In this document: piece by piece, positions 1 to 61,576 of the stretch
How the letters are laid out: each line of letters opens with the position of its first letter
Position numbering within the stretch: position 1 is the first letter of the stretch
Source: Ignavibacteria bacterium
GTDB taxonomy: Bacteria; Bacteroidota; Ignavibacteria; Ignavibacteriales; Melioribacteraceae
Reading direction: 5' to 3'
NCBI GenBank assembly: GCA_012719345.1
Contig: JAAYAN010000049.1
Span: forward strand, 1 to 61,576
DNA: 61,576 bases
The notes under the pieces: model-generated
Database searches by the model: none
What the model was told of the DNA's origin: nothing
Seen by the model: the letters and a program-made list of their open reading frames with translations, nothing else
Program-made: the position numbers and the translations under genes

Positions 1-36
1 ATCGATTTCGCAGTAGATTTTTGTTATGTTTTTCAT
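1..36 (-). CDS. Start of a probable IS982-type transposase (partial, runs off the left edge)
   Basis: Only twelve codons are visible, reading MKNITKIYCEID from an ATG at 36 to the window edge. IS982-family transposases characteristically begin with a short segment like K-I-x-x-I-Y/F-C-x-x-D-D-F-C, so the resemblance is suggestive, not proof. The neighbouring minus-strand gene stops at 106, and a likely helicase-type continuation of that gene is missing, which fits an insertion between about 40 and 110. No clear ribosome-binding site is seen. It could also be the start of an unrelated gene. Confidence 0.3.
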   Translation of the reverse strand, partial: MKNITKIYCEID

Positions 37-105
37 AGAGTTTTTAATAAAATGCTCTACGAGCTAAACATTCTTATTTCTTAATTAATTCCTTATTTGT
101 TTTTT

Positions 106-621
106 TTATATCGAACTCAGGTTATTATAGCCCAAATCGACAGCTTCAATAAATTCTACGTTATTGTTAAAATCTCGAATGACTACAGGCAAAAGAGATG
201 TGGATTTCAGAAATTTAGCCTTGATTCCGCACTTATTCCCGATAAATTTTTCAAGCTCTTTTGCATTGCAAAATGTATCATTCGGCAGATATTCAAAAGC
301 CTCTGAATCGTCTGCTAAAATAATTCTGCCGGAATAAACAGTTTGAGAGGATTTTTCATCCGGGTATTTAATTTGTTTTTTAATCTCAACAATAAAATTC
401 GTCATTCGATTTGGTAATCTTCTATCGCCTTTTATATAATACCCTAAGGAGTTTGGGTCTCTTACCAAATAAAATTCGTCGCTTTCTTCCACCATATCCT
501 CTTTTACTAAAAAAAGATCGTTAGTATTTTCTACGCTCGGTGATTCGCTGGGTATTATATCAGATTCCTTATTTGAAACAAACCCTTGTGCGTTTTGAAT
601 TGAGTGGTTCAGGTAATTCAT
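106..621 (-). CDS. Unknown 171-aa protein, probable C-terminal continuation of a primase-helicase
   Basis: No confident family assignment. The ATG overlaps the stop of the upstream primase in an ATGA arrangement, so translation may be coupled. The N-terminus (MNYLNHSIQNAQ) looks like a helix that would continue naturally from the primase end (DPTGQ), which suggests one ancestral protein broken by a small indel. The middle (about residues 70-165) alternates strands and helices and resembles the segment preceding the helicase domain (DUF927-like) of plasmid or phage primase-helicases. The protein then ends abruptly, with no Walker motifs, next to a probable insertion sequence. The most likely reading is a truncated remnant, but a real small protein cannot be excluded. 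Confidence 0.5.
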   Translation of the reverse strand: MNYLNHSIQNAQGFVSNKESDIIPSESPSVENTNDLFLVKEDMVEESDEFYLVRDPNSLGYYIKGDRRLPNRMTNFIVEIKKQIKYPDEKSSQTVYSGRIILADDSEAFEYLPNDTFCNAKELEKFIGNKCGIKAKFLKSTSLLPVVIRDFNNNVEFIEAVDLGYNNLSSI

Positions 622-1475
622 TGCCCGGTGGGATCGTTTTCGTATCGTTCTAAAAACTTTCCGCTTGTTGGGAAATACTTAAAAACCGAAATAAGATTTT
701 CTTCACTAAACCCTTGCTTCAATAAATAACAAATGATTTTTTGATCGAGCGCACTTCTGTCGGTCATTCCAAAGTTTTCAATTCCGTACAAAGCTTTTAG
801 AAATAAAACACTATGGTCGTTCTTTTTTAGCAAATCGAGCGAAATGAGAAAACCAGGATGAATCTGAAATTTTTGAATCAAATCCTCGAAATCATATTTC
901 TGTTCATAATTTTGATAAAGTATCTTGCATTCAACAGATTTCCCGTCTTTAATATTTACCGTTCCTGGTAATCTTAATAAACGGGAAACATCATAAGCTG
1001 TATCGCCCCCGCAAACGGAAGCTATCTTTTTCATCAAGGTTTCCGCTTTTTGAATATTTTCGGTAGTCAGTTCAAGTGGTTTTTCTAACAGCCAATAGAC
1101 GTGTAAACCGTGTCCAGAATCAACAACTATACTCTCTTCCAGATTTAACCTTTTTAAGTGGGCAAGTGCATCTTCTTTTGTTTTGAACCAGGATGCTTTT
1201 TTATGCCCGTCTGTCCCGCAATCAATGTCTATAAATATTGCGGAAAGATAGTTGCAATTCTCTTTTTTACCTGAGGATTTATCATTTCGGGTTGCTACGC
1301 CAAAGTAAATGTTTTTAGTACCGTTATATGGCCAAACAAACTCAAGCTTTTTAAGGTCTTGGGGAACAAATAATTTAAAGATATCTTTCTCCAAAATGGC
1401 CCGGAACTCAATTAGTCCTTTGTTTATTCCCGGAAACAACGCTTTAAGAAAAATGGTAACGAACATATCATTCAT
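618..1475 (-). CDS. Archaeo-eukaryotic-type primase (RepB/prim-pol family) of an integrated element
   Basis: 285 residues with the three AEP primase signatures in order: the acidic hhhDhD strand IFIDID (about residues 80-85), the GHGLHVYW segment with its conserved His (about 120-127), and VSRLLRLPGTVNIK (about 163-176) typical of plasmid and phage RepB-like primases. A short helical PriCT-like tail begins at GMTDRSALDQ. Such proteins prime replication of plasmids, phages and integrative elements. A strong AGGAG lies ahead of the ATG and overlaps the stop region of the 53-aa HTH gene, so the two form an operon. The family usually continues into a helicase, which is absent here; the next gene may be its severed continuation. 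Confidence 0.78.
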   Translation of the reverse strand: MNDMFVTIFLKALFPGINKGLIEFRAILEKDIFKLFVPQDLKKLEFVWPYNGTKNIYFGVATRNDKSSGKKENCNYLSAIFIDIDCGTDGHKKASWFKTKEDALAHLKRLNLEESIVVDSGHGLHVYWLLEKPLELTTENIQKAETLMKKIASVCGGDTAYDVSRLLRLPGTVNIKDGKSVECKILYQNYEQKYDFEDLIQKFQIHPGFLISLDLLKKNDHSVLFLKALYGIENFGMTDRSALDQKIICYLLKQGFSEENLISVFKYFPTSGKFLERYENDPTGQ

Positions 1476-1485
1476 AGTAAACTCC

Positions 1486-1647
1486 TTATTTGTTTGATGT
1501 TAAATATTTTTGGATTTGCTCTTCTGTTATTACATAATTTCGCCCGGCTTTTTCGTGTTTTAATCTTCCGGACTGAATTAGAAACCAAACCCATTGTTTC
1601 GATTTTTTTAAAATCTTTGCAGTTTCTGTTAAAGAATACAGTTTCAT
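1486..1647 (-). CDS. Excisionase-like helix-turn-helix protein, 53 aa
   Basis: A 53-codon gene from ATG at 1647, preceded by AGGAG seven bases upstream. The sequence starts MKLYSLTETAKILKKSKQWV, the pattern of the MerR/excisionase winged helix (HTH_17): a first helix, a turn, a recognition helix (KKSKQWVWFLIQSG), then a K-x-G-R-x-Y-V-I wing and a final helix (ITEEQIQKYL). Such proteins act as recombination directionality factors or small repressors of integrated elements. It sits 10 bases upstream of the primase gene on the same strand, so it is the first gene of that operon. The family is clear; which of the two roles it has is not. Confidence 0.8.
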   Translation of the reverse strand: MKLYSLTETAKILKKSKQWVWFLIQSGRLKHEKAGRNYVITEEQIQKYLTSNK

Positions 1648-1699
1648 TTTTTCTCCTGTTTTTAAATGTTATTTATTTTTGCTGATAGTAATTATCCCG

Positions 1700-2190
1700 G
1701 CAACAGATCGAAAGGTCAAGTAAATTATGATTGTTATTTAAATATTTTGATGATTTGTTTAATTAATGGAAGGCATTTATGAAAATTATGAATCTAACCG
1801 GTGAGTTTTTCTTCAAAGAGTTATTAATTAAAATAGATAATTTGAATATTGTTACTTCTATCTAAGACAAAAATCCATAAACATATAAAAATTACAGAAA
1901 ATATTTCTTACCGTAACTGAAAAAAGGTACTGTGGAAAAGGAAGGTCAAGTAATTTATTCTTTTTATTTATGAATTTCATTAAAGCGATTTGATAGAGAT
2001 ACTATTTTCATACCTTCAATTGCAGTGAAAGAAAGAACGATCTTTAAATATCTCTAAAAGAATTTTTCATACCGTAGTTAAGCTGTTTCTCTTTAAGCTA
2101 TTTATAAATTTCAAATCACTATAAAGAAAATATTCATATATATACGATATTAGCAACAGATTGATTTGTCAAGTAAATAATGATCGTCAT
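1700..2190. repeat. Diverged direct repeats in an AT-rich gene-free stretch (possible iterons)
   Basis: The 700 bases between the HTH gene and the plus-strand gene at 2393 hold no ORF I would call. Two 38-base segments, 1700-1737 and 2153-2190, are direct repeats differing at about six positions; both begin GCAACAGAT and carry GTCAAGTAAAT near the middle. A shorter copy of the core (AAGGTCAAGTAATTTA) lies at 1942-1957. They sit upstream of a replication primase, so an origin or binding-site role for the element is plausible but is inference. The stretch must also contain promoters for the divergent genes. Confidence 0.4.
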
Positions 2191-2392
2191 CAACAAAAGT
2201 AATTGAACTTTCTTCATCTACCAGCTAAAAGGGGCAGAAGGGACGGTTTTTAAAAATAGATATAAGTGTTTATCCATGAATATAGCTTTGAAAAAACCAT
2301 TTGATAGCATATCTTATTCTTACACTTTTATTTTAGAATCATTTTCATTAAATTTATGCAAAACTAAATTGTAATAGATAATGTGAGAGACA

Positions 2393-2917
2393 ATGAACAA
2401 ACTATTGGAAAATTTTGAAACAATTATGCCTTTGAATAGAAAGGAACGGTTTTATACCGGATCGGTTTTACCTGCAATTATTTGTTACAATAATTTCAGA
2501 TATATCAACAGGTTTTTTGAACTGGTTGATGGCTTTGACAATAAATTGCAAATCAATCCCAATGCAGACAATAATAACATTTTAATACAAACAGAATACA
2601 GTTTTAAAGAATCTTTGGTTGAACCTTATTTTATCAAAAAATTTGAAGGTGATTACGAAACTAAAGATACCCCGGATTTGGTGATATTGATTACTGAGCC
2701 AGAATATTTTTTATTCGTCGGCGAAGCAAAAATGTTTAGTAATGCAAACCCTGGCGACATCAATACTCAAATGAATAATCAGAGATGGTTTATTGATGCT
2801 TTACAAAAAGGACTGAATATCGATAAAAAAACTGCTTCCATTTTGCTTTATTACCTAAAAAACTTATTCCGTCAAAAACATCAATTAATTACCCTGTTGT
2901 TTTTTGGGAAGAGATAA
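2393..2917 (+). CDS. PD-(D/E)XK nuclease-like protein, N-terminal part of a split gene
   Basis: 174 residues as read. Residues about 88-110 contain TPDLVILI, then a strand with GEAKMF, which matches the D-x(n)-E-x-K core of the PD-(D/E)XK nuclease fold, with earlier helices that could carry an upstream acidic residue. The last 18 residues (from about LKNLFRQ) look out of frame. Shifting back one base at the A6 tract 2857-2862 gives PKKLIPSKTSINYPVVFWEE and then runs without a stop into the gene at 2938. The intact product would therefore be about 420 residues. Upstream GAGAG is a weak ribosome-binding site. Function is unknown; a nuclease of the mobile element or a defence protein are options. 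Confidence 0.6.
   Translation: MNKLLENFETIMPLNRKERFYTGSVLPAIICYNNFRYINRFFELVDGFDNKLQINPNADNNNILIQTEYSFKESLVEPYFIKKFEGDYETKDTPDLVILITEPEYFLFVGEAKMFSNANPGDINTQMNNQRWFIDALQKGLNIDKKTASILLYYLKNLFRQKHQLITLLFFGKR
2857..2863 (+). other. A_AAA_AAC heptamer at the frame break (frameshift site or lost A)
   Basis: In the frame of the gene starting at 2393 the codons are CTA AAA AAC, so the seven bases form X_XXY_YYZ, the classical -1 slippery heptamer. A -1 slip here puts ribosomes in the frame that is open from this point to 3660. Alternatively the tract was A7 and lost one base in evolution or sequencing. No strong downstream hairpin is obvious, which favours the second view. Confidence 0.5.
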
Positions 2918-2937
2918 TAGAAGCTTTTGCTGATATA

Positions 2938-3660
2938 ATGGGCAACGATTACTTTTTGAATGTTTTAAATATTGCTATTGAAAAATTTGATACCCTGCGA
3001 TCAAATAAATCAAACAATTCAATCTCTTTTGGTAAAAATATGGATTCTAAACTTCCGGGAACAAAAATCTTGGAGCTACATTCTGAAGGATACCGCTTTT
3101 GGGTTGGTCGCTTCGGAGGAAAGGATGGGCAAAAATTTAAAACGGATATCGACAGCGGCAATTGGAAATATTTCGAATATGAGATTAATATCAATTCTTC
3201 CAGTGCGCCAAATAAAAATTGGTTTAGTTCCGATGATTTTTTAAAAGCTGTAGATATCGAAAAATCAGAGAAGAAGAATGCTGAAAATATTTCAACCACA
3301 TCAAACAACGACAGAATAACAGATAATATAACAGACATACAGGATGACGATTGGCATTTTTCTCATTTAGGCAGGGACTATTTCTTAAACGTTTCTCGTC
3401 TTTTAAATTTCGGCGGGAAATTGGATTCACCAATCGACAAAATTTATATAGGAAAGAAAGGTGTCCCTTATATAGAAAGGAAAAGAGGAAGAGAAGTAAA
3501 TCCAAATTGGTGCGTAATTTTAAATGATGGCAGACAAATTAGGTTTAAGAGCAATTCTAATGGTCTGCCTGAAAAAGGATTATGGGAAAGAAGCAACTGT
3601 CACATTTTTAAATGGGAAGAGATAAAAACTTTTTTTGAAAATCAAATGAAACACCACTGA
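2938..3660 (+). CDS. C-terminal part of the split PD-(D/E)XK-like gene, unknown repeat domain
   Basis: The frame is open from about 2858, so the ATG at 2938 is probably an internal Met, not a start. The product has two copies of one unrecognised module: DYFLNVLNIAIEKF followed by GYRFWVGRFGG (about residues 4-60 of this piece), and DYFLNVSRLLNFGG followed by strands with PNWCVILNDGRQIRF (about 145-215). Each ends in NWFSSDDFLKAV- or FKWEEIKTFF-like helices. The modules are joined by a charged, low-complexity linker. The repeated module suggests substrate or DNA recognition, but I do not recognise the family. Confidence 0.5.
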   Translation: MGNDYFLNVLNIAIEKFDTLRSNKSNNSISFGKNMDSKLPGTKILELHSEGYRFWVGRFGGKDGQKFKTDIDSGNWKYFEYEININSSSAPNKNWFSSDDFLKAVDIEKSEKKNAENISTTSNNDRITDNITDIQDDDWHFSHLGRDYFLNVSRLLNFGGKLDSPIDKIYIGKKGVPYIERKRGREVNPNWCVILNDGRQIRFKSNSNGLPEKGLWERSNCHIFKWEEIKTFFENQMKHH

Positions 3661-3782
3661 GGTTTTCTACTTCAGTTTCTACTTCAGCAATGTTAGTATT
3701 TGAAACAGTAGCCGCCATAACCTGTTATATTATATGGGTTTATAGAATCTGCTGCAACTATCATTTCCTATTCAAAATATGC

Positions 3783-3826
3783 CTTGTAATCAGCAGGTTG
3801 CGGGTTCGAGTCCCATCACCAGCTCA
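3783..3826 (+). other. 3' half of a tRNA-Thr(TGT) gene: probable attR of the integrated element
   Basis: The sequence begins exactly at the anticodon loop (CTTGTAA, anticodon TGT) and continues with the 3' anticodon stem TCAGC, the variable loop, a T-arm with GGGTTCGAGTCCC, and an acceptor 3' strand ending CACCAGCT. The 5' half (acceptor 5' strand, D-arm) is absent upstream, so no cloverleaf forms. The T-stem has one C-A mismatch, consistent with loss of constraint. A tRNA 3' half starting at the anticodon loop is the usual footprint of tyrosine-recombinase integration, with the intact tRNA restored at the other end. It separates primase-type accessory genes (left) from ordinary chromosome (right). 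Confidence 0.72.
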
Positions 3827-3828
3827 CG

Positions 3829-3856
3829 AAAAGCCTGATCGAAAGATTGGGCTTTT
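3829..3856 (+). terminator. Hairpin terminator behind the tRNA fragment
   Basis: A 12-bp stem (AAAAGCCTGATC / GATTGGGCTTTT, two G-T pairs) closes on a GAAA tetraloop and ends in a T-run. It starts two bases after the tRNA fragment, so it is most likely the original terminator of the tRNA gene, stranded here by integration. Confidence 0.75.
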
Positions 3857-3973
3857 GCATTTTAAACACATTTAAATAGCCGACTTGTAATCAGTCTCGA
3901 TTTCTGCAGTTATTTCTTCTTTTCAGTTGGCAACATCTACCTCCTCAAAACATATCATGGTGCGTAGCGATGG

Positions 3974-4004
3974 TAAAAAAAGAGACGCCCATTAGAACGT
4001 CTCT
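3974..4004 (-). terminator. Intrinsic terminator of the RCC1/T9SS gene
   Basis: On the minus strand AGAGACG and CGTCTCT pair around a 10-base loop and are followed by seven T's. It lies 28 bases beyond the stop codon of the RCC1-repeat gene. The rest of 3661-4031 holds the tRNA fragment and no gene. Confidence 0.85.
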
Positions 4005-4031
4005 AAGAAATTATGATTGCGAAATATTGGC

Positions 4032-5546
4032 CTATTTCATCAAAATCAATTTTCTTACCGAACTGAAATCTCCTGCCTGTAATTTGTACAGATACACACC
4101 TGAAGCAAGATTTGAAGCATCAAACTTCACTTCGTAGTTACCGGCAGTCTGCTGTTGGTTAACGAGCGTCGCTACTTCCTGACCGAGGAGGTTGAAAATT
4201 TTGAGTGTAACAAGCCCACCCCTAACCCCTTCCAAGAGGGGACTCGCAGGAATCGAGTATTTAATTGTAGTTACCGGATTGAATGGGTTCGGGTAATTTT
4301 GAGAAAGTATAAATTCCGTTGAAACTGTGGGTGCAGCTTCAACTGGTAAGGGTCCCATATCATCTTGATAAACTGCTACCGGAACATTGCTGTTTTCGTT
4401 ATTTTCATTATTACCTAACTCACCCTCAGAATTACGCCCCCAAGTGTAAACAGTGCCGTCACTGACTAATATTATTGAATGATAATAACCCGCCGTTACT
4501 GCAGTTATCGTTTTTCCGCTCAATACACCGCTTGTATCAACAGCTACCGGAACATTGCTATCTATGTTATTTCCATTACCTAACTGACCAGAATAATTAC
4601 TCCCCAATGTGTAAACAGTACCATCACTGGCTAATGCTATTGAATGATATCCACCCGCCGCTATTGCTTTTATCTTTTTACCGCTTATTATTGTTGCTAC
4701 CGGAACATTGCTATCTGTGTTATTTCCATTCCCTAACTGACCATAATCATTATCCCCCCAAGTGTAAACAATGCCGTCACTGTCTAATGCTATTGAATGA
4801 AAATAACCCGCAGCTACTGCAGTTATCGTTTTTCCGCTTAATACACCGCTTGTATCAACAGCTACCGGAACATTGCTATCTATGTTATTTCCATTACCTA
4901 ACTGGCCATAATTAATACCCCAAGAATAAACAGTACCATCACTGTCTAATGCTATTGTATGATATCCACCCGCCGCTATTGCTTTTATCGTTTTTCCGCT
5001 TAATACACCGCTTATATCAACAGCTACCGGAACATTGCTATCTTCGTTATTTCCATTCCCTAACTGACCATAATAATTACTTCCCCAAGTGTAAACAGTG
5101 CCGTCACTGGCTAATGCTATTGAATGATATTCACCCGATGCTACTGCTTTTATCGTTTTTCCGCTTAATACACCGCTTATATCTACTGCTATCGGAACAT
5201 TGCTTGCTGTGTTATTTCCATTCCCTAACTGACCAGAATTATTCCACCCCCAAGTATAAACAGTGCCGTCACTGGCTAATGCTATTGAACGATAAATACC
5301 TGCCGCTACTGCTGTTATTGTTTTCCCGCTTAATACACCGCTTGTATCAACAGCTACCGGAACATTGCTATTTGTACCTGATCCTGAAGTTCCATTCCCT
5401 AACTGACCATAATAATTACTCCCCCAAGTGTAAACTGTACCGTCTGCCTTTGTAATTATTGTATGAAACCCCCCTGCTCCTATACTTTGAGCAAAATTAA
5501 ACGGTATCAGTAACAAACTGATAAACAAATAGTAAAACTTTTTCAT
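4032..5546 (-). CDS. Secreted RCC1-repeat (seven-bladed propeller) protein with T9SS sorting domain
   Basis: 504 residues from the ATG at 5546, chosen over the one at 5561 because GGAGAG lies eight bases upstream and the product then begins with a clean signal peptide (MKKFYYLFISLLLIPFNFAQ). Seven RCC1 repeats follow, each with the pattern H-S-I-A-L-x-S-D-G-T-V-Y-T-W-G and G-Q-L-G-N-G, enough for one complete propeller. The C-terminal 90 residues are a T9SS type A sorting domain (NYPNPFNPVTTIKYSIP, then GVYLYKLQAGDFSSVRKLILMK). The product should be exported by Sec, moved across the outer membrane by T9SS and left on the surface or outside. A ten-residue segment SPLLEGVRGG interrupts the sorting domain. 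The ligand is unknown. Confidence 0.9.
   Translation of the reverse strand: MKKFYYLFISLLLIPFNFAQSIGAGGFHTIITKADGTVYTWGSNYYGQLGNGTSGSGTNSNVPVAVDTSGVLSGKTITAVAAGIYRSIALASDGTVYTWGWNNSGQLGNGNNTASNVPIAVDISGVLSGKTIKAVASGEYHSIALASDGTVYTWGSNYYGQLGNGNNEDSNVPVAVDISGVLSGKTIKAIAAGGYHTIALDSDGTVYSWGINYGQLGNGNNIDSNVPVAVDTSGVLSGKTITAVAAGYFHSIALDSDGIVYTWGDNDYGQLGNGNNTDSNVPVATIISGKKIKAIAAGGYHSIALASDGTVYTLGSNYSGQLGNGNNIDSNVPVAVDTSGVLSGKTITAVTAGYYHSIILVSDGTVYTWGRNSEGELGNNENNENSNVPVAVYQDDMGPLPVEAAPTVSTEFILSQNYPNPFNPVTTIKYSIPASPLLEGVRGGLVTLKIFNLLGQEVATLVNQQQTAGNYEVKFDASNLASGVYLYKLQAGDFSSVRKLILMK
4215..4244 (-). repeat. In-frame palindromic insertion within the T9SS sorting domain
   Basis: Thirty bases encode SPLLEGVRGG between SIPA and LVTLKIF, where the usual T9SS tail reads directly from a Ser-Ile-Pro turn into the V-T-L-K strand. 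The DNA is GC-rich against an AT-rich background and holds a hairpin (CCCCT 4226-4230, AGGGG 4237-4241). It looks like a short palindromic repeat inserted without breaking the frame. Confidence 0.5.
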
Positions 5547-5660
5547 TATAATTCTCTCCATTATTTGTGTTAAACTAAATATTCTTTTAAACTTCTCGGT
5601 TTGGTCAGAGCTTAGAACTTGACCTATTTTTTATTATCGGAGAGAAATCTTTAAATTTTA

Positions 5661-5806
5661 GTGCCCCAATCTGACTACCCCGGCACCTCGCATCTTTTTT
5701 CATCTGGTACCATAACCAGGGCATAGGGCGAGGGAAGAGTTTACTCATACCCCGGTGGCTCGGTAATCTTTGCCAAATTCAAAGGATAACGTCTGACTGC
5801 AGGCGG
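5661..5806 (-). ncRNA. Structured intergenic segment, candidate leader RNA
   Basis: This GC-richer block lies between the minus-strand RCC1 gene (start 5546) and the plus-strand TonB receptor (start 5977). Read on the minus strand it has several hairpins: CTTTG/CAAAG near 5770-5786, a long arm CCTCGC/GCGAGG (5733-5728 with 5691-5686) enclosing CTGGT/ACCAG, and GTGCC/GGCAC (5686-5661). Two direct repeats, GAGnnnCCGGGGTA (5761-5748 and 5689-5676) and AGTCAGA, suggest two related halves. I could not match it to a riboswitch class I know. The strand is uncertain; a leader of the RCC1 gene is the simplest reading. Confidence 0.35.
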
Positions 5807-5976
5807 TTTTTTATTTTAAACCATTTTTTTCTGTAAAGTCTGATCAGTTTTAATAGAAAGAACTTCCAAGATTATCAATAAGTTAATTATTTTTGTTGTC
5901 CAAACTCTTGGGATTGAGCGTTTAGACTTGAGCGATGTCATAATTTTGTCCTATTAAAAATAAAAAGGACAAAACT

Positions 5977-8262
5977 ATGAAATTTGTTTTTGCGGGAGCA
6001 ATCCTCATTTCCTTTCAAATCTCAACGCTCTTTGGAAACGGCAGAGGCTCTATTAAAGGCATTTTATTTGATTCCGAAACAAAACAACCCCTAATTGCAG
6101 CCAATGTAATACTTCTAAACTCTTCAATCGGTGCTGCAACCGATATTGATGGGAAATATGAAATTCGAGATATCCAAGCCGGAACGTATTCTTTGAAGTT
6201 CAGTTACATTGGGTATGAAGCAAAAATAAGTACCGATATTATTGTGCGACCGGACAGAATTACATTCGTAAATGTTGAACTGAAATCTTCGGGTGTTGAA
6301 ACTGATTCAATCGTTGTCTGTTCAGGCTATTTTTCCGAAAATGAAATTCAACCAAACAGCGTAACAAACTTTTCGTATGAAGAAATACGCCGTGCCCCAG
6401 GTTCAGCCGGCGATGTAAGTCGTATTTTTTATGGACTTCCCTCGGTTGCAAAAGTTAACGATCAGAGCAACAGCTTAATTGTACGAGGCGGAAATCCTAT
6501 TGAAAATGCTTTTTATATTGATAACATCGAGATTCCAAATATTAATCATTTCCCGTCGCAAGGCAGTTCCGGCGGACCAATAGGAATGTTAAATGTTGAT
6601 TTTATCAACGATGTAAATTTTTATACCGGAGGCTTTTCATCAGGATATGGAGATAAACTTTCTTCCATTATGGAAATCTCTCTTCGTGAAGGAAATCGCG
6701 AGGAAATTGACGGTCAATTGGATTTGAATTTTTCGGGCTTTGGCGGTGTGCTCGAAGGACCGCTTGGAAACAGCGGATCGTGGCTTGTTTCCGCAAGAAG
6801 AAGTTATTTAGATGTTCTGATTAAAGCTTTTGATGCCGGAACTTCAATAGCACCTGTTTATTCAGATTATCAGTGGAAGTTTGTTTATGACTTAAATGCA
6901 AATAACAAACTTTCGTTTATTGGACTTTGGGGTATCGATCATTCTGAATCGGACCAGAAAACTGCGGTAGAAAATGACATTACTGCTTATGGAAAGCAGA
7001 ATTATTTTGTTAACACAACCGGATTAAATTTATTATCCATCTGGAGCAAATCAGGTTATTCCAATACTTCGGTTTCTTATACTGCAACAAAGTTTGATGA
7101 AACTTACTTTCGTACAGGTCCCGGAAATCAAATCCTCGATAACAATTCAATTGAAAGAAATTTAAAACTGAGAAATGTTAATCACTGGCAGGCAGGAAAA
7201 AATTCGTTTTTTGAATTTGGCGGCGATTTGAAGTGGATTTTTGATGATTACTCAAATCATTACGGAAAAGTTTCGCTGTCCAATGGCGTTATTATTCCCG
7301 AAAGTAATCTGAAAAGAAAAGTAAATGAAGTTAAAGGAGGAGTTTTTACAGGATTAAGTTTTAATCCTTTTGATGGATTAACAGCAAATTTTGGAATACG
7401 TGCAGACTATTTTTCTTTTAATGAAAAGATTAACTTTTCTCCAAGATTTTCCTTTTCATATCAATTAAGCGAAAAAACTTCATTAACTGGCGCAGCCGGA
7501 ATTTTCCGTCAGAATTTGCCATTGCTTCTTCTTTCGCAAAAAAAGGAAAATGAAAATCTTAAAGATCCAATGGCAGTTCATTATGTTATTGGCATAGATC
7601 ATCTTTTAACAAACAGTACTAAGTTGAAAGTTGAATTATATCAGAAGCAATATTCTAATTTTCCGGTTGACCCGTCTCAGCCTGAAATATTTATTGTTGA
7701 TGAAAACTTAACAGGCGATAATTTTTACAAATTTCACAATAAGCTTTTTAGTTCAGGAAAAGCTGTTTCGGAAGGAGTTGAAGTTACTTTGCAGAAAAAA
7801 CTTGCTGAGGATTTTTACGGACTTGCCGGCGTCTCATTTTTCAAAACGAAATATAAGACAAGCACCGGCTGGAAAAACCGTTCTTCTGATAACAGATTAA
7901 TAATAAATGTTGAAGGCGGCTATAAACCAGATAATCTTTGGGAATTTAGCTCACGCTGGATTTACGCTGGCGGAACACCTTTTACCCCTTTTGATATTTC
8001 CGCTTCTGAAACTGCAAAAACAGGAATAACTGATGAAACTAATATTAATGGTAAAAGATATCCGGATTATCATTCACTAAACATCAGATTTGATAAAAGA
8101 TTTCTATTCGAAAAGTCAAACATTGTTGTTTATTTGAGCATTTGGAATACTTATAATAGAAAGAATATTGCAACATATTATTGGAATGAAACCGAGAATA
8201 AACAGGATGAAATTAATCAATGGCTTCTTTTACCGATTTTCGGTGTTGAATACGAGTTTTAA
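5977..8262 (+). CDS. TonB-dependent outer-membrane receptor with CarboxypepD_reg-like domain
   Basis: 761 residues. A signal peptide (about 1-21) is followed by a carboxypeptidase regulatory-like beta-sandwich (about 24-107: GSIKGILFDSETKQPLIAAN through the GKYEIRDIQAGTYSLKFSYIGYE strands), a TonB plug (about 125-225, with SNSLIVRGGNPIENAFYIDN) and a 22-strand-type barrel ending in the aromatic YEF C-terminus expected for BAM insertion. It would import a large substrate using TonB-ExbBD energy; the substrate cannot be told. It is not paired with a SusD-like gene. AAGGAC precedes the ATG. A membrane AraC-type regulator follows on the same strand after 152 bases, possibly its controller. Confidence 0.9.
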   Translation: MKFVFAGAILISFQISTLFGNGRGSIKGILFDSETKQPLIAANVILLNSSIGAATDIDGKYEIRDIQAGTYSLKFSYIGYEAKISTDIIVRPDRITFVNVELKSSGVETDSIVVCSGYFSENEIQPNSVTNFSYEEIRRAPGSAGDVSRIFYGLPSVAKVNDQSNSLIVRGGNPIENAFYIDNIEIPNINHFPSQGSSGGPIGMLNVDFINDVNFYTGGFSSGYGDKLSSIMEISLREGNREEIDGQLDLNFSGFGGVLEGPLGNSGSWLVSARRSYLDVLIKAFDAGTSIAPVYSDYQWKFVYDLNANNKLSFIGLWGIDHSESDQKTAVENDITAYGKQNYFVNTTGLNLLSIWSKSGYSNTSVSYTATKFDETYFRTGPGNQILDNNSIERNLKLRNVNHWQAGKNSFFEFGGDLKWIFDDYSNHYGKVSLSNGVIIPESNLKRKVNEVKGGVFTGLSFNPFDGLTANFGIRADYFSFNEKINFSPRFSFSYQLSEKTSLTGAAGIFRQNLPLLLLSQKKENENLKDPMAVHYVIGIDHLLTNSTKLKVELYQKQYSNFPVDPSQPEIFIVDENLTGDNFYKFHNKLFSSGKAVSEGVEVTLQKKLAEDFYGLAGVSFFKTKYKTSTGWKNRSSDNRLIINVEGGYKPDNLWEFSSRWIYAGGTPFTPFDISASETAKTGITDETNINGKRYPDYHSLNIRFDKRFLFEKSNIVVYLSIWNTYNRKNIATYYWNETENKQDEINQWLLLPIFGVEYEF

Positions 8263-8414
8263 TTAATCCTTTTGAACACAGCAAAATGAGACCTTCATAA
8301 TTGCTGTGTTCAAATTTTCATTTCTAAAAATTGGGGTAAATTATTAACCACTATTATTTTTTTTGCCTAAATATTATTTTCTTAAATTTGCAGGAAAAAT
8401 AATAAATGATTTAA

Positions 8415-9599
8415 ATGCAATTATCACCGAATATTGCTGATATTTTTCTACTAATTACTACAGCGCAATGTTTTTTCCTTACCGTTTTTATTCTGCACAA
8501 ATACGGAAAACCATTTGCCAATAAAATTTTATCAGCAATTCTTTTCTTGTATGCTGCAATATTTTTAAATCTTTTTCTCTGGGAAATGCAGGCGTATGCA
8601 GATTTTCCGTTATTCGGACTGGTTCTTTCGGGAAATGCTTTTTTTGTACCTCCGCTTCATTATTTATATACATTATTTCTTACCCGCAGTTCGATAAAAT
8701 TTAAGTATCAAATGTTATTTCACTTGGTTCCTTTCATTCTTTATCAAACTATAATTATGTTTTCGTTTTTGATGTTCTCAGATTTTTTTTCAGGAAAAGA
8801 AGCAATTATAAGCGGGGGCGAAACGCCATTTTTTGCTTTGATAATAAACTGGGCAATTACACTGCAAGGAATAGCCTATTCAATACTTTCAATAAGATTA
8901 ATTTCAAATTACTCAAAGAAAATAAAAAACTTGTTTTCATCAATTGATAAAATAAAACTCGGCTGGTTAAGAAATATAACAATAATGTATTCGGCTGCAC
9001 TTGTAGTTTTTTTCATTGAAGTAAGTTTGGTAAGTTCAAATTATGAAATTTCCGGACAGTTTGATTTTTCTTCTCTCATTGCAGCTGTTTATGTTTATAT
9101 AATCGGTTATATGGGAATTTTCAAATCCGAAATTTTCAGCAATCCGGCTTTCACAAATCAGATTGATAATTTTAGTTTGGAAGATATTGAAAGTGAGCCG
9201 CAAACAAAAAAATATTCTAAATCGGGTCTATCTCCTGAAAAGGCAAATGAGTATTTAGAAAAATTATTGAAAATGGTGGAAGATGAAAAAATTTATTGCG
9301 ATAGCGAACTGACTTTAGGAAAGTTATCGGCGAAAATTGATATTTCAGCGCATAATCTATCTGAAATAATTAATACCAAACTTAACCAGAATTTTTTCGA
9401 TTTTGTGAATTATTACAGAGTTGAGAAAGTAAAAAAAGATTTAGCGGATACGCATAAAAAAAACTTAACCCTGCTTGCCATTGCTCTGGAAGCAGGGTTT
9501 AATTCAAAATCGGCGTTTAATTTAATATTCAAAAAACAAACGGGATTAACCCCTTCAGAATATAAGAATCAAATCAGTTTATCGTCTGTAATTTCTTGA
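8415..9599 (+). CDS. AraC-family regulator with multi-spanning membrane N-terminus
   Basis: 394 residues. The first about 235 residues hold seven hydrophobic helices, and the last about 100 residues are an AraC/XylS double helix-turn-helix (about 285-390: LGKLSAKIDISAHNLSEIIN, then LLAIALEAGFNSKSAFNLIFKKQTGLTPSEYK). Such 7TM-AraC proteins are common in Bacteroidota and are thought to sense a membrane or external signal and act on nearby promoters. The ATG follows directly on an in-frame three-codon mini-ORF (ATG ATT TAA at 8406-8414), and the nearest purine-rich Shine-Dalgarno (AGGA) is better spaced for that mini-ORF. It may regulate the TonB receptor upstream; that is inference. Confidence 0.85.
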   Translation: MQLSPNIADIFLLITTAQCFFLTVFILHKYGKPFANKILSAILFLYAAIFLNLFLWEMQAYADFPLFGLVLSGNAFFVPPLHYLYTLFLTRSSIKFKYQMLFHLVPFILYQTIIMFSFLMFSDFFSGKEAIISGGETPFFALIINWAITLQGIAYSILSIRLISNYSKKIKNLFSSIDKIKLGWLRNITIMYSAALVVFFIEVSLVSSNYEISGQFDFSSLIAAVYVYIIGYMGIFKSEIFSNPAFTNQIDNFSLEDIESEPQTKKYSKSGLSPEKANEYLEKLLKMVEDEKIYCDSELTLGKLSAKIDISAHNLSEIINTKLNQNFFDFVNYYRVEKVKKDLADTHKKNLTLLAIALEAGFNSKSAFNLIFKKQTGLTPSEYKNQISLSSVIS

Positions 9600-9621
9600 T
9601 GGAACAAGCTGACATTTTGTT

Positions 9622-9653
9622 AAAAAAAAGACTTGATAAAATCAAGCCTTTTC
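9622..9653. terminator. Bidirectional terminator between araC-type and efflux genes
   Basis: An A-rich tract, the stem CTTGAT/ATCAAG with loop AAA, and a T-rich tract form a hairpin that can stop transcription from both convergent units, the plus-strand regulator and the minus-strand RND operon. Confidence 0.75.
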
Positions 9654-9667
9654 TGATAATATAAGAA

Positions 9668-12600
9668 TTATGCTTTTTTAAACACTTTCCTGTACTTCTC
9701 TTTTAATATTTCTTCCATTCTTTCAAACAATATATAAAGGATTGGAATTACAACTAATGTTAACACAGTTGTTGTCAGCAAACCGCCAATTACCGAACGT
9801 GCAAGAGGCGACCAGGTCTCGGAACCGGATCCCAGCTCAATAGCCAAAGGAACCATTCCTAAAACAGTTGTAAGCGCTGTCATTAATACAGGTCTTAATC
9901 TGGCTATGGAACCTTGCTCAACAGCTTTATAAAGCTCCAAACCTTCAGCACGCAGCTGGTTAATATAATCTACCAGCACAATACCGTTATTAACTGCAAT
10001 ACCCACAAGCATTACAATACCAACCAGCGACATTACATTTATTGAAGTTCCTGTTATTAAAAGAAATAAGAATACGCCTATAATAGAAAGGGGTACAGTA
10101 AACATAATAATCAATGGATCAACAAGTGATTCAAACTGCGATGCCATTATCATATAAACCAGCAATACAGCAGCCAAAAATGCTAATGCCAGATAGAAAA
10201 AAGCTTCCTCCTGATCGGCGGCTGTACCTCCCAATATTATCTGATACTCGGAAGGAACAGGAGTGTCTTCGATAATTTCGTTTATTTTTGCCGTAGCTGC
10301 CGAAAGGTCGAGGTCCGAAAGCGAACATCCTATTGACACAAAACGCTGTTGGTTTTCGCGATAAATTGTAGGTGAAGATGATTCTTCAGAAATTTCAGCA
10401 ATGTCCTCTAATTTTATCATTTTTCCTGCAGGCAAGGCAATCTGCATCTGACTTAATGCATCCTTTTTGTTACGGAATTCCTTTGCATACTGAACCCTGA
10501 TATCATATTCATCTTCAGCATCGCGGAATTGAGATACCACCTGACCTTGAATAGCTGTGGAAATATTTGAAGCGACCTGCATTGATGATAACCCGAGTTT
10601 ATTCATAATATCTTTATTCAAGTGAACCTGCAGCTCAGGAGTGGTTTCTTTCATATTTAATGAAACATCCACAAGTCCTTTAATTTTTTCCATTTTTCGT
10701 TTTATCTGATCAGCTATTTTTTTAGCGCCCTCAGTATCAAAACCGATTACTTTCACTTCAATATCTTTTTCGCTGGAAAGAGATCCGCCTTCTTGAAAGA
10801 TGTATGATATTCCGGCAACATCATCAAGCTTTTCGCGCAGCTTATCCTGAATTTCGAACTGGTTTTGTGATCTTTCTTCAACAGGCTTAAGTTTGATAAA
10901 CAATTCAATTGTTGATGCAGTTGACCCGAATGAAGCAAAACCTTCACGTTCTCCGAAAAATACAGCAATCGACTCTAAATCCTTATCTTCAATAATTTCT
11001 TTTACCATATTTTCTATTCTGTAAACATATAATCTCGAATCTTCTACAGGACTTCCAGCCGGAGAATCAATTACCACATTTATAAAACCTCTGTCGGTTT
11101 TTGGCATAAATTCACCCTCAAGCAAAAAAGCTGATCCTACTGAAAGAAGCAACATTACAAATACTGCTCCCAATACTGTCTTCTTGTGAAAAAGGGTCCA
11201 TTTCAATAATTTTTCATATTTGTCTGTTAAAGCTTGCAAATAGTATTCGGTTTTTGCTTTGAATTTATTTAAGAACTTATTTTTACCTTCTTCAGAATGA
11301 TCTTTTTTTACTATTTTAAGAATATTTGCTGAAAGCATAGGTACAATTGTTAAAGAAACGATTAATGATACTATAAGGCTGAAAGAAATTGTAAGCACCA
11401 TATCTTTAAATAACTGTCCCGTAATGTTAGGAACAAAAAGAACAGGAACAAATACTGCAACAGTTGTTAAGGTTGATGCTGTAATAGCCATACCCACTTC
11501 AGTTGCACCTTTATCGGCAGCTCCCATCCTTGTCTCGCCCAATTCTCTGTGGCGGTAAATATTTTCTAAAACTACAATGGAGTTATCCACAAGCATACCC
11601 ACTGCCAAGGCTAACCCCGCCATTGAGATAATGTTTAATGTGAGATCTAAAGCGTACAAAACCGCAAATGTTGCAATAATTGCTATTGGAATTGCCACGC
11701 CGATAATAATACTTCCGCGCCAGTTAAGTAAGAATATATAAATAACAATAAAAGCCAGAATAAAAGCAATAAAAGCAGAACTTTCCAAGTTGTTGATAGA
11801 TTTCATAATAAATTCTGACTGATCATAAAGTATGCTAAATTTTGTTCCCTCAGGTAATCTTTCGGAAATATATGGGAACGCTTCTTTTACTTTGCGGCAA
11901 GCAAGCACAGTGTTAGCATCCGATTGCTTTGATACCAGAATTGTGATTCCTTCACTGTAATCGGAACGCACTTCGTTTGTCGATTCTTTGTAACCGTCAA
12001 CAACTTCGGCAACGTCTTTAATATAAACAGGGGTACCGTTTTTAACTGTTAGAGTTGTGTTCTTTATTTGCTCTACTTCAATATATTCACTAAGAATCCG
12101 GAGGTTGTAATTTTTTACTTTTGTCTTTAAAGTACCGCCAGGTTGAATTCCTCCGCCTGTTTGAATTGCTCTGTTTACATCTGTAGGCGATAATCCGTAG
12201 GAAGAAAGCAACACCGGATTGATATTTACATTAATTTGCCGCTCCAAACCTCCCTGAGTTTCTACCGAAGCAACTCCGTCAACTCTTTCAAGCAAAGGTT
12301 CAATTGTTTCTTCCGACAATTTCCTTAATTCTGCCGGACCTAAATACGGCGAGCTTAATGTTATGAACATAATTGGCTGCATCGACGGATCGAAAATAAA
12401 TGTTATAGGCTCTGTTGCATCTTCGGGCAAATAATCACGAATAAAGTCTATATTTTTCCTTATGTCCACATCTGCTTGATCCATGTCGGTACCGTATTTA
12501 AATTCAAGGGTGACTATCGAAGCTCCCTGAACCGACTGCGAACTTACTTCTTCAATATTCTTAACCGCTGAAACTGCTTCTTCAATCGGTCTGGTAATTA

Positions 12601-12784
12601 AATTTTCTATATCTTCCGGACCTACTCCGGTATAACTTGTAATTATACCTGCATACGGGAATTTTATATCCGGGAAAAAATCAATTTTTAACTGCGTAAA
12701 TGAAAACATACTGAAGCTGATAACAATACTGTAAAGCATAAGCATTGTTATCTGTCTTTTTAACGAAAACTTTGATAATATCAT
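9668..12784 (-). CDS. RND efflux pump inner-membrane transporter (AcrB/HAE1 family)
   Basis: 1038 residues, the usual family length. It has the duplicated RND plan: TM1 near 10-30, a large periplasmic loop, TM2-6, a second loop and TM8-12. The TM4 signature reads ALAVGMLVDNSIVVLENIYRHRE (about 390-412), with the proton-relay Asp followed by Asn, as in many HAE1 relatives outside the AcrB type proper. The C-terminal half has LVGIVMLVGIAVNNGIVLVDY. It exchanges protons for hydrophobic drugs, detergents or bile-type compounds as a trimer joined to a fusion protein and TolC channel. It is last in the tetR-tolC-acrA-acrB operon. Confidence 0.95.
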   Translation of the reverse strand: MILSKFSLKRQITMLMLYSIVISFSMFSFTQLKIDFFPDIKFPYAGIITSYTGVGPEDIENLITRPIEEAVSAVKNIEEVSSQSVQGASIVTLEFKYGTDMDQADVDIRKNIDFIRDYLPEDATEPITFIFDPSMQPIMFITLSSPYLGPAELRKLSEETIEPLLERVDGVASVETQGGLERQINVNINPVLLSSYGLSPTDVNRAIQTGGGIQPGGTLKTKVKNYNLRILSEYIEVEQIKNTTLTVKNGTPVYIKDVAEVVDGYKESTNEVRSDYSEGITILVSKQSDANTVLACRKVKEAFPYISERLPEGTKFSILYDQSEFIMKSINNLESSAFIAFILAFIVIYIFLLNWRGSIIIGVAIPIAIIATFAVLYALDLTLNIISMAGLALAVGMLVDNSIVVLENIYRHRELGETRMGAADKGATEVGMAITASTLTTVAVFVPVLFVPNITGQLFKDMVLTISFSLIVSLIVSLTIVPMLSANILKIVKKDHSEEGKNKFLNKFKAKTEYYLQALTDKYEKLLKWTLFHKKTVLGAVFVMLLLSVGSAFLLEGEFMPKTDRGFINVVIDSPAGSPVEDSRLYVYRIENMVKEIIEDKDLESIAVFFGEREGFASFGSTASTIELFIKLKPVEERSQNQFEIQDKLREKLDDVAGISYIFQEGGSLSSEKDIEVKVIGFDTEGAKKIADQIKRKMEKIKGLVDVSLNMKETTPELQVHLNKDIMNKLGLSSMQVASNISTAIQGQVVSQFRDAEDEYDIRVQYAKEFRNKKDALSQMQIALPAGKMIKLEDIAEISEESSSPTIYRENQQRFVSIGCSLSDLDLSAATAKINEIIEDTPVPSEYQIILGGTAADQEEAFFYLALAFLAAVLLVYMIMASQFESLVDPLIIMFTVPLSIIGVFLFLLITGTSINVMSLVGIVMLVGIAVNNGIVLVDYINQLRAEGLELYKAVEQGSIARLRPVLMTALTTVLGMVPLAIELGSGSETWSPLARSVIGGLLTTTVLTLVVIPILYILFERMEEILKEKYRKVFKKA

Positions 12785-12842
12785 ATTCTAATATCCTTAT
12801 CTGCTTACTTTAACGTAATACAAACTTTTAATCCTTATTTTT

Positions 12843-13949
12843 TTACTTTACTATTTTAACTTTCTGACCATCGCGTACAATATTCTGACCTACAATAATA
12901 ATTGAATCTTTTGCTTTTAGTCCTTTTGTAATTTCAATTCTGCCTTCGCTTGATATACCGGTTTTAACTTCTGTTATTTTTGCCGTACCGTTTTCAACAG
13001 TAAAAATGAAATATTTTTTTTCACTTCCCTGGATACCTGTTTCCTTATCAACCATAACTTCGGTACGCTGCATTAAAGAATTTTCAGGAACTACAAATAT
13101 TCCCTGTTTTTGGGATACTTCTATATAAAATTCACCAAATATTCCAGATTTGATTCTTACATCGGGTTTAAGTATCTGTACTTCAACTTCCAAAAGATTT
13201 GTAACGGGATCGATTGCCTGATTTACTTTCGACACAATACCTTTGTAAATTTTATCAGGTATCGAAGGAAATTTTATTGTTACTGATTTCCCGTATGCAA
13301 CCGATGAAATATCTTTTGGTGATATTTGCAGTTTCGATTTCATTGCATTGGGACTTACAATTTGGACAACCGGCATTCCAGGAGGAACCATTTGATTCTT
13401 TTCATAAAATATAGCGCCTACAACACCAGGGAAGGGCGCTTTTATAAAACTGTTCTGATAGGTTTCGTTAGCCTGAGCCAATTGCAATTTTGCCTGTTCC
13501 AATGCGTTTTCGGCAGTTTCCTTTTGAGTTTTAGCTTGATCGTACTGTTGCGGACTTATTACTTTCTGCTCGTATAACTGGTTTTTTCTGTCAAATTCCT
13601 GTATAGCAAAATCTGCCTGCGATTGAGCGGTTTTAACAGAAGCTTTTGCCAAATCGACAGCCTGTTTAAACGTTGCATTATACTGCACGGCCAATACCTG
13701 TCCGGCTGATACGCTTTGTCCCGGACGGACATAAATTTCGTCCAGCTTTTCGTTTATCTTGCTGTAAACAATAGCATCGTTTTCTCCCGTAACACTTCCA
13801 GTGACTTTTATATAATTGGAAATTGTATCAGGCTTAATCTCATAAATTTGAACCGGAATTATTTTTTCTGCTTCAGCTTCATCATTTTCGCTGCATCCCG
13901 AAAATATTATTATACTAATTGTTAAAATTCCTAAAAAATATTTTTTCAT
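12843..13949 (-). CDS. RND periplasmic membrane fusion protein (AcrA/MexA family), lipoprotein
   Basis: 368 residues. A lipoprotein signal ends at the lipobox IFSGC (Cys about 19). The order is barrel, lipoyl, helical hairpin, lipoyl, barrel, membrane-proximal domain: IYVRPGQSVSAGQVLA and FIKAPFPGVVGAIFYEKNQMV are the paired lipoyl halves, and the region between (about 80-160) is a coiled hairpin rich in A, Q and K. It bridges the inner-membrane pump to the outer-membrane channel. The gene lies 58 bases upstream of the pump gene and 16 downstream of the tolC-type gene. Confidence 0.93.
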   Translation of the reverse strand: MKKYFLGILTISIIIFSGCSENDEAEAEKIIPVQIYEIKPDTISNYIKVTGSVTGENDAIVYSKINEKLDEIYVRPGQSVSAGQVLAVQYNATFKQAVDLAKASVKTAQSQADFAIQEFDRKNQLYEQKVISPQQYDQAKTQKETAENALEQAKLQLAQANETYQNSFIKAPFPGVVGAIFYEKNQMVPPGMPVVQIVSPNAMKSKLQISPKDISSVAYGKSVTIKFPSIPDKIYKGIVSKVNQAIDPVTNLLEVEVQILKPDVRIKSGIFGEFYIEVSQKQGIFVVPENSLMQRTEVMVDKETGIQGSEKKYFIFTVENGTAKITEVKTGISSEGRIEITKGLKAKDSIIIVGQNIVRDGQKVKIVK

Positions 13950-13965
13950 TTTATCCTCTTATATT

Positions 13966-15300
13966 TTATTTCCAAACTTTATCCATCAATCCGGCTGCTT
14001 TAAGCAATTCGAGCTGGCTGATGTTGTAATTATAAATTCCTTGTAAATAGTCTGCTTTGCTTTTTGTATATAGAAGCTGCGAATTCAAAACATCTATCTG
14101 CGTGCTGAGTCCGTTGTTGTACATAATTGAAGAAATTCTCATACTTTCTTTTGATAAAAGCATTGCCTGCTCGAGACTGTTAAGACTTTTAACCGCCTGT
14201 TTGTATAACGAATATTTTTCTTCAACTTCTAAAAGTGCTCCGTCTTTTGTTTGCGAAAGAGCATATTCAACCTGTTCTGTTTGAATTTTAGAAAGCTGAT
14301 AATCTATAAGCCTTTTTCCACCTTCAAAAAGAGGCCATTGCACAGCAAGAGTAAGCGATTTAGACCTTATGTAATCATCCCACATAACTTTAGAATCATC
14401 CATCTGAGCTTGATGAGCAATATTGCCCGAAAGTGAAATCATTGGAGCAAATTTGCCCAGTGAAACGTATTCGGCTGTTTCAGTTGCATCGTATCTGTGC
14501 CGCATCGATTTTATGTCGTTTCTTCTTTCCAAAGCAAGGTTTTTCATTTCCTGGAGCGAACTTACATTGTATTCATTTAAAAAATCCTTTGAATACAACG
14601 TATCGCTTATTTCAAGAGAATCTTCCAAAGAGATGTTTAATATTGTTTTTAATCTTTGGTAAGCAAGCATACGGTTTGAACTTGCAGCTTCGTACTGCGG
14701 AAGAGTTGAGTAATACTGAGCTTTTGCTCTTTGCAAATCCAATTCGGTAGCCGATCCGTTATCGTAAAATTTTTCTACCTGATCGAGATTTTCTTTTGCA
14801 ACCCGCACAGCTTCCCCTGCGGTTTTCGAAAGTTCTTCTGAAAGAATAATTCCGTAATAAGATTGCAGGGCTGTTAAAACTGTCTGCGATTCCTGACCTT
14901 TTAATTCTTCACTGAGCGATTTTTTCAGATTACTTTGAATTAAAACATTAAAAAGTCTGCTTCCTCCGGTAAAAAGAGGAAGAGAAAAATCGAGCGAGTG
15001 CTGAAAAGAATATTTTGAACCTATTTGAACGCTTTGTCCCATAAATACAAAAACCGGAAGTTCCATATTTTTTGTCATTGCCCCAGTATAAGTGATTGTG
15101 GGCAGAAAATTGGTGTACGAACGGATTACTTCAAGATTTTGGGCATCATATTCAAGCATCTTCGATTTCAGCATCAGGTTATCGCTTAACGAATAATCAA
15201 CAACTTTATCCCAGCTTAAAGTTATTATTTTTTTATTCTGAGCTGAAACCTGGCTGACAAATAAGATTAAAAACAAAAAAACCGATAATTTTTTAAGCAT
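13966..15300 (-). CDS. TolC-family outer-membrane efflux channel
   Basis: 444 residues with a signal peptide (MLKKLSVFLFLILFVSQVSA) and two OEP repeats, each a long coiled helix pair around strands that build the trimeric beta-barrel. The repeats are about 30-215 and about 245-435, with the typical ELDLQRAKAQYY and STQIDVLNSQLLYTKSKADYL helix-to-strand elements. It gives the RND pump its exit duct. The ATG directly follows the tetR stop; AAGGAG sits inside the end of tetR, so the two are translationally linked. Confidence 0.93.
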   Translation of the reverse strand: MLKKLSVFLFLILFVSQVSAQNKKIITLSWDKVVDYSLSDNLMLKSKMLEYDAQNLEVIRSYTNFLPTITYTGAMTKNMELPVFVFMGQSVQIGSKYSFQHSLDFSLPLFTGGSRLFNVLIQSNLKKSLSEELKGQESQTVLTALQSYYGIILSEELSKTAGEAVRVAKENLDQVEKFYDNGSATELDLQRAKAQYYSTLPQYEAASSNRMLAYQRLKTILNISLEDSLEISDTLYSKDFLNEYNVSSLQEMKNLALERRNDIKSMRHRYDATETAEYVSLGKFAPMISLSGNIAHQAQMDDSKVMWDDYIRSKSLTLAVQWPLFEGGKRLIDYQLSKIQTEQVEYALSQTKDGALLEVEEKYSLYKQAVKSLNSLEQAMLLSKESMRISSIMYNNGLSTQIDVLNSQLLYTKSKADYLQGIYNYNISQLELLKAAGLMDKVWK

Positions 15301-15906
15301 TTATATCTCCTTAATTTTTTTTTCATATGTATGTAACCAGAATTTAACGAACTTTTCTATGTCCTCCGAAAATGATTCAAGATTCCCTTCAAGCATAAAT
15401 TGCGAAAGCAAAAGAATAATTGGTCCGATAAAACTTCTTATAAGCATATCAATATTATTTTCTTCATTTAGAAATCCGTCTTTTTGCGCATTTTTAAATA
15501 ATACACTTAATTCTTCCATCCCGCGTTTACTCATATTAGTTTTGTGGTTTCTAACCTCTTCGGGCATATTCATAAACTGAGCGAAAGCATTAAATTTTAA
15601 CAGGTAAGGATAAGTTTTTACAAAAGTCTTATATATTTCTGCTATCATAAAAATCTTTTCACTGAATGATGTTCCGCATTGGAAATATTCATTTTTTAAT
15701 TCTTCACCTATTCTGTCCGTTTCTTTTACAAGTTCAAGCAGAAGAGTTTCTTTATCCTTGAAATAATAATATAGAACAGGTTTTGTAACATTTGCATGTT
15801 CGCAGATTTCGCGGACTGATACTTTATAAAATCCGTCGCGCGAAAACAGCTCTGCAGCTGCTATAAATATTTTATTTCTGGTATCTTTTTTTTCGCTGTC
15901 TTTCAT
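15301..15906 (-). CDS. TetR-family transcriptional repressor of the efflux operon
   Basis: 201 residues. Residues about 8-55 are the TetR N-terminal helix-turn-helix (KIFIAAAELFSRDGFYKVSVREICEHANVTKPVLYYYFKDKE, abridged here by position), followed by an all-helical ligand and dimer domain. Being first in tetR-tolC-acrA-acrB and next to a perfect palindrome in its own promoter, it most likely represses the whole operon until an effector (often a pump substrate) binds. There is no Shine-Dalgarno before the ATG and the predicted leader is only about 15 bases. Confidence 0.92.
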   Translation of the reverse strand: MKDSEKKDTRNKIFIAAAELFSRDGFYKVSVREICEHANVTKPVLYYYFKDKETLLLELVKETDRIGEELKNEYFQCGTSFSEKIFMIAEIYKTFVKTYPYLLKFNAFAQFMNMPEEVRNHKTNMSKRGMEELSVLFKNAQKDGFLNEENNIDMLIRSFIGPIILLLSQFMLEGNLESFSEDIEKFVKFWLHTYEKKIKEI

Positions 15907-15927
15907 ATTTTTTTAATTTATCAATAA

Positions 15928-15948
15928 ATTATACTTACCGGTCGGTAA
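15928..15948 (-). promoter_or_regulatory. Efflux operon promoter with TetR operator
   Basis: On the minus strand a TATAAT box (15933-15928) is preceded by the inverted repeat TTACCG-N2-CGGTAA (15935-15948), placed in the spacer between the -10 and -35. A bound TetR dimer would block RNA polymerase. Similar ACCGACCGGT-centred palindromes are common in front of tetR-RND operons. The operator lies 29 bases upstream of the tetR start codon. Confidence 0.82.
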
Positions 15949-16075
15949 CATAAAAACAAAATGCCGGAATGTCAACACTTTATTTTTTCGCCAAAAAATT
16001 TTTAATCAAGCAAATGGTTTTTTGCTGTAACTTTTTTAATTAAATTAATTAATCGAATTAAAGCAGAGAGGCATA

Positions 16076-16825
16076 ATGAAAACAGCCGTGATTATTTTAA
16101 TTTACCTTATAACCTTTAATTTTCTGCCGGTTAAGGATTTTCTTTCGGAACAAAAAAAGTATGAACGCGTACGCAGCTCGATAAAACAAAAAGGAAATTA
16201 TTTAAAAAAGAAATTGAGTGAAATTGGTCTTTTGGAAAATAACCTGAACATTTTGATTACAGCTTATAAAGACGAAGATGTTCTGGAAGTTTTTGCAAAA
16301 ACCAAGCAGGACGTAAAATATAAATTGCTTGCAGTTTATAAAATTTGCACACGTTCAGGAGTTTTAGGACCCAAAAGGCGCCAGGGTGATCTTCAGGTTC
16401 CTGAAGGATTTTATCACATCGACAGATTTAATCCGGCAAGCAATTTTTATTTATCGCTTGGAATTAATTATCCGAATAAATCCGACCGTATTCTAAAAAC
16501 AGGAAACGACCCCGGCGGAGATATTTTTATTCACGGCAATTGCGTAACAATAGGCTGCATTCCTGTTACAGACGATAAAATAAAGGAAATTTATCTATAT
16601 GCAGTTTATGCAAGAAATTGCGGACAGACAAAAATTCCTGTTTATATTTTTCCTTTCAGGATGACGGACGATAATCTTAAAAAACACTGTGAGAGTTACA
16701 GCCCGAACAAAAGCTTAATTTCTTTTTGGAGTAATTTAAAGACCGGTTTCGATTTATTTGAAAAAGAGAAAAGAGAATTGAAGACAATTGTAAATAAACA
16801 AGGGATTTACAGTTTTAAATTTTAA
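16076..16825 (+). CDS. L,D-transpeptidase-like protein (YafK/YkuD family)
   Basis: 249 residues with an N-terminal hydrophobic signal (about 1-18). The YkuD catalytic motif is present as IHGNCVTIGCIPVTD, giving His153 and nucleophile Cys161. The preceding segment GPKRRQGDLQVPEGFYHIDRF (split here at residues 98-116) is typical of the YafK subgroup. YkuD enzymes make or cut 3-3 cross-links in peptidoglycan or attach proteins to it in the periplasm. GAGAGG lies before the ATG. It stands alone, convergent with the OmpA-type lipoprotein gene, which may be coincidental. Confidence 0.85.
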   Translation: MKTAVIILIYLITFNFLPVKDFLSEQKKYERVRSSIKQKGNYLKKKLSEIGLLENNLNILITAYKDEDVLEVFAKTKQDVKYKLLAVYKICTRSGVLGPKRRQGDLQVPEGFYHIDRFNPASNFYLSLGINYPNKSDRILKTGNDPGGDIFIHGNCVTIGCIPVTDDKIKEIYLYAVYARNCGQTKIPVYIFPFRMTDDNLKKHCESYSPNKSLISFWSNLKTGFDLFEKEKRELKTIVNKQGIYSFKF

Positions 16826-16849
16826 TGAATTTTTATTAGCCGGGATAAG

Positions 16850-16879
16850 AAAAAGCGGCTGAAAAAAGTTTCCAGCCGC
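16850..16879 (-). terminator. Intrinsic terminator of the OmpA-type lipoprotein gene
   Basis: On the minus strand GCGGCTG and CAGCCGC pair around an 11-base A/T-rich loop and are followed by TTTTTC. The stem lies 9 bases past the lipoprotein stop codon. Confidence 0.8.
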
Positions 16880-16887
16880 AAAAATAA

Positions 16888-17562
16888 TTACGGTTTTAAC
16901 TGACCTTTTTCGGCAGCTTCTTTAAGTTCTTCGTTTGCAAAAATTGCTATTTCAACACGTCTGTTTTGTTTTTTACCATCTGCAGTATCATTAGTAGCAA
17001 CGGGTTCCTTTTCACCTAAACCTATTTTTTCGATACGCGAAGAAGCAACACCTTTGCTTATAGCGTAGCTGGAAACAGAAGCAGCCCGTTTTTCGGAAAG
17101 CGTTTGGTTATAGTCATCCGATCCGTCGGAATCTGTATGCCCGACAATCAATACTTTTGTATCCGGATATTTATTAAGAATTGTTGAAAGCTTGGAAATG
17201 TTTGCTTTTGCCTCATCCTGCAAAGTTGAAGAATTTGTTGCAAACAAAATACCCGAATCGAAAGTAATTTTAATACCTTCGCCAACTCTTTCTGTTTTTG
17301 CGCCAGCTATATCATTGTTTATTTCTTCAGCCTGATCGTCCATATAATCGCCGATAAAAGCTCCAGCTGTACCGCCAACAACTGCACCGATAATTGCACC
17401 GAGAGCCGTATTATCGTATTGATTACCTATAACTCCGCCAATAACCGCACCGCCTCCTGCGCCAATAGCAGTACCCTGAAAAGCTTTACTTGTTCCGCAT
17501 CCGTAAAACAGAACGGCAAGCATTAATACTGATACAACTGCAATAATTTTTGTTTGTTTCAT
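16888..17562 (-). CDS. OmpA-family lipoprotein with glycine-zipper domain
   Basis: 224 residues. A lipobox LFYGC places the acylated Cys at residue 22. Residues about 30-72 are a glycine zipper (repeated G-A-x-x-G-G and A-x-x-G-x-x-I-G-D), likely membrane-inserted. The C-terminal OmpA-like peptidoglycan-binding domain (about 95-205) carries VGHTDSDGSDDYNQTLSEKR and GLGEKEPVATN. The protein should tie the outer membrane to peptidoglycan. The YiaD/Pal-like architecture is clear. AAAAGGAGA precedes the ATG. The 244 bases to the divergent reductase gene show no ORF. Confidence 0.9.
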   Translation of the reverse strand: MKQTKIIAVVSVLMLAVLFYGCGTSKAFQGTAIGAGGGAVIGGVIGNQYDNTALGAIIGAVVGGTAGAFIGDYMDDQAEEINNDIAGAKTERVGEGIKITFDSGILFATNSSTLQDEAKANISKLSTILNKYPDTKVLIVGHTDSDGSDDYNQTLSEKRAASVSSYAISKGVASSRIEKIGLGEKEPVATNDTADGKKQNRRVEIAIFANEELKEAAEKGQLKP

Positions 17563-17806
17563 AAAACATCTCCTTTTAAATGATACAAGTTTCTTAATAT
17601 AAATTTTTAATTTAACGATGGAAAATAAAAATATGAAATTTAATATTCAATTTTTCGACATACTATTTTTTATTAGTAATATTTTGTCTACTGATCTTTA
17701 CTGCGTTTTAAAAGTCAGAAAAACACTTCTTGCCGGTTCATCATTAAATCTTTAATTTTAGATAATTGAATACGAAATTACTTTAGAATAATTTAAAAGG
17801 AGATTT

Positions 17807-18790
17807 ATGAATTACAGAGAACTTGGGAAAACCGGTCTTAATGTTTCTGAAATCAGTCTTGGCACTTGGCAGGTTGGCGGCAGATGGGGCGATGAATTTA
17901 ATAATGACAATGCAGATAAAATTTTAAATGCGGCTATAGACAGCGGCATTAATTTTATTGATACCGCCGATGTTTACGCCAATGGCGACAGTGAAAAAGC
18001 TGTCGGACGGCTTTTGAATTCGAGGAAAGAAAAAATTTATGTTGCCACAAAATGCGGCAGACAGCTTAATCCACATATCAGCGAAGCCTATACGCCAAAA
18101 GTTTTGCGCGGGTTTGTGGAGGACAGTCTTAAACGTATGAAAATTGGGCGGATTGACCTCATCCAGCTCCACTGTCCTCCTACTCAGGTTTATTACCGCC
18201 CCGAAATATTTGAACTTTTCGACAGACTTAAAGAGGAAGGGAAAATAGCAAACCTTGGAGTAAGCGTAGAAAAAGTTGAAGAAGCGCTTAAAGCTATTGA
18301 ATACGATAATGTTACAACCGTTCAGATAATTTTTAACATTTTCCGGCAGCGCCCGGCAAAGCTATTCTTCCGCGAAGCAGAAAGTAAGAATATAGGGATT
18401 ATTGCGCGAGTTCCTTTGGCAAGCGGACTTTTAACAGGCAAATTTACCGCTGAAACAACTTTCGGACCGGACGATCACCGAACATTTAACAGAGAAGGCG
18501 CCGCATTCGATAAAGGCGAAACTTTTTCGGGGATTGATTACCAGACAGGTCTGGATGCTGTTGAAGAATTAAAAGCTTTGTTTCCCGGAAAAGATATATC
18601 CCATATTGCGCTAAAATGGATTTTAATGTTCAAAGAAGTAAGCTGCATTATACCGGGAGCTTCGCGTCCCGAGCAGATTCTTTCGAACCTTAAAGCTGCT
18701 GATTTGCCCTCACTTACAGTAAACGAGATGAAAAATATTGAAGATATTTATCTTAACAAGATTAAAAATCTTGTTCATAATTTGTGGTGA
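17807..18790 (+). CDS. Aldo/keto reductase
   Basis: 327 residues, a TIM-barrel oxidoreductase using NADPH. The catalytic tetrad is visible: Asp52 and Tyr57 in FIDTADVYANG, Lys82 in VATKCG, His122 in LIQLHCPP. The C-terminal nucleotide site includes IIPGASRPEQILSNL. It resembles the general-stress YajO/Tas-type AKR subgroup; the physiological substrate cannot be told. AAAAGGAG precedes the ATG, and the gene stands as a single unit. Nearby katG hints at a detoxification neighbourhood, but they are 737 bases apart. Confidence 0.92.
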   Translation: MNYRELGKTGLNVSEISLGTWQVGGRWGDEFNNDNADKILNAAIDSGINFIDTADVYANGDSEKAVGRLLNSRKEKIYVATKCGRQLNPHISEAYTPKVLRGFVEDSLKRMKIGRIDLIQLHCPPTQVYYRPEIFELFDRLKEEGKIANLGVSVEKVEEALKAIEYDNVTTVQIIFNIFRQRPAKLFFREAESKNIGIIARVPLASGLLTGKFTAETTFGPDDHRTFNREGAAFDKGETFSGIDYQTGLDAVEELKALFPGKDISHIALKWILMFKEVSCIIPGASRPEQILSNLKAADLPSLTVNEMKNIEDIYLNKIKNLVHNLW

Positions 18791-18830
18791 TGTCTATTCA
18801 ATATTTTCTATATTACCAGAGAATTTTAAA

Positions 18831-19077
18831 CCTGGCAAATGCCCATAGGTGCTAATTTAAGGAAGTAAACCGTGCGTCGGGAGCCGCATTAAAAATTAAA
18901 ACGGTTGATTATTACGCATTATTCTGTAAATTTCAGCGATAAATTGCCGGGTTAGTGTAATTAATGAAGTAGATATTATTCAACCATTGGAATTGAGACC
19001 TTTCAAATCAGTAATAACTGTTTCAACGGTTTTATGAGCTAAGGCTCTTAAGTTGACGCCTATGGGTAAATGACAGG
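18831..19077. mobile_element. Relic with diverged inverted repeats in a gene-free stretch
   Basis: The 737 bases between the reductase and katG hold no convincing gene. Within them 18831-18861 and 19047-19077 form inverted repeats matching at about 23 of 31 positions, both with CCCATAGG, and bounding about 185 bases. Inside, GTGCGTCGGGAGCCG followed by ACGGTT at about 18871-18906 recalls the end of a bacterial group II intron (domain V GAGCCG...CGGTT), but its hairpin no longer pairs. A second pair, AAATGAC/GTCATTT, lies at about 19069-19128. A MITE-like or intron relic is the best guess. No transposase fragment was recognised. Confidence 0.35.
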
Positions 19078-19476
19078 GTTTTTCCTCGGTTGTCCGTATT
19101 GCACCCGTAAATAGTCCGGGCAGTCATTTTAAAGTATCCGTCACAAAATCAGGAAAGTTTTCAAAACAATTTGGAACTATCCTCTGTCCCCTGCAAAAAA
19201 ACTTCACTAATACATTCTTTCCGATAGTTTTTCTGCTTTTATATTAACTCTTATCCATATTGACTATAATTTTTTTATTAGCTAACTTGATTTGAGAAAA
19301 TTATTCTTGTATATCCTTAGCAGGCTCGATCCATATAAATTTTCCTTTTTAAAACTGTTCTTAAAAACTTTTAATCGTTAAGTAATTAAACTGAAATAAT
19401 TTGTCAATTGTCTTTTATTCTAAGCAAAAATGAATTATAATAAATTGATATGTGTTTGATAAAATGAAATACTTAA

Positions 19477-21723
<2,247 letters not shown>

Positions 21724-21755
21724 TTGGTAAAAGTTTTTTACAGACTTATGATTTT

Positions 21756-21802
21756 AACGGTTAATCAGGTTTAAGCATTTGCGCCGATTAACCGTTTTTT
21801 TT
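21756..21802 (+). terminator. Intrinsic terminator of katG
   Basis: AACGGTTAATC and GATTAACCGTT form an 11-bp stem around a 19-base loop, followed by eight T's. It separates katG from the convergent end of the flagellar cluster. Read on the other strand it could also stop minus-strand transcription, though no T-run follows there. Confidence 0.9.
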
Positions 21803-21813
21803 GTCCTTTAAAT

Positions 21814-23697
21814 TCAGCTTGTGGAAACTGAAGGAAAGATTAAAATTACTTTTGTTCCCTTATTCACAACACTTTCAATCAGAAATTCGCCTTTTAACAA
21901 TTTTGTTAGCCGGTATGCAATTGTAAGTCCCAAGCCTGCACCTTCATATTTCCGCTTATATCCCTCATCTTCCTGCTGCATAAAAGGCTCAAGAACTTTT
22001 TCAATTTTGTCCTTATCAATCCCAATTCCGGTATCTTCTATTTCAATGCGGAAATGTGAATCGGAATAGATTGTGCGGATAGTTGCCAAACCCTTTTCTT
22101 TATTATATTTTATTGCATTATCTATAAGCATCCCGATAATTTTCCGGAATTTGTTTTCATCTCCTTCAAAATAAGAATCCTTTTCGTCCAAGTCGATCTC
22201 GAGAGATATATTTTTTGAAAGAGCTTTAATAAAATACTCTTGATATATGCTCTTAATTATTGAATTTACATTGAATATTGCCATATCAAAATTGTAGCTG
22301 CCCGATTCCAAAATTGATACTTCAACAATATTATCCACAAGCGAAAGAAGTCTGTTAACACCTTCTTTAAGCAAAGAAGAAATTTCAGGAAGCGATTCGT
22401 AATTATATGTTTTTAAATCGTCTTCAAGAAGATCGGAATACCCGACAATTGCATTCAGCGGAGTTCTTATTTCGTGCGACATATTTGCTAAAAATGTAGA
22501 TTTTAACTGATTAACCTGAGCTTCTTTTTTAAATGCTTCTTTCAATCTCTTTTCGTTAAGAAGCTGCTCTGTTATATCGGTTAAGTTAATTATAAATAAC
22601 CGCACTTTTTCGAAAGGATCATCAGTATATGTTATTTTGCAAATATATTCCTGCTTTGTAACATTATTCGGATACTTGAACTTTATAAAAGCTTCGGGAA
22701 CATCATTTATTTTTTCAATCATATCTTTAATTACGCTGAAAAAATCTTTTTCTATTGCATCTTCCAGCAATGTAGAAGAATTACACTGAGACGTCACCTT
22801 GAAAATTGAATAAAAGTTGTCGTTTGCGCTTTCAAAAAATAAATTATCCTCTTCTTTCCTTACTATTAAAAGCAAATCCGAAATATTGTTAATAATTGAT
22901 TTTTGTCTTTGTTCGGATTTTCGGATAATTCGGTTTTTTTGAATATAATTTGTTATATCGTGCGCAGTAAGTATAAAGTTCGAAGGTTCGGGACCGCTCT
23001 TTTTAATCGGCGTTAATTTCAATTCTTTGAACCAAAGCTCGCCTTCTTCGGTAATATCCGAAATAAGCTTAATCCATTCTTTCCTATTTTTAATGCTGTC
23101 CGAAAGTTCAGCGTATTCATTTTCAATTAAATAATTTTTAAAAAGATCTGGCAGATATCTTTTGTAGATATTTTCTATATCAACATTTAAAGCAGTTTCA
23201 AATGATTTTGTTGAGTAATTGATTATTCCTTTTTCGTCTGTTATTATTACCGGTACATCTCCGTATTCAAGCGCGTTGTGAAGATTGTTTATCCGGTTTT
23301 CGATTATTCTTCTTTCTTCAACGGTGGTTGTAACCATTATGAAATATTCTTTTTCTTCCAGAAGAATTCTCTCGAGATCGACATAAAAACCTTCGGGAGT
23401 TACTAAATTTTCGGAAAGAATAAACATTTCGAAACTAAGACTTCTGTAATTGCTGTTAACAATTCCCTGCAGAAAGTTTTGCAAATCCGGCTCGGTATGT
23501 ACTTGCGAAAGCGGCTGTCCTTCGGATATTTTAAATTGGCGCGTAAATGCTTTATTGCAAAAAATAATTTTCATTTCGCGGCTTATTACCGCAAAAGGTT
23601 TTGTATCAGGAAGTTCTTCAAGAGCTTTAAAATCCTGAACAGAACGATATTTGTTCAGGTTTTCGAGCGAGTATTGGCTTTCACTTTTTTCAGGCAT
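21814..23697 (-). CDS. PAS-domain sensor histidine kinase
   Basis: 627 residues from the ATG at 23697; a TTG at 23709 is possible but less likely. Three PAS-like regions (about 25-130, 140-255 and 265-385) lead to a HisKA helix with LANMSHEIRTPLNAIVGYSD (phospho-acceptor His408). A complete HATPase_c domain follows, with an N-box (NAIKYNKEKG), DTGIGI, an F-box (EPFMQQE) and GAGLGLTIAYRL. No membrane segment is seen, so it is cytoplasmic. It is the last gene of the flagellar cluster, overlaps the unknown gene before it by eight bases, and could supply phosphate to the nearby receiver proteins. Its signal is unknown. Confidence 0.92.
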   Translation of the reverse strand: MPEKSESQYSLENLNKYRSVQDFKALEELPDTKPFAVISREMKIIFCNKAFTRQFKISEGQPLSQVHTEPDLQNFLQGIVNSNYRSLSFEMFILSENLVTPEGFYVDLERILLEEKEYFIMVTTTVEERRIIENRINNLHNALEYGDVPVIITDEKGIINYSTKSFETALNVDIENIYKRYLPDLFKNYLIENEYAELSDSIKNRKEWIKLISDITEEGELWFKELKLTPIKKSGPEPSNFILTAHDITNYIQKNRIIRKSEQRQKSIINNISDLLLIVRKEEDNLFFESANDNFYSIFKVTSQCNSSTLLEDAIEKDFFSVIKDMIEKINDVPEAFIKFKYPNNVTKQEYICKITYTDDPFEKVRLFIINLTDITEQLLNEKRLKEAFKKEAQVNQLKSTFLANMSHEIRTPLNAIVGYSDLLEDDLKTYNYESLPEISSLLKEGVNRLLSLVDNIVEVSILESGSYNFDMAIFNVNSIIKSIYQEYFIKALSKNISLEIDLDEKDSYFEGDENKFRKIIGMLIDNAIKYNKEKGLATIRTIYSDSHFRIEIEDTGIGIDKDKIEKVLEPFMQQEDEGYKRKYEGAGLGLTIAYRLTKLLKGEFLIESVVNKGTKVILIFPSVSTS

Positions 23698-24346
23698 CAA
23701 TTGTAACAATCCGGTCTATTTTTATATTTTCATCATATGTTGCAGGAAACTCAAATCCGTTAATAATATTGAATTTCCCCAGTTTAGAAATAAAAGTATT
23801 AATTATTGTAAAAATATAATTCAATTCAATTAAAAGCCTGTTATCGATCGATTCTAGCAGCTTATCAATTACCGGAACGTCTTGCCGGTTAATTTCATTT
23901 GCGATATTCAAATCAATAATTCTTTCAAAAAGAATTCCCAATGCATCGAGTGTATTTTTCTCCGGTTCATCAGAAAGATTAATCTTTTCCTTTTTAAATT
24001 CTACTTTTAAAAGCGATTTGTGTCTTTTATTTTTATCATCTAAATACTGCTTGTAAATATTCAAAGAGTGCATTGTTTCTTTATAAAAAAAGCCAAAATC
24101 TATTAATGTTGAAAACTCGAATTCGCTATAAAAAAAGTGAAGATACAATTTTTCATCGCTTAAAATATTTATATCTTTTGGAACCCAGTTAATCTTCGAA
24201 AGATAAATAGCTGCCGGCGAAAAAATTATGGAATCGTTCCCGAAGACTTTTGATATCTGCGGCTTTTTTACATAATTTTCGTATGAGTTTGTCCTGCCGC
24301 TTTTAGGCGACATATCCGGACCGATATTTAAAATACGTTCAAGCAT
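23690..24346 (-). CDS. Unknown cytoplasmic protein in the flagellar phosphorelay operon
   Basis: I do not recognise this 218-residue protein (ATG at 24346; an upstream TTG at 24391 would add 15 residues). It has no signal peptide or membrane segment. The N-terminal half is rich in aromatic residues and strands (about 40-90), and the C-terminal half (about 120-200) is helical, ending in NRLLIELNYIFTIINTFISK. It lies between a receiver-DHp protein and a histidine kinase, overlapping the kinase start, so tight co-expression and a role in the same signalling complex are likely. Confidence 0.7.
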   Translation of the reverse strand: MLERILNIGPDMSPKSGRTNSYENYVKKPQISKVFGNDSIIFSPAAIYLSKINWVPKDINILSDEKLYLHFFYSEFEFSTLIDFGFFYKETMHSLNIYKQYLDDKNKRHKSLLKVEFKKEKINLSDEPEKNTLDALGILFERIIDLNIANEINRQDVPVIDKLLESIDNRLLIELNYIFTIINTFISKLGKFNIINGFEFPATYDENIKIDRIVTIDA

Positions 24347-24399
24347 TATTTTTAGTAATGTATATTTAATATTATCGGCAGGGAGAGGCAAAAATTGAA

Positions 24400-25062
24400 T
24401 TAATCGAACTTAATCATACGATTATTTTGAGCATATTGAATTATTTCGGGATTTTTGATATTTATAAGGGCATCCACGAATTTTTTTATTCTTTCAATCG
24501 ATTCGTTTATTACGTATATGTCTTCTTTGATATTATTTTTTTCTTTTGCCGATAATTCAATTTCCAAATTTTTTTGAGCCATAATAAGACTGCTTAAAGG
24601 ATTATTTATCTGATGCCCTAAAGTGCAAGCCAATTCCACCACTGCTTTACTGTGTTCAATATTTTTAAGCTCGTTTTGAAGATTATGAATTCGTGTACCC
24701 GATCTTATTCTTGCAAGCAATTCCTGGTTTTCAACAGGTTTTACTAAAAAATCATCGGCACCTACATCAAGCCCCATAACTCTGTCTTTAAGCGATGCAC
24801 GCGCAGTGAGTACAATAAAATAAATAAGTTTAAATTCTTCTTTCTCTTTTAAAATATTACAAAGCTGCAACCCGTCCATCTGAGGCATAGTCCAGTCTGC
24901 AACTATAACTTTAGGTGTAAAAGTCTCCAGAACTTTTAATGCTTCAAGACCGTTTGCAGCCGACTGCACCTCATAGTTATTTTTTGTCAGAAGTCTGTCG
25001 AGAATAAACCGTGTATCATTCTCGTCTTCAACAATCAGTATTTTATCTTTTTCAGGTTCTAT
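24400..25062 (-). CDS. Response-regulator receiver fused to a DHp (HisKA-like) domain, no ATPase; non-standard start
   Basis: The receiver (about residues 7-122) needs its first strand (KILIVEDEND), which lies upstream of the first in-frame GTG (24969). The frame stays open back to about 25077 without any ATG, GTG or TTG. The best candidate is an ATA at 25062 overlapping the previous gene's TAG, with AAGGA about 10 bases upstream; CTG and ATT codons also occur there. With that start the protein has 220 residues: phospho-acceptor Asp56, Thr86, Lys108, then a helix pair containing CTLGHQINNPLSSLI (His150) like a kinase dimerisation domain, and no ATP-binding domain. It may pass phosphate between Asp and His. 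A -1 slip at the end of the upstream gene would instead fuse two receivers. Confidence 0.75.
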   Translation of the reverse strand: MEPEKDKILIVEDENDTRFILDRLLTKNNYEVQSAANGLEALKVLETFTPKVIVADWTMPQMDGLQLCNILKEKEEFKLIYFIVLTARASLKDRVMGLDVGADDFLVKPVENQELLARIRSGTRIHNLQNELKNIEHSKAVVELACTLGHQINNPLSSLIMAQKNLEIELSAKEKNNIKEDIYVINESIERIKKFVDALINIKNPEIIQYAQNNRMIKFD

Positions 25063-25451
25063 TTTACCAGATTCCTTACTTTATCTAAAAACATTTTAAA
25101 ATCCGTAATCGGCTTAACAATATAATCATCCGCCGGACATTCATCAAAATTTAAGCTACTCTTTGTTAATTTTTTATAAGCAGTTATCATAATTAAAGGA
25201 ATATCTTTAAACTTTTCATCTTTTTTTATGAGATGGGTTAAATTCAATCCGTCATATTTCTGATTTTTATAAAAAGTATTTTTTAAAGAAACATCCATTA
25301 TTATTAAACTCACAATTCCTTTTTCTAAAGCTTCAAAAGCTGTGTTACCGTCTTCAGTCTGTATCAGCTCAAATTCATCTTTCGGGAAAAGATAAGAATA
25401 AAACTGTTGCGTAAAAGGATCGTCTTCAATAATTAACAATGTCTTTTTCAT
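25059..25451 (-). CDS. Single-domain response regulator
   Basis: 130 residues, one CheY-like receiver. The acidic pocket is Glu9/Asp10-Asp11 (IIEDDPF), the acceptor Asp53 (IIMDVSL), Thr90 and Lys113 (IVKPITD). There is an insert after beta-3 (KNTFYKNQKYDG) that lengthens the usual loop. No output domain, so it should act by protein contact, like CheY or Spo0F. It overlaps motB by four bases (ATGA) upstream and a receiver-DHp protein downstream. A motor-binding or relay role is inferred from position. Confidence 0.88.
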   Translation of the reverse strand: MKKTLLIIEDDPFTQQFYSYLFPKDEFELIQTEDGNTAFEALEKGIVSLIIMDVSLKNTFYKNQKYDGLNLTHLIKKDEKFKDIPLIMITAYKKLTKSSLNFDECPADDYIVKPITDFKMFLDKVRNLVK

Positions 25452-26233
25452 ATATTTTCATTGTATTTAACAATAATGCTTATCCTTCGGTTGGCCGGAT
25501 TTAAAGAATCTTCTTTAACTTTTAATCTGTTAGCCGCATACCCTCTTATTTCATCTATTTGTTCCATATTAAGTCCGCCTTCAATAAGTGTTCTGCGTGC
25601 AGAATTTGCACGGTCGGCACTCAATTCGTAATTAGTGTAACCCAAATTTCCGCCTGCATAAGCGCGTGAATCTGTATGTCCTTCAATTATCAGTTTATTG
25701 TTTAATTTAGAAAGTTCGGATGCTATCATTAAAAGCAGTTCACGAGGTTTTTTTTTCAGAGTTGCCGTTCCTATTTCAAAAAACACATCGTCTTTGCTAT
25801 CCATAATTTCAATTTTCAAACCTTCTTCAACAATTTCTATGCTAATACTTTCTTTTAGATTATCAAATTTCTCGCTTCCTTTAAGATGGTTAGACAGTTC
25901 TTGTCCCATTGCTTCAAGCTTTGCCCTTTCTCTTTCCCTGAAAGCTTCTTCATCAAGTACTTTCGGGGCAAGCGATGTTTTACCTTCCTCGTCAACAAAA
26001 GATTGTCCCTGCCCGATATTATATCCAAGCGGGTCTTTAAAATATCCGGCAACAGCTTCTTTCACTTTCGAATCCTGACCCATAATCCAAAGTACAATAA
26101 AAAGTGCCATCATTGCTGTAACAAAATCGGCATAAGCTACCTTCCAAGCTCCGCCATGATGACCTCCGCCTCCTTTTTTGGGCTTCTTTATTATTATGGG
26201 CTCTTGATTATGATCGCCCAGATCCATTGCCAT
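25448..26233 (-). CDS. motB: Flagellar stator protein MotB (pair 1)
   Basis: 261 residues. A Gly/His-rich N-terminus (KKGGGGHHGGAWKVAYADF) precedes a single membrane helix (about 36-52) with the ion-binding Asp36 in AYADFVTAMMALFIVLW. The C-terminal OmpA-like domain (about 135-255) has IEGHTDSRAYAGGN and ELSADRANSARRTL and anchors the stator to peptidoglycan. This is the LafU/proton-type MotB form. The gene overlaps motA by one base and the receiver gene by four, so stator and regulator are co-translated. Confidence 0.95.
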   Translation of the reverse strand: MAMDLGDHNQEPIIIKKPKKGGGGHHGGAWKVAYADFVTAMMALFIVLWIMGQDSKVKEAVAGYFKDPLGYNIGQGQSFVDEEGKTSLAPKVLDEEAFRERERAKLEAMGQELSNHLKGSEKFDNLKESISIEIVEEGLKIEIMDSKDDVFFEIGTATLKKKPRELLLMIASELSKLNNKLIIEGHTDSRAYAGGNLGYTNYELSADRANSARRTLIEGGLNMEQIDEIRGYAANRLKVKEDSLNPANRRISIIVKYNENI

Positions 26234-27084
26234 TATTTGCCTCTCAGATAATTTTCAAGTTCCGAAAAAGAGGGGCGCGATCCAGAATAAATTGTTCTTC
26301 TGCCAATTTCAACTGCAACAATTGGAGGATTTCCTTTGGCATAAGCAACAACACAAGCTTTTATTGTTTCGAGATAACGGACTTCATCTTCAATCATATG
26401 TTCAATATTTGTAGCAAGAGGATTTACAAATCCATAAGAAAGTAAAACACCCAGAAACGTCCCAACTAAAGCAGCTGCAACGTGATGCCCAACTGCTTCT
26501 GCTCCGTCGTTTATACTTCCCATTGTAACAATAATTCCTAAAACCGCTGCAACAATTCCCAACCCGGGAAATGCATCGCCAACTTTAGCTAAAAGGTGAG
26601 CCGAAGGTTTTTGCTCAGCTTCAAATGTTTCAATTTCAACATCCATTAAAGCTTCCACTTCGTGAGGAGGCACGCCGCCCGAAAGCATAACTTTAAGCGT
26701 ATCGCATAAATATGTAATTGCTGTTTTATTGGATATAAGAGTTGCGTTTGATGAAAAGATCTCACTTTCGTTTGGATTTTCTATGTGTTTTTCAATTGCA
26801 AGAAGACCATCGCGCTGAGCAACCAGAAATAAATCGTATAATACTTTCAATAATTTTAATGTATCGTCTTTTGAAGCGTGTTTCGCTTTTATTGCCTTAG
26901 GAATTGAACCGACCAGTTTAATAAGAGTTTCTTTTGGCGCCATTATTAAAAGACTGCCGATAGCTGCGCCTCCAATTGTCACAAACTCCGAAATCTGAAT
27001 AAGTGTTATTAGATTTCCCCCGGCCATCGAAAAACCTACTACAAGACTTACAGCTACAACGGCTGCTCCAATAAGAATAAACAT
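26233..27084 (-). CDS. motA: Flagellar stator protein MotA (pair 1, long enterobacterial type)
   Basis: 283 residues, near the length of the enterobacterial MotA (about 295). Four membrane helices: about 2-22, 33-50, 170-190 and 203-225. The cytoplasmic loop carries the charged motor-contact segment AQRDGLLAIEKHIENP. The pore helices have PGLGIVAAVLGIIVTMGSI and GTFLGVLLSYGF. Together with MotB it makes a 5:2 ion channel that drives rotation against FliG. It is preceded by a 24-base gap after the receiver-HPt gene and is clearly different from the second MotA of this cluster. Confidence 0.95.
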   Translation of the reverse strand: MFILIGAAVVAVSLVVGFSMAGGNLITLIQISEFVTIGGAAIGSLLIMAPKETLIKLVGSIPKAIKAKHASKDDTLKLLKVLYDLFLVAQRDGLLAIEKHIENPNESEIFSSNATLISNKTAITYLCDTLKVMLSGGVPPHEVEALMDVEIETFEAEQKPSAHLLAKVGDAFPGLGIVAAVLGIIVTMGSINDGAEAVGHHVAAALVGTFLGVLLSYGFVNPLATNIEHMIEDEVRYLETIKACVVAYAKGNPPIVAVEIGRRTIYSGSRPSFSELENYLRGK

Positions 27085-27108
27085 AAAATATTGTCCGAAT
27101 TTTGAATT

Positions 27109-27810
27109 CTATTTTATATTATCGATAATTTGAAATAATTTATTACACTTAAATTCAACAAAAATCCAATCGGTTGCAGATTTCATCTCGCGGGCTTCAA
27201 TTTCTTTTGATATTTCGGTAATTTCGGGGTATCCAATTGTTCCGCCGGCACCTTTAAATTCGTGAATTATCATTTTCAGTGATTCTTCATTCTTGGTTTT
27301 TATTGCCTGCTGTATAGTTTTCTTTTTTGCAGGATATGTGTTAAGAAAAAAAGTTACAAGTTTTGATTGTATTCCAACAGTTTCGTCATTTGAGTTCGCC
27401 TTTAAAACTGCTGCAGGTTTTTTATCCTTTTCATTAATCAATTCTTCAACATATTTTAATATTACGCTTTTCTGCAAAGGTTTCGAAACTACTTTGTCGG
27501 CTCCGGCTTCAATTGCAGCTAAAACATTAGGACGCGCAGTATTTGCGCTTATTACAACAGTTGGTATATCCTGAATATCTTTAAGGACTTTTTTTACCTG
27601 AAGCATTTTAATACCGTCGAAATTAGGCATCATCAAATCAAGAAATATAATATCTGGTTTTTCTTCAGCAGCCTTCTGAATTCCCTCCAAACCATCGGAA
27701 CAAGTTATTACTTCGTAACTGTTGCTCCCGAAAATTTCTTTGAAAAGATTTAAAATAACATCAGAATCGTCAACAACCAGGATTTTAATTTTTCTGCTGG
27801 TCTTTATCAC
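27109..27810 (-). CDS. Response regulator fused to an HPt domain
   Basis: 233 residues: a CheY-like receiver (about 7-125; acceptor Asp58 in IIFLDLMMP, Lys110) and a C-terminal HPt four-helix domain (about 145-225) with phospho-acceptor His183 in MIIHEFKGAGGTIG. Such proteins relay phosphate from a kinase through Asp to His and on to another receiver. The gene's start overlaps csrA by 26 bases, and motA follows. With the receiver, receiver-DHp and kinase genes downstream, it forms a multi-step relay that seems dedicated to motility. Confidence 0.9.
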   Translation of the reverse strand: MIKTSRKIKILVVDDSDVILNLFKEIFGSNSYEVITCSDGLEGIQKAAEEKPDIIFLDLMMPNFDGIKMLQVKKVLKDIQDIPTVVISANTARPNVLAAIEAGADKVVSKPLQKSVILKYVEELINEKDKKPAAVLKANSNDETVGIQSKLVTFFLNTYPAKKKTIQQAIKTKNEESLKMIIHEFKGAGGTIGYPEITEISKEIEAREMKSATDWIFVEFKCNKLFQIIDNIK

Positions 27811-28057
27811 TTGAATCTGTTTTTATTTTGTTAACGTTCATCTTTGAAATATCCGGTATTTCACCCAAAGCAATTTTTTGGGATGCTTCAACAATCTGCT
27901 CCTTTAGCTTTTGGTAAACTTCCTCGCGCATAACCTTAACTTCCGGAGGAGCTTCGATACCAAGTTTTACCTGATTTTCGGATATGGTTACAATTTTAAC
28001 TATAATATCCGACCCGATTCTGATTTTTTCGTTTTCTCTTCTTGATAGTACAAGCAT
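27785..28057 (-). CDS. csrA: RNA-binding carbon storage regulator CsrA
   Basis: 90 residues; CsrA is usually about 61-75, and the first 60 fit it well (MLVLSRRENEKIRIGSDIIV, GIEAPPEVKVMREEVYQKL). The N-terminal LSRR and C-terminal VMREE residues line the GGA-binding face. The extra about 30 residues carry a helix and a polar tail (IPDISKMNVNKIK). CsrA binds GGA hairpins in leaders of flagellar mRNAs and blocks translation; FliW, encoded just upstream, antagonises it. A candidate target lies before flgE in this window. Confidence 0.97.
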   Translation of the reverse strand: MLVLSRRENEKIRIGSDIIVKIVTISENQVKLGIEAPPEVKVMREEVYQKLKEQIVEASQKIALGEIPDISKMNVNKIKTDSSDKDQQKN

Positions 28058-28070
28058 AATTTATCTTTTT

Positions 28071-28454
28071 TTAGTTTTCAACAAAAAGTGTATAATTGAT
28101 AATAAACTTCTCGTTATCAATTACTTTTTGAAATCCGATTTTTTCTTCCTGATTAATATAAACAGGAGCTTTTAAATTAATATTAATTTTGGAAGGTTCC
28201 TTGTCTAATTTTACAATTCCGAAAGCCTCTGCGTTTTTTTCCTGCGGATAATCTTTATCCAAAACCCTCAGCGGGAAAAGAGGAAAAACAATTTCCGGCG
28301 TTTCCAAAGAAGTCAACCAGAAAAATATACCATTTTCCTCAGTTAACAAAACATATTTTTTAAGATTTTCGAAACCGAGAATACCTTCCTTAAAGTTGAT
28401 AATCAATTTTTCATCAACTTCAATTTCACCGAATTGTTTTGTTGTTATTTTCAT
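28071..28454 (-). CDS. fliW: Flagellar assembly factor FliW
   Basis: 127 residues, a small beta-barrel. It has the family features TKQFGEIEVDEKLIINFKEG, ILGFENLKKYVLL near the start, and a conserved acidic/proline strand region (NLKAPVYIN). FliW binds free flagellin and CsrA in turn, coupling flagellin secretion to CsrA control. It lies 13 bases upstream of csrA, the standard pairing, and 11 bases after motB2. Confidence 0.96.
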   Translation of the reverse strand: MKITTKQFGEIEVDEKLIINFKEGILGFENLKKYVLLTEENGIFFWLTSLETPEIVFPLFPLRVLDKDYPQEKNAEAFGIVKLDKEPSKININLKAPVYINQEEKIGFQKVIDNEKFIINYTLFVEN

Positions 28455-28465
28455 AGCTCACTTTT

Positions 28466-29137
28466 TTATTTGTTTAAAATTACAATATCTACTCTTCTGT
28501 TCAAAGCTTTTCCTTCATTTGTTTCGTTTGTTGCAATAGGTTTATACGAAGAATATCCCACAATTGAAACTTTTTCAGGATTAACTTCCTGAACTGTCAT
28601 CAAATAATATGCAGTATTTGTAGCGCGCGCAACAGAAAGATGCCAGTTGGAGGCATACTGTCCGCCTAGAACAGGAACATTGTCTGTGTGTCCTTCAATT
28701 CGTATATCGTTTGGCAAAGTTTTAATTATTTCTGCCAGACTTGCTAATACTTTCTGCGAGTTAGCTCCTAAATCCGCTTTGCCCGACTGAAATAAAATAT
28801 CATCCAGAATTCTGATAGTAACTCCTCTTTCATTTTCGATTAGTTTTACTTTCTCACCGTAATTCTGATGTTCTATTACATTTTGCAGTCTTTCCTGTAA
28901 TTTTTCCTGCGGATCGATAATAGTAACATTATCCTGCTCAGGAATTGTTATTTTTTGATTTGCAGCCTTATTAAAATCAGCATTTCCGAAAGTATTTCCC
29001 ATTGCCGAAATCATTTTTTCGTACTTTTGAATATCTATATTAGAAATAGCATATAGTATAATAAATAACCCCAATAAAAGAGTTATCAAATCGGCATACG
29101 TAAGAATGTACCTGTCGGCATTTTCCACTTCAGGCAT
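28466..29137 (-). CDS. motB: Second stator protein MotB (OmpA domain)
   Basis: 223 residues from the ATG at 29137 (MPEVENADRYILTYADLITL). An ATG at 29293 would add 52 residues but would overlap motA2 by 145 bases and has no ribosome-binding site, so I reject it. The membrane helix (about 11-32) carries ion-binding Asp16 (TYADLITLLLGLFIILY). The OmpA-like domain (about 105-215) has RIEGHTDNVPVLGGQYASNW and EGKALNRRVDIVI. It starts 11 bases after the motA2 stop. The form is nearer MotS/PomB or MotD-type than the first pair. Confidence 0.92.
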   Translation of the reverse strand: MPEVENADRYILTYADLITLLLGLFIILYAISNIDIQKYEKMISAMGNTFGNADFNKAANQKITIPEQDNVTIIDPQEKLQERLQNVIEHQNYGEKVKLIENERGVTIRILDDILFQSGKADLGANSQKVLASLAEIIKTLPNDIRIEGHTDNVPVLGGQYASNWHLSVARATNTAYYLMTVQEVNPEKVSIVGYSSYKPIATNETNEGKALNRRVDIVILNK

Positions 29138-29148
29138 TTCTTCGTTAA

Positions 29149-29931
29149 TTATCTTTTTAGAAGTTCCTTTTGTTCGCTTTCGGGCAGCAAGCTGATTAGC
29201 CTCGATCTTATCACCGAAGGAATCTCTCCGCTCTGCAAGGCCAAAACTCCCTCCAAGGTAACTTCCATCATCTGTTTTTCTTCTAAGTGGCATTGTTTTA
29301 ATTTATCTGCTATCGGCAACCAGAACAAATTTGCGCTTAAAACACCCCATAAGGTTGCAATAAAAGCAGATGCTATATTATGAATTAAAATATCAGGGTT
29401 ACTCCCTGCATTTGCTAAAGTCATTATTAAAGCCATAACCGTTCCCAATATTCCCATTGTAGGGGCATATCCGCCCATTTTTTGGAAAATTGAGATGTTA
29501 GAATTATGTCTGTCCTGCATTGCTTTCATTCCTGCATAAGCAATATTTTCAAGCGATTCGGGGTCGGTTCCATCAAGAACAAATCTTATCATACGTTGAG
29601 GGAACCCGTGTTCAAGTTTATGTATATCCTTTTCAATTGCTAAAAGACCGTCCTTTCTCCCTTTTGCAGCTATCTGCACCATAACTGAAATTATCCGATG
29701 GATATCGTATTTTTTTGGGAAATATGCTAACTTCATAAGAGAAAATATTTTCCTGAAATTCTCCCATCCAAAACTTATAATTGCAGCTGAAAAAGTTCCC
29801 CCGAAAACAACAAGCAAAGGCGGAATTAGAAAAAGCGCCGAAACAGAACCGCCTTCAAGCAGATATGCCCCGAAAATAGATACAATGCCAAGCAGTAACC
29901 CGAATACCGCACCATGATTTTTTTGCATCAT
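29149..29931 (-). CDS. motA: Second stator protein MotA (short PomA/MotP-like type)
   Basis: 260 residues, about the PomA/MotP length. Four membrane helices (about 8-27, 34-53, 155-175 and 185-207). The loop carries KGRKDGLLAIEKDIHKLEHGF, and the third helix has QKMGGYAPTMGILGTVMALI, characteristic of the PomA group; many of these conduct sodium, but ion choice cannot be read safely. It overlaps the end of flgL by four bases, tying this stator pair to late hook-junction genes. Confidence 0.93.
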   Translation of the reverse strand: MMQKNHGAVFGLLLGIVSIFGAYLLEGGSVSALFLIPPLLVVFGGTFSAAIISFGWENFRKIFSLMKLAYFPKKYDIHRIISVMVQIAAKGRKDGLLAIEKDIHKLEHGFPQRMIRFVLDGTDPESLENIAYAGMKAMQDRHNSNISIFQKMGGYAPTMGILGTVMALIMTLANAGSNPDILIHNIASAFIATLWGVLSANLFWLPIADKLKQCHLEEKQMMEVTLEGVLALQSGEIPSVIRSRLISLLPESEQKELLKR

Positions 29932-31175
29932 AAGTAATCCAGTAGGGATTTAGGCAAAATCATTGATGAAATTTTATATGATAATTCCAAATTGTACTGC
30001 TCATTCTGAAGCGAAACAAGCGCTGCCGCCATATCCACATCTTTTTCTTTCGATAATAGTTCTCGTGTTTGAATATCGCTGTTCTGAAGCATAAGCTGCG
30101 TGTTTTCGAGTCTGTTTTGTATACTGCCTGCTTCCGACATTTTGTTGAGAAGATGCGAATGAAAATTTTCAACAACGGCTATTTGGTTGGAATTCGGTTT
30201 TATTCCATTGTTCAATTGCTCTTTAATGGAAATAAGCGTATTAAAAATATCAGCTTTCTGGTTTTGTAAATAAGTTAAATTTGTTGCCGAGGCAGCTTCA
30301 GTCATATTACTCAGGTCAATTCTTAAATCCAATTTATTTGCCGGGACCGTAATTCCTATTAAAGAAGGATTTGCCCCGTCAATAGTACTAAGTTTTCCTG
30401 TTGCCGGATCAAATGAAATCTGATTGCTGCCGTTTGTAATTGTTACAGAAGATGAATCGACTACCGAATAATCGAAAGTATAATCGTTTGCAGCTGTTTT
30501 TGTATAGTTAAAATTTAATGTATATTCGTTTCCATCGGCATCCAAAACAGTTGTTGAACCCAATTGAACACTTCCCACTGCCGAGCCAGAATCGAGATTT
30601 CCATTTTGCTGTGTAATTGCCGAAAAAAGCTCGTTGCCCTGGATATTTATTTTTTGACTTATGGTATCGGATATTTTTATTTTATGAATTCCGCTTATAT
30701 CAGAAGCTTTTACTTCAACAGCTGTGTTAGTGGAATTATATCCGAAAGGTTTCTGCGAAAAATCTGTTCCGCCGAATAAATATTGTCCGTCAAATTCCGA
30801 ATTCGCGCTGTCCAGCAAAGCTGCAATTGCTCTATCTACATTTTGAGCATATATATCAAGATTTTCATTTTCAAGCGGATTGTTCATTAACGTAAAATCA
30901 GACCTGAGTTTTTCAATTTCGGATTGCATTGTTTCCATTGCGCTTATTGTTCTTCCAATCAGCGGAAGCCCGCTGTCGATATTTTTCGAGTAAACAGAAA
31001 GACTTTCTACCTGATTACTCAATCGCATAACACGTGCAGAGCCGATAGGAGAATCAGATGGTTTATTAATTTTACTTTGAGTTGTTATCTGTTTTTGATA
31101 AAAGCCAACTTTTTCTTGAGTTTTTTGCATATTTATCAAATACGAAAGCTGCAATGATCTTTGTGTTACTCTCAT
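29928..31175 (-). CDS. flgL: Hook-filament junction protein FlgL (HAP3)
   Basis: 415 residues. The flagellin-like N-terminal helix region (MRVTQRSLQLSYLINMQKTQ, and INKPSDSPIGSARVMRLSNQ) and the C-terminal helices (AALVSLQNEQYNLELSYKIS) form the D0/D1 coiled core shared with flagellin. The variable centre (about 160-300) has strands as expected for a larger surface domain. It joins FlgK to the filament. Two bases separate it from flgK. Confidence 0.93.
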   Translation of the reverse strand: MRVTQRSLQLSYLINMQKTQEKVGFYQKQITTQSKINKPSDSPIGSARVMRLSNQVESLSVYSKNIDSGLPLIGRTISAMETMQSEIEKLRSDFTLMNNPLENENLDIYAQNVDRAIAALLDSANSEFDGQYLFGGTDFSQKPFGYNSTNTAVEVKASDISGIHKIKISDTISQKINIQGNELFSAITQQNGNLDSGSAVGSVQLGSTTVLDADGNEYTLNFNYTKTAANDYTFDYSVVDSSSVTITNGSNQISFDPATGKLSTIDGANPSLIGITVPANKLDLRIDLSNMTEAASATNLTYLQNQKADIFNTLISIKEQLNNGIKPNSNQIAVVENFHSHLLNKMSEAGSIQNRLENTQLMLQNSDIQTRELLSKEKDVDMAAALVSLQNEQYNLELSYKISSMILPKSLLDYL

Positions 31176-31177
31176 AA

Positions 31178-32536
31178 TTAAACCATATTTAGTAAAGTTT
31201 GTAATAAATCATCGGCAATAGAAATTAATTTTGCAGAGGCATCATACGAACGCTGGAATTTTATTATATCCATCATTTCTTCGTCAATAGAAACCCCCGA
31301 ATATTCGGACTGCTGCTGTTCAAGCTGCTGAAGTACCAGCTCATTTGCTGAAGCTTTCTGGTCATTCATTACTTTTTCGTTGGCTACACTGCTTACAAAA
31401 TCGGAGTAATTTTCGGAAATTGTTAATCCGTTCAGCATTTTTGTGCTTTTCAACTCAGCCAGTCGTAATGCTAAATCTCCGTTACCTGATGTGCCGTCTG
31501 AGGAAACAGCAATTCTGTTAGGATCATTAAGAATTTCGGAATTAATTTCCAAAACCCCATTGCTGTAATTCGAAAAAAAGTTTATTCCTGTTGCCTGTGG
31601 ATTTGTGTTCGAATATCCAGTGGAATGAATTGAATTCACATTATCAAATATCTGCTGCGAAACTAAATCAAGTTTGCTTAAATAATCGGGTATCAGTTTA
31701 TTATATGAATTTGTTATGGCAAAAAGTTCACCCCCGTTCACCTTAACTTTCGCATTTCCGTCTTCCGAAAGGATTGTAAGTTTACCGTTTTCTACTGAAG
31801 ATTGAAACTTTGTAGCGTACATTCTGTCAACGGCAAAAACACCTCCAACTGAAACACTTGCCATATTTTTATCGTCGTAGCTTACATTAACATTTACAAG
31901 TTTACTAAGATTTTGCAGGGCTTCGTTTCTTTTATCAAGAAGATCGAATCCTCCATTCCCTTTAATGTTGGCATCGTATATCTGTTTATTTAATTCCTGG
32001 ATTTCTTCAAGATATGAATTTATGTCGTCCACCATACTTTGTGCATCAAGTTTTTGGTCATTCCTAACTAAATCAAGTCCTTCGTAAAGTGTTTTTATTT
32101 TAGAAGACATCTGTTCGGCCGATTGAATTACATTTGTTCGCAAAGGAGTTGAGGCAGGATTAACAGCAAGTTCTTCCCATGCATTAAAAAAATCGTTTAT
32201 CAATCCCGAAAGCCCTAATTCAGTCGGCTCCGAAAATAAAGATTCAATATGTGATAATATTTGAGATTGTTTGTCTGCTGACGAAAAAGCCTGATTATAC
32301 TTAATTGTCTGGGCATCATTTATCTGATCGCGAACGCGCTGAATATCTTCTATCTTAACGCCCAATCCTACCGAAATCCCGACACGGCTGTCCGGCGGAA
32401 GAGCACCAAGAACAACTCTCTGCCGCGAGAAATATGGATTGTTCGCATTGGCTATATTATTCGAAGTTACCTCAAGCGCTTTTTGATAAGTGGATAAACT
32501 TCGGCGCGATATTTCAAATAATCCGCTGATTGCCAT
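31178..32536 (-). CDS. flgK: Hook-filament junction protein FlgK (HAP1)
   Basis: 452 residues. The N-terminus has the axial-protein helix FEISRRSLSTYQKALEVTSNN followed by IANANNPYFSRQRVVL (positions about 7-42), and the C-terminus has SGVSIDEEMMDIIKFQRSYDASAK and a final heptad helix (ISIADDLLQTLLNMV). It is the first junction protein on the hook. It is somewhat shorter than the 547-residue Salmonella protein, with a smaller central domain. It follows flgN immediately. Confidence 0.95.
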   Translation of the reverse strand: MAISGLFEISRRSLSTYQKALEVTSNNIANANNPYFSRQRVVLGALPPDSRVGISVGLGVKIEDIQRVRDQINDAQTIKYNQAFSSADKQSQILSHIESLFSEPTELGLSGLINDFFNAWEELAVNPASTPLRTNVIQSAEQMSSKIKTLYEGLDLVRNDQKLDAQSMVDDINSYLEEIQELNKQIYDANIKGNGGFDLLDKRNEALQNLSKLVNVNVSYDDKNMASVSVGGVFAVDRMYATKFQSSVENGKLTILSEDGNAKVKVNGGELFAITNSYNKLIPDYLSKLDLVSQQIFDNVNSIHSTGYSNTNPQATGINFFSNYSNGVLEINSEILNDPNRIAVSSDGTSGNGDLALRLAELKSTKMLNGLTISENYSDFVSSVANEKVMNDQKASANELVLQQLEQQQSEYSGVSIDEEMMDIIKFQRSYDASAKLISIADDLLQTLLNMV

Positions 32537-32992
32537 TTAAATTTTCCTGTCGACCATCGACTTTTTATTTGTGCTTTTTAAAATATTTATTGTCTGGCTT
32601 ATAAAACTTTTTGCCTGTTCAATTAAATACAGATTTTTATAATTCTGATCGGCAATTGCTCTTGAATATTTTCCTATTACTTCTTTTGCCGATTCAATAA
32701 ATTTAACATCGTCTTTTGCCAGGCTGCTATCTAAATGTTTAAGCAACACATCCAGCTTGGGCTGTTTTTCATCGATACTCATTTTTGCATAAATGTTTTC
32801 AATCAAACTCAATCTTTTTTTCTCTTCTTCGTTTATAGCAAATAGAAGTTTCTCTTCATTTTGAAGGCATTCGGATAACAAATTGTTGTTTCTTCCGATT
32901 AGTGCTTTTTGCTTGTTTTCGGTAATTTCATACAGATTACGTAAATTCTGTATTTGTTTTTCGAGTGTTTTTTTTAATAAATCTATTTCCAT
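32537..32992 (-). CDS. flgN: FlgN-like export chaperone
   Basis: 151 residues, almost entirely helical and charged, with heptad spacing (LLKKTLEKQIQNLRNLYEIT, KLLFAINEEEKKRLSLIENI). FlgN chaperones bind the C-termini of FlgK and FlgL and deliver them to the export gate. Sequence alone is only moderately diagnostic, but the position between flgJ and flgK, directly abutting flgK, makes the call firm. Confidence 0.8.
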   Translation of the reverse strand: MEIDLLKKTLEKQIQNLRNLYEITENKQKALIGRNNNLLSECLQNEEKLLFAINEEEKKRLSLIENIYAKMSIDEKQPKLDVLLKHLDSSLAKDDVKFIESAKEVIGKYSRAIADQNYKNLYLIEQAKSFISQTINILKSTNKKSMVDRKI

Positions 32993-32993
32993 A

Positions 32994-33791
32994 TCAGCTT
33001 TCCAAATTATTTAAATAACCTAATACTCTGTTAATATATTTTTTAGTTTCATCAAAAGGTGGAATTCCGTTATATTTTTCAACATTTCCCGGTCCTGCGT
33101 TATATGCTGCTAAAGCAAGGTTCATGTTGCCGTTATATTGTCGAAGCATTTTTGCAAAATATTTAGTTCCGCCCATTATGTTCTCTCGGGGATTCATCGA
33201 ATTTGAAACACCCATTTCTTTAGCAGTGGGATCCATAAGCTGCATAAGTCCTTTAGCTTTTGCTTTAGAAACAGCTCTTTCATTTGCAGCGGATTCTGTA
33301 AGAATTATTGATTTAATAACATTCTTATGAATTCCATATTTCTCGGAAGCTTCTAAAATTATATCTTCATATTTTTCTAATCTCTTCATAGTATTGTTTG
33401 TTGGTTGAACTGACGGAACATCCTTAATATCAGTAGGGATTTGACCTTTTAATTTTTCACCTTTTAATTTTAGAATATCGTTAATGTTTTCACCAGTAAG
33501 TTTTCTGTATATCATTTCGGATATTCCCAGACTTTTCGATTCAGTCATATAAGAAGCCAATTCACCTTCGAATACAGTATCCAAAACATCTCCTCCGAAG
33601 TTCTCGCTTCCAAACAATCCTTCAGTTGAGCTTGTTATGCTTTTTAGCATCATTTGCGCCAGCATACTTTCAAATTCTTTGGATGCTTTTGCCAGCTTTT
33701 GTTTTTCGGCATCCGAATAATTTTTATGTATTTCGGGTGTCGAATTAAAGTGCTTTAAGCTGTCAGTTGTTTTTAATGATATATTTTCCAT
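32994..33791 (-). CDS. flgJ: FlgJ-like rod protein with lytic transglycosylase (SLT) domain
   Basis: 265 residues. The N-terminal rod-binding domain (about 30-98: KEFESMLAQMMLKSI, FGGDVLDTVFEGELASYM) matches FlgJ. The C-terminal domain (about 140-258) is a lysozyme-like soluble lytic transglycosylase with catalytic Glu166 (IILTESAANERA), GLMQLMDPTAKEMG and LALAAYNAGPGNVEKY. Gamma-proteobacterial FlgJ carries a different (GH73) glucosaminidase domain, so this is the alternative fusion. It would open peptidoglycan for the growing rod in the periplasm; no signal peptide, so export through the flagellar apparatus is expected. Confidence 0.92.
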   Translation of the reverse strand: MENISLKTTDSLKHFNSTPEIHKNYSDAEKQKLAKASKEFESMLAQMMLKSITSSTEGLFGSENFGGDVLDTVFEGELASYMTESKSLGISEMIYRKLTGENINDILKLKGEKLKGQIPTDIKDVPSVQPTNNTMKRLEKYEDIILEASEKYGIHKNVIKSIILTESAANERAVSKAKAKGLMQLMDPTAKEMGVSNSMNPRENIMGGTKYFAKMLRQYNGNMNLALAAYNAGPGNVEKYNGIPPFDETKKYINRVLGYLNNLES

Positions 33792-33792
33792 A

Positions 33793-34887
33793 TCAAATTA
33801 TCACTAACTCGCCGGTTAGCGCTCCCGCTTCTTTTAATGCTTGAAATATTGCAATAATGTCTCTGGGACTTACTTTCAATGAATTTAATGCTGCTGCAAC
33901 TTCCTGAACGTTACTGGCTCCTTCAATGCTTACCGTATTATTTCCTTCTTCCTGAACATCGGGAACAAGGTTATTAAAAACCTGTGTCTGTCCCTGACTG
34001 AAAGCATTTGGCTGAGAAATAATAGGATAAGACCTGATGTTTATATTTAATCCGCCATGGGAAATAGATACCGGAAGGATTTTTACATTATTTCCGGCAA
34101 CTACAGTTCCTGTTCTTTCATTCAGTACTACTTTGGCAATTGCATCTCTTTCAATCTGTATTGTTTCCACTGCAGCTAGGAAAGCCGGAAGATTTGTCTG
34201 CTGATCAGAAGGGACATTAAGTTTAATTTCCGATCCGCCCAACGTTTGGGCAGTGCCGTCGCCGAATTGTGCATTAACTGCTATCGAAATGTTATTTGCG
34301 GTTGTAAAATCGGGATCTTTTAATAAAATGCTTAAATTCTGCATATCAATCTGTGCATTGGAAAATTCTGTTTCAACCAAACCGCCCCCGGGTATTCTTC
34401 CTGTAAGAGCATGATTTCTTGCAAATCTTCCGCCGGAACTTGTGCTTATATCATAGCCTCCTACTGAAATTGCTCCTTGCGAAAAACCATGAACATTACC
34501 GTTTTTTGCCGAGAGTGGAGTTAAAAGCAGCGTTCCGCCCATAAGACTTGTTGCATCGCCCATTGCCGAAACCATTACATCAAATTCGCTTCCGGGTTTC
34601 AGCAGATTATCTACTTTTGCTGTAACCATTACTGCAGCAACGTTGCGTGTTCGAAGGTTTGTTTCGGGTACTGTAATTCCGAAACGTTTAAGCATGCTTG
34701 TTACAGACTGCACGGTAAAACTCGAACGATAGCTGTCGCCGGTTCCGCCAAGTCCTACAACTAAGCCGTAACCTATAAGCTGTTCGCTGTTAACTCCTTT
34801 GAAATAAGCAACATCTTTAATTCGCTGGGCATTTATTATGCCTGCGAAAATTACTACTATAGATAAAAATCTTAAAAATGTTTTCAT
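33793..34887 (-). CDS. flgI: Flagellar P-ring protein FlgI
   Basis: 364 residues from the ATG at 34887 (MKTFLRFLSIVVIFAGIINAQ), chosen because AGGTGG lies five bases upstream; a GTG at 34896 is the alternative. The signal peptide is followed by the highly conserved FlgI body (RIKDVAYFKGVNSEQLIGYG, GLGGTGDSYR, AVMVTAKV, and GDATSLMGGTLLLTPL). It assembles in the periplasm around the rod at the peptidoglycan. Its presence with FlgH shows a Gram-negative envelope. Confidence 0.97.
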   Translation of the reverse strand: MKTFLRFLSIVVIFAGIINAQRIKDVAYFKGVNSEQLIGYGLVVGLGGTGDSYRSSFTVQSVTSMLKRFGITVPETNLRTRNVAAVMVTAKVDNLLKPGSEFDVMVSAMGDATSLMGGTLLLTPLSAKNGNVHGFSQGAISVGGYDISTSSGGRFARNHALTGRIPGGGLVETEFSNAQIDMQNLSILLKDPDFTTANNISIAVNAQFGDGTAQTLGGSEIKLNVPSDQQTNLPAFLAAVETIQIERDAIAKVVLNERTGTVVAGNNVKILPVSISHGGLNINIRSYPIISQPNAFSQGQTQVFNNLVPDVQEEGNNTVSIEGASNVQEVAAALNSLKVSPRDIIAIFQALKEAGALTGELVII

Positions 34888-34896
34888 ACCATCCAC

Positions 34897-35469
34897 CTAA
34901 AATAACCAGTGAAATAATTTTGTAAGCCAGCCGGGACTTTGATTGCGGTCTATCATTCCACTTCCTTCGAATGTAATTTCGGCATCGGAAATATTATATG
35001 AATAGACTGTATTATCCGATTGAATATCTATACTCCGGATTACACCGCTTATTAAAACAGTCTGTTCTTCTCCGTTTATTGATATTTTTCTGCTTCCGTG
35101 AATTTTTAGATTTCCGTTTGAATAAACCGAATCGATTGTTGCACTTATTTTTGTACTAACTGATCCTGCAGATTTTGTTGACCCGCTGCCTTCAAAATCG
35201 TTTTGGGAACTCATCCCGAAATCTACCGACGGGATCATTGCTTCTCCATCCATCGAACCATCGGCGCCAAGACCAATATTGCTTGATCTGCCTGTTTGCG
35301 TAGCTGCTTGGTTTGTAGCCTGCGAAGATTCCATTACAATTATTGTAACAGCATCACCCACTCTGTTTGCCTTGTAATCGGAGAATAACGAACTGAAAGC
35401 ATTCTGCCTCATATCCTGCGCGGCAATTGCTCCGGAAAAAATCACAATTATCAACAATATATTTTTCAT
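34897..35469 (-). CDS. flgH: Flagellar L-ring protein FlgH, without a lipobox
   Basis: 190 residues. The core motif SLFSDYKANRVGDAVTIIVM and the C-terminal ISGVIRSIDIQSDNTVYSYN are FlgH signatures. It forms the outer-membrane bushing. The classical protein is a lipoprotein, but here the signal peptide ends AIAAQD with no Cys, and no other Cys follows in the N-terminus, so membrane anchoring must differ. It sits 9 bases upstream of flgI and 13 after flgA. Confidence 0.94.
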   Translation of the reverse strand: MKNILLIIVIFSGAIAAQDMRQNAFSSLFSDYKANRVGDAVTIIVMESSQATNQAATQTGRSSNIGLGADGSMDGEAMIPSVDFGMSSQNDFEGSGSTKSAGSVSTKISATIDSVYSNGNLKIHGSRKISINGEEQTVLISGVIRSIDIQSDNTVYSYNISDAEITFEGSGMIDRNQSPGWLTKLFHWLF

Positions 35470-35482
35470 AATAAACCTGCTT

Positions 35483-36133
35483 TTATTCCAATATTCTAAC
35501 TTTAGAACTGGTTAAAACTTTTGCCTGAAAATATTTATTCCCTTGAGAAATAATTCTTATTACGTCTCCTATACTGCCTTCTTCTTTTGCTTTTGCTTCG
35601 ATAGTAACTTCAACATTGCCTTTAGAAACAACAGCATCAACTTTATCGTTTATCAATACATCAGGTATTTTTTCAATCATATACGGCTGCAAAATACTTC
35701 CTTGTTTAATATTTATCTTTGCTCTGGTTCCCTCAAGATTTTTTACATCAATTACCGCCGATGTGCTTAACTGCGCAACATCTTTTATTTCAATTTTAAT
35801 ATCGGAAGCAGAAATACTGCTTCGTTTTTCAATATTGCCGGCAGCAACTGCAACCTTTGCATATAATTTTACTTTTAATGTAATTATGGACTGCGTATTT
35901 TTTTCTGAAAGAATAACAGGAAGATAAAAGAATCCGTTGCTGATTTTGGGTTTAACATCTTCGGAAATTACTATTCTGTTCATATCTTTAAGATCTTTCG
36001 GCGCCGATACTATTTCGTATTCAACATTTTCGTAATCCGAAAAATATCTTTTAAGGTAATCGTGTATTCCATCCGCATTATTTGATGGAAATATGAAGAT
36101 TATGAATAATATTACCCCGAAGAAATTAAACAT
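35483..36133 (-). CDS. flgA: Flagellar P-ring assembly chaperone FlgA
   Basis: 216 residues with a signal peptide (MFNFFGVILFIIFIFPS). The C-terminal SAF-type domain (about 90-215) has KRSSISASDIKIEIKDVAQL, GTRAKINIKQGSILQPYMIE and VEVTIEAKAKEEGSIGDVIR, all typical of FlgA, which acts in the periplasm to help FlgI polymerise. It lies three bases after flgG. Confidence 0.92.
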   Translation of the reverse strand: MFNFFGVILFIIFIFPSNNADGIHDYLKRYFSDYENVEYEIVSAPKDLKDMNRIVISEDVKPKISNGFFYLPVILSEKNTQSIITLKVKLYAKVAVAAGNIEKRSSISASDIKIEIKDVAQLSTSAVIDVKNLEGTRAKINIKQGSILQPYMIEKIPDVLINDKVDAVVSKGNVEVTIEAKAKEEGSIGDVIRIISQGNKYFQAKVLTSSKVRILE

Positions 36134-36136
36134 TTG

Positions 36137-36937
36137 TTATCCTCTCTTAAGGTTGTTTGCCATCGACATCATATTTTCTACTGTCTGCACGGTTTTGGAA
36201 TTAATTTCGTAAGCCCGCTGGGCTGTTATCATACCAATCATTTCTTCTACAATATCAACATTCGAAGATTCCAGAAAACCTTGACGCAGCTCGCCAAAAC
36301 CTTCAAAACCCGGTGTTCCGATAAGCGGCACGCCGGAAGTTTCGGTTTCAGCATAAAGGTTATCACCTAAGGCTTTTAATCCGCCGGGATTTACAAATTT
36401 TACCAAATCAATCTGCCCCATTTCAACTATATCGCCATTCGTTTGTGTTACTGTAACTCTTCCATCGGTTGAAACAGCAAATTCTCTTACATCGCTTGTA
36501 ATTGTAAAGCCAGGTTCAAGAACATGTCCGTTTGTTGAAACGATTGTTCCGTCGGCAGACATTTTAAATGAACCGTCGCGTGTGTAAACATAATTTCCAT
36601 CAGGTTTGCGAAGCTGGAAAAAACCATCACCGTAAATTGCCACATCATAAGCATTGCCGGTTGTCTGCAAGTCGCCCTGCATAAATAATTTCTGTGTAGA
36701 ACTTGGTTTTACACCTGTACCGACCTGTATTTTTGAATTCGGGTTTTCAACAATTCCGGCAATATCAATGTTTTTCGGATTAGCTGCAACTTCCTGATAA
36801 ATAAGATCCTTAAATTCAGCACGGTTCTTTTTAAAACTTGTTGTGTTCATATTCGCAATATTGTTAGATATTGTCTGGATATTTATCTGCTGTACATACA
36901 TTCCTGATGCTGCAGTTCTTAAAGCTCTAGTAGGCAT
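36137..36937 (-). CDS. flgG: Distal rod protein FlgG
   Basis: 266 residues, standard length. The axial N-terminus MPTRALRTAASGMYVQQINI followed by QTISNNIANMNTTSFKKNRAEF (positions about 21-42), the central DVAIYGDGFFQLRKPDG and the C-terminal SNVDIVEEMIGMITAQRAYE identify it. It forms the distal rod that passes through the P and L rings. It is followed by flgA, flgH and flgI in the order of assembly. Confidence 0.96.
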   Translation of the reverse strand: MPTRALRTAASGMYVQQINIQTISNNIANMNTTSFKKNRAEFKDLIYQEVAANPKNIDIAGIVENPNSKIQVGTGVKPSSTQKLFMQGDLQTTGNAYDVAIYGDGFFQLRKPDGNYVYTRDGSFKMSADGTIVSTNGHVLEPGFTITSDVREFAVSTDGRVTVTQTNGDIVEMGQIDLVKFVNPGGLKALGDNLYAETETSGVPLIGTPGFEGFGELRQGFLESSNVDIVEEMIGMITAQRAYEINSKTVQTVENMMSMANNLKRG

Positions 36938-36951
36938 AATTTATCTCCTTT

Positions 36952-37659
36952 TTATACTCTTCCTATTTCCTGGGCTTTGCTTAAAATAGTATCTATGCTT
37001 CCAACAATTTTTTGCGAAGCTTCAAAATCTTTATTTATCTGAATCATTGCCTGCATTTCGTGAATCGGGTTTACGTTCGATTCTTCGATGTAGCCCTGAT
37101 ATATTTCGTAACTGTTTTCATCTGCAATTTGAATTTCGTCTGTAAGCAGACTAAAATTTTGATTCGGCTTTCTTTGCAGTATCGACTGATCGTGAACATC
37201 TGCTATCATAAGCTGATCAATTATAACTGTTCCCGATTTTATTTCACCGTTTTTTGTAACAATCAGCGGTTCTTTCGATTCGAGTATGCTTTCGTTGATG
37301 TTTATTTCGCCGTTTTTGCTTAAAACTTTGTAACCGTCCTGATTTACCAAAAACCCTTCCTCACTTATCGAGAACTTTCCATTATTGGTTAATTCTACTC
37401 CGTTTTCTGTTTTAATCATAAACAAACCCCTGCCTGTAATCGCAAGGTCGAGAGGATTATTAGTTTCCACAAGCGAACCGGCTGTAAAATCCGTAATCTG
37501 CTTGTTGAACTGATTTTCTTCTTTTGCAATTATTTCGGCAAACGGAACTTCGCGTTTATATCCTGTTGTATTTATGTTGGCTAAATTATTAGCCACAATT
37601 TGAATACTGCGCATTCTTTGATATAAATGCTGACCTGCATCGTATAATCCTTTAACCAT
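36952..37659 (-). CDS. flgF: Rod protein FlgF (FlgF/FlgG family)
   Basis: 235 residues. It shares the axial termini (SIQIVANNLANINTTGYKRE; SNVNPIHEMQAMIQINKDFE) and the LDLAITGRGLFMIKTENG strand region with FlgG, but is shorter and placed just upstream of flgG, the usual flgF-flgG order. The mid-body (about 120-180) is less conserved. It would form part of the proximal or distal rod. A second FlgG-like copy is the alternative name. Confidence 0.88.
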   Translation of the reverse strand: MVKGLYDAGQHLYQRMRSIQIVANNLANINTTGYKREVPFAEIIAKEENQFNKQITDFTAGSLVETNNPLDLAITGRGLFMIKTENGVELTNNGKFSISEEGFLVNQDGYKVLSKNGEININESILESKEPLIVTKNGEIKSGTVIIDQLMIADVHDQSILQRKPNQNFSLLTDEIQIADENSYEIYQGYIEESNVNPIHEMQAMIQINKDFEASQKIVGSIDTILSKAQEIGRV

Positions 37660-37669
37660 TTCAGTCTCT

Positions 37670-37849
37670 TTATTCTTTTTTTAGTAAGATAAACCTCAAA
37701 ATACGTGCCGATACTGAATATATTTGGGAATTGAATGATCTGCAGCTTTGAAGAATATTTAACGATTCCTTTACAAATCCCGTATCTTTAAATCCCGGGA
37801 TTGACCTTTCGATATGCTCAAGTATTTTTCGGTTCTTTTCGTATTTCAT
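37670..37849 (-). CDS. Unrecognised 59-aa protein in the rod-gene operon
   Basis: An ATG-TAA gene of 59 codons filling the gap between the 382-aa gene (19 bases away) and flgF (10 bases away). The product is basic and mostly helical: MKYEKNRKILEHIERSIPGF, then a segment with KDTGFVKESLNILQ, one Cys, and a hydrophobic basic tail (ARILRFILLKKE). The neat fit into an otherwise gap-free operon is the main evidence that it is real. It lacks the FlgM anti-sigma motif. A small chaperone or export cofactor would fit, but that is a guess. Confidence 0.6.
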   Translation of the reverse strand: MKYEKNRKILEHIERSIPGFKDTGFVKESLNILQSCRSFNSQIYSVSARILRFILLKKE

Positions 37850-37868
37850 TTGTAAAACTTAGTTTTTT

Positions 37869-39017
37869 CTAAGCTTTTACATTAATTGAGCCAACAGAAC
37901 CAAGCAGATTGTTATGTGATTGGGATAAAATTATGTTTACCGGAAGGTTAAAATACTGCGATAAACTTTGATTAAGGATATGAAGATTTTCGTATAAAAA
38001 AACGTCATTTTGCGATGGAAAACTAATTGACCCCACAATTTTATTATCAGATAAATTGACGATAAAATTTTTATCCTCGTGCGATCCTGTAATTTTATTA
38101 ATCAAACTATTTGTGCTTTTAACGATTTCCGAAGTAAATACAAGGCTTATTAGTTTATTTCCCTCGCGTAAAATTACAAAATCGCGCGAAAGACCGAATC
38201 TGTTATACACAGATTTTTGGACAATATACTTGCTGAAATCTTTGCTCAGCTCTGTATATATTCTACTGCCGGACGAATTTAGAACTTTTATTTGAAGATA
38301 ATCCAAAATTTCGAGAACTGCCTTTTCCCTGTTTTTAACCAATAATTGGTTAATTTTAGCATTTTGTTCAAATATATCCATTATTAATGACGAAGAAAGA
38401 ATATCATTCAATCTTAAATCCTGTTCCGTAAAATATATTTGCTCCAGCTGATAAGTTATTTTTTCAACAAGGTCGTTAAATGAAATATCGAAAATCAGAT
38501 TGAAATTGCTTCCGTTTTGTTCCGCCCAGCCGTCTTTTTCTGACCACATTATATTTATCATTAAATTTACTGCAAGCTCGTCTCCGGATAAACCCCACTT
38601 TTCGTAATATTCGGCAAGCTGATTAATTTTCGATTTTACAAGCGGTTTATCGGATTTAATAATTTCTTCTACAAGCTTTTTAATCAACCCTGTATCTTCA
38701 AGATTTAATTTCGAAATTATTTCGGAAATAAATATTTGATTGAAATTTTTTGAACCGGCAAGATTATTAAGGAGAATTGTAAACGGATTCCGGCTGATTA
38801 CTTTACCGATAAGTTCATCGCCGGTTATTAGATTAAGCGGCAGTTTTGTTTGAAACACAAATCCTTTTACAAGAATTTTATAAGTGTCGCTTATTTTATC
38901 TAATATTTTAAAATCTACAAGCGAGTTTTCGGCTGGCAAAGAAACAAGCGGTTTTTGCGAAGAACTAAGGTTTTTTGAAATATCCGCAATAATCTGCGGT
39001 GTAATTCCCTGTATCAT
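37869..39017 (-). CDS. Unknown 382-aa flagellar-operon protein (possibly FliK-like)
   Basis: No clear family. There is no signal peptide or membrane helix. The N-terminal about 100 residues alternate Ser-rich polar sequence and strands (SLVDFKILDKISDTYKILVK, TGDELIGKVISRNPF), similar in style to the N-terminal half of FliK-related hook-length proteins. The middle (about 110-240) is helical, and the C-terminal 110 residues have strand pairs (FVILREGNKLISLVF, NKIVGSISFPSQNDVFLY) reminiscent of the FliK C-terminal fold, with FLY-N-LHILNQSLSQYF near the end. It overlaps the DUF2802-like gene by four bases, so it belongs to the flagellar operon. Confidence 0.6.
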   Translation of the reverse strand: MIQGITPQIIADISKNLSSSQKPLVSLPAENSLVDFKILDKISDTYKILVKGFVFQTKLPLNLITGDELIGKVISRNPFTILLNNLAGSKNFNQIFISEIISKLNLEDTGLIKKLVEEIIKSDKPLVKSKINQLAEYYEKWGLSGDELAVNLMINIMWSEKDGWAEQNGSNFNLIFDISFNDLVEKITYQLEQIYFTEQDLRLNDILSSSLIMDIFEQNAKINQLLVKNREKAVLEILDYLQIKVLNSSGSRIYTELSKDFSKYIVQKSVYNRFGLSRDFVILREGNKLISLVFTSEIVKSTNSLINKITGSHEDKNFIVNLSDNKIVGSISFPSQNDVFLYENLHILNQSLSQYFNLPVNIILSQSHNNLLGSVGSINVKA

Positions 39018-39559
39018 TTATTTTGTTCATACAATAAATTTAATTTGGCAGCTAAATGAACTTCACCTTTAGAAACTGATAATTTGCGGGCTATTTCCGT
39101 TATTGCCGCACCGTTTGAATCTATTTTTAATTTTCTGCCAAAAAGCGAAGTTCTTATTTTTTTTAATTTACTGTCCGAAATACTTCCTATTTTTTCTTCT
39201 CTCAATCTTTTGATATTTTCCTTTAAATCTTTATTTCGCAATTTGTTCAATTCAATTTTTCTTCTTCTGTACAGAACCACAATAGCTGCTAAAAATCCGG
39301 CATTAAGCAGAACAATAATTTTCCAATTAATATAATTTATAATATTGTAATTATATTCGGCTTTTTGAACCTGAACCGGCGCAGTAATATTTATTTCTGG
39401 CGTTGGATAATTTTCCGGATTTTTTCCGGTTTCTTCTGCTGTAATTATAGCAGCATTGTCTTCAAGAATTCGTTCAACGCAATCGTCATCTGCAAATTGC
39501 TGCGAAAAAATGATTGCTGTAAATGATACTAAAAGCGAAATAAATTTTATCTTTTTCAT
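39014..39559 (-). CDS. DUF2802-like membrane protein of flagellar clusters
   Basis: 181 residues. A signal-anchor or signal peptide (about 1-20), a short periplasmic segment, a membrane helix at about 82-98 (IIVLLNAGFLAAIVVLY) and a basic cytoplasmic helix region. The C-terminal about 30 residues (AAITEIARKLSVSKGEVHLA) match the short helix-turn-helix-like end of DUF2802 proteins found in flagellar operons. The function is unknown. It overlaps both neighbours by four bases. Confidence 0.65.
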   Translation of the reverse strand: MKKIKFISLLVSFTAIIFSQQFADDDCVERILEDNAAIITAEETGKNPENYPTPEINITAPVQVQKAEYNYNIINYINWKIIVLLNAGFLAAIVVLYRRRKIELNKLRNKDLKENIKRLREEKIGSISDSKLKKIRTSLFGRKLKIDSNGAAITEIARKLSVSKGEVHLAAKLNLLYEQNK

Positions 39560-40863
39560 TGCCTTATCTTTCTCTTTAATGGGAAATTCATTGTTATTGA
39601 CGAGCCTGCGGTATCGTAAGCTTCAATTAAATAATTACCTTCGTGCTTATTCATAAGGTTTTCAACAATGCGCAAATTAAGATCGGATGATTTAAACGAG
39701 CTTTTATTCTTTTCGGTGTAAGGTTTTAAGTTTGCGGTGGAAATTAATTTCAATATTATCTGATCGTTCTTGTATTTTGTCTGTACAATAATTCCGCCTT
39801 CCCCCTTTGAATTAGCTTTAATAAGTCCTATAACATTTGTAAGTATCTGGAATATATAATTCTGATGACTTAACAAAGATGGAATATCCTGTTCAAAATC
39901 CATCACAAGTTCAAAATTGTTATTCTCTAACGTGGATTTTACGAGGTTATAATATTCGTTAATGGAATCGTTAAGATTGCAAGGCTGAATTTTTACATTC
40001 TTCTGATTAAGATTTGAAAATTTCACTAACCGGCTAATCGAAGTATTTATTTTTGCAATCTGCGATTTTATTTTCTTTACATCACTTTCATTGTTTTCGT
40101 TAACAATCATATCAATCTGGCTTACAATAACCTGGAGCGGAGTCATAATGTCTTCAACTATACCTTCGGTAAGTTCGCCAATAGCAGCAAGCCTGAAATC
40201 GTTCGATAATTTTGCCTGATAAGTCTGCACTTCCTCGATGGTTGTATTAAGTTTTATTTTAAGATGAATTTTATCGAGCTTTGAAAGTGTCTGGTTAAGA
40301 AGTATCTGAATTATCTGCTTATCGATGCTTGCAAAACTTTTATGGAATATTGAAGATAGAATGGACAAAATCCCTTTCTTTTTATTATCCTCAAAAATTG
40401 GGAAAATTATAAAATTAAGTTTAGAACCGCCGTTGTTCATACTTTTCAGTTCGGGGATAATCATAGGCTTCTGGGTATCGAAAAGAACATTTAAAATTCC
40501 TTCTCGAAAATAGTGGTTCATTGTTTCTTCGATATTATATTTGTTGTTTCCTACTTCGCTTAATTTGGATAAAGATCCATCGAAAAACAACAAACTTGCA
40601 TCCTTTATGGGAAGTATTCTTTTTAAAGTTAATTTAAATTTTTCAGATATTTCCTGCGGATCTTTCAAATTTGCAATTTCACTAGAAAATGAAATCATAT
40701 TCTGAAACAGATGCGCATATTTTTCTGTTAGCTTAGGAGAATTGTTTTCGGTAGCTACAGCAGCAAACCTGATCTCATTATTATATTCATCGTTCGGACT
40801 GTAAGTCTGAAGAAGTTTATGAAACGGTTCGTAATCCGCATTATTTGTTTTTAATACTCTCAA
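39556..40863 (-). CDS. GAF protein with degenerate histidine kinase domains (pseudokinase)
   Basis: 435 residues. A GAF-like domain (about 55-195) is followed by a HisKA-type helix pair, where the usual G-E-L-x-x-G-I-A-H-E-I-N-N-P-L reads GELTEGIVEDIMTPLQVI: the phospho-acceptor His is replaced by Glu237. The ATP-binding part (about 320-430) keeps an N-box-like helix (QILTNVIGLIKANSKGEGG) but lacks the DxGxG (ISTANLK) and the Gly-rich lid. It therefore probably neither binds ATP well nor autophosphorylates. It could be a scaffold that presents or inhibits receivers of the cluster. It follows two HDOD genes. Confidence 0.8.
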   Translation of the reverse strand: MRVLKTNNADYEPFHKLLQTYSPNDEYNNEIRFAAVATENNSPKLTEKYAHLFQNMISFSSEIANLKDPQEISEKFKLTLKRILPIKDASLLFFDGSLSKLSEVGNNKYNIEETMNHYFREGILNVLFDTQKPMIIPELKSMNNGGSKLNFIIFPIFEDNKKKGILSILSSIFHKSFASIDKQIIQILLNQTLSKLDKIHLKIKLNTTIEEVQTYQAKLSNDFRLAAIGELTEGIVEDIMTPLQVIVSQIDMIVNENNESDVKKIKSQIAKINTSISRLVKFSNLNQKNVKIQPCNLNDSINEYYNLVKSTLENNNFELVMDFEQDIPSLLSHQNYIFQILTNVIGLIKANSKGEGGIIVQTKYKNDQIILKLISTANLKPYTEKNKSSFKSSDLNLRIVENLMNKHEGNYLIEAYDTAGSSITMNFPLKRKIRQ

Positions 40864-40864
40864 G

Positions 40865-41737
40865 TTAAATCCTGATATTATTTATTTCTTCAGTAAACAG
40901 ATTTCTGTAGCTTTCTATAAACTCATCAAGATGCTCAGAATCCCGGAACTTCAAAGTTTGTATTATAGAATCATCCAGAACTATTGTAGAATCCCAATAA
41001 AAATTACCAATTTGAAGTTTCTGAGTCATATAGTCCGCTAAATGAACAACTGCTACAAGTTCTTTATTGTCAATAACCTTGCCAGGAAAATGATGGTTAA
41101 AAACCGTTTCGCCTAAAGATTCCGGCAAATTCCATTTTTTTGAAAGCAGCAAACCGATTTCTTGATGATCCATTCCCATTGCTTCTAATTCAGCCTGAAG
41201 GAAAGGGATGTTTTCTTTTTCCACTCGCTCAATAATTTCGAGAAATGCTGAATGGAAATATTTATGAATAACAGGAATTCCGAGGTCGTGAAGCAAACCC
41301 GCAACAAATGCTTCGCCACCGAATCTGTAACCGAGGTCTTCCGAAATTCTTTTTGCGGCATTTCCGGCAATAAGCGAATGCTTCCAGAAATCCTCCTGCT
41401 TCATATTTTTATCGCTCTTGTTTTTAAAGGATTCTATCATAGAAAGAGCAACCACAATATTCTTAATATCCTGATAACCGATAATTAAAATTGCAAAATC
41501 TATTGTAGAAACCTTTCGCGGAAGCCCATACAAAGGCGAATTTGATATTGAAAGAATTTTAGTAGTAAGACCGGGATCCTTACCAATAATTTTGCTTAAA
41601 GCCTGAGTGTTGGTTGAAGGATCATCTAGCAACCGGGAAATTTCCATCATCATCCCTGATATTGCCGGCAGATTATAAACATTTGCTATAACCTGTTCTG
41701 TTTTTTTTCTTTTCTCATTAAGCTGCTGGTTATCCAT
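40865..41737 (-). CDS. HDOD-domain protein (copy 2 of a tandem pair)
   Basis: 290 residues from the ATG at 41737 (MDNQQLNEKRKKTEQVIANV), chosen because an upstream in-frame start at 41839 would lie inside the preceding HDOD gene. A single HDOD domain spans most of the protein: GKDPGLTTKILSISNSPLYG, STIDFAILIIGYQDIKNIVV, FVAGLLHDLGIPVIHKYFHS. HDOD proteins are thought to scaffold signalling, often in motility and c-di-GMP control, with no proven catalysis. It is about half identical by eye to the gene before it. Confidence 0.9.
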   Translation of the reverse strand: MDNQQLNEKRKKTEQVIANVYNLPAISGMMMEISRLLDDPSTNTQALSKIIGKDPGLTTKILSISNSPLYGLPRKVSTIDFAILIIGYQDIKNIVVALSMIESFKNKSDKNMKQEDFWKHSLIAGNAAKRISEDLGYRFGGEAFVAGLLHDLGIPVIHKYFHSAFLEIIERVEKENIPFLQAELEAMGMDHQEIGLLLSKKWNLPESLGETVFNHHFPGKVIDNKELVAVVHLADYMTQKLQIGNFYWDSTIVLDDSIIQTLKFRDSEHLDEFIESYRNLFTEEINNIRI

Positions 41738-41756
41738 TATATTCACTTTTTTTATG

Positions 41757-42638
41757 TTAAAAATTAATTGTTTCCAATTGCTGAGTAAAAATACTGCGGT
41801 AACTTTCAATAAAATCTTCGAGGTAATCTTCATCTCCAAGATTTAAAATATTTATTACTTCTTTATCGAAGATATAGCCTTTATCCCAGTCAAAATCTCC
41901 AATGCCGAGCCTTACAGTCATGTAATCAGCAAGATGTACAATTGCTGCAAGACGGTTATCTCCTTCCAATTCCGAAGGTTTATGATGAAACTGCACAACA
42001 TCTGCAAGAATTGATGGAAGGTTCCATCTTTCAACAAGCGAGCGTGCAATTTCCGTATGGTTCCATCCTAAAACATTAGATTCGGCTTCAAGAAAACTTA
42101 TATTCTCGTTTTTTACTTTTTCAATAATTTCTAAATAATCTTTATTGAAATACTTGTAAATAACAGGTATTCCTAAATCGTGAAGAAGTCCGCCTGTAAA
42201 AGCTTCTCCGCTTACAGGATAGCCGATATCGTCGGCAATTTTTTTTGCTGCAAATGCTGTAACTATTGAATGATACCAATATTTTTTCTGCCCGAATTTT
42301 TTGCTTCCGGCAGTTTTAAAGGCTTCCATCATCGAAAGCGCAATTACTATATTTTTAATGTGATTAAAACCTAATATCACAATTGCAAAATCGATGGTGG
42401 AAACTCTGCGGGGAATACCATAAAGCGGAGAGTTTGCTACTGATAATATTTTTGTTACAAGTCCCTGGTCCTGACTTATAATTTTTCCCAATTGAGAAGC
42501 GCTCGAAGAAGGATTGTCAATTACTTTTGTAATTTCGAAAATTACAATAGGAATTGTAGGCAAATTATAAACCGTGGAAAGTATCCTGCTAGCGCGGTTT
42601 TTCTTTTTTTCTAATATTTCCTGTTCCTGCTCATTCAT
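41757..42638 (-). CDS. HDOD-domain protein (copy 1 of a tandem pair)
   Basis: 293 residues. The same architecture as the next gene: an N-terminal Lys/Glu-rich helix, then HDOD with SQDQGLVTKILSVANSPLYG, STIDFAIVILGFNHIKNIVI and FTGGLLHDLGIPVIYKYFNK, and a C-terminal helix (DYLEDFIESYRSIFTQQLE). It overlaps the end of fliA by eight bases. Tandem duplication with divergence at the ends suggests related but separate partners. A role in setting flagellar number or gene expression is inference. Confidence 0.9.
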   Translation of the reverse strand: MNEQEQEILEKKKNRASRILSTVYNLPTIPIVIFEITKVIDNPSSSASQLGKIISQDQGLVTKILSVANSPLYGIPRRVSTIDFAIVILGFNHIKNIVIALSMMEAFKTAGSKKFGQKKYWYHSIVTAFAAKKIADDIGYPVSGEAFTGGLLHDLGIPVIYKYFNKDYLEIIEKVKNENISFLEAESNVLGWNHTEIARSLVERWNLPSILADVVQFHHKPSELEGDNRLAAIVHLADYMTVRLGIGDFDWDKGYIFDKEVINILNLGDEDYLEDFIESYRSIFTQQLETINF

Positions 42639-43257
42639 ACTTTTTGTTAAGTTTCATTTTCAATTCTTTCATTATTTTAGAGTGAATTTGAGAAACTCGG
42701 GAAATTGTAATATTCAGCACTTCGGCTATTTCGTTATAATTTAAGTTTTCGTAGTAGTAAAGAGTTATAACAAGTCTGTCTCTTTCGTGCAGACTTTTTA
42801 CCGCCTGAATAAGAAGTTCTTTCTGTTCGTCCTTTTGAACTATTTCATCGGGCTTTTCGGCATCGCTTGGAATAATATCGCTTAGCATATATCCGTCCTC
42901 ATTGTCGTAAGGATTATTCAACGATACATTTCTGTAACGCAATTCCGAATCCGGATTTTGATTATTACGCGGTTTAATTTGCAATTTCCTCAGCTCGTCA
43001 ATTATTTTTCCTCGTATCCTCTGGATGGCGTAGGTTTCGAACTTCGTCCCGTATTCCGGGTCAAATCTTTCAATGGCTTCGCTTAATCCCTCAATTCCGA
43101 ATTGGAAATAATCCTTTTCGTCAACAATGTTCAACTTCATAAATTTAGAATGATGGATAACATAATGAACCAGATTTGTGTAGTTAATCATAATTTGTTT
43201 TTTTGTACCCGCATCCGGTTGTTCTTTGTACTTTGTCCATAAAGCCGAGTTATTCAT
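42631..43257 (-). CDS. fliA: RNA polymerase sigma factor for flagellar genes (FliA/sigma-28)
   Basis: 208 residues, slightly shorter than most FliA proteins (about 240). Region 2 (about 20-92) has DYFQFGIEGLSEAIERFDPE and FETYAIQRIRGKIIDELRKL, which is the FliA/WhiG form. Region 4 (about 150-205) has LVITLYYYENLNYNEIAEVL and a recognition helix (NITISRVSQIHSKIMKEL). It would transcribe late flagellar genes. No anti-sigma factor FlgM is found in the window. It overlaps the small membrane protein gene by eight bases. Confidence 0.95.
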   Translation of the reverse strand: MNNSALWTKYKEQPDAGTKKQIMINYTNLVHYVIHHSKFMKLNIVDEKDYFQFGIEGLSEAIERFDPEYGTKFETYAIQRIRGKIIDELRKLQIKPRNNQNPDSELRYRNVSLNNPYDNEDGYMLSDIIPSDAEKPDEIVQKDEQKELLIQAVKSLHERDRLVITLYYYENLNYNEIAEVLNITISRVSQIHSKIMKELKMKLNKKYE

Positions 43258-43492
43258 TTTCTTTGCTTCCTACTATGTTTTCGTTTAAGTTTAAATTTTT
43301 CCCTTTGGATATAGCTGTTTTGTTTATGGCTTTGATAAATGCCAAAACGATAATTCCCAATAAAAGTGTTACAACAAAAAACAGTATGAACGATCTTAAT
43401 AAAACATCTTCAATCATTAAACCTTGCTGACTGTAGAATATTACAGATAAAAAAAACACCAGAAGACCAAGATTTAAGACTATTTTATTCAT
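43250..43492 (-). CDS. Small two-helix membrane protein ahead of fliA
   Basis: 80 residues: two hydrophobic helices (about 4-20 and 33-53) and a polar Lys/Asn tail (SKGKNLNLNENIVGSKENE). AAAGGAGGG precedes the ATG, one of the best ribosome-binding sites in the window. It is the first gene after a 122-base gap holding a sigma-54-like box, and its end overlaps fliA. I know no family for it. A membrane-linked control of FliA is an attractive but untested idea. Confidence 0.65.
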   Translation of the reverse strand: MNKIVLNLGLLVFFLSVIFYSQQGLMIEDVLLRSFILFFVVTLLLGIIVLAFIKAINKTAISKGKNLNLNENIVGSKENE

Positions 43493-43518
43493 TCACTCCC
43501 TCCTTTTGTATAAATATT

Positions 43519-43534
43519 TGCAAAGAATATACCA
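43519..43534 (-). promoter_or_regulatory. Sigma-54-like promoter upstream of the fliA operon
   Basis: On the minus strand TGGTATATTCTTTGCA fits the -24/-12 pattern TGG-N8-TTGCW (GG-N10-GC spacing), 26 bases before the start codon of the small membrane protein gene. The -24 side lacks the usual CAC after TGG. It sits in one of the few non-coding gaps of the cluster. Confidence 0.5.
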
Positions 43535-43614
43535 AAAGCTGTTAAAGCTGAATAATTTAAACAGCATAAGTTTTACAGCAATTTTTTTTGACACTGAAAA
43601 AGTTAGGATGACCG

Positions 43615-44442
43615 CTAGTGGTTATTATTAGCCAGTTGCGCGATTTTTTGTATTTTCGACGAAAACTGGTAAATCTGGTAGGTGATTTTATGATTAGGAT
43701 TTTTTATGATAAAAGGAACTTGGGATATTACAGACTCGGATACTTCTTTTGAAGTCTCAATTATCCCGCCGGATTCAACTGTTTCCTTTAAAAAATGCCC
43801 AGTGGCTTTATTGAAGTTTTCGTAGGCGTTTTTTCCTTCTTCTGTTTCCGAAGCCTTATTAACAACTGCAATTTTATTAATTTCATTTGAATAAGAATTT
43901 ATGAGTTTTACTAAAACATAACCATCCATTATGGATGTTGGCTCGGGGGTAATAACAATAAAAACGTTTCCGGAATTTTTCATTATTTCAAGATTCTCCT
44001 CGCTGCCGCCCGAAGCACAATCAATTATCACGTAATCGTAATCAGCGCTCATTCGGTTAATTTGCGCGAACATCGATTTTATTTTCATTTCATTCAGTTT
44101 CGGGTAATCTCTTTTACCGGAATCGCCGAAGATAATATCAAGATTTTCGGAATAATTAACAATAAGCTGACTAAGCAACGCATCTCCCCGGAAATATTTA
44201 ATAAATGTTAAATCGGGATTATAATTAAGCAGAATATGAATATTCGAAAAGTTGAAATCCATATCAATAAGCAGCACTTTTTTGTTCATTGCAGACAGTG
44301 CAATTGAAGTGTTAAGAGACAGAAATGTTTTTCCGGTTCCTCCCTTCCCCGATGCAAAACTGAAAATATTTTTTCCCACCCCCGAACTTATTAAAGGGTT
44401 TTGCATCCTGCTCAGTTCAAATATTCTCTGCGCCTGGTTCAT
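43615..44442 (-). CDS. flhG: MinD-like ATPase FlhG (FleN/YlxH)
   Basis: 275 residues. The deviant Walker A is FASGKGGTGKTFLSLN (about 29-44), followed by VLLIDMDF and YDYVIIDCASGGSE, which are the switch regions of ParA/MinD ATPases. A short N-terminal peptide (NQAQRIFELSRMQ) resembles the DQAxxLR motif that activates FlhF. FlhG limits flagellar number, and with FlhF sets position. The start overlaps the flhF stop by one base. Confidence 0.95.
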   Translation of the reverse strand: MNQAQRIFELSRMQNPLISSGVGKNIFSFASGKGGTGKTFLSLNTSIALSAMNKKVLLIDMDFNFSNIHILLNYNPDLTFIKYFRGDALLSQLIVNYSENLDIIFGDSGKRDYPKLNEMKIKSMFAQINRMSADYDYVIIDCASGGSEENLEIMKNSGNVFIVITPEPTSIMDGYVLVKLINSYSNEINKIAVVNKASETEEGKNAYENFNKATGHFLKETVESGGIIETSKEVSESVISQVPFIIKNPNHKITYQIYQFSSKIQKIAQLANNNH

Positions 44443-45551
44443 TAAATTATTACCTTCCCGGTATAAATAAGATTCGCAATAAACTCTGCATCTGCCGCAA
44501 GAATATCATCGGGAATTACTTGTCCGTTTGTAAGATATTTCACCGGCTTGTTTATTTTTGTAACAAGGTTAAGAATATTGCCACACGATACAGCTTCATC
44601 CAATTTTGTAAAAATGAAAGAATCGTAATTTATAACATTGAATTTTTCGGCAACATCAATCATATTTTTTGATGTGCTTGTTGTGTTTAAAACCAGATAA
44701 ATTTCATCGGTTTTAACAGCCTGCAAGAATTGATTGATACTTTCCAGCAATATTTTATTATTCTGGCTTCTGCCGACAGTATCAATAAAGATTAAATCTT
44801 TTTTCTTAAATTTATTTACTGCTTTTACTAAATCCGCCGGTTCGTATGCAACAAGAAAATCAATTCCGCTCACTTCCGAAAAAGTTTTAAGCTGATCGAG
44901 CGCCCCAAGTCTGTATGTGTCAATAGAAATCAGACCGATATCAAGTTTGTGTAAAATTTTCGAAATCACAGCAAGCTTTGCAATGCAGGTGGTTTTCCCA
45001 ACTCCGGTAGGTCCCACCAGCGAAATTATTTTGGCTTCGCCTCTTTTTTCCACCTGAAATGCCGATGTTGGAATTAAAGAACCGATTGTTGAAACAACAT
45101 AGCTGTCAATGTTTTTCGTATTAATAAACGCAGTATATTTTTCGAGCTGTTTAATTATTGTCTTTATGTTTTCGGGGCTCACATCCCGGTGCGAAAGAGT
45201 TTCGGCAACCGATTCAAATTCATCGCGCAAAACTGCTGCTGTTTTTTGAGGTTTTTCCTGAATATCTTTCTTCCGAATTTCCTTTTCTTTGCCGTAAATC
45301 TTTTCGGTAAGCCTTTTTAATTCGGTTTCAAAGCTTGCTTTTTTCGGTTCCGCTTCTTCCTTTTTTATACGCGGGGCAACCTCGTAATCGTCTTCAGCGC
45401 CGGATGTTACTTCAAACATTTTTTCTTTTCCGGCTTTTAAATCGGCTTCAATAATTTTTGTGCTGAGAACTATGGCGTTTTCACCGAGTTCGGCTTTCAT
45501 TTTTGCAATTGCTTCTTTTAATGTAGGCGCTAAGTATTTCTTTATCTGCAT
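44442..45551 (-). CDS. flhF: SRP-type GTPase FlhF
   Basis: 369 residues. A basic variable N-terminal (B) region with MQIKKYLAPTLKEAIAKMKA, N helices, then the G domain: Walker A GPTGVGKT (180-187), DTYRLGALDQLKTF, FIDTVGRSQNN and TKLDEAVSCGNIL. FlhF recruits early flagellar components to a chosen site, usually the pole, so polar or patterned flagella are likely. It lies between flhA and flhG in the classic order. Confidence 0.96.
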   Translation of the reverse strand: MQIKKYLAPTLKEAIAKMKAELGENAIVLSTKIIEADLKAGKEKMFEVTSGAEDDYEVAPRIKKEEAEPKKASFETELKRLTEKIYGKEKEIRKKDIQEKPQKTAAVLRDEFESVAETLSHRDVSPENIKTIIKQLEKYTAFINTKNIDSYVVSTIGSLIPTSAFQVEKRGEAKIISLVGPTGVGKTTCIAKLAVISKILHKLDIGLISIDTYRLGALDQLKTFSEVSGIDFLVAYEPADLVKAVNKFKKKDLIFIDTVGRSQNNKILLESINQFLQAVKTDEIYLVLNTTSTSKNMIDVAEKFNVINYDSFIFTKLDEAVSCGNILNLVTKINKPVKYLTNGQVIPDDILAADAEFIANLIYTGKVII

Positions 45552-47597
45552 TTACACCTCAATTTTCCCAACAAATTCGAGATCAACATTTGCCGGCAGT
45601 TCTGTATACGAAACCACAATAACTTCAGGATATGTTGAATTTATTAATCTGTAAAAATACGGACGTATTGTTGCCGAAGTAATTATCAGCGGCAAATAAC
45701 CCAAATCCTTAAAACGATTGATATTAAGGTCTATAGATCTGTTCAATGAATTTAACATCTCGGAATTAAGTCCTAATGTCTGAACTGCTTCCTTTTGCTT
45801 CGAAAGAGCATCAGTAATAAAGCTTTCGAGAGATTCGCTTACGGCTGCGCAATGTATTATTCCGTTATAGTCTTTATAAAGATTTGCTATGGTATCGGAT
45901 AAAGAGTGGCGGACATACTCTGTAAGTACATCAACATTTTTTGTAACTTTCGAGTAATCGATTAAAGATTCAAGAATCTGCACCAAATCCTTAATTGGAA
46001 TCTGTTCTTTTAAAAGGTTTTGCAGCACCTTTTGAATTGTACCCAAAGGCAAAACATCCGGGTTAATATCTTCAATTACAGCTGGATATTCGGCTTTTAA
46101 ATTTTCGAGCAGTTTTTTAACCGATTGCCTGGTAAGTATTTTATCAAAATTCTTTTTAATGGTTTCCTGCAGATGGGTTGAAAGCACCGAAATACTGTCC
46201 ACAACAGTATATCCTAAAAGTTCGGCGCGATCTTTTTCCTGCTCGCTTATCCAGTATGCCTCCAGGTTAAAAGCAGGATCTGTGGATGGAATTCCTGTCA
46301 GTTTTTCTTCTACAGATCCCGGATTCATTGCCATGTATCTGTCGCTGTAAATTTCGTAATGCGCAACAACATTTCCTTTAATCTTAATAATATATTCATT
46401 GGCATTGAGCTGTAAGTTATCGCGCACACGCACCGGCGGGACAAGAACTCCGTATTCCAACGCTATATATTTTCGCGTGCTGGCAATCTTCTGAAACAGA
46501 TTTCCGCCTTGGTTTTCATCTACTAAAGAGATTAATCCGTAACCGATTTCAATTTCAATAGGGTCCACCTGCAAATATTCTTCAACTTTTTCTTCCTTCG
46601 ATTCGGAAGTTTCTGTAGTTTCTTCAGTTACAGTTTCTTCTTTTTCGGTAATTTTATTCTTGCTTACAAAAAACGTTACTGCCCCGAGTACTCCTCCTAA
46701 AAACAGAAAAGGAACTGTTGGCATACCGGGTATTATTGCAAAAAGGAAAAGGGTTCCGGTAACCGTACCCAGTACTCGGGGATTTGTAAAAAGCTGATTT
46801 CTTATCTGCGAGTCGAGGGATACGCCGCCTGCGCTTTTTGTTACAACCATTGCGGCTGAAGTAGCAATAAGCAAAGCAGGCACCTGCGAAACCAGACCGT
46901 CGCCTATTGTAAGAATAGTATAAGATTGAAGCGCTTCGGTTATTTCCATTCCGCGCTGGGCAACCCCGATTATAATTCCGCCGATAATATTTATACCGGT
47001 AATCAGTAAACCTGCAATTGCATCTCCTTTAACAAATTTACTGGCACCGTCCATCGAACCGTAAAACTCAGCCTCACGTGCAATATTTTCCCTGCGTTTT
47101 CTTGCTTCCCCTTCATTAATCAATCCGGTATTAAGATCAGCATCTATTGCCATCTGTTTACCGGGCATCGCATCCAAAGTAAATCTTGCAGCCACTTCCG
47201 ATATTCGTCCCGAACCTTTTACTATTACAACAAACTGAACAATTAACAGAATCAGGAAGATTATGAATCCCACTACATAACTTCCGCCAACAACAAACTG
47301 ACCGAATGTTTCTATCACTTTTCCGGCATAGCCTTCAATAAGAATAAGCCTTGTTGAGCTGATATTAAGCGAAAGACGAAATAGCGTTGTTACAAGCAAC
47401 AACCCTGGAAACACGGAAATATCGAGCGGCGAATTAATGTAAAGCGATACAATAAGAAGCAGAATAGCAAACGAGATATTCAGAGCAAGAAAGAAATCCA
47501 ATAGAAACGCAGGTAAAGGAATTATCATCAATCCGAGAATAAATATTATTCCGAATGCCAGTAAAATATCGCTGTTTTTAAGTAGCCGCTGAATCAT
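45552..47597 (-). CDS. flhA: Flagellar export gate protein FlhA
   Basis: 681 residues, normal length. Eight membrane helices occupy about 1-310, with the conserved cytoplasmic loop (GSGRISEVAARFTLDAMPGK, and INEGEARKRR). The C-terminal soluble domain (about 350-681) makes the nonameric ring that docks chaperone-substrate complexes (QLNANEYIIKIKGN, VVDSISVLSTHLQETIKKNF). It converts the proton motive force into export. One base separates its stop from the flhF start. Confidence 0.98.
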   Translation of the reverse strand: MIQRLLKNSDILLAFGIIFILGLMIIPLPAFLLDFFLALNISFAILLLIVSLYINSPLDISVFPGLLLVTTLFRLSLNISSTRLILIEGYAGKVIETFGQFVVGGSYVVGFIIFLILLIVQFVVIVKGSGRISEVAARFTLDAMPGKQMAIDADLNTGLINEGEARKRRENIAREAEFYGSMDGASKFVKGDAIAGLLITGINIIGGIIIGVAQRGMEITEALQSYTILTIGDGLVSQVPALLIATSAAMVVTKSAGGVSLDSQIRNQLFTNPRVLGTVTGTLFLFAIIPGMPTVPFLFLGGVLGAVTFFVSKNKITEKEETVTEETTETSESKEEKVEEYLQVDPIEIEIGYGLISLVDENQGGNLFQKIASTRKYIALEYGVLVPPVRVRDNLQLNANEYIIKIKGNVVAHYEIYSDRYMAMNPGSVEEKLTGIPSTDPAFNLEAYWISEQEKDRAELLGYTVVDSISVLSTHLQETIKKNFDKILTRQSVKKLLENLKAEYPAVIEDINPDVLPLGTIQKVLQNLLKEQIPIKDLVQILESLIDYSKVTKNVDVLTEYVRHSLSDTIANLYKDYNGIIHCAAVSESLESFITDALSKQKEAVQTLGLNSEMLNSLNRSIDLNINRFKDLGYLPLIITSATIRPYFYRLINSTYPEVIVVSYTELPANVDLEFVGKIEV

Positions 47598-47600
47598 TAT

Positions 47601-48683
47601 TTATACTATAGTTTTTTTGTATGTGTTTTTTAATTGGTAAATGTATGCCAATATTTGTGCCACAGCCTGAAACAATTCTTCAGGGACTTCATCACCTATT
47701 TCGCACATTTTATATAAAGAGCGTGCAAGATATACATCTTCGTGCAAAGGAACATCATTTTCTTTTGCAATTTCCTTTATCTTTTGAGCAATCAGGTCGG
47801 CGCCTTTAGCAACAACTTTAGGGGCGCTGTCTTTTCCCATTTCGTATTTCAAAGCAACCGCAAAGTGAGTAGGGTTGGTAATAACCACATCGGCTTTCGG
47901 AACTTCTTTCATCATTCTTCTGTGAGCCATTATCATCTGCTTCTGCTTGATTTTTCCTTTTACTGCCGGATCGCCTTCCTGTTGTTTAAATTCTTCCTTA
48001 ACTTCCTGTTTTGTCATCATAAGGTCTTTTTTGTGTTTGAACTTCTGATAAGCAAAATCGGAAGCTGCAATGGCAATGTAAACCAACGCTACTTTCCATA
48101 AAAATTTTACTGTCGTATCTATCATAAAAGACACTATCTCTTCAACTGAAAAATCTACTAATCCTACAGACTGGACTATTGTATCGCTTAAAATCCAGTA
48201 TGCAAAAAGGCTGATTATAACCAGCTTTATTATTGATTTAGTAACTTCTACAACTGAATGAGATGAAAACATTACCCTTTTCAATCCCGAAACCGGATTA
48301 AACTTTGATGCTTTTGGAGCTAAAGCTTTAAATGCAAAATGAAAACCTACCTGCGCAAAACCTGCTGCCAGTGAAACGACCATAAGCACAATAAAAAACG
48401 GAGCCATAATTGAAAGGAAATAAACAAAACCTTTTGCGCTGTAAACCTGAAGAAGGTTTACGTTTAATTCAAGTTTATCGAGCGAGCTGAAAATATATGT
48501 TGCCAGCCAGCTTATTTTTTCGCCAATATCGGTTTTATAAAAATATATTATCATCAAACCCGAAAGAAATATTGCCAGAGAATTAATTTCGGTACTTTTG
48601 GCAACTTGTCCTTTTTCGCGGCTTTCATCCAGCCTCTTGCTGGTAGCTTGTTCGGTTTTTTCCTGACCGTCCGATTCTGCCAT
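47601..48683 (-). CDS. flhB: Flagellar export gate and substrate switch FlhB
   Basis: 360 residues: four membrane helices (about 35-50, 88-108, 145-165 and 190-210) and the cytoplasmic FlhBC domain. The self-cleavage motif is intact, Asn270-Pro-Thr-His273 in VVITNPTHFAVALKYE. Cleavage there lets the gate switch from rod/hook to filament substrates under FliK control. The N-terminus KTEQATSKRLDESREKGQVA is the standard FlhB start. Confidence 0.98.
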   Translation of the reverse strand: MAESDGQEKTEQATSKRLDESREKGQVAKSTEINSLAIFLSGLMIIYFYKTDIGEKISWLATYIFSSLDKLELNVNLLQVYSAKGFVYFLSIMAPFFIVLMVVSLAAGFAQVGFHFAFKALAPKASKFNPVSGLKRVMFSSHSVVEVTKSIIKLVIISLFAYWILSDTIVQSVGLVDFSVEEIVSFMIDTTVKFLWKVALVYIAIAASDFAYQKFKHKKDLMMTKQEVKEEFKQQEGDPAVKGKIKQKQMIMAHRRMMKEVPKADVVITNPTHFAVALKYEMGKDSAPKVVAKGADLIAQKIKEIAKENDVPLHEDVYLARSLYKMCEIGDEVPEELFQAVAQILAYIYQLKNTYKKTIV

Positions 48684-48684
48684 A

Positions 48685-49458
48685 TTATGTACTCATCGCT
48701 TTAATCAGTGTTAAAAGTTTATCTTCGTAATCAACAAGAAGACTTTTCATTATGTACACATAGGCAGGAATAAGGGTTGATAAAAGCAAAAATCCCAGAC
48801 CTATTTTTAACGGAAACATCACAAAAAGAATTTGCATCTGCGGAATTACACGCGCCATAACGCCCGAAGCAACATTTAAGAGGAAAAACGATACTATTAT
48901 CGGCGCTGAAATTTTAACTGCTATTATAAATATTCCGCCGGCATATTTTATCAGTAAAGAAACTACTTCACCGTTTACCGAATAATGCCCGAGCGGAATG
49001 AGCTTAAAAGAAATTCCTAACGCGCTTATAATAAAATGATGCCCGTTAATTAAAATAAAAACAAGAGTCGCTACCAGTGAAAGGACAGATCCGATAATAT
49101 TACTTTCTGCCTCGGAATTCATATCAAACATCGAAGCTGCTCCAAGTCCCATATCATTTCCAATAAGCAGCCCTGCATACGAAAATCCGTAAAAAACGAA
49201 GTTAAGTGAAAACCCTATAATTATTCCTGTAAGCATTTCTTTAATACCTATAATTGCCAGGGGAATTAATCCCATTTCAACATCGTAATTGAAGTCGTGT
49301 ATCGAAAACATTATCATATAAGTTATTATAATAGAAAGAAACAGACGCGAAATTACAGGAACAACAGTCTGGCTGAAAACCGGCACAGTAAAAAGTATTG
49401 CGGCAATTCTTAAAAAAACTAAAAAACCGCGGATAAAATCGTTAACCAGAATATCCAT
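48685..49458 (-). CDS. fliR: Flagellar export gate protein FliR
   Basis: 257 residues with about six hydrophobic helices. Characteristic pieces are VFLRIAAILFTVPVFS, GIIIGFSLNFVFYGFSYAGL, and the C-terminal PQMQILFVMFPLKIGLGFLL. FliR is the single-copy part of the FliP5Q4R1 channel. It shares its first base with the end of fliQ and is two bases from flhB. Confidence 0.95.
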   Translation of the reverse strand: MDILVNDFIRGFLVFLRIAAILFTVPVFSQTVVPVISRLFLSIIITYMIMFSIHDFNYDVEMGLIPLAIIGIKEMLTGIIIGFSLNFVFYGFSYAGLLIGNDMGLGAASMFDMNSEAESNIIGSVLSLVATLVFILINGHHFIISALGISFKLIPLGHYSVNGEVVSLLIKYAGGIFIIAVKISAPIIVSFFLLNVASGVMARVIPQMQILFVMFPLKIGLGFLLLSTLIPAYVYIMKSLLVDYEDKLLTLIKAMST

Positions 49459-49727
49459 TATTGCAGCACGGTTACAATTAAATTAAAAACTTTATGAGTC
49501 ATCGAAATCAGCTTATCTGCAATAAACGGCATCATAACAACTACGGCAATAATTGTAATTACTATCTTAGGAACAAATGTAAGGGTCATTTCCTGGATTG
49601 ATGTTGCAGCCTGAAAAATTGAAATTATTACCCCTATTACAAGCCCCACGCCCAATATAGGCAGCAGTATTAAAAGGACATCGTAAAAAACTTCGGTAAG
49701 CAGACTGATTACAAGTTCGAGGTTCAT
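49458..49727 (-). CDS. fliQ: Flagellar export gate protein FliQ
   Basis: 89 residues, two membrane helices (about 14-36 and 50-72) with the conserved VGVIISIFQAATSIQEMTLT-type segment and FVPKIVITIIAVVVMMPFIA. It forms part of the FliPQR export channel. It overlaps fliP and fliR by one base each. Confidence 0.96.
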   Translation of the reverse strand: MNLELVISLLTEVFYDVLLILLPILGVGLVIGVIISIFQAATSIQEMTLTFVPKIVITIIAVVVMMPFIADKLISMTHKVFNLIVTVLQ

Positions 49728-50482
49728 TATGCAAAACTCCTTAAAAGCGATGAAACAACAAGATTCCAGCCGTCCACAAGAACAAAAAGCAGTATTTTAA
49801 ACGGAAGCGCCACCATCATAGGGGGAATCATCATCATACCCATCGACATTAATATACTCGATACAATCATATCAATCATCAAAAAAGGAATAAAAAGGAA
49901 AAAGCCTATTATAAATCCTGCCCTCAGCTCGCTAATTACAAAAGAAGGTATAAGGATAAAAATAGGAATATCCTGACGCGATTGAGGTTTTGGCATTTCG
50001 TTGAAACTGATAAACATTGCAAGGTCTTCTTCTCTTGTTTGCTTAAGCATAAACTCGCGCATAGGATTAATTGCATTTGTGCTTGCGGAATCGAGTGTTA
50101 TTTTTCCGTCGAGATACGGTTGAAGCGCTGTATCGTTTATTTTATTTATTGTGGGGTTCATTATAAATACCGTTAAAAATAATGCGAGTCCCGCAAGAAC
50201 TTGATTCGGAGGCATTTGCATAGTTCCAAGCGCGTTACGTAAAAAATGGAAGGCTATAATAATCCGAAGATACGATGTAGTCATTATAATAATAGAAGGA
50301 GCCAGAGAAAGTATTGTCATTAAAAGCAATATTTGCAAAGTTACCGCTACATCTTTAGGATTGTCGGCAGTGCCCACATCAACATTAATTTTAGGAATAG
50401 GGATAGTTGTGCTTTGCTGGCTGAAAATATCTGATGATGAAAACCAGGCAAATAATATCAGCAGAAAAAGAATCCTTTTCAT
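49727..50482 (-). CDS. fliP: Flagellar export gate protein FliP
   Basis: 251 residues with a cleavable signal peptide (about 1-21, ending FS-Q). Four membrane helices; signatures are SLAPSIIIMTTSYLRIIIAF, MQMPPNQVLAGLALFLTVFI and IGFFLFIPFLMIDMIVSSIL, MSMGMMMIPP. Five copies build the core of the export channel. It overlaps fliO by four bases. Confidence 0.97.
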   Translation of the reverse strand: MKRILFLLILFAWFSSSDIFSQQSTTIPIPKINVDVGTADNPKDVAVTLQILLLMTILSLAPSIIIMTTSYLRIIIAFHFLRNALGTMQMPPNQVLAGLALFLTVFIMNPTINKINDTALQPYLDGKITLDSASTNAINPMREFMLKQTREEDLAMFISFNEMPKPQSRQDIPIFILIPSFVISELRAGFIIGFFLFIPFLMIDMIVSSILMSMGMMMIPPMMVALPFKILLFVLVDGWNLVVSSLLRSFA

Positions 50483-50823
50483 CTCACCCTCAAATTCTTT
50501 TTCAAAATTTCCATAAAGCTGCCTCCGGAAATTTTTTCTTCGGCGGAATTTAATTCAGTTTCGTCGCAATCAAGTTTATCAAGAAGTGTGATAGAATTAT
50601 CGCAAACCCCCAGTATGTAAATTTTGTCTTTTATTTTTACTGCCGAAACCATTTTTTTAGGCGCCAGTCCCTGGGTAGAAATAACATTTATTTTAATCTT
50701 ACCGGAAATATTTTTATCGAAAGCGTAAAGATATTTTCTGGCAAAATAAAGCAGTAAATACATAACACCGAGCAAAATGCCCAGAATGAAGAATAATTTA
50801 ATAATTTCACCTGCATAGCTCAT
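50479..50823 (-). CDS. fliO: FliO-like export gate assembly protein
   Basis: 114 residues: one membrane helix (about 8-28) and a small cytoplasmic strand-rich domain with LAPKKMVSAVKIKDKIYILG, typical of FliO. FliO stabilises FliP during gate assembly. The call rests on this motif and on the fliN-fliO-fliP position; it is a weakly conserved family. Confidence 0.85.
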   Translation of the reverse strand: MSYAGEIIKLFFILGILLGVMYLLLYFARKYLYAFDKNISGKIKINVISTQGLAPKKMVSAVKIKDKIYILGVCDNSITLLDKLDCDETELNSAEEKISGGSFMEILKKNLRVR

Positions 50824-51218
50824 TATTGCATTCCTTTCAGCCGTTCGCTCGATTCAATAAGGTTTGTAATTCGAATTCCGAAATGCTTATCGATAACAAC
50901 AACTTCGCCTTCAGCTATTTTTTTATTATTCACAAAAATATCAACCGGCTCGCTGGCAAGTTTATCAAGTTCAATTACATATCCTCTTTCCAGTTCAAGA
51001 ATATCTTTAATCATCATCGTTGTTCTTCCAAGCTCTATGTAAACATTCAGTTTAAGGTCTTTAAGAAAATCGATCTTGCTGTCGTCCACATAGCCTTTTT
51101 TGTTCGATTCGTCAAACTCCGGGAAATCTGCCACGCTTGCTTCAAAAGTTGACCCGCCGCCCGAAGCTGCCTGTCCGGCAATTTCTTCAGCATTATTTTC
51201 TATATTGTCGTTTGCCAT
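50823..51218 (-). CDS. fliN: Flagellar switch protein FliN
   Basis: 131 residues. A flexible acidic N-terminus (about 1-45) precedes a SpoA domain with FLKDLKLNVYIELGRTTMMI and a C-terminal VVIDKHFGIRITNLIESSER. It makes the C-ring base with FliM and binds CheY-P and FliH. There is no CheC-like extension. It follows fliM after six bases. Confidence 0.95.
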   Translation of the reverse strand: MANDNIENNAEEIAGQAASGGGSTFEASVADFPEFDESNKKGYVDDSKIDFLKDLKLNVYIELGRTTMMIKDILELERGYVIELDKLASEPVDIFVNNKKIAEGEVVVIDKHFGIRITNLIESSERLKGMQ

Positions 51219-51224
51219 TTTGCG

Positions 51225-52202
51225 TTACTCCTTTTTCTCTATTCTTCTTGATATTTTAATTGCTTTTTTCCCGTTTACCGTTCCCGTAGTTCCGGCAAAG
51301 GCTTCTTTATCTTCAATAAGTACCTTCATCTCTTCGCCAACTCTGTTTTGTAAAAGAAGAATGTCGCCTTTTTCCAGCTCCATAATTTCCTTCATCGATA
51401 CAACCGCCTTGCCAAACTCAACAGTAATATTCATATGTGTTTTTGTTAAATGCTTCAGAAGAATATTCCGTGCGGTTGTTCCTTCGTATTTTGCCGGACG
51501 GATTGTTGATAAACTCTGGCTCGACATTTTTGATAAAATTGTATCGAATGCAAAAGTTGCAAAACATAAGTTCATTAAATACGATTGTTCGCCGATGAAC
51601 AACTCGAATGAAATTAACAAAACACTTTCACTTTGTGAAGTTATCTGCGCAAAATCGATATCCGGTTCAAAACGCTCTACCTGAAAATCGTAATCGCCTA
51701 TTATCTGCCAGGCTTTGCGCAAATCCTGCATAATTTTCTGGACTATCACATAAAGCACTTTCTGCTCTATAGGGGTAATCATCTTCGAAGTTTTAGTTCC
51801 TAAACCGTTGCCGCCCAAAAGCCTGTCCACAAACGAAAGCGCTAATTCAGGACTAAGTTCAAGAATTCCCTTAATATCAGTATTTGCAAGTTCGAAAGTA
51901 AAAAGACAGGCGGGGTTTGAAACTGATAAAACATATTCCGAATAATATATCTGATCGACAGATATTACATTTATGTTTATGATTGTCTGCAAACGCGCCA
52001 TAAGAAATGAACTGAAACCCTCGGCAAAGTTTTCGTGAATGTTTCTAATGGTTCGTAACTGGTTTTTCGAAATTCTGTTTGGAAGCCTGAAATCGAACGG
52101 GATAATCTCTTTATCGGGCGTTGCCTCTTCAGGCTCTTCCCCTCCCGTTTTCATATTATTCAGCAGTTGGTCTATTTCACTCTGCGATAATACTTCTGCC
52201 AT
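51225..52202 (-). CDS. fliM: Flagellar switch protein FliM
   Basis: 325 residues. The N-terminal CheY-P-binding peptide is present (LSQSEIDQLLNNM, residues 5-17), then a CheC-like middle domain (about 45-230; FDFRLPNRISKNQLRTIRNI, LLGGNGLGTKT) and a C-terminal SpoA domain (about 245-320). It links CheY signals to rotor direction, so chemotactic switching should exist although no che operon is in the window. It heads its operon after a 186-base gap with a terminator and a sigma-54-like box. Confidence 0.97.
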   Translation of the reverse strand: MAEVLSQSEIDQLLNNMKTGGEEPEEATPDKEIIPFDFRLPNRISKNQLRTIRNIHENFAEGFSSFLMARLQTIININVISVDQIYYSEYVLSVSNPACLFTFELANTDIKGILELSPELALSFVDRLLGGNGLGTKTSKMITPIEQKVLYVIVQKIMQDLRKAWQIIGDYDFQVERFEPDIDFAQITSQSESVLLISFELFIGEQSYLMNLCFATFAFDTILSKMSSQSLSTIRPAKYEGTTARNILLKHLTKTHMNITVEFGKAVVSMKEIMELEKGDILLLQNRVGEEMKVLIEDKEAFAGTTGTVNGKKAIKISRRIEKKE

Positions 52203-52236
52203 ATACTACCTGTCTGTTGTTTATTCACAAATTGCA

Positions 52237-52252
52237 GACAATAGGTATGCCA
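52237..52252 (-). promoter_or_regulatory. Sigma-54-like box upstream of fliM
   Basis: On the minus strand TGGCATACCTATTGTC matches TGGCA at -24 and TTG at -12, with the usual spacing but GT where GC is expected. It lies 35 bases before the fliM ATG, in a gap after the flgE terminator. Weaker than the box before the fliA operon. Confidence 0.35.
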
Positions 52253-52351
52253 AGAGCAATCGGGCTTTAAAAAGGAATAATAATCCGGATATAATACTGT
52301 AATTGTTTTGTTGATTGGCTAATATTAAACACGTGCTTAATAATCAAGTAA

Positions 52352-52381
52352 AAGAAGGAAGGGTTAAGTCCCTTCCTTCTT
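52352..52381 (-). terminator. Intrinsic terminator downstream of flgE
   Basis: A perfect 12-bp stem (AAGAAGGAAGGG / CCCTTCCTTCTT) with a six-base loop is followed on the minus strand by TTTT. It lies 8 bases past the flgE stop and separates the hook unit from the fliM unit. Confidence 0.8.
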
Positions 52382-52388
52382 AATTTAA

Positions 52389-54056
52389 TTATCTAACTAA
52401 ATTTGTTATTTCCTGAAGAAGAGTATCTGAAGTAGTAATCACTCTGGCATTTGCCTGGAAACCTCTCTGGGCAACAATCATTCTGGTGAACTCTTCCGAA
52501 AGATCTACGTTCGATTGTTCGAGAGCGCCTGATTGAATTGTTGTTCCGGTTGATTCACCGGGTTCTGCATAAAGCGGGTCGCCGGAGTTTGCCGATACAG
52601 TGTACATATTATCGCCTACGCTTGTTAAGCCGTTAAGGTTAGGGAACGTAGCTAACATTACCTGCGCTAACTGGCGCGATTGACCGTTCGAGAATACGCC
52701 TACAACAAATCCGTATTGATCAATACTTAAGTTGGTTAGGTTTGCAGCAGCAGAACCATCCTGACTTAATGCTGAAACAACTGAATCGGATGACGTTTGA
52801 GTAATCCCGTTAAAAGAATTTGGGTCACCGAAACCCAACATTACCTGTTGTGGAGCTGCTCCGCCGTTTGGTGTAAATGTTGGCATTGGCGGATTAGGAG
52901 AAATAGAAGCTACAGAACCATCAGCATTAAATGCAATTGTACCTGAATTTGCTGTTAAATTTCCGCTTGAAGCAGGAACAGAAGCACTCCAGTTCCAATT
53001 GTTATCCGATACTTTTGTATAAGTAATTGTCAAAGTATGGGGATTGCCTAGTGAATCGAAAATAGAAAGACTTCCGGTTACAATCGTAGGCTCGCGGTTA
53101 TTATCAACAGAAGAACTTAGCGTGTTTGAGGATGCCAGCTGAGTTACAGTGCTGGGATCAAACTCAAATTGCAGATCGCCGCTTAATGCAGTAATTCCCA
53201 AAGGAGCAGGTGCAGCACCGTTTAATGTGGCAAGGTTGCCGGCTGCATCAAACAAACATCCAATACCATAACTTCCTGCTGCCGACGGATTTCCGTCAAT
53301 ATCCAAAGCAACGTCGTTGCCTTCCGAATCAGTTACCGTTATATTTGCAGTCCAGTCATCATTAGCATTTTTAGTATAAACTACATCCATATCATAGGCA
53401 TTGCCGTTTGTATCGTAAATAGTATTTGTTGTTGATACAGTTGATCCGTTTGCTAAAGCAGAATTGAGATTCCCTGTCTGATCAAAATTTTCAGATCTGG
53501 TTAACGGAGAGGTACTGTCAAGATTTCCACCCCAACTTGTTGTAGTAGTTGCTATTGCCGGGAGTCTTAGATTTTGATCAACTACAATATTCTCCAAGTT
53601 ATTTCCCGGAGGAATTACGCCGTCTTCGGTTGCTAATTTACCCTGAACGATACCACCGTTCTGAGGATTAACTAAATTTCCTGCAGCATCAAAAGTAAAA
53701 GCGCCTGCACGCGAGAAAAATCTTTGTCCGTTATTTTCAAGAACGAATAAACCGTCACCCTGCAAAGCAAGGTCGGTTACAATTCCTGTTCTTTCAAAAG
53801 TGCCCTGGTTCCAGTTTCTGTCAACTGAGTTTAATTTCATACCAAGACCTATTTGATATGTATTTGTACCGCCGGCGGTTTCGGTTGGGTCGTTGCCGTA
53901 GCGTATAAACTGATTGAATGTATCGCTGAAAGTAACTCTGCTGCCTTTAAACCCGATTGAGTTAACATTTGCAATGTTGTTACCAATTACGTCCATCATT
54001 GATTGATGATTTCTGAGGCCTGATACGCCTGCGAAAAGAGAATTAAGAAGTGACAT
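52389..54056 (-). CDS. flgE: Flagellar hook protein FlgE
   Basis: 555 residues. The axial N-terminus (MSLLNSLFAGVSGLRNHQSM, then MDVIGNNIANVNSIGFKGSR at about 21-40), VTDLALQGDGLFVLENNG, and the C-terminal SNVDLSEEFTRMIVAQRGFQ define FlgE. Two repeated beta-domains in the middle (about 165-420, each with an NxxDxDVVYTK- or TLTITYTK-like strand) form the hook surface. It is larger than the 403-residue Salmonella protein. AGGAGG precedes the ATG, and a GGA-bearing hairpin in the 103-base leader suggests CsrA control. Confidence 0.96.
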   Translation of the reverse strand: MSLLNSLFAGVSGLRNHQSMMDVIGNNIANVNSIGFKGSRVTFSDTFNQFIRYGNDPTETAGGTNTYQIGLGMKLNSVDRNWNQGTFERTGIVTDLALQGDGLFVLENNGQRFFSRAGAFTFDAAGNLVNPQNGGIVQGKLATEDGVIPPGNNLENIVVDQNLRLPAIATTTTSWGGNLDSTSPLTRSENFDQTGNLNSALANGSTVSTTNTIYDTNGNAYDMDVVYTKNANDDWTANITVTDSEGNDVALDIDGNPSAAGSYGIGCLFDAAGNLATLNGAAPAPLGITALSGDLQFEFDPSTVTQLASSNTLSSSVDNNREPTIVTGSLSIFDSLGNPHTLTITYTKVSDNNWNWSASVPASSGNLTANSGTIAFNADGSVASISPNPPMPTFTPNGGAAPQQVMLGFGDPNSFNGITQTSSDSVVSALSQDGSAAANLTNLSIDQYGFVVGVFSNGQSRQLAQVMLATFPNLNGLTSVGDNMYTVSANSGDPLYAEPGESTGTTIQSGALEQSNVDLSEEFTRMIVAQRGFQANARVITTSDTLLQEITNLVR

Positions 54057-54116
54057 TTTAACCTCCTGAGGATTAAGTTATTCACAGATTCAGCTTCTGT
54101 CAGTCAGCCGAACCGG

Positions 54117-54140
54117 GGGCGTCCTGTGAAGGTCCCGCCC
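54117..54140 (-). promoter_or_regulatory. Candidate CsrA-binding hairpin in the flgE leader
   Basis: On the minus strand GGGCG and CGCCC pair around a 14-base loop with GGA at both its ends, the second within ACAGGA, the core of the CsrA consensus. The ribosome-binding site CAGGAGG of flgE, about 60 bases downstream, supplies another GGA. A CsrA dimer could bridge the two and block translation. Confidence 0.45.
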
Positions 54141-54159
54141 TATGTTATTTAATTAAATT

Positions 54160-54543
54160 TTATACTGCAAATACAACACTGTCTATATTTGTAAAAACAT
54201 TTTCACCGCCTGCTTCAACAGGTAACGCCGTTACAACAGTCCTGTTGGGAATATTCACGATGAACGCGGTGTTGTCCATCATTACCAAAGAATCCTTTGC
54301 TCCTTTAAGCTCTGCTTTTTGAACTGCATCCTGAAGCCTGTCCAAAGCAGTTCCGCTAAGTTCAATATTTCTCGATTCCAATCTTTTTGTTGCGTGGTTC
54401 GAAAATTTAAGTTTTTCAAGTTCGCGCTGAAAAAGATCGTTAAATGCGCTTCCGGAAACCCCTTGTTCTTTTTTAACAGCTGTGCCTTCGCCAGGAATTA
54501 CCGGTACAAACGGGACCTTAATTCCGTTAATGACATTAGCCAT
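54160..54543 (-). CDS. Flagellar operon protein (TIGR02530/flg_new family)
   Basis: 127 residues. The central SNHATKRLESRNIELSGTAL followed by a helix ending LKGAKDSLVMMDNTAFIVNI, and then NRTVVTAL, match the small protein found between flgD and flgE in many Gram-positive and deep-branching flagellar operons. Its role is unknown; a hook-cap or FlgD helper has been suggested from position. It is the gene just before the flgE leader. Confidence 0.85.
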   Translation of the reverse strand: MANVINGIKVPFVPVIPGEGTAVKKEQGVSGSAFNDLFQRELEKLKFSNHATKRLESRNIELSGTALDRLQDAVQKAELKGAKDSLVMMDNTAFIVNIPNRTVVTALPVEAGGENVFTNIDSVVFAV

Positions 54544-54545
54544 TT

Positions 54546-55241
54546 TTAGTTTTCTCCTTCTTTTAAGTTTATAATTTCGGAAACATCGCCAAGCGAATAT
54601 TCCACGTTATTTATTAAAAGCATTGTTCCGCTGCCTGTAAAACGTACTCCGCTTATCGGACCTACAATATACTGGGCTGCATTTATCGGTTCATTTTTTG
54701 AATTTGTTGAAAGAACTTCGAAAGTGTAACTTCCCTTCGCAGCTTTCGAGCCGTCAGCTTTTTTAAGATCCCAGCTTACTTCGTTATTTCCGGCTGCCGA
54801 TCCTCCGCGTTTTATAGTCTGAACTATTTTCCCGCTGGAATCGTAAATATTAATAATCGACTGATAAGAATTTGCCGGAAGATTATACCCCAGCGTAACT
54901 TTATCCTGATCATTGATTGTAAATGTATTGCTGTTAACCTTTGCCTCTTTTCCTATAAGTCCGGCGGACATAGTATTGCTTACGGACTGAGCCAGAGCCA
55001 GATTAGCCGAGATGCTGCTTTCAAGCGATTGATTCATATTGCTCAATTGTTCGAGAGAACTAAATTGCGCAAGCTGCGCAGCATATTCAGCGCCTTCCAT
55101 AGGACTCAGCGGGTCCTGATATTTTAACTGCGCAAGCATAAGTTTCATAAAATCGTCCTTGCCAAGCGCCGATTTACCGCTTACCCCGGTAACATTAGTA
55201 CTGGAATAAGAATTTAATAATGACTGAACACTTTCTGCCAT
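54546..55241 (-). CDS. flgD: Hook-cap protein FlgD
   Basis: 231 residues. The N-terminal cap domain has ALGKDDFMKLMLAQLKYQDP and LSPMEGAEYAAQLAQFSSLE, the defining FlgD segments. The C-terminal half (about 105-200) holds the FlgD Ig-like and tudor-like strands (GSAAGNNEVSWDLKKADGSK). It caps the growing hook and is lost when the hook is complete. Eight bases separate it from fliK. Confidence 0.95.
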   Translation of the reverse strand: MAESVQSLLNSYSSTNVTGVSGKSALGKDDFMKLMLAQLKYQDPLSPMEGAEYAAQLAQFSSLEQLSNMNQSLESSISANLALAQSVSNTMSAGLIGKEAKVNSNTFTINDQDKVTLGYNLPANSYQSIINIYDSSGKIVQTIKRGGSAAGNNEVSWDLKKADGSKAAKGSYTFEVLSTNSKNEPINAAQYIVGPISGVRFTGSGTMLLINNVEYSLGDVSEIINLKEGEN

Positions 55242-55249
55242 TTTATCTC

Positions 55250-57967
55250 CTAAGCTAAAAATTCGTATGTATTATAACCCATCTCTCTAATTCTCTCTTT
55301 CGGGTTTTCTTCTTTAATTTCAGTATCTATCTCTTTATTCGTTTCTGACGAATGTTTCTTTTTCCCATCCAAATTCCTTGCCAGTTTTTGGTCGTTCTGA
55401 CTTAAAGAAACATTTATCGCCCCAAGGTTTAATCCGTTTTGCGAAAGATTATTAACAAGCTCCTGCATTTTGCTTTCAACTGCCTGTTTTACAGCAGGAT
55501 TTTCAACTTCGATGAAAGCTTTCATAACTTGTTCCGAATGATCGATTGTAATTTTCAATTGTCCCAGATTTTTAGGTTCAATCTGCATAATCAATGTGTT
55601 TTTTTCACCTTTCTGAACAAATTTCGAAATCTCCTGCATCACTTCACCGGATTTCACAAACTTGTGAATCATTTTTTCCTGCAAAGACTGTTCGGTTTTG
55701 GTGCGTGTAGCTTCGTTATTAACTCTGTTTAACTCTTCATTGAATTTAGAATATTCAACTTTTGGCTGATTTTCGCCAACTTTTATTTCCTGCCGCTGAT
55801 AGCTGCTTTTGCTGCTATTGTTTTCGGATGTCCCGTTGTTTTCTGGTTTGTCATCATGCTTAACTTTTGCGTTTATATCACTTACAGATACTTTCGATTC
55901 TTTCTGTGCCTCTGTTTTATTCTCTTTTGCAGCGTCTTTTACCGATGAATTAAAATTAACCTGTTCGCTGTCATTTACCGGTTTTCCTGCTTGCTTATTA
56001 ATACCCGGCAAATTATTTTCGTTACTTTCAGTTTTGCCGGAGTTTTCATTTGCGGTTTTAACTTCATTAATATTATTCTGCTGTTCCGGCTTATTTTTAT
56101 TTACAATTTCTTTATCTGCAGCCAAAGTTTCGGATTTTCCGCCTGTTTTCAAGCTGTTATCGGCTGCATCCGTAATTACGGCTTTCGGGTTTGAAATTTT
56201 CACATCAGCATCTGTCTGCTTTAAGGATTTTTCTGTTTGCAGATTGTCTTTAATTTCACTTTCTTCTGCAAGGATTTCTCCCCCCGGAGCAATTTTAATT
56301 TCCGTTACAGAAGTTGCTTTCTTTTCAGGTATATTTGGATTAACAGGTTTTGCTTTATCTGAAGCAGAATCGTTAATTATATTTTTTATTACTCTATTTT
56401 CTGCTTCGGGAGTTTCTGTTTTCCCGGAAGTTACAGCATTATTTACATTCGGCTTTTCCGTCTGTAAAAATTGGCTCGCTACCGTTTTCAGGCTTTTTGC
56501 GTCGTTCAATTTATTCTGCGAAACAACTTTTTCTTCACTTACAGGCTGCTTAATTTCTCCTGCTTCTAAACTTTTCTTTATTTCCGGTGAAACCTTTTCT
56601 GGATTACCTGCAACAGTGTTTTTCCCGCTGTTTTGAACAGCCTCTTTAAATATATTTGACGAGTTTTTTATAGCAGGACTTGTTTCTGCTTTTAATCCTT
56701 CTCCGGAATAATTTTTTATAATTTTAACTCCGAAAGGTTCGGTAGTTTTTTCAGCAGAAAACAAAATTTTTACGTTTTGAGCTTCGCTCTGTGTTAAAGA
56801 TATTTTTTCAATAATGTTGTTTTTTATTTCTGTATTAATACTTGTGAATTCCCGGACAGATGTATTTGCTTTTTCCGTTTTATTTCCGTTTGGTAAAACA
56901 TTTTGTTTTTCAGCCGCTACAGTGTCGGAAATCACGCTTTTTTTGCTCAGTTCATTTAGAATTGTTTCTTTAATTTCCGGTTTAACATTTTCTGTATGAG
57001 AACCGGTTTGCGAAATGTTTTTAAGTGCAATTGTTTTATTGTTGTCCGAATCCTGCATTCCAGATATAACATTTTTGCCTAAATCTGTTTGTGACGACTG
57101 ATTTTCTGAAAGAATAGTTTTAATCTGGTTTGAAAAGCTTGTGTAATTGTTTTTAGAAATTTCTGTTTTTTCGCCGGCATCGGCAAACAAGTTTGAAAAG
57201 TGATTTTCATTTTTCAAGTTGCTGAATTTTTGCGATAAACTTTGAGGAACTTCATTTTCCGAGGCCTTGAATATAGAAATCCTCAACTCATCCGAGAGAT
57301 CAGTTCCTTCTGCAATATTTTCATTGCTATTTAAAATCTGATTTAGTTCAGTTCCGGGTTTCCCTTCAGCCAGAGAATTCTGCGGAAAATAAATCAGTTT
57401 GATATTGTATTTATTATCAAGCACAACTTCGGGTTTCTGATTAGCCGAATTAAAGAAATCGGGGTCTTCCTTTGTTATATTAAACTGCAATGTTCCGTTT
57501 TGGTTTGCCAACGAAGCAACAACCGTAGTTTTACTATTTAGAACATCTTCAATTTCCAAAAGATCAAGATCGGTAACTTTATTCTTTTTTGAAATATCTT
57601 TCCCGCTGAGATTCAGTATTTTCTTAACAAGGTCGTTCAAATCAGTTTCGTTCAAGGTAAATGAAATACTATCAGAATCTCCGGCTTCAATTTCATAAAT
57701 TGAATCCTGTATATTTTCCGGCAGCAGCGAAATCAGTTTATTCATTTCCATATTCTGCTTAACGCTGTCGTCAATCAGAAGATCGGCAAGAAGTTTTAAT
57801 TCCCCATCTTTTTTATTAGTTCCGCCGGTAAGAACATTAGCGGCTTCATCCATTTCAACTTTAATAATATCCGAAAAAAGATAACCGGAATTACTCAACT
57901 TTAAGGATTTGCTTCCTAAAAAGTTACCTGCATTGCCTGTATCTAAAAATAATGGATTGTAAATCAT
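55250..57967 (-). CDS. fliK: Hook-length control protein FliK (very long)
   Basis: 905 residues, about twice the Salmonella length (405). The conserved C-terminal domain (about 775-865) has LIMQIEPKNLGQLKITIDHS and a following helix region ending VNNLSQNGLNLGAINVSL, which contacts FlhB. The N-terminal about 770 residues are a low-complexity Lys/Asn/Glu/Ser-rich ruler. Hook length scales with ruler length in FliK, so a longer hook than in Salmonella is possible. It overlaps the motE-like gene by four bases. Confidence 0.92.
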   Translation of the reverse strand: MIYNPLFLDTGNAGNFLGSKSLKLSNSGYLFSDIIKVEMDEAANVLTGGTNKKDGELKLLADLLIDDSVKQNMEMNKLISLLPENIQDSIYEIEAGDSDSISFTLNETDLNDLVKKILNLSGKDISKKNKVTDLDLLEIEDVLNSKTTVVASLANQNGTLQFNITKEDPDFFNSANQKPEVVLDNKYNIKLIYFPQNSLAEGKPGTELNQILNSNENIAEGTDLSDELRISIFKASENEVPQSLSQKFSNLKNENHFSNLFADAGEKTEISKNNYTSFSNQIKTILSENQSSQTDLGKNVISGMQDSDNNKTIALKNISQTGSHTENVKPEIKETILNELSKKSVISDTVAAEKQNVLPNGNKTEKANTSVREFTSINTEIKNNIIEKISLTQSEAQNVKILFSAEKTTEPFGVKIIKNYSGEGLKAETSPAIKNSSNIFKEAVQNSGKNTVAGNPEKVSPEIKKSLEAGEIKQPVSEEKVVSQNKLNDAKSLKTVASQFLQTEKPNVNNAVTSGKTETPEAENRVIKNIINDSASDKAKPVNPNIPEKKATSVTEIKIAPGGEILAEESEIKDNLQTEKSLKQTDADVKISNPKAVITDAADNSLKTGGKSETLAADKEIVNKNKPEQQNNINEVKTANENSGKTESNENNLPGINKQAGKPVNDSEQVNFNSSVKDAAKENKTEAQKESKVSVSDINAKVKHDDKPENNGTSENNSSKSSYQRQEIKVGENQPKVEYSKFNEELNRVNNEATRTKTEQSLQEKMIHKFVKSGEVMQEISKFVQKGEKNTLIMQIEPKNLGQLKITIDHSEQVMKAFIEVENPAVKQAVESKMQELVNNLSQNGLNLGAINVSLSQNDQKLARNLDGKKKHSSETNKEIDTEIKEENPKERIREMGYNTYEFLA

Positions 57968-58596
57968 TTTTCGGCCTTTGTTAATATTAGTACTTTTTCT
58001 GAATTCATAAGCGATAAAATTTCCGCCGCTTTTTTCTTCTTCATAGAATACAGCAATTCCCTTGCCATATCTTCGGAAAATGTTGCAAGCACTTCGGCTG
58101 CTTTCTGCGAATCCATCGACTCGAACATTTTCACGGTATTTTTCTTCCAGAACGTGTGAACAGAGTCTTTTCCGAGGTTAAGCCTTGCTTCTAATTTTTT
58201 AATTTCATCATTTTTTAAAGCAATTTCATTTTCCCGGAAAAGATACATCGACTTCATATCTGCCATTTCAGTCTTCAGCTGATTATATTTAGCCAACAGT
58301 ACAGAATCTTTATATACTGCCTGAATTATCGTGTCGCGTTTATCTGGAAACATTACGCGCGGAGGATATTCGTCAATCTGACCGCTTTTATATTCTATAA
58401 ATTGTTTAATTTTTTCATTGCCGTTGCGGGTAAGATTTATCTTCAAATCCTTTGGAGTTTCTTTTTCAATGCTTTCAGCTTTTACCGGTTTTAAATTGAA
58501 AATATCACTTACTTCCTGGTTAAAAACAATAAAAACAGTCATCGATAAAGCAACTGCCACTAAAAACACAACCAGATATGTTAATTTAGCTTTCAA
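57964..58596 (-). CDS. MotE-like (MgtE-N superfamily) flagellar protein
   Basis: 210 residues: one membrane helix (about 7-27), a coiled coil (about 85-140; LAKYNQLKTEMADMKSMYLF) and a C-terminal MgtE-intracellular-like helical domain (FESMDSQKAAEVLATFSEDM, ARELLYSMKKKKAAEILSLM). This architecture is that of MotE/YlxF, which sits between fliJ and fliK in many operons and in some bacteria chaperones MotC or shares a FliG-like fold. Its role here is inferred from family and place. Confidence 0.82.
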   Translation of the reverse strand: MKAKLTYLVVFLVAVALSMTVFIVFNQEVSDIFNLKPVKAESIEKETPKDLKINLTRNGNEKIKQFIEYKSGQIDEYPPRVMFPDKRDTIIQAVYKDSVLLAKYNQLKTEMADMKSMYLFRENEIALKNDEIKKLEARLNLGKDSVHTFWKKNTVKMFESMDSQKAAEVLATFSEDMARELLYSMKKKKAAEILSLMNSEKVLILTKAEK

Positions 58597-59033
58597 TCTT
58601 TACTCTTCATTTTTTTTATGGATGCTATTTCATCAAACTGTTTTTGTTCAATTCTGTTTTGTTCCAGACGAAAATCATTAAGGTGTTTCTCTTCAAGCGA
58701 TTCAAAAATTTTATGTTCCATACTTTTCTTTTTAAGCTCTTCCATTTTTTCTTTCAGCTGCCTGTTCAGCAGTTCCAGTTTCCGGGTACAAGCATTTATC
58801 TTTTCGTCCATAAGCTTTTCAAAATTATTCATAAACTGAACTTCGGAAGCGCGCATGCTTTTCTTTCCCATTATTCTGTTTTTTTCTGAAATCTTTTCGT
58901 CTTGAAGAAGAACAAGTTCCTCGTTCTGGGCTTTAATTTTTAATTCAATTTCTGCAACTTCTTTTTGAATAAGCTTTTCGAATGTCAGCTTAACCTTTTT
59001 TACAGCCTCGAACTTGTAAACAAACTTACTCAT
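58593..59033 (-). CDS. fliJ: Flagellar export protein FliJ
   Basis: 146 residues, one long antiparallel coiled coil rich in Lys and Glu, starting KFVYKFEAVKKVKLTFEKLI, the usual FliJ opening (F-x-L-x-x-V/L-L-x-x-K). FliJ acts like the gamma stalk of the FliI ATPase ring and contacts FlhA. It lies three bases after fliI and overlaps the motE-like gene by four. Confidence 0.9.
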   Translation of the reverse strand: MSKFVYKFEAVKKVKLTFEKLIQKEVAEIELKIKAQNEELVLLQDEKISEKNRIMGKKSMRASEVQFMNNFEKLMDEKINACTRKLELLNRQLKEKMEELKKKSMEHKIFESLEEKHLNDFRLEQNRIEQKQFDEIASIKKMKSKD

Positions 59034-59036
59034 TTA

Positions 59037-60368
59037 TCATACCAATGGTTTTTCAATTATTGAATACAATCTTTGCCGGGCATCGTTAAAAGTTGATTTT
59101 TCCGACATATCTTGTTTTAAGAAATTTCTTAAAGCTGTAATTTTAGTAAGCGAATGATCAATCTGAGGGTTGCTCCCTTTAACATAGGCTCCTATATTAA
59201 TTAAATCCTCAGCTTCGTTGTAAGTTGCCAATATTTCCCCGAATGCAATCGCCCGGTTCCGGTGATCGGAATCAATAATATCGGGCATAACTCTGCTTAC
59301 GCTTTGCAGCGGATCAATAGCGGGAAACTGTCCTTTATTAGCCAATTTTCGCGATAAAACAATGTGGCCGTCCAAAATTGAACGAACTGCATCTGCAATC
59401 GGTTCAGTCATATCATCGCCGTCAACTAAAACTGTGTAAAATCCTGTAATTGTACCTTTTTCGGATGTTCCTGCACGTTCTAAAAGCTTGGGAAGAATTG
59501 CAAACACAGAGGGAGTATAACCTTTTGTAGTAGGAGGTTCGCCAATTGTAAGTCCAATTTCGCGCTGAGCCATTGCAAATCTTGTAACAGAATCCATCAT
59601 TAAAACAACATCTTTTCCCTGATCGCGGAAATATTCGGCTATAGCTGTACCGATAAAGGCGCCTTTAATTCTCATCAAAGCTGGTTTATCGCTTGTTGCC
59701 ACTATTACAACCGATCTTGCCAGACCTTCTTCGCCTAAATCTTTTTCAAGAAACTCCCTTACTTCTCTTCCTCTTTCGCCAAGAAGAATAATTACATTTA
59801 TATCTGCATTTGTGTTACGTGCAATCATACCCAGCATAACGCTTTTACCTACTCCGCTGCCTGCAAAAATACCAACGCGCTGTCCTTTCCCGCAGGTTAA
59901 AAGTCCGTCAATTGCTCTTACTCCCGTCTGCAAGGGTGTTTTAATTCTTGCGCGCGAAAGAGGATTAGGCGGATCGCGATATATATTTACAGTTTTTACA
60001 GAATTTATTTCGCCTTTTCCGTCAATGGGATTTCCCAATCCGTCAATTACTCTTCCCAGCATTCCTTCGCCTACGCTTACACCCAGACTTTGTCCGCTGG
60101 CTATTATTTCGCAGGAAGGCGAAATATTTTCAACTTCTCCCAAAGCAATTGATAGCACTTTGCCTTCGCGGAAACCCACAACTTCCGATTTACAGACCTC
60201 GCGCCCGAATTTATCGACAATGCGGCAGACTTCTCCCAGCGATACATTAGGTCCTATTGATACAATAACAAGTCCTATAACATCTGTTACTTTTCCGTTC
60301 AGTCTGATTGTTTCCGTTTTATCAATAACGCTGCTGAATTTTTCGATATAGGCTTCGGCAATATTCAT
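59037..60368 (-). CDS. fliI: Flagellum-specific ATPase FliI
   Basis: 443 residues, normal length. Walker A AGSGVGKS (169-176), Walker B VVLMMDSVTRFAMAQREIGL and the family segment GEPPTTKGYTPSVFAILPKL are intact. It is related to F1-ATPase beta and uses ATP hydrolysis to prepare export substrates at the gate. The start overlaps the fliH stop by one base. Confidence 0.98.
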   Translation of the reverse strand: MNIAEAYIEKFSSVIDKTETIRLNGKVTDVIGLVIVSIGPNVSLGEVCRIVDKFGREVCKSEVVGFREGKVLSIALGEVENISPSCEIIASGQSLGVSVGEGMLGRVIDGLGNPIDGKGEINSVKTVNIYRDPPNPLSRARIKTPLQTGVRAIDGLLTCGKGQRVGIFAGSGVGKSVMLGMIARNTNADINVIILLGERGREVREFLEKDLGEEGLARSVVIVATSDKPALMRIKGAFIGTAIAEYFRDQGKDVVLMMDSVTRFAMAQREIGLTIGEPPTTKGYTPSVFAILPKLLERAGTSEKGTITGFYTVLVDGDDMTEPIADAVRSILDGHIVLSRKLANKGQFPAIDPLQSVSRVMPDIIDSDHRNRAIAFGEILATYNEAEDLINIGAYVKGSNPQIDHSLTKITALRNFLKQDMSEKSTFNDARQRLYSIIEKPLV

Positions 60369-61000
60369 TATTTTTCTTCTAAAATTTCATTTTCAAGCTG
60401 TTTAATAATTTCGCTAAGCTGTGTGGAAATTCTTCCGTCAACATTTCCAACAGCCGTTTCAATAAGGCATCCGCCCTGCGGGATTGAGGAATCTTTTTCA
60501 AATTTGATTTTAGAAAAATTCTGTTCGTATTCGGCTTTGCTTTTATCTGTATCAAGATATTTGTAATCGGAAGAATGAAGTTTAATTATTACTTCGTTGG
60601 CGCCTATAACTTTGTTTAGCGATAATTTAAGAACATTTTCAATAGGTGAAAAATTGTTAATTTCCCGCTGAAGTATTTTTTCGGCTATTTTTCTTGAAAC
60701 ACTTATCACTATTTCGTTAAAAGCGTTGCTGTAGTTATCCAGTTCTTTTTCAAAAGACGACAAAATGTTGTAATACTCTTCGCTTTTCTGAAGGAATTCG
60801 TTTTCATAATTGGTCTTTAATTCTTCGTATGCAGCCTGATAACCTTCATCGTAACCGCGGGAGTAAGTTTCTTCTAATTTTTTTTTAAGAAGCTCTTTTT
60901 CTTCATTTATTTCAGAAAATTCGGGAATAGTGTCGCGCATTCCAGGAACGCGGGCTTTAATATTTTTCTGTGCAATATTCAGTTTAATTACATCAGACAT
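60368..61000 (-). CDS. fliH: FliI regulator FliH
   Basis: 210 residues. An N-terminal helix, a long coiled region with Gly spacing (YSRGYDEGYQAAYEELKTNY) and a C-terminal domain (about 105-205) with VSRKIAEKILQREI and the GGCLIETAVGNVDGRISTQL element typical of FliH and the V/F-ATPase E-type stalks. It holds FliI at the C-ring through FliN. It overlaps fliG by eight bases. Confidence 0.92.
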   Translation of the reverse strand: MSDVIKLNIAQKNIKARVPGMRDTIPEFSEINEEKELLKKKLEETYSRGYDEGYQAAYEELKTNYENEFLQKSEEYYNILSSFEKELDNYSNAFNEIVISVSRKIAEKILQREINNFSPIENVLKLSLNKVIGANEVIIKLHSSDYKYLDTDKSKAEYEQNFSKIKFEKDSSIPQGGCLIETAVGNVDGRISTQLSEIIKQLENEILEEK

Positions 61001-61576
61001 AAACTTCCTGACTGCTTCCGCGCATATTAAGCGTTATTTCTTCCTGTTCTTCAAGCATCTTTATCAAATCAACTACTCTTGCCTGTGCAGCTTCAACTTC
61101 TTTAAGTTTTACAGGACCCATAAACTGCAATTCTTCTTTTAATAAATCGGCAGCTCTTTCGGACATATTCTTAAAAATTTTATCTTTAACCTGTTCTTCG
61201 GCAATTTTAAGAGATAATGCCAAATCCTTTCTGTCAACTTCTTTAAGTATTCTTTGAACATCTTTATCGCTTAAAAGAATTATGTCGTCAAACAAGAACA
61301 TTAATCGTTTTATTTCTAACGCAACATCTTCATCTAATTCTTCAATTTCACTCATAATTTCTTTACTTACGCTTACTGCGGTACGGTTAAGAATGTTGGC
61401 AAGCGCCTTCGTTCCGCCAAGTTTTCCCATCTGTTGGCTTATGGACATTCCAGCCATTTCATCAACCACTTTTTCAATCTGTTTTAATGTCTGCGGCGAA
61501 ATTTTTCCTAAAGTAGCAATCCTGAATGCAACATCAGCTCTTAAATCATCGGGAAGTTCTTTAAGTGCTTCAGCTG
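60993..61576 (-). CDS. fliG: Flagellar motor switch protein FliG (5' end beyond the window)
   Basis: The frame is open to the right edge, giving the last about 194 residues; the first visible residues read AEALKELPDDLRADVAFRIA. The middle-domain EHPQR-like region is not in view, but the C-terminal domain is: VALEIKRLMFLFDDIILLSD, RKDLALSLKIAEEQVKDKIF and NMSERAADLLKEELQFMGPV carry the charged residues that meet MotA. FliG is the torque-bearing rotor protein. The gene before it, off the window, would usually be fliF. Confidence 0.96.
   Translation of the reverse strand, partial: AEALKELPDDLRADVAFRIATLGKISPQTLKQIEKVVDEMAGMSISQQMGKLGGTKALANILNRTAVSVSKEIMSEIEELDEDVALEIKRLMFLFDDIILLSDKDVQRILKEVDRKDLALSLKIAEEQVKDKIFKNMSERAADLLKEELQFMGPVKLKEVEAAQARVVDLIKMLEEQEEITLNMRGSSQEVYV

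What the first reader, a model, noticed from the sequence alone, without database searches (positions are those of the whole stretch)
21814..27810. Flagellum-linked multi-step phosphorelay without a complete hybrid kinase
Within 6 kb around motA/motB are a receiver-HPt, a lone receiver with a long loop, a receiver-DHp lacking an ATP-binding domain, an unknown protein, and a soluble PAS kinase. The phosphate-handling residues are intact (Asp58/His183; Asp53; Asp56/His150; His408). They look like a relay (kinase, Asp, His, Asp) broken into separate proteins and co-translated with the stator, as though it acts on motor output, not on CheY alone. I know of no described system of this arrangement.
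Basis: partly seen in the sequence, partly recalled or inferred. Interest (0 to 1): 0.75.

Follow-up and report, generated by a model that had tools for sequence, protein, structure and literature searches.

The report
Flagellum-locked phosphorelay of Ignavibacteriales
A set of five signalling proteins sits around a flagellar motor gene pair in essentially every flagellated member of one bacterial order and in almost no member without flagella; one of them is a stripped-down kinase domain that can no longer act as a kinase but keeps the chemistry to pass on or remove phosphate, so this is a real, undescribed flagellar control circuit, though probably not one that acts only on the motor.

Summary
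Seven contiguous minus-strand genes (27810-21814) encode receiver-HPt, MotA, MotB, lone receiver, receiver-DHp without a catalytic domain, an orphan protein and a soluble PAS kinase; the named Asp/His residues are present. It is not a local oddity: the uninterrupted seven-gene array recurs in 63 of 91 fetched loci from three families of Ignavibacteriales. In 126 genomes the receiver-DHp occurs in 84 of 84 FlgI-positive and 1 of 42 FlgI-negative genomes; the orphan family follows the same pattern and was found nowhere else in the class sample. New here: in 87 receiver-DHp proteins the phospho-His and the 'phosphatase' Asn at H+4 are invariant, but the acid at H+1 that HisKA kinases need is gone in 85. 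It is therefore a transmitter or phosphatase, not a broken kinase. The stator-output reading is weakened: one genome without flagella or stators keeps receiver-DHp and kinase beside FlgS, FlgR, FliA and a pseudokinase, and in two others receiver-DHp has moved next to FliA. Best reading: a split phosphosignalling module regulating the flagellar programme, with a stator-tied branch (receiver-HPt, lone receiver). Who phosphorylates whom is untested; the orphan protein's fold is unknown.

The parts
27109..27810 (-). receiver-HPt protein (D58, H183), overlaps the end of csrA by 26 nt
   Evidence: Pfam PF00072 5e-24, PF01627 5.4e-7; D58 75/75 and H183 74/75 in relatives
26233..27084 (-). motA (TIGR03818 type stator)
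   Evidence: TIGR03818 E 1e-99, above cut-off
25448..26233 (-). motB of the same stator, overlaps motA
   Evidence: PF13677, PF00691
25059..25451 (-). lone receiver with long beta3-alpha3 loop (D53), 4-nt overlap with motB
   Evidence: PF00072 2e-14; D53 79/79
24400..25062 (-). receiver-DHp without catalytic domain (D56, H150, N154); ATA in the start position; conserved C-terminal tail Y210/M216
   Evidence: PF00072 3e-28, HisKA 1.5e-5, no HATPase; D56, H150, N154 87/87, acid at H+1 only 2/87
23690..24346 (-). orphan protein (218 aa), family limited to Ignavibacteriales in the sample
   Evidence: no Pfam/NCBIfam/PDB relative; 42/294 class genomes, all in the three families of this order
21814..23697 (-). 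soluble PAS-HisKA-HATPase kinase (H408), the only complete kinase of the array
   Evidence: Pfam; H-box His 72/74, N-box Asn 74/74, G boxes 74/74
27785..28057 (-). csrA, upstream part of the conserved array
   Evidence: conserved order FliW-CsrA-RecHpt
28071..28454 (-). fliW
   Evidence: conserved order
28466..29293 (-). second motB-type gene (MotD/MotS-like)
   Evidence: PF00691, PF13677; best NCBIfam MotD below cut-off
29149..29931 (-). second motA-type gene (MotC/MotP/PomA-like)
   Evidence: PF01618, PF20560; NCBIfam
42631..43257 (-). fliA-like sigma factor; relatives lie directly upstream of receiver-DHp in G034/G042 and two genes upstream in G032
   Evidence: PF04545, PF04542
39556..40863 (-). 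pseudokinase of the same cluster (phospho-acceptor His mostly Glu, degenerate catalytic domain), co-retained with receiver-DHp and kinase in G032
   Evidence: 24-sequence alignment

Best explanation
An order-wide flagellar phosphosignalling module of Ignavibacteriales. The soluble PAS kinase is the only phosphate donor of the array. Receiver-DHp is not a broken kinase but a dedicated, receiver-gated histidine phosphotransferase and/or phosphatase. Receiver-HPt and the lone receiver form a second, stator-linked branch. The module most likely couples a cytosolic signal (PAS domains, with the orphan protein as the kinase's partner) to the flagellar programme, i.e. to gene expression and assembly together with FliA and FlgS/FlgR, and only secondarily, through the stator-flanking receivers, to the motor itself. 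Shown: genes, residues, order-wide conservation, near-exact co-occurrence with flagella, loss of the kinase acid, retention with FliA/FlgS/FlgR in a genome without flagella. Inferred: every phosphotransfer step, the direction of flow, the output and the orphan protein's role.
For: Gene order conserved in three families (63 of 91 loci uninterrupted, most of the rest cut by contig ends). Receiver-DHp in 84/84 FlgI+ and 1/42 FlgI- genomes, orphan family likewise bar G004 and G357. 87 receiver-DHp sequences: D56, H150, N154 invariant; H+1 is K/Q/N/R in 85; in HisKA kinases the H+1 acid is needed only for kinase activity and the H+4 Asn only for phosphatase activity (PMC3510030). Kinase motifs intact in 72-74 of 74. 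G032 (99% complete, no FlgI, no MotB) keeps FlgS-like kinase, FlgR-like activator, FlhF remnant, FliA, pseudokinase, receiver-DHp, kinase in one run, and lacks true receiver-HPt, lone receiver and orphan. Receiver-DHp lies next to FliA in G034/G042. The window's genome has a separate full chemotaxis set and FlgS/FlgR, and flagellated G037, G313, G050 keep receiver-DHp with no CheA found, so the module is not the CheA pathway.
Against: No phosphotransfer data; covariation between domains is weak and not corrected for phylogeny. The G032 and G034/G042 cases are few (one species; two related genera) and the first could be a decaying remnant. Conserved adjacency to motA/motB would also fit a direct stator effect. 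Invariant H150 fits phosphotransfer better than phosphatase action, which needs His little (PMC3510030), so the two roles of receiver-DHp are not separated. Presence of Asn at H+4 does not exclude a pure phosphotransferase.
Confidence: 0.45

Rival explanations
1. Motor-output relay: the phosphorylated lone receiver and/or receiver-HPt binds the stator or switch and changes torque or stator exchange, as Xanthomonas VemR binds FliM.
For: Receiver-HPt is directly upstream of motA in 73 of 74 loci (the exception is a split reading frame in G007) and the lone receiver usually directly downstream of motB; both are absent from flagella-less G032. VemR is a stand-alone receiver from a flagellar-regulator operon that binds FliM when phosphorylated (PMC7036368).
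Against: The entire flagellar cluster is collinear, so adjacency is weak evidence; kinase and receiver-DHp can live without stators (G032) or away from them (G034/G042, G036/G038); the lone receiver is missing in flagellated G037 and G313.
Confidence: 0.3
2. Pure linear phosphorelay kinase -> receiver-DHp(D->H) -> lone receiver -> HPt -> a distant regulator such as the FlgR-like activator.
For: All phospho-residues conserved. Top covarying positions between kinase DHp and the receiver of receiver-DHp include canonical interface sites (6 of 30 vs 2.0 expected), and HPt with lone receiver (5 vs 1.1). Receiver-DHp lies in the same run as FlgS/FlgR/FliA in G032.
Against: FlgR has its own adjacent kinase; lone receiver is dispensable (G037, G313); the DHp of receiver-DHp shows no enriched covariation with any receiver; the lost H+1 acid and invariant H+4 Asn point at phosphatase chemistry.
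Confidence: 0.3
3. No single pathway: several independent regulators share the cluster because gene order in this order is frozen.
For: Other unrelated regulators (HDOD proteins, CsrA/FliW) are equally fixed in the cluster; components separate or are lost individually in some genomes (G013 and G050 lack the kinase after the orphan gene; G037/G313 lack the lone receiver).
Against: Where genes moved they moved in pairs (orphan+kinase in G036/G038) and all were still kept in the genome; receiver-DHp+kinase are co-retained in G032.
Confidence: 0.15

Closest known systems
HptB-HsbR-HsbA pathway of Pseudomonas (PMC5085249)
   Same: Stand-alone His transfer protein and receiver protein encoded inside a flagellar gene region; multi-step relay that ends on the FlgM/FliA branch of flagellar gene expression.
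   Different: Fed by several hybrid kinases encoded elsewhere; [quoted passage not shown] not adjacent to stator genes.
CckA-ChpT-CtrA / DivL-DivK of alphaproteobacteria (own knowledge; ChpT in PMC9981736)
   Same: A DHp-type protein that is not a kinase, a lone receiver and a pseudokinase around a flagellar regulatory programme.
   Different: ChpT has a degenerate catalytic-like domain and no receiver; CckA is a hybrid kinase; CtrA is a DNA-binding regulator; no such protein is in this array.
HpaS-VemR of Xanthomonas (PMC7036368)
   Same: Kinase acting on a stand-alone receiver encoded in a flagellar-regulator operon, motility output.
   Different: Single-step, kinase unlinked, operon with rpoN2 and fleQ instead of the stator.
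FlgS/FlgR-type kinase-activator pair
   Same: Flagellar two-component control.
   Different: Present separately in the same genome (L145 9578-11696); the array here has no DNA-binding regulator.
Paralogous receiver-DHp of the same order (NH[EK]IKQPL type, e.g. L231 7646-8332)
   Same: Same length, same receiver-DHp layout without catalytic domain, similar C-terminal tail.
   Different: Gln instead of Asn at H+4, acid partly kept at H+1; next to a large hybrid kinase and an NtrC-type gene; present in genomes without flagella.

Membership tests
Multi-step phosphorelay | autophosphorylating kinase with intact H, N and G boxes | tested here: met
   sequence motifs only
Multi-step phosphorelay | at least two phosphorylatable receivers and one separate His transfer domain | tested here: met
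   three receivers, one HPt, one DHp; residues conserved
Multi-step phosphorelay | demonstrated His-Asp-His-Asp transfer between the parts | not testable with these tools
   needs purified proteins; covariation only suggestive
Hybrid histidine kinase | kinase fused to a receiver | tested here: not met
   kinase is PAS-HisKA-HATPase only
ChpT/Spo0B-type phosphotransferase | DHp followed by a degenerate catalytic-like domain | tested here: not met
   protein ends 70 residues after H150, no catalytic domain, and carries an N-terminal receiver
Active HisKA histidine kinase (for receiver-DHp) | acid at H+1 and a HATPase domain | tested here: not met
   85 of 87 lack the acid; the window protein has no HATPase hit
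HisKA phosphatase | Asn/Thr at H+4 | tested here: met
   N154 in 87/87; activity itself not testable
CheA chemotaxis pathway | CheA-type kinase in or required with the module | tested here: not met
   CheA lies elsewhere; flagellated G037, G313, G050 have receiver-DHp but no CheA hit
HptB-HsbR-HsbA pathway | HsbR-type phosphatase/kinase and HsbA-type anti-anti-sigma output proteins | tested here: not met
   no such domain among the seven proteins
FlgM (for the orphan protein) | FlgM domain | tested here: not met
   no Pfam hit; a separate FlgM exists; only a short motif resembles it (hhalign prob 14%)

The most novel reading that the evidence does not exclude
A flagellar checkpoint of a new kind: the orphan protein, whose disordered N-terminus and D-S-I-x-x-S-P-A motif resemble the start of FlgM, reports flagellar export or assembly state to the PAS kinase, and a natural kinase-minus/phosphatase-plus receiver-DHp acts as a receiver-gated phosphatase that sets the phosphorylation of the stator-flanking receivers.
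Probability: 0.1. Interest if true: 0.85.

Novelty: new variant of a known kind. Interest (0 to 1): 0.6.

Why it matters
It would be a third phosphosignalling system dedicated to the flagellum, beside chemotaxis and FlgS/FlgR, kept in essentially every flagellated species of a whole order. It offers a natural kinase-dead DHp with 87 sequences, which makes a direct test of the kinase and phosphatase residues of HisKA domains outside a kinase possible, and an orphan protein family whose presence predicts flagella. It also gives natural deletion strains (G032, G037/G313, G050) for working out which part does what.

Tried and rejected
Orphan protein as a known fold: Pfam, NCBIfam and PDB profile searches give nothing credible (6h3x polyprotein at E 1e-4 judged compositional); AlphaFold with 5 diverse sequences has pLDDT 58 and no Foldseek match at E<=0.001. 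Orphan as the missing FlgM: rejected, a FlgM-like gene lies on another contig. Receiver-DHp as a truncated kinase or assembly error: rejected by 87 relatives of the same length with a conserved tail. Fusion of lone receiver and receiver-DHp by frameshift at AAAATAG: rejected as a family trait, relatives use their own ATG/TTG/GTG, often in a stop-start overlap. Module as a CheA replacement: rejected, CheA is present in most flagellated genomes. AlphaFold of receiver-DHp was poor (pLDDT 56, close sequences only) and is not used. Covariation wiring is kept as a hint only.

Full report
Observation. Domain assignments and the named residues hold. Receiver-DHp lacks any canonical start; an ATA that overlaps the lone receiver's stop (ATAG, 25059-25062) stands at the position of the relatives' start.

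Conservation. A search of 58 relatives found the orphan protein in 36. Fetching the surroundings showed the same order, MotA2-MotB2-FliW-CsrA-RecHPt-MotA1-MotB1-Rec-RecDHp-orphan-kinase, in genome after genome. With 91 loci the uninterrupted seven-gene array is present in 63; most of the remainder are cut by contig ends. Named relatives are Melioribacter, Melioribacteraceae and Ignavibacteriales, so the window is from Ignavibacteria. In 126 genomes of the order, FlgI marks 84; receiver-DHp is in those 84 plus G032; the orphan is in the same set minus G004 plus G357, a fragmented assembly that does have MotB. In a class-wide sample of 294 the orphan was found only in this order.

Residues. Across 74-87 sequences the phospho-acceptors are essentially invariant: receiver-HPt D58 75/75 and H183 74/75, lone receiver D53 79/79, receiver-DHp D56 and H150 87/87, kinase His 72/74 with N and G boxes 74/74. 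In receiver-DHp the residue after the His is Lys 51, Gln 19, Asn 14, Arg 1 and Glu only 2, while Asn at H+4 is 87/87. Willett and Kirby showed for four HisKA kinases that the acid at H+1 is needed for kinase but not phosphatase activity and the Asn/Thr at H+4 for phosphatase only, and for CrdS that the His itself is nearly dispensable for phosphatase (PMC3510030). Receiver-DHp thus has the pattern of a kinase-minus, phosphatase-plus domain, in addition to lacking the catalytic domain; the strict invariance of the His argues that it is also a phospho-acceptor. Its C-terminal tail (invariant Tyr210, Met216 86/87) is a further unexplained constraint.

Not unique in layout. The window's genome and others in the order carry a second receiver-DHp family (NH[EK]IKQPLTL, Gln at H+4) beside a large hybrid kinase; it is present in genomes without flagella. 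So the layout is a regional habit; the flagellar version differs in its active-site pattern.

Exceptions that inform function. G036 and G038 keep the first five genes together and have orphan+kinase about 28-30 kb away. G034 and G042 keep orphan+kinase in the array but have receiver-DHp elsewhere, directly after a FliA-like sigma gene. G037 and G313 lack the lone receiver and also gave no CheA hit. G013 and G050 lack the kinase downstream of the orphan gene. Most telling, G032 (99% complete) has no FlgI and no MotB, no true receiver-HPt (best 88 bits against 209-302 in flagellated controls), no true lone receiver (70 against 164-172 bits) and no orphan, yet keeps FlgS-like kinase, FlgR-like activator, FlhF remnant, FliA, pseudokinase, receiver-DHp and a shortened kinase in one run. 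This splits the module in two: a stator-tied branch (receiver-HPt, lone receiver) and a kinase/receiver-DHp core that belongs with the flagellar regulators. The genus has only one genome in the collection, so it is a single case.

Other systems in the same genome. Contig C157 carries two flagellins, FlgM, FlgS-like kinase, FlgR-like activator, CheR, two CheY, a CheZ-like protein, CheA and CheB (names given by reading the sequences, CheA confirmed by PF02895 and FlgM weakly by PF04316). The module is therefore additional to chemotaxis and FlgS/FlgR. The cluster also holds a conserved GAF-like pseudokinase at 39556-40863 whose acceptor His is mostly Glu.

Mechanism. I favour a module in which the PAS kinase, probably controlled by its constant neighbour the orphan protein, phosphorylates one or more of the receivers, with receiver-DHp passing on or draining phosphate under control of its own receiver, and with the flagellar gene programme (FliA, FlgS/FlgR) as main output and the stator-flanking receivers as a possible branch to the motor. 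Covariation gives weak support for kinase with the receiver of receiver-DHp (6 of the top 30 pairs in the interface, 2.0 expected) and HPt with the lone receiver (5, 1.1 expected), on an effective 41 sequences and nine comparisons. The motor-output reading stays open because receiver-HPt (73 of 74 loci) and, where present, the lone receiver stay beside motA/motB, and because VemR of Xanthomonas shows that such receivers can bind FliM (PMC7036368).

Novelty. Searches of the open literature found no description of this arrangement; the Melioribacter roseus genome paper mentions flagellar genes only in general terms (PMC3534657). Closest in function is HptB-HsbR-HsbA of Pseudomonas (PMC5085249), closest in parts CckA-ChpT-CtrA/DivL-DivK. 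Defining features of those families were tested and not met, so this is a new variant of a known kind.

Noticed in passing
window 25059-25062: ATA stands where all 76 relatives with both genes have ATG (50), TTG (22) or GTG (4) for receiver-DHp; either a rare start codon or a base error in this assembly.
   Followed up: partly
window 39556-40863: Conserved flagellar-cluster pseudokinase: GAF-like N-terminus, DHp with His mostly replaced by Glu, degenerate catalytic domain; no Pfam hit; present in all 20 upstream regions fetched.
   Followed up: partly
window 25448-29931: Two different stator gene pairs (MotAB TIGR03818 type and a MotCD/PomA type) in one run, conserved across the order.
   Followed up: no
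L178 1006-8258 (G032): Genome without FlgI and MotB that keeps only the regulators of the flagellar cluster in one run: FlgS, FlgR, FlhF remnant, FliA, pseudokinase, receiver-DHp, kinase.
   Followed up: yes
L231 7646-8332, L230 4903-5637, L253-L263: Second receiver-DHp family without catalytic domain (NH[EK]IKQPLTL), also in genomes without flagella.
   Followed up: partly
window 24346-23690, residues 38-50 of the orphan protein: Motif D-S-I-x-x-S-P-A-x-x-x-L after a disordered start resembles D-K-L-E-I-S-x-E-A-x-x-L of the local FlgM proteins (hhalign E 0.0019, probability 14%).
   Followed up: partly
G037, G313, G050: Flagellated genomes with no CheA hit; the first two also lack the lone receiver.
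   Followed up: partly
L198 and L199 (G355): This genome has the array on two contigs (C6 and C49); duplication or mixed bin.
   Followed up: no
L043 7288-8589 (G054): A 434-codon open frame spans the receiver-DHp gene and the region upstream of it; GC-rich genome, so a true fusion with the lone receiver was not established.
   Followed up: partly
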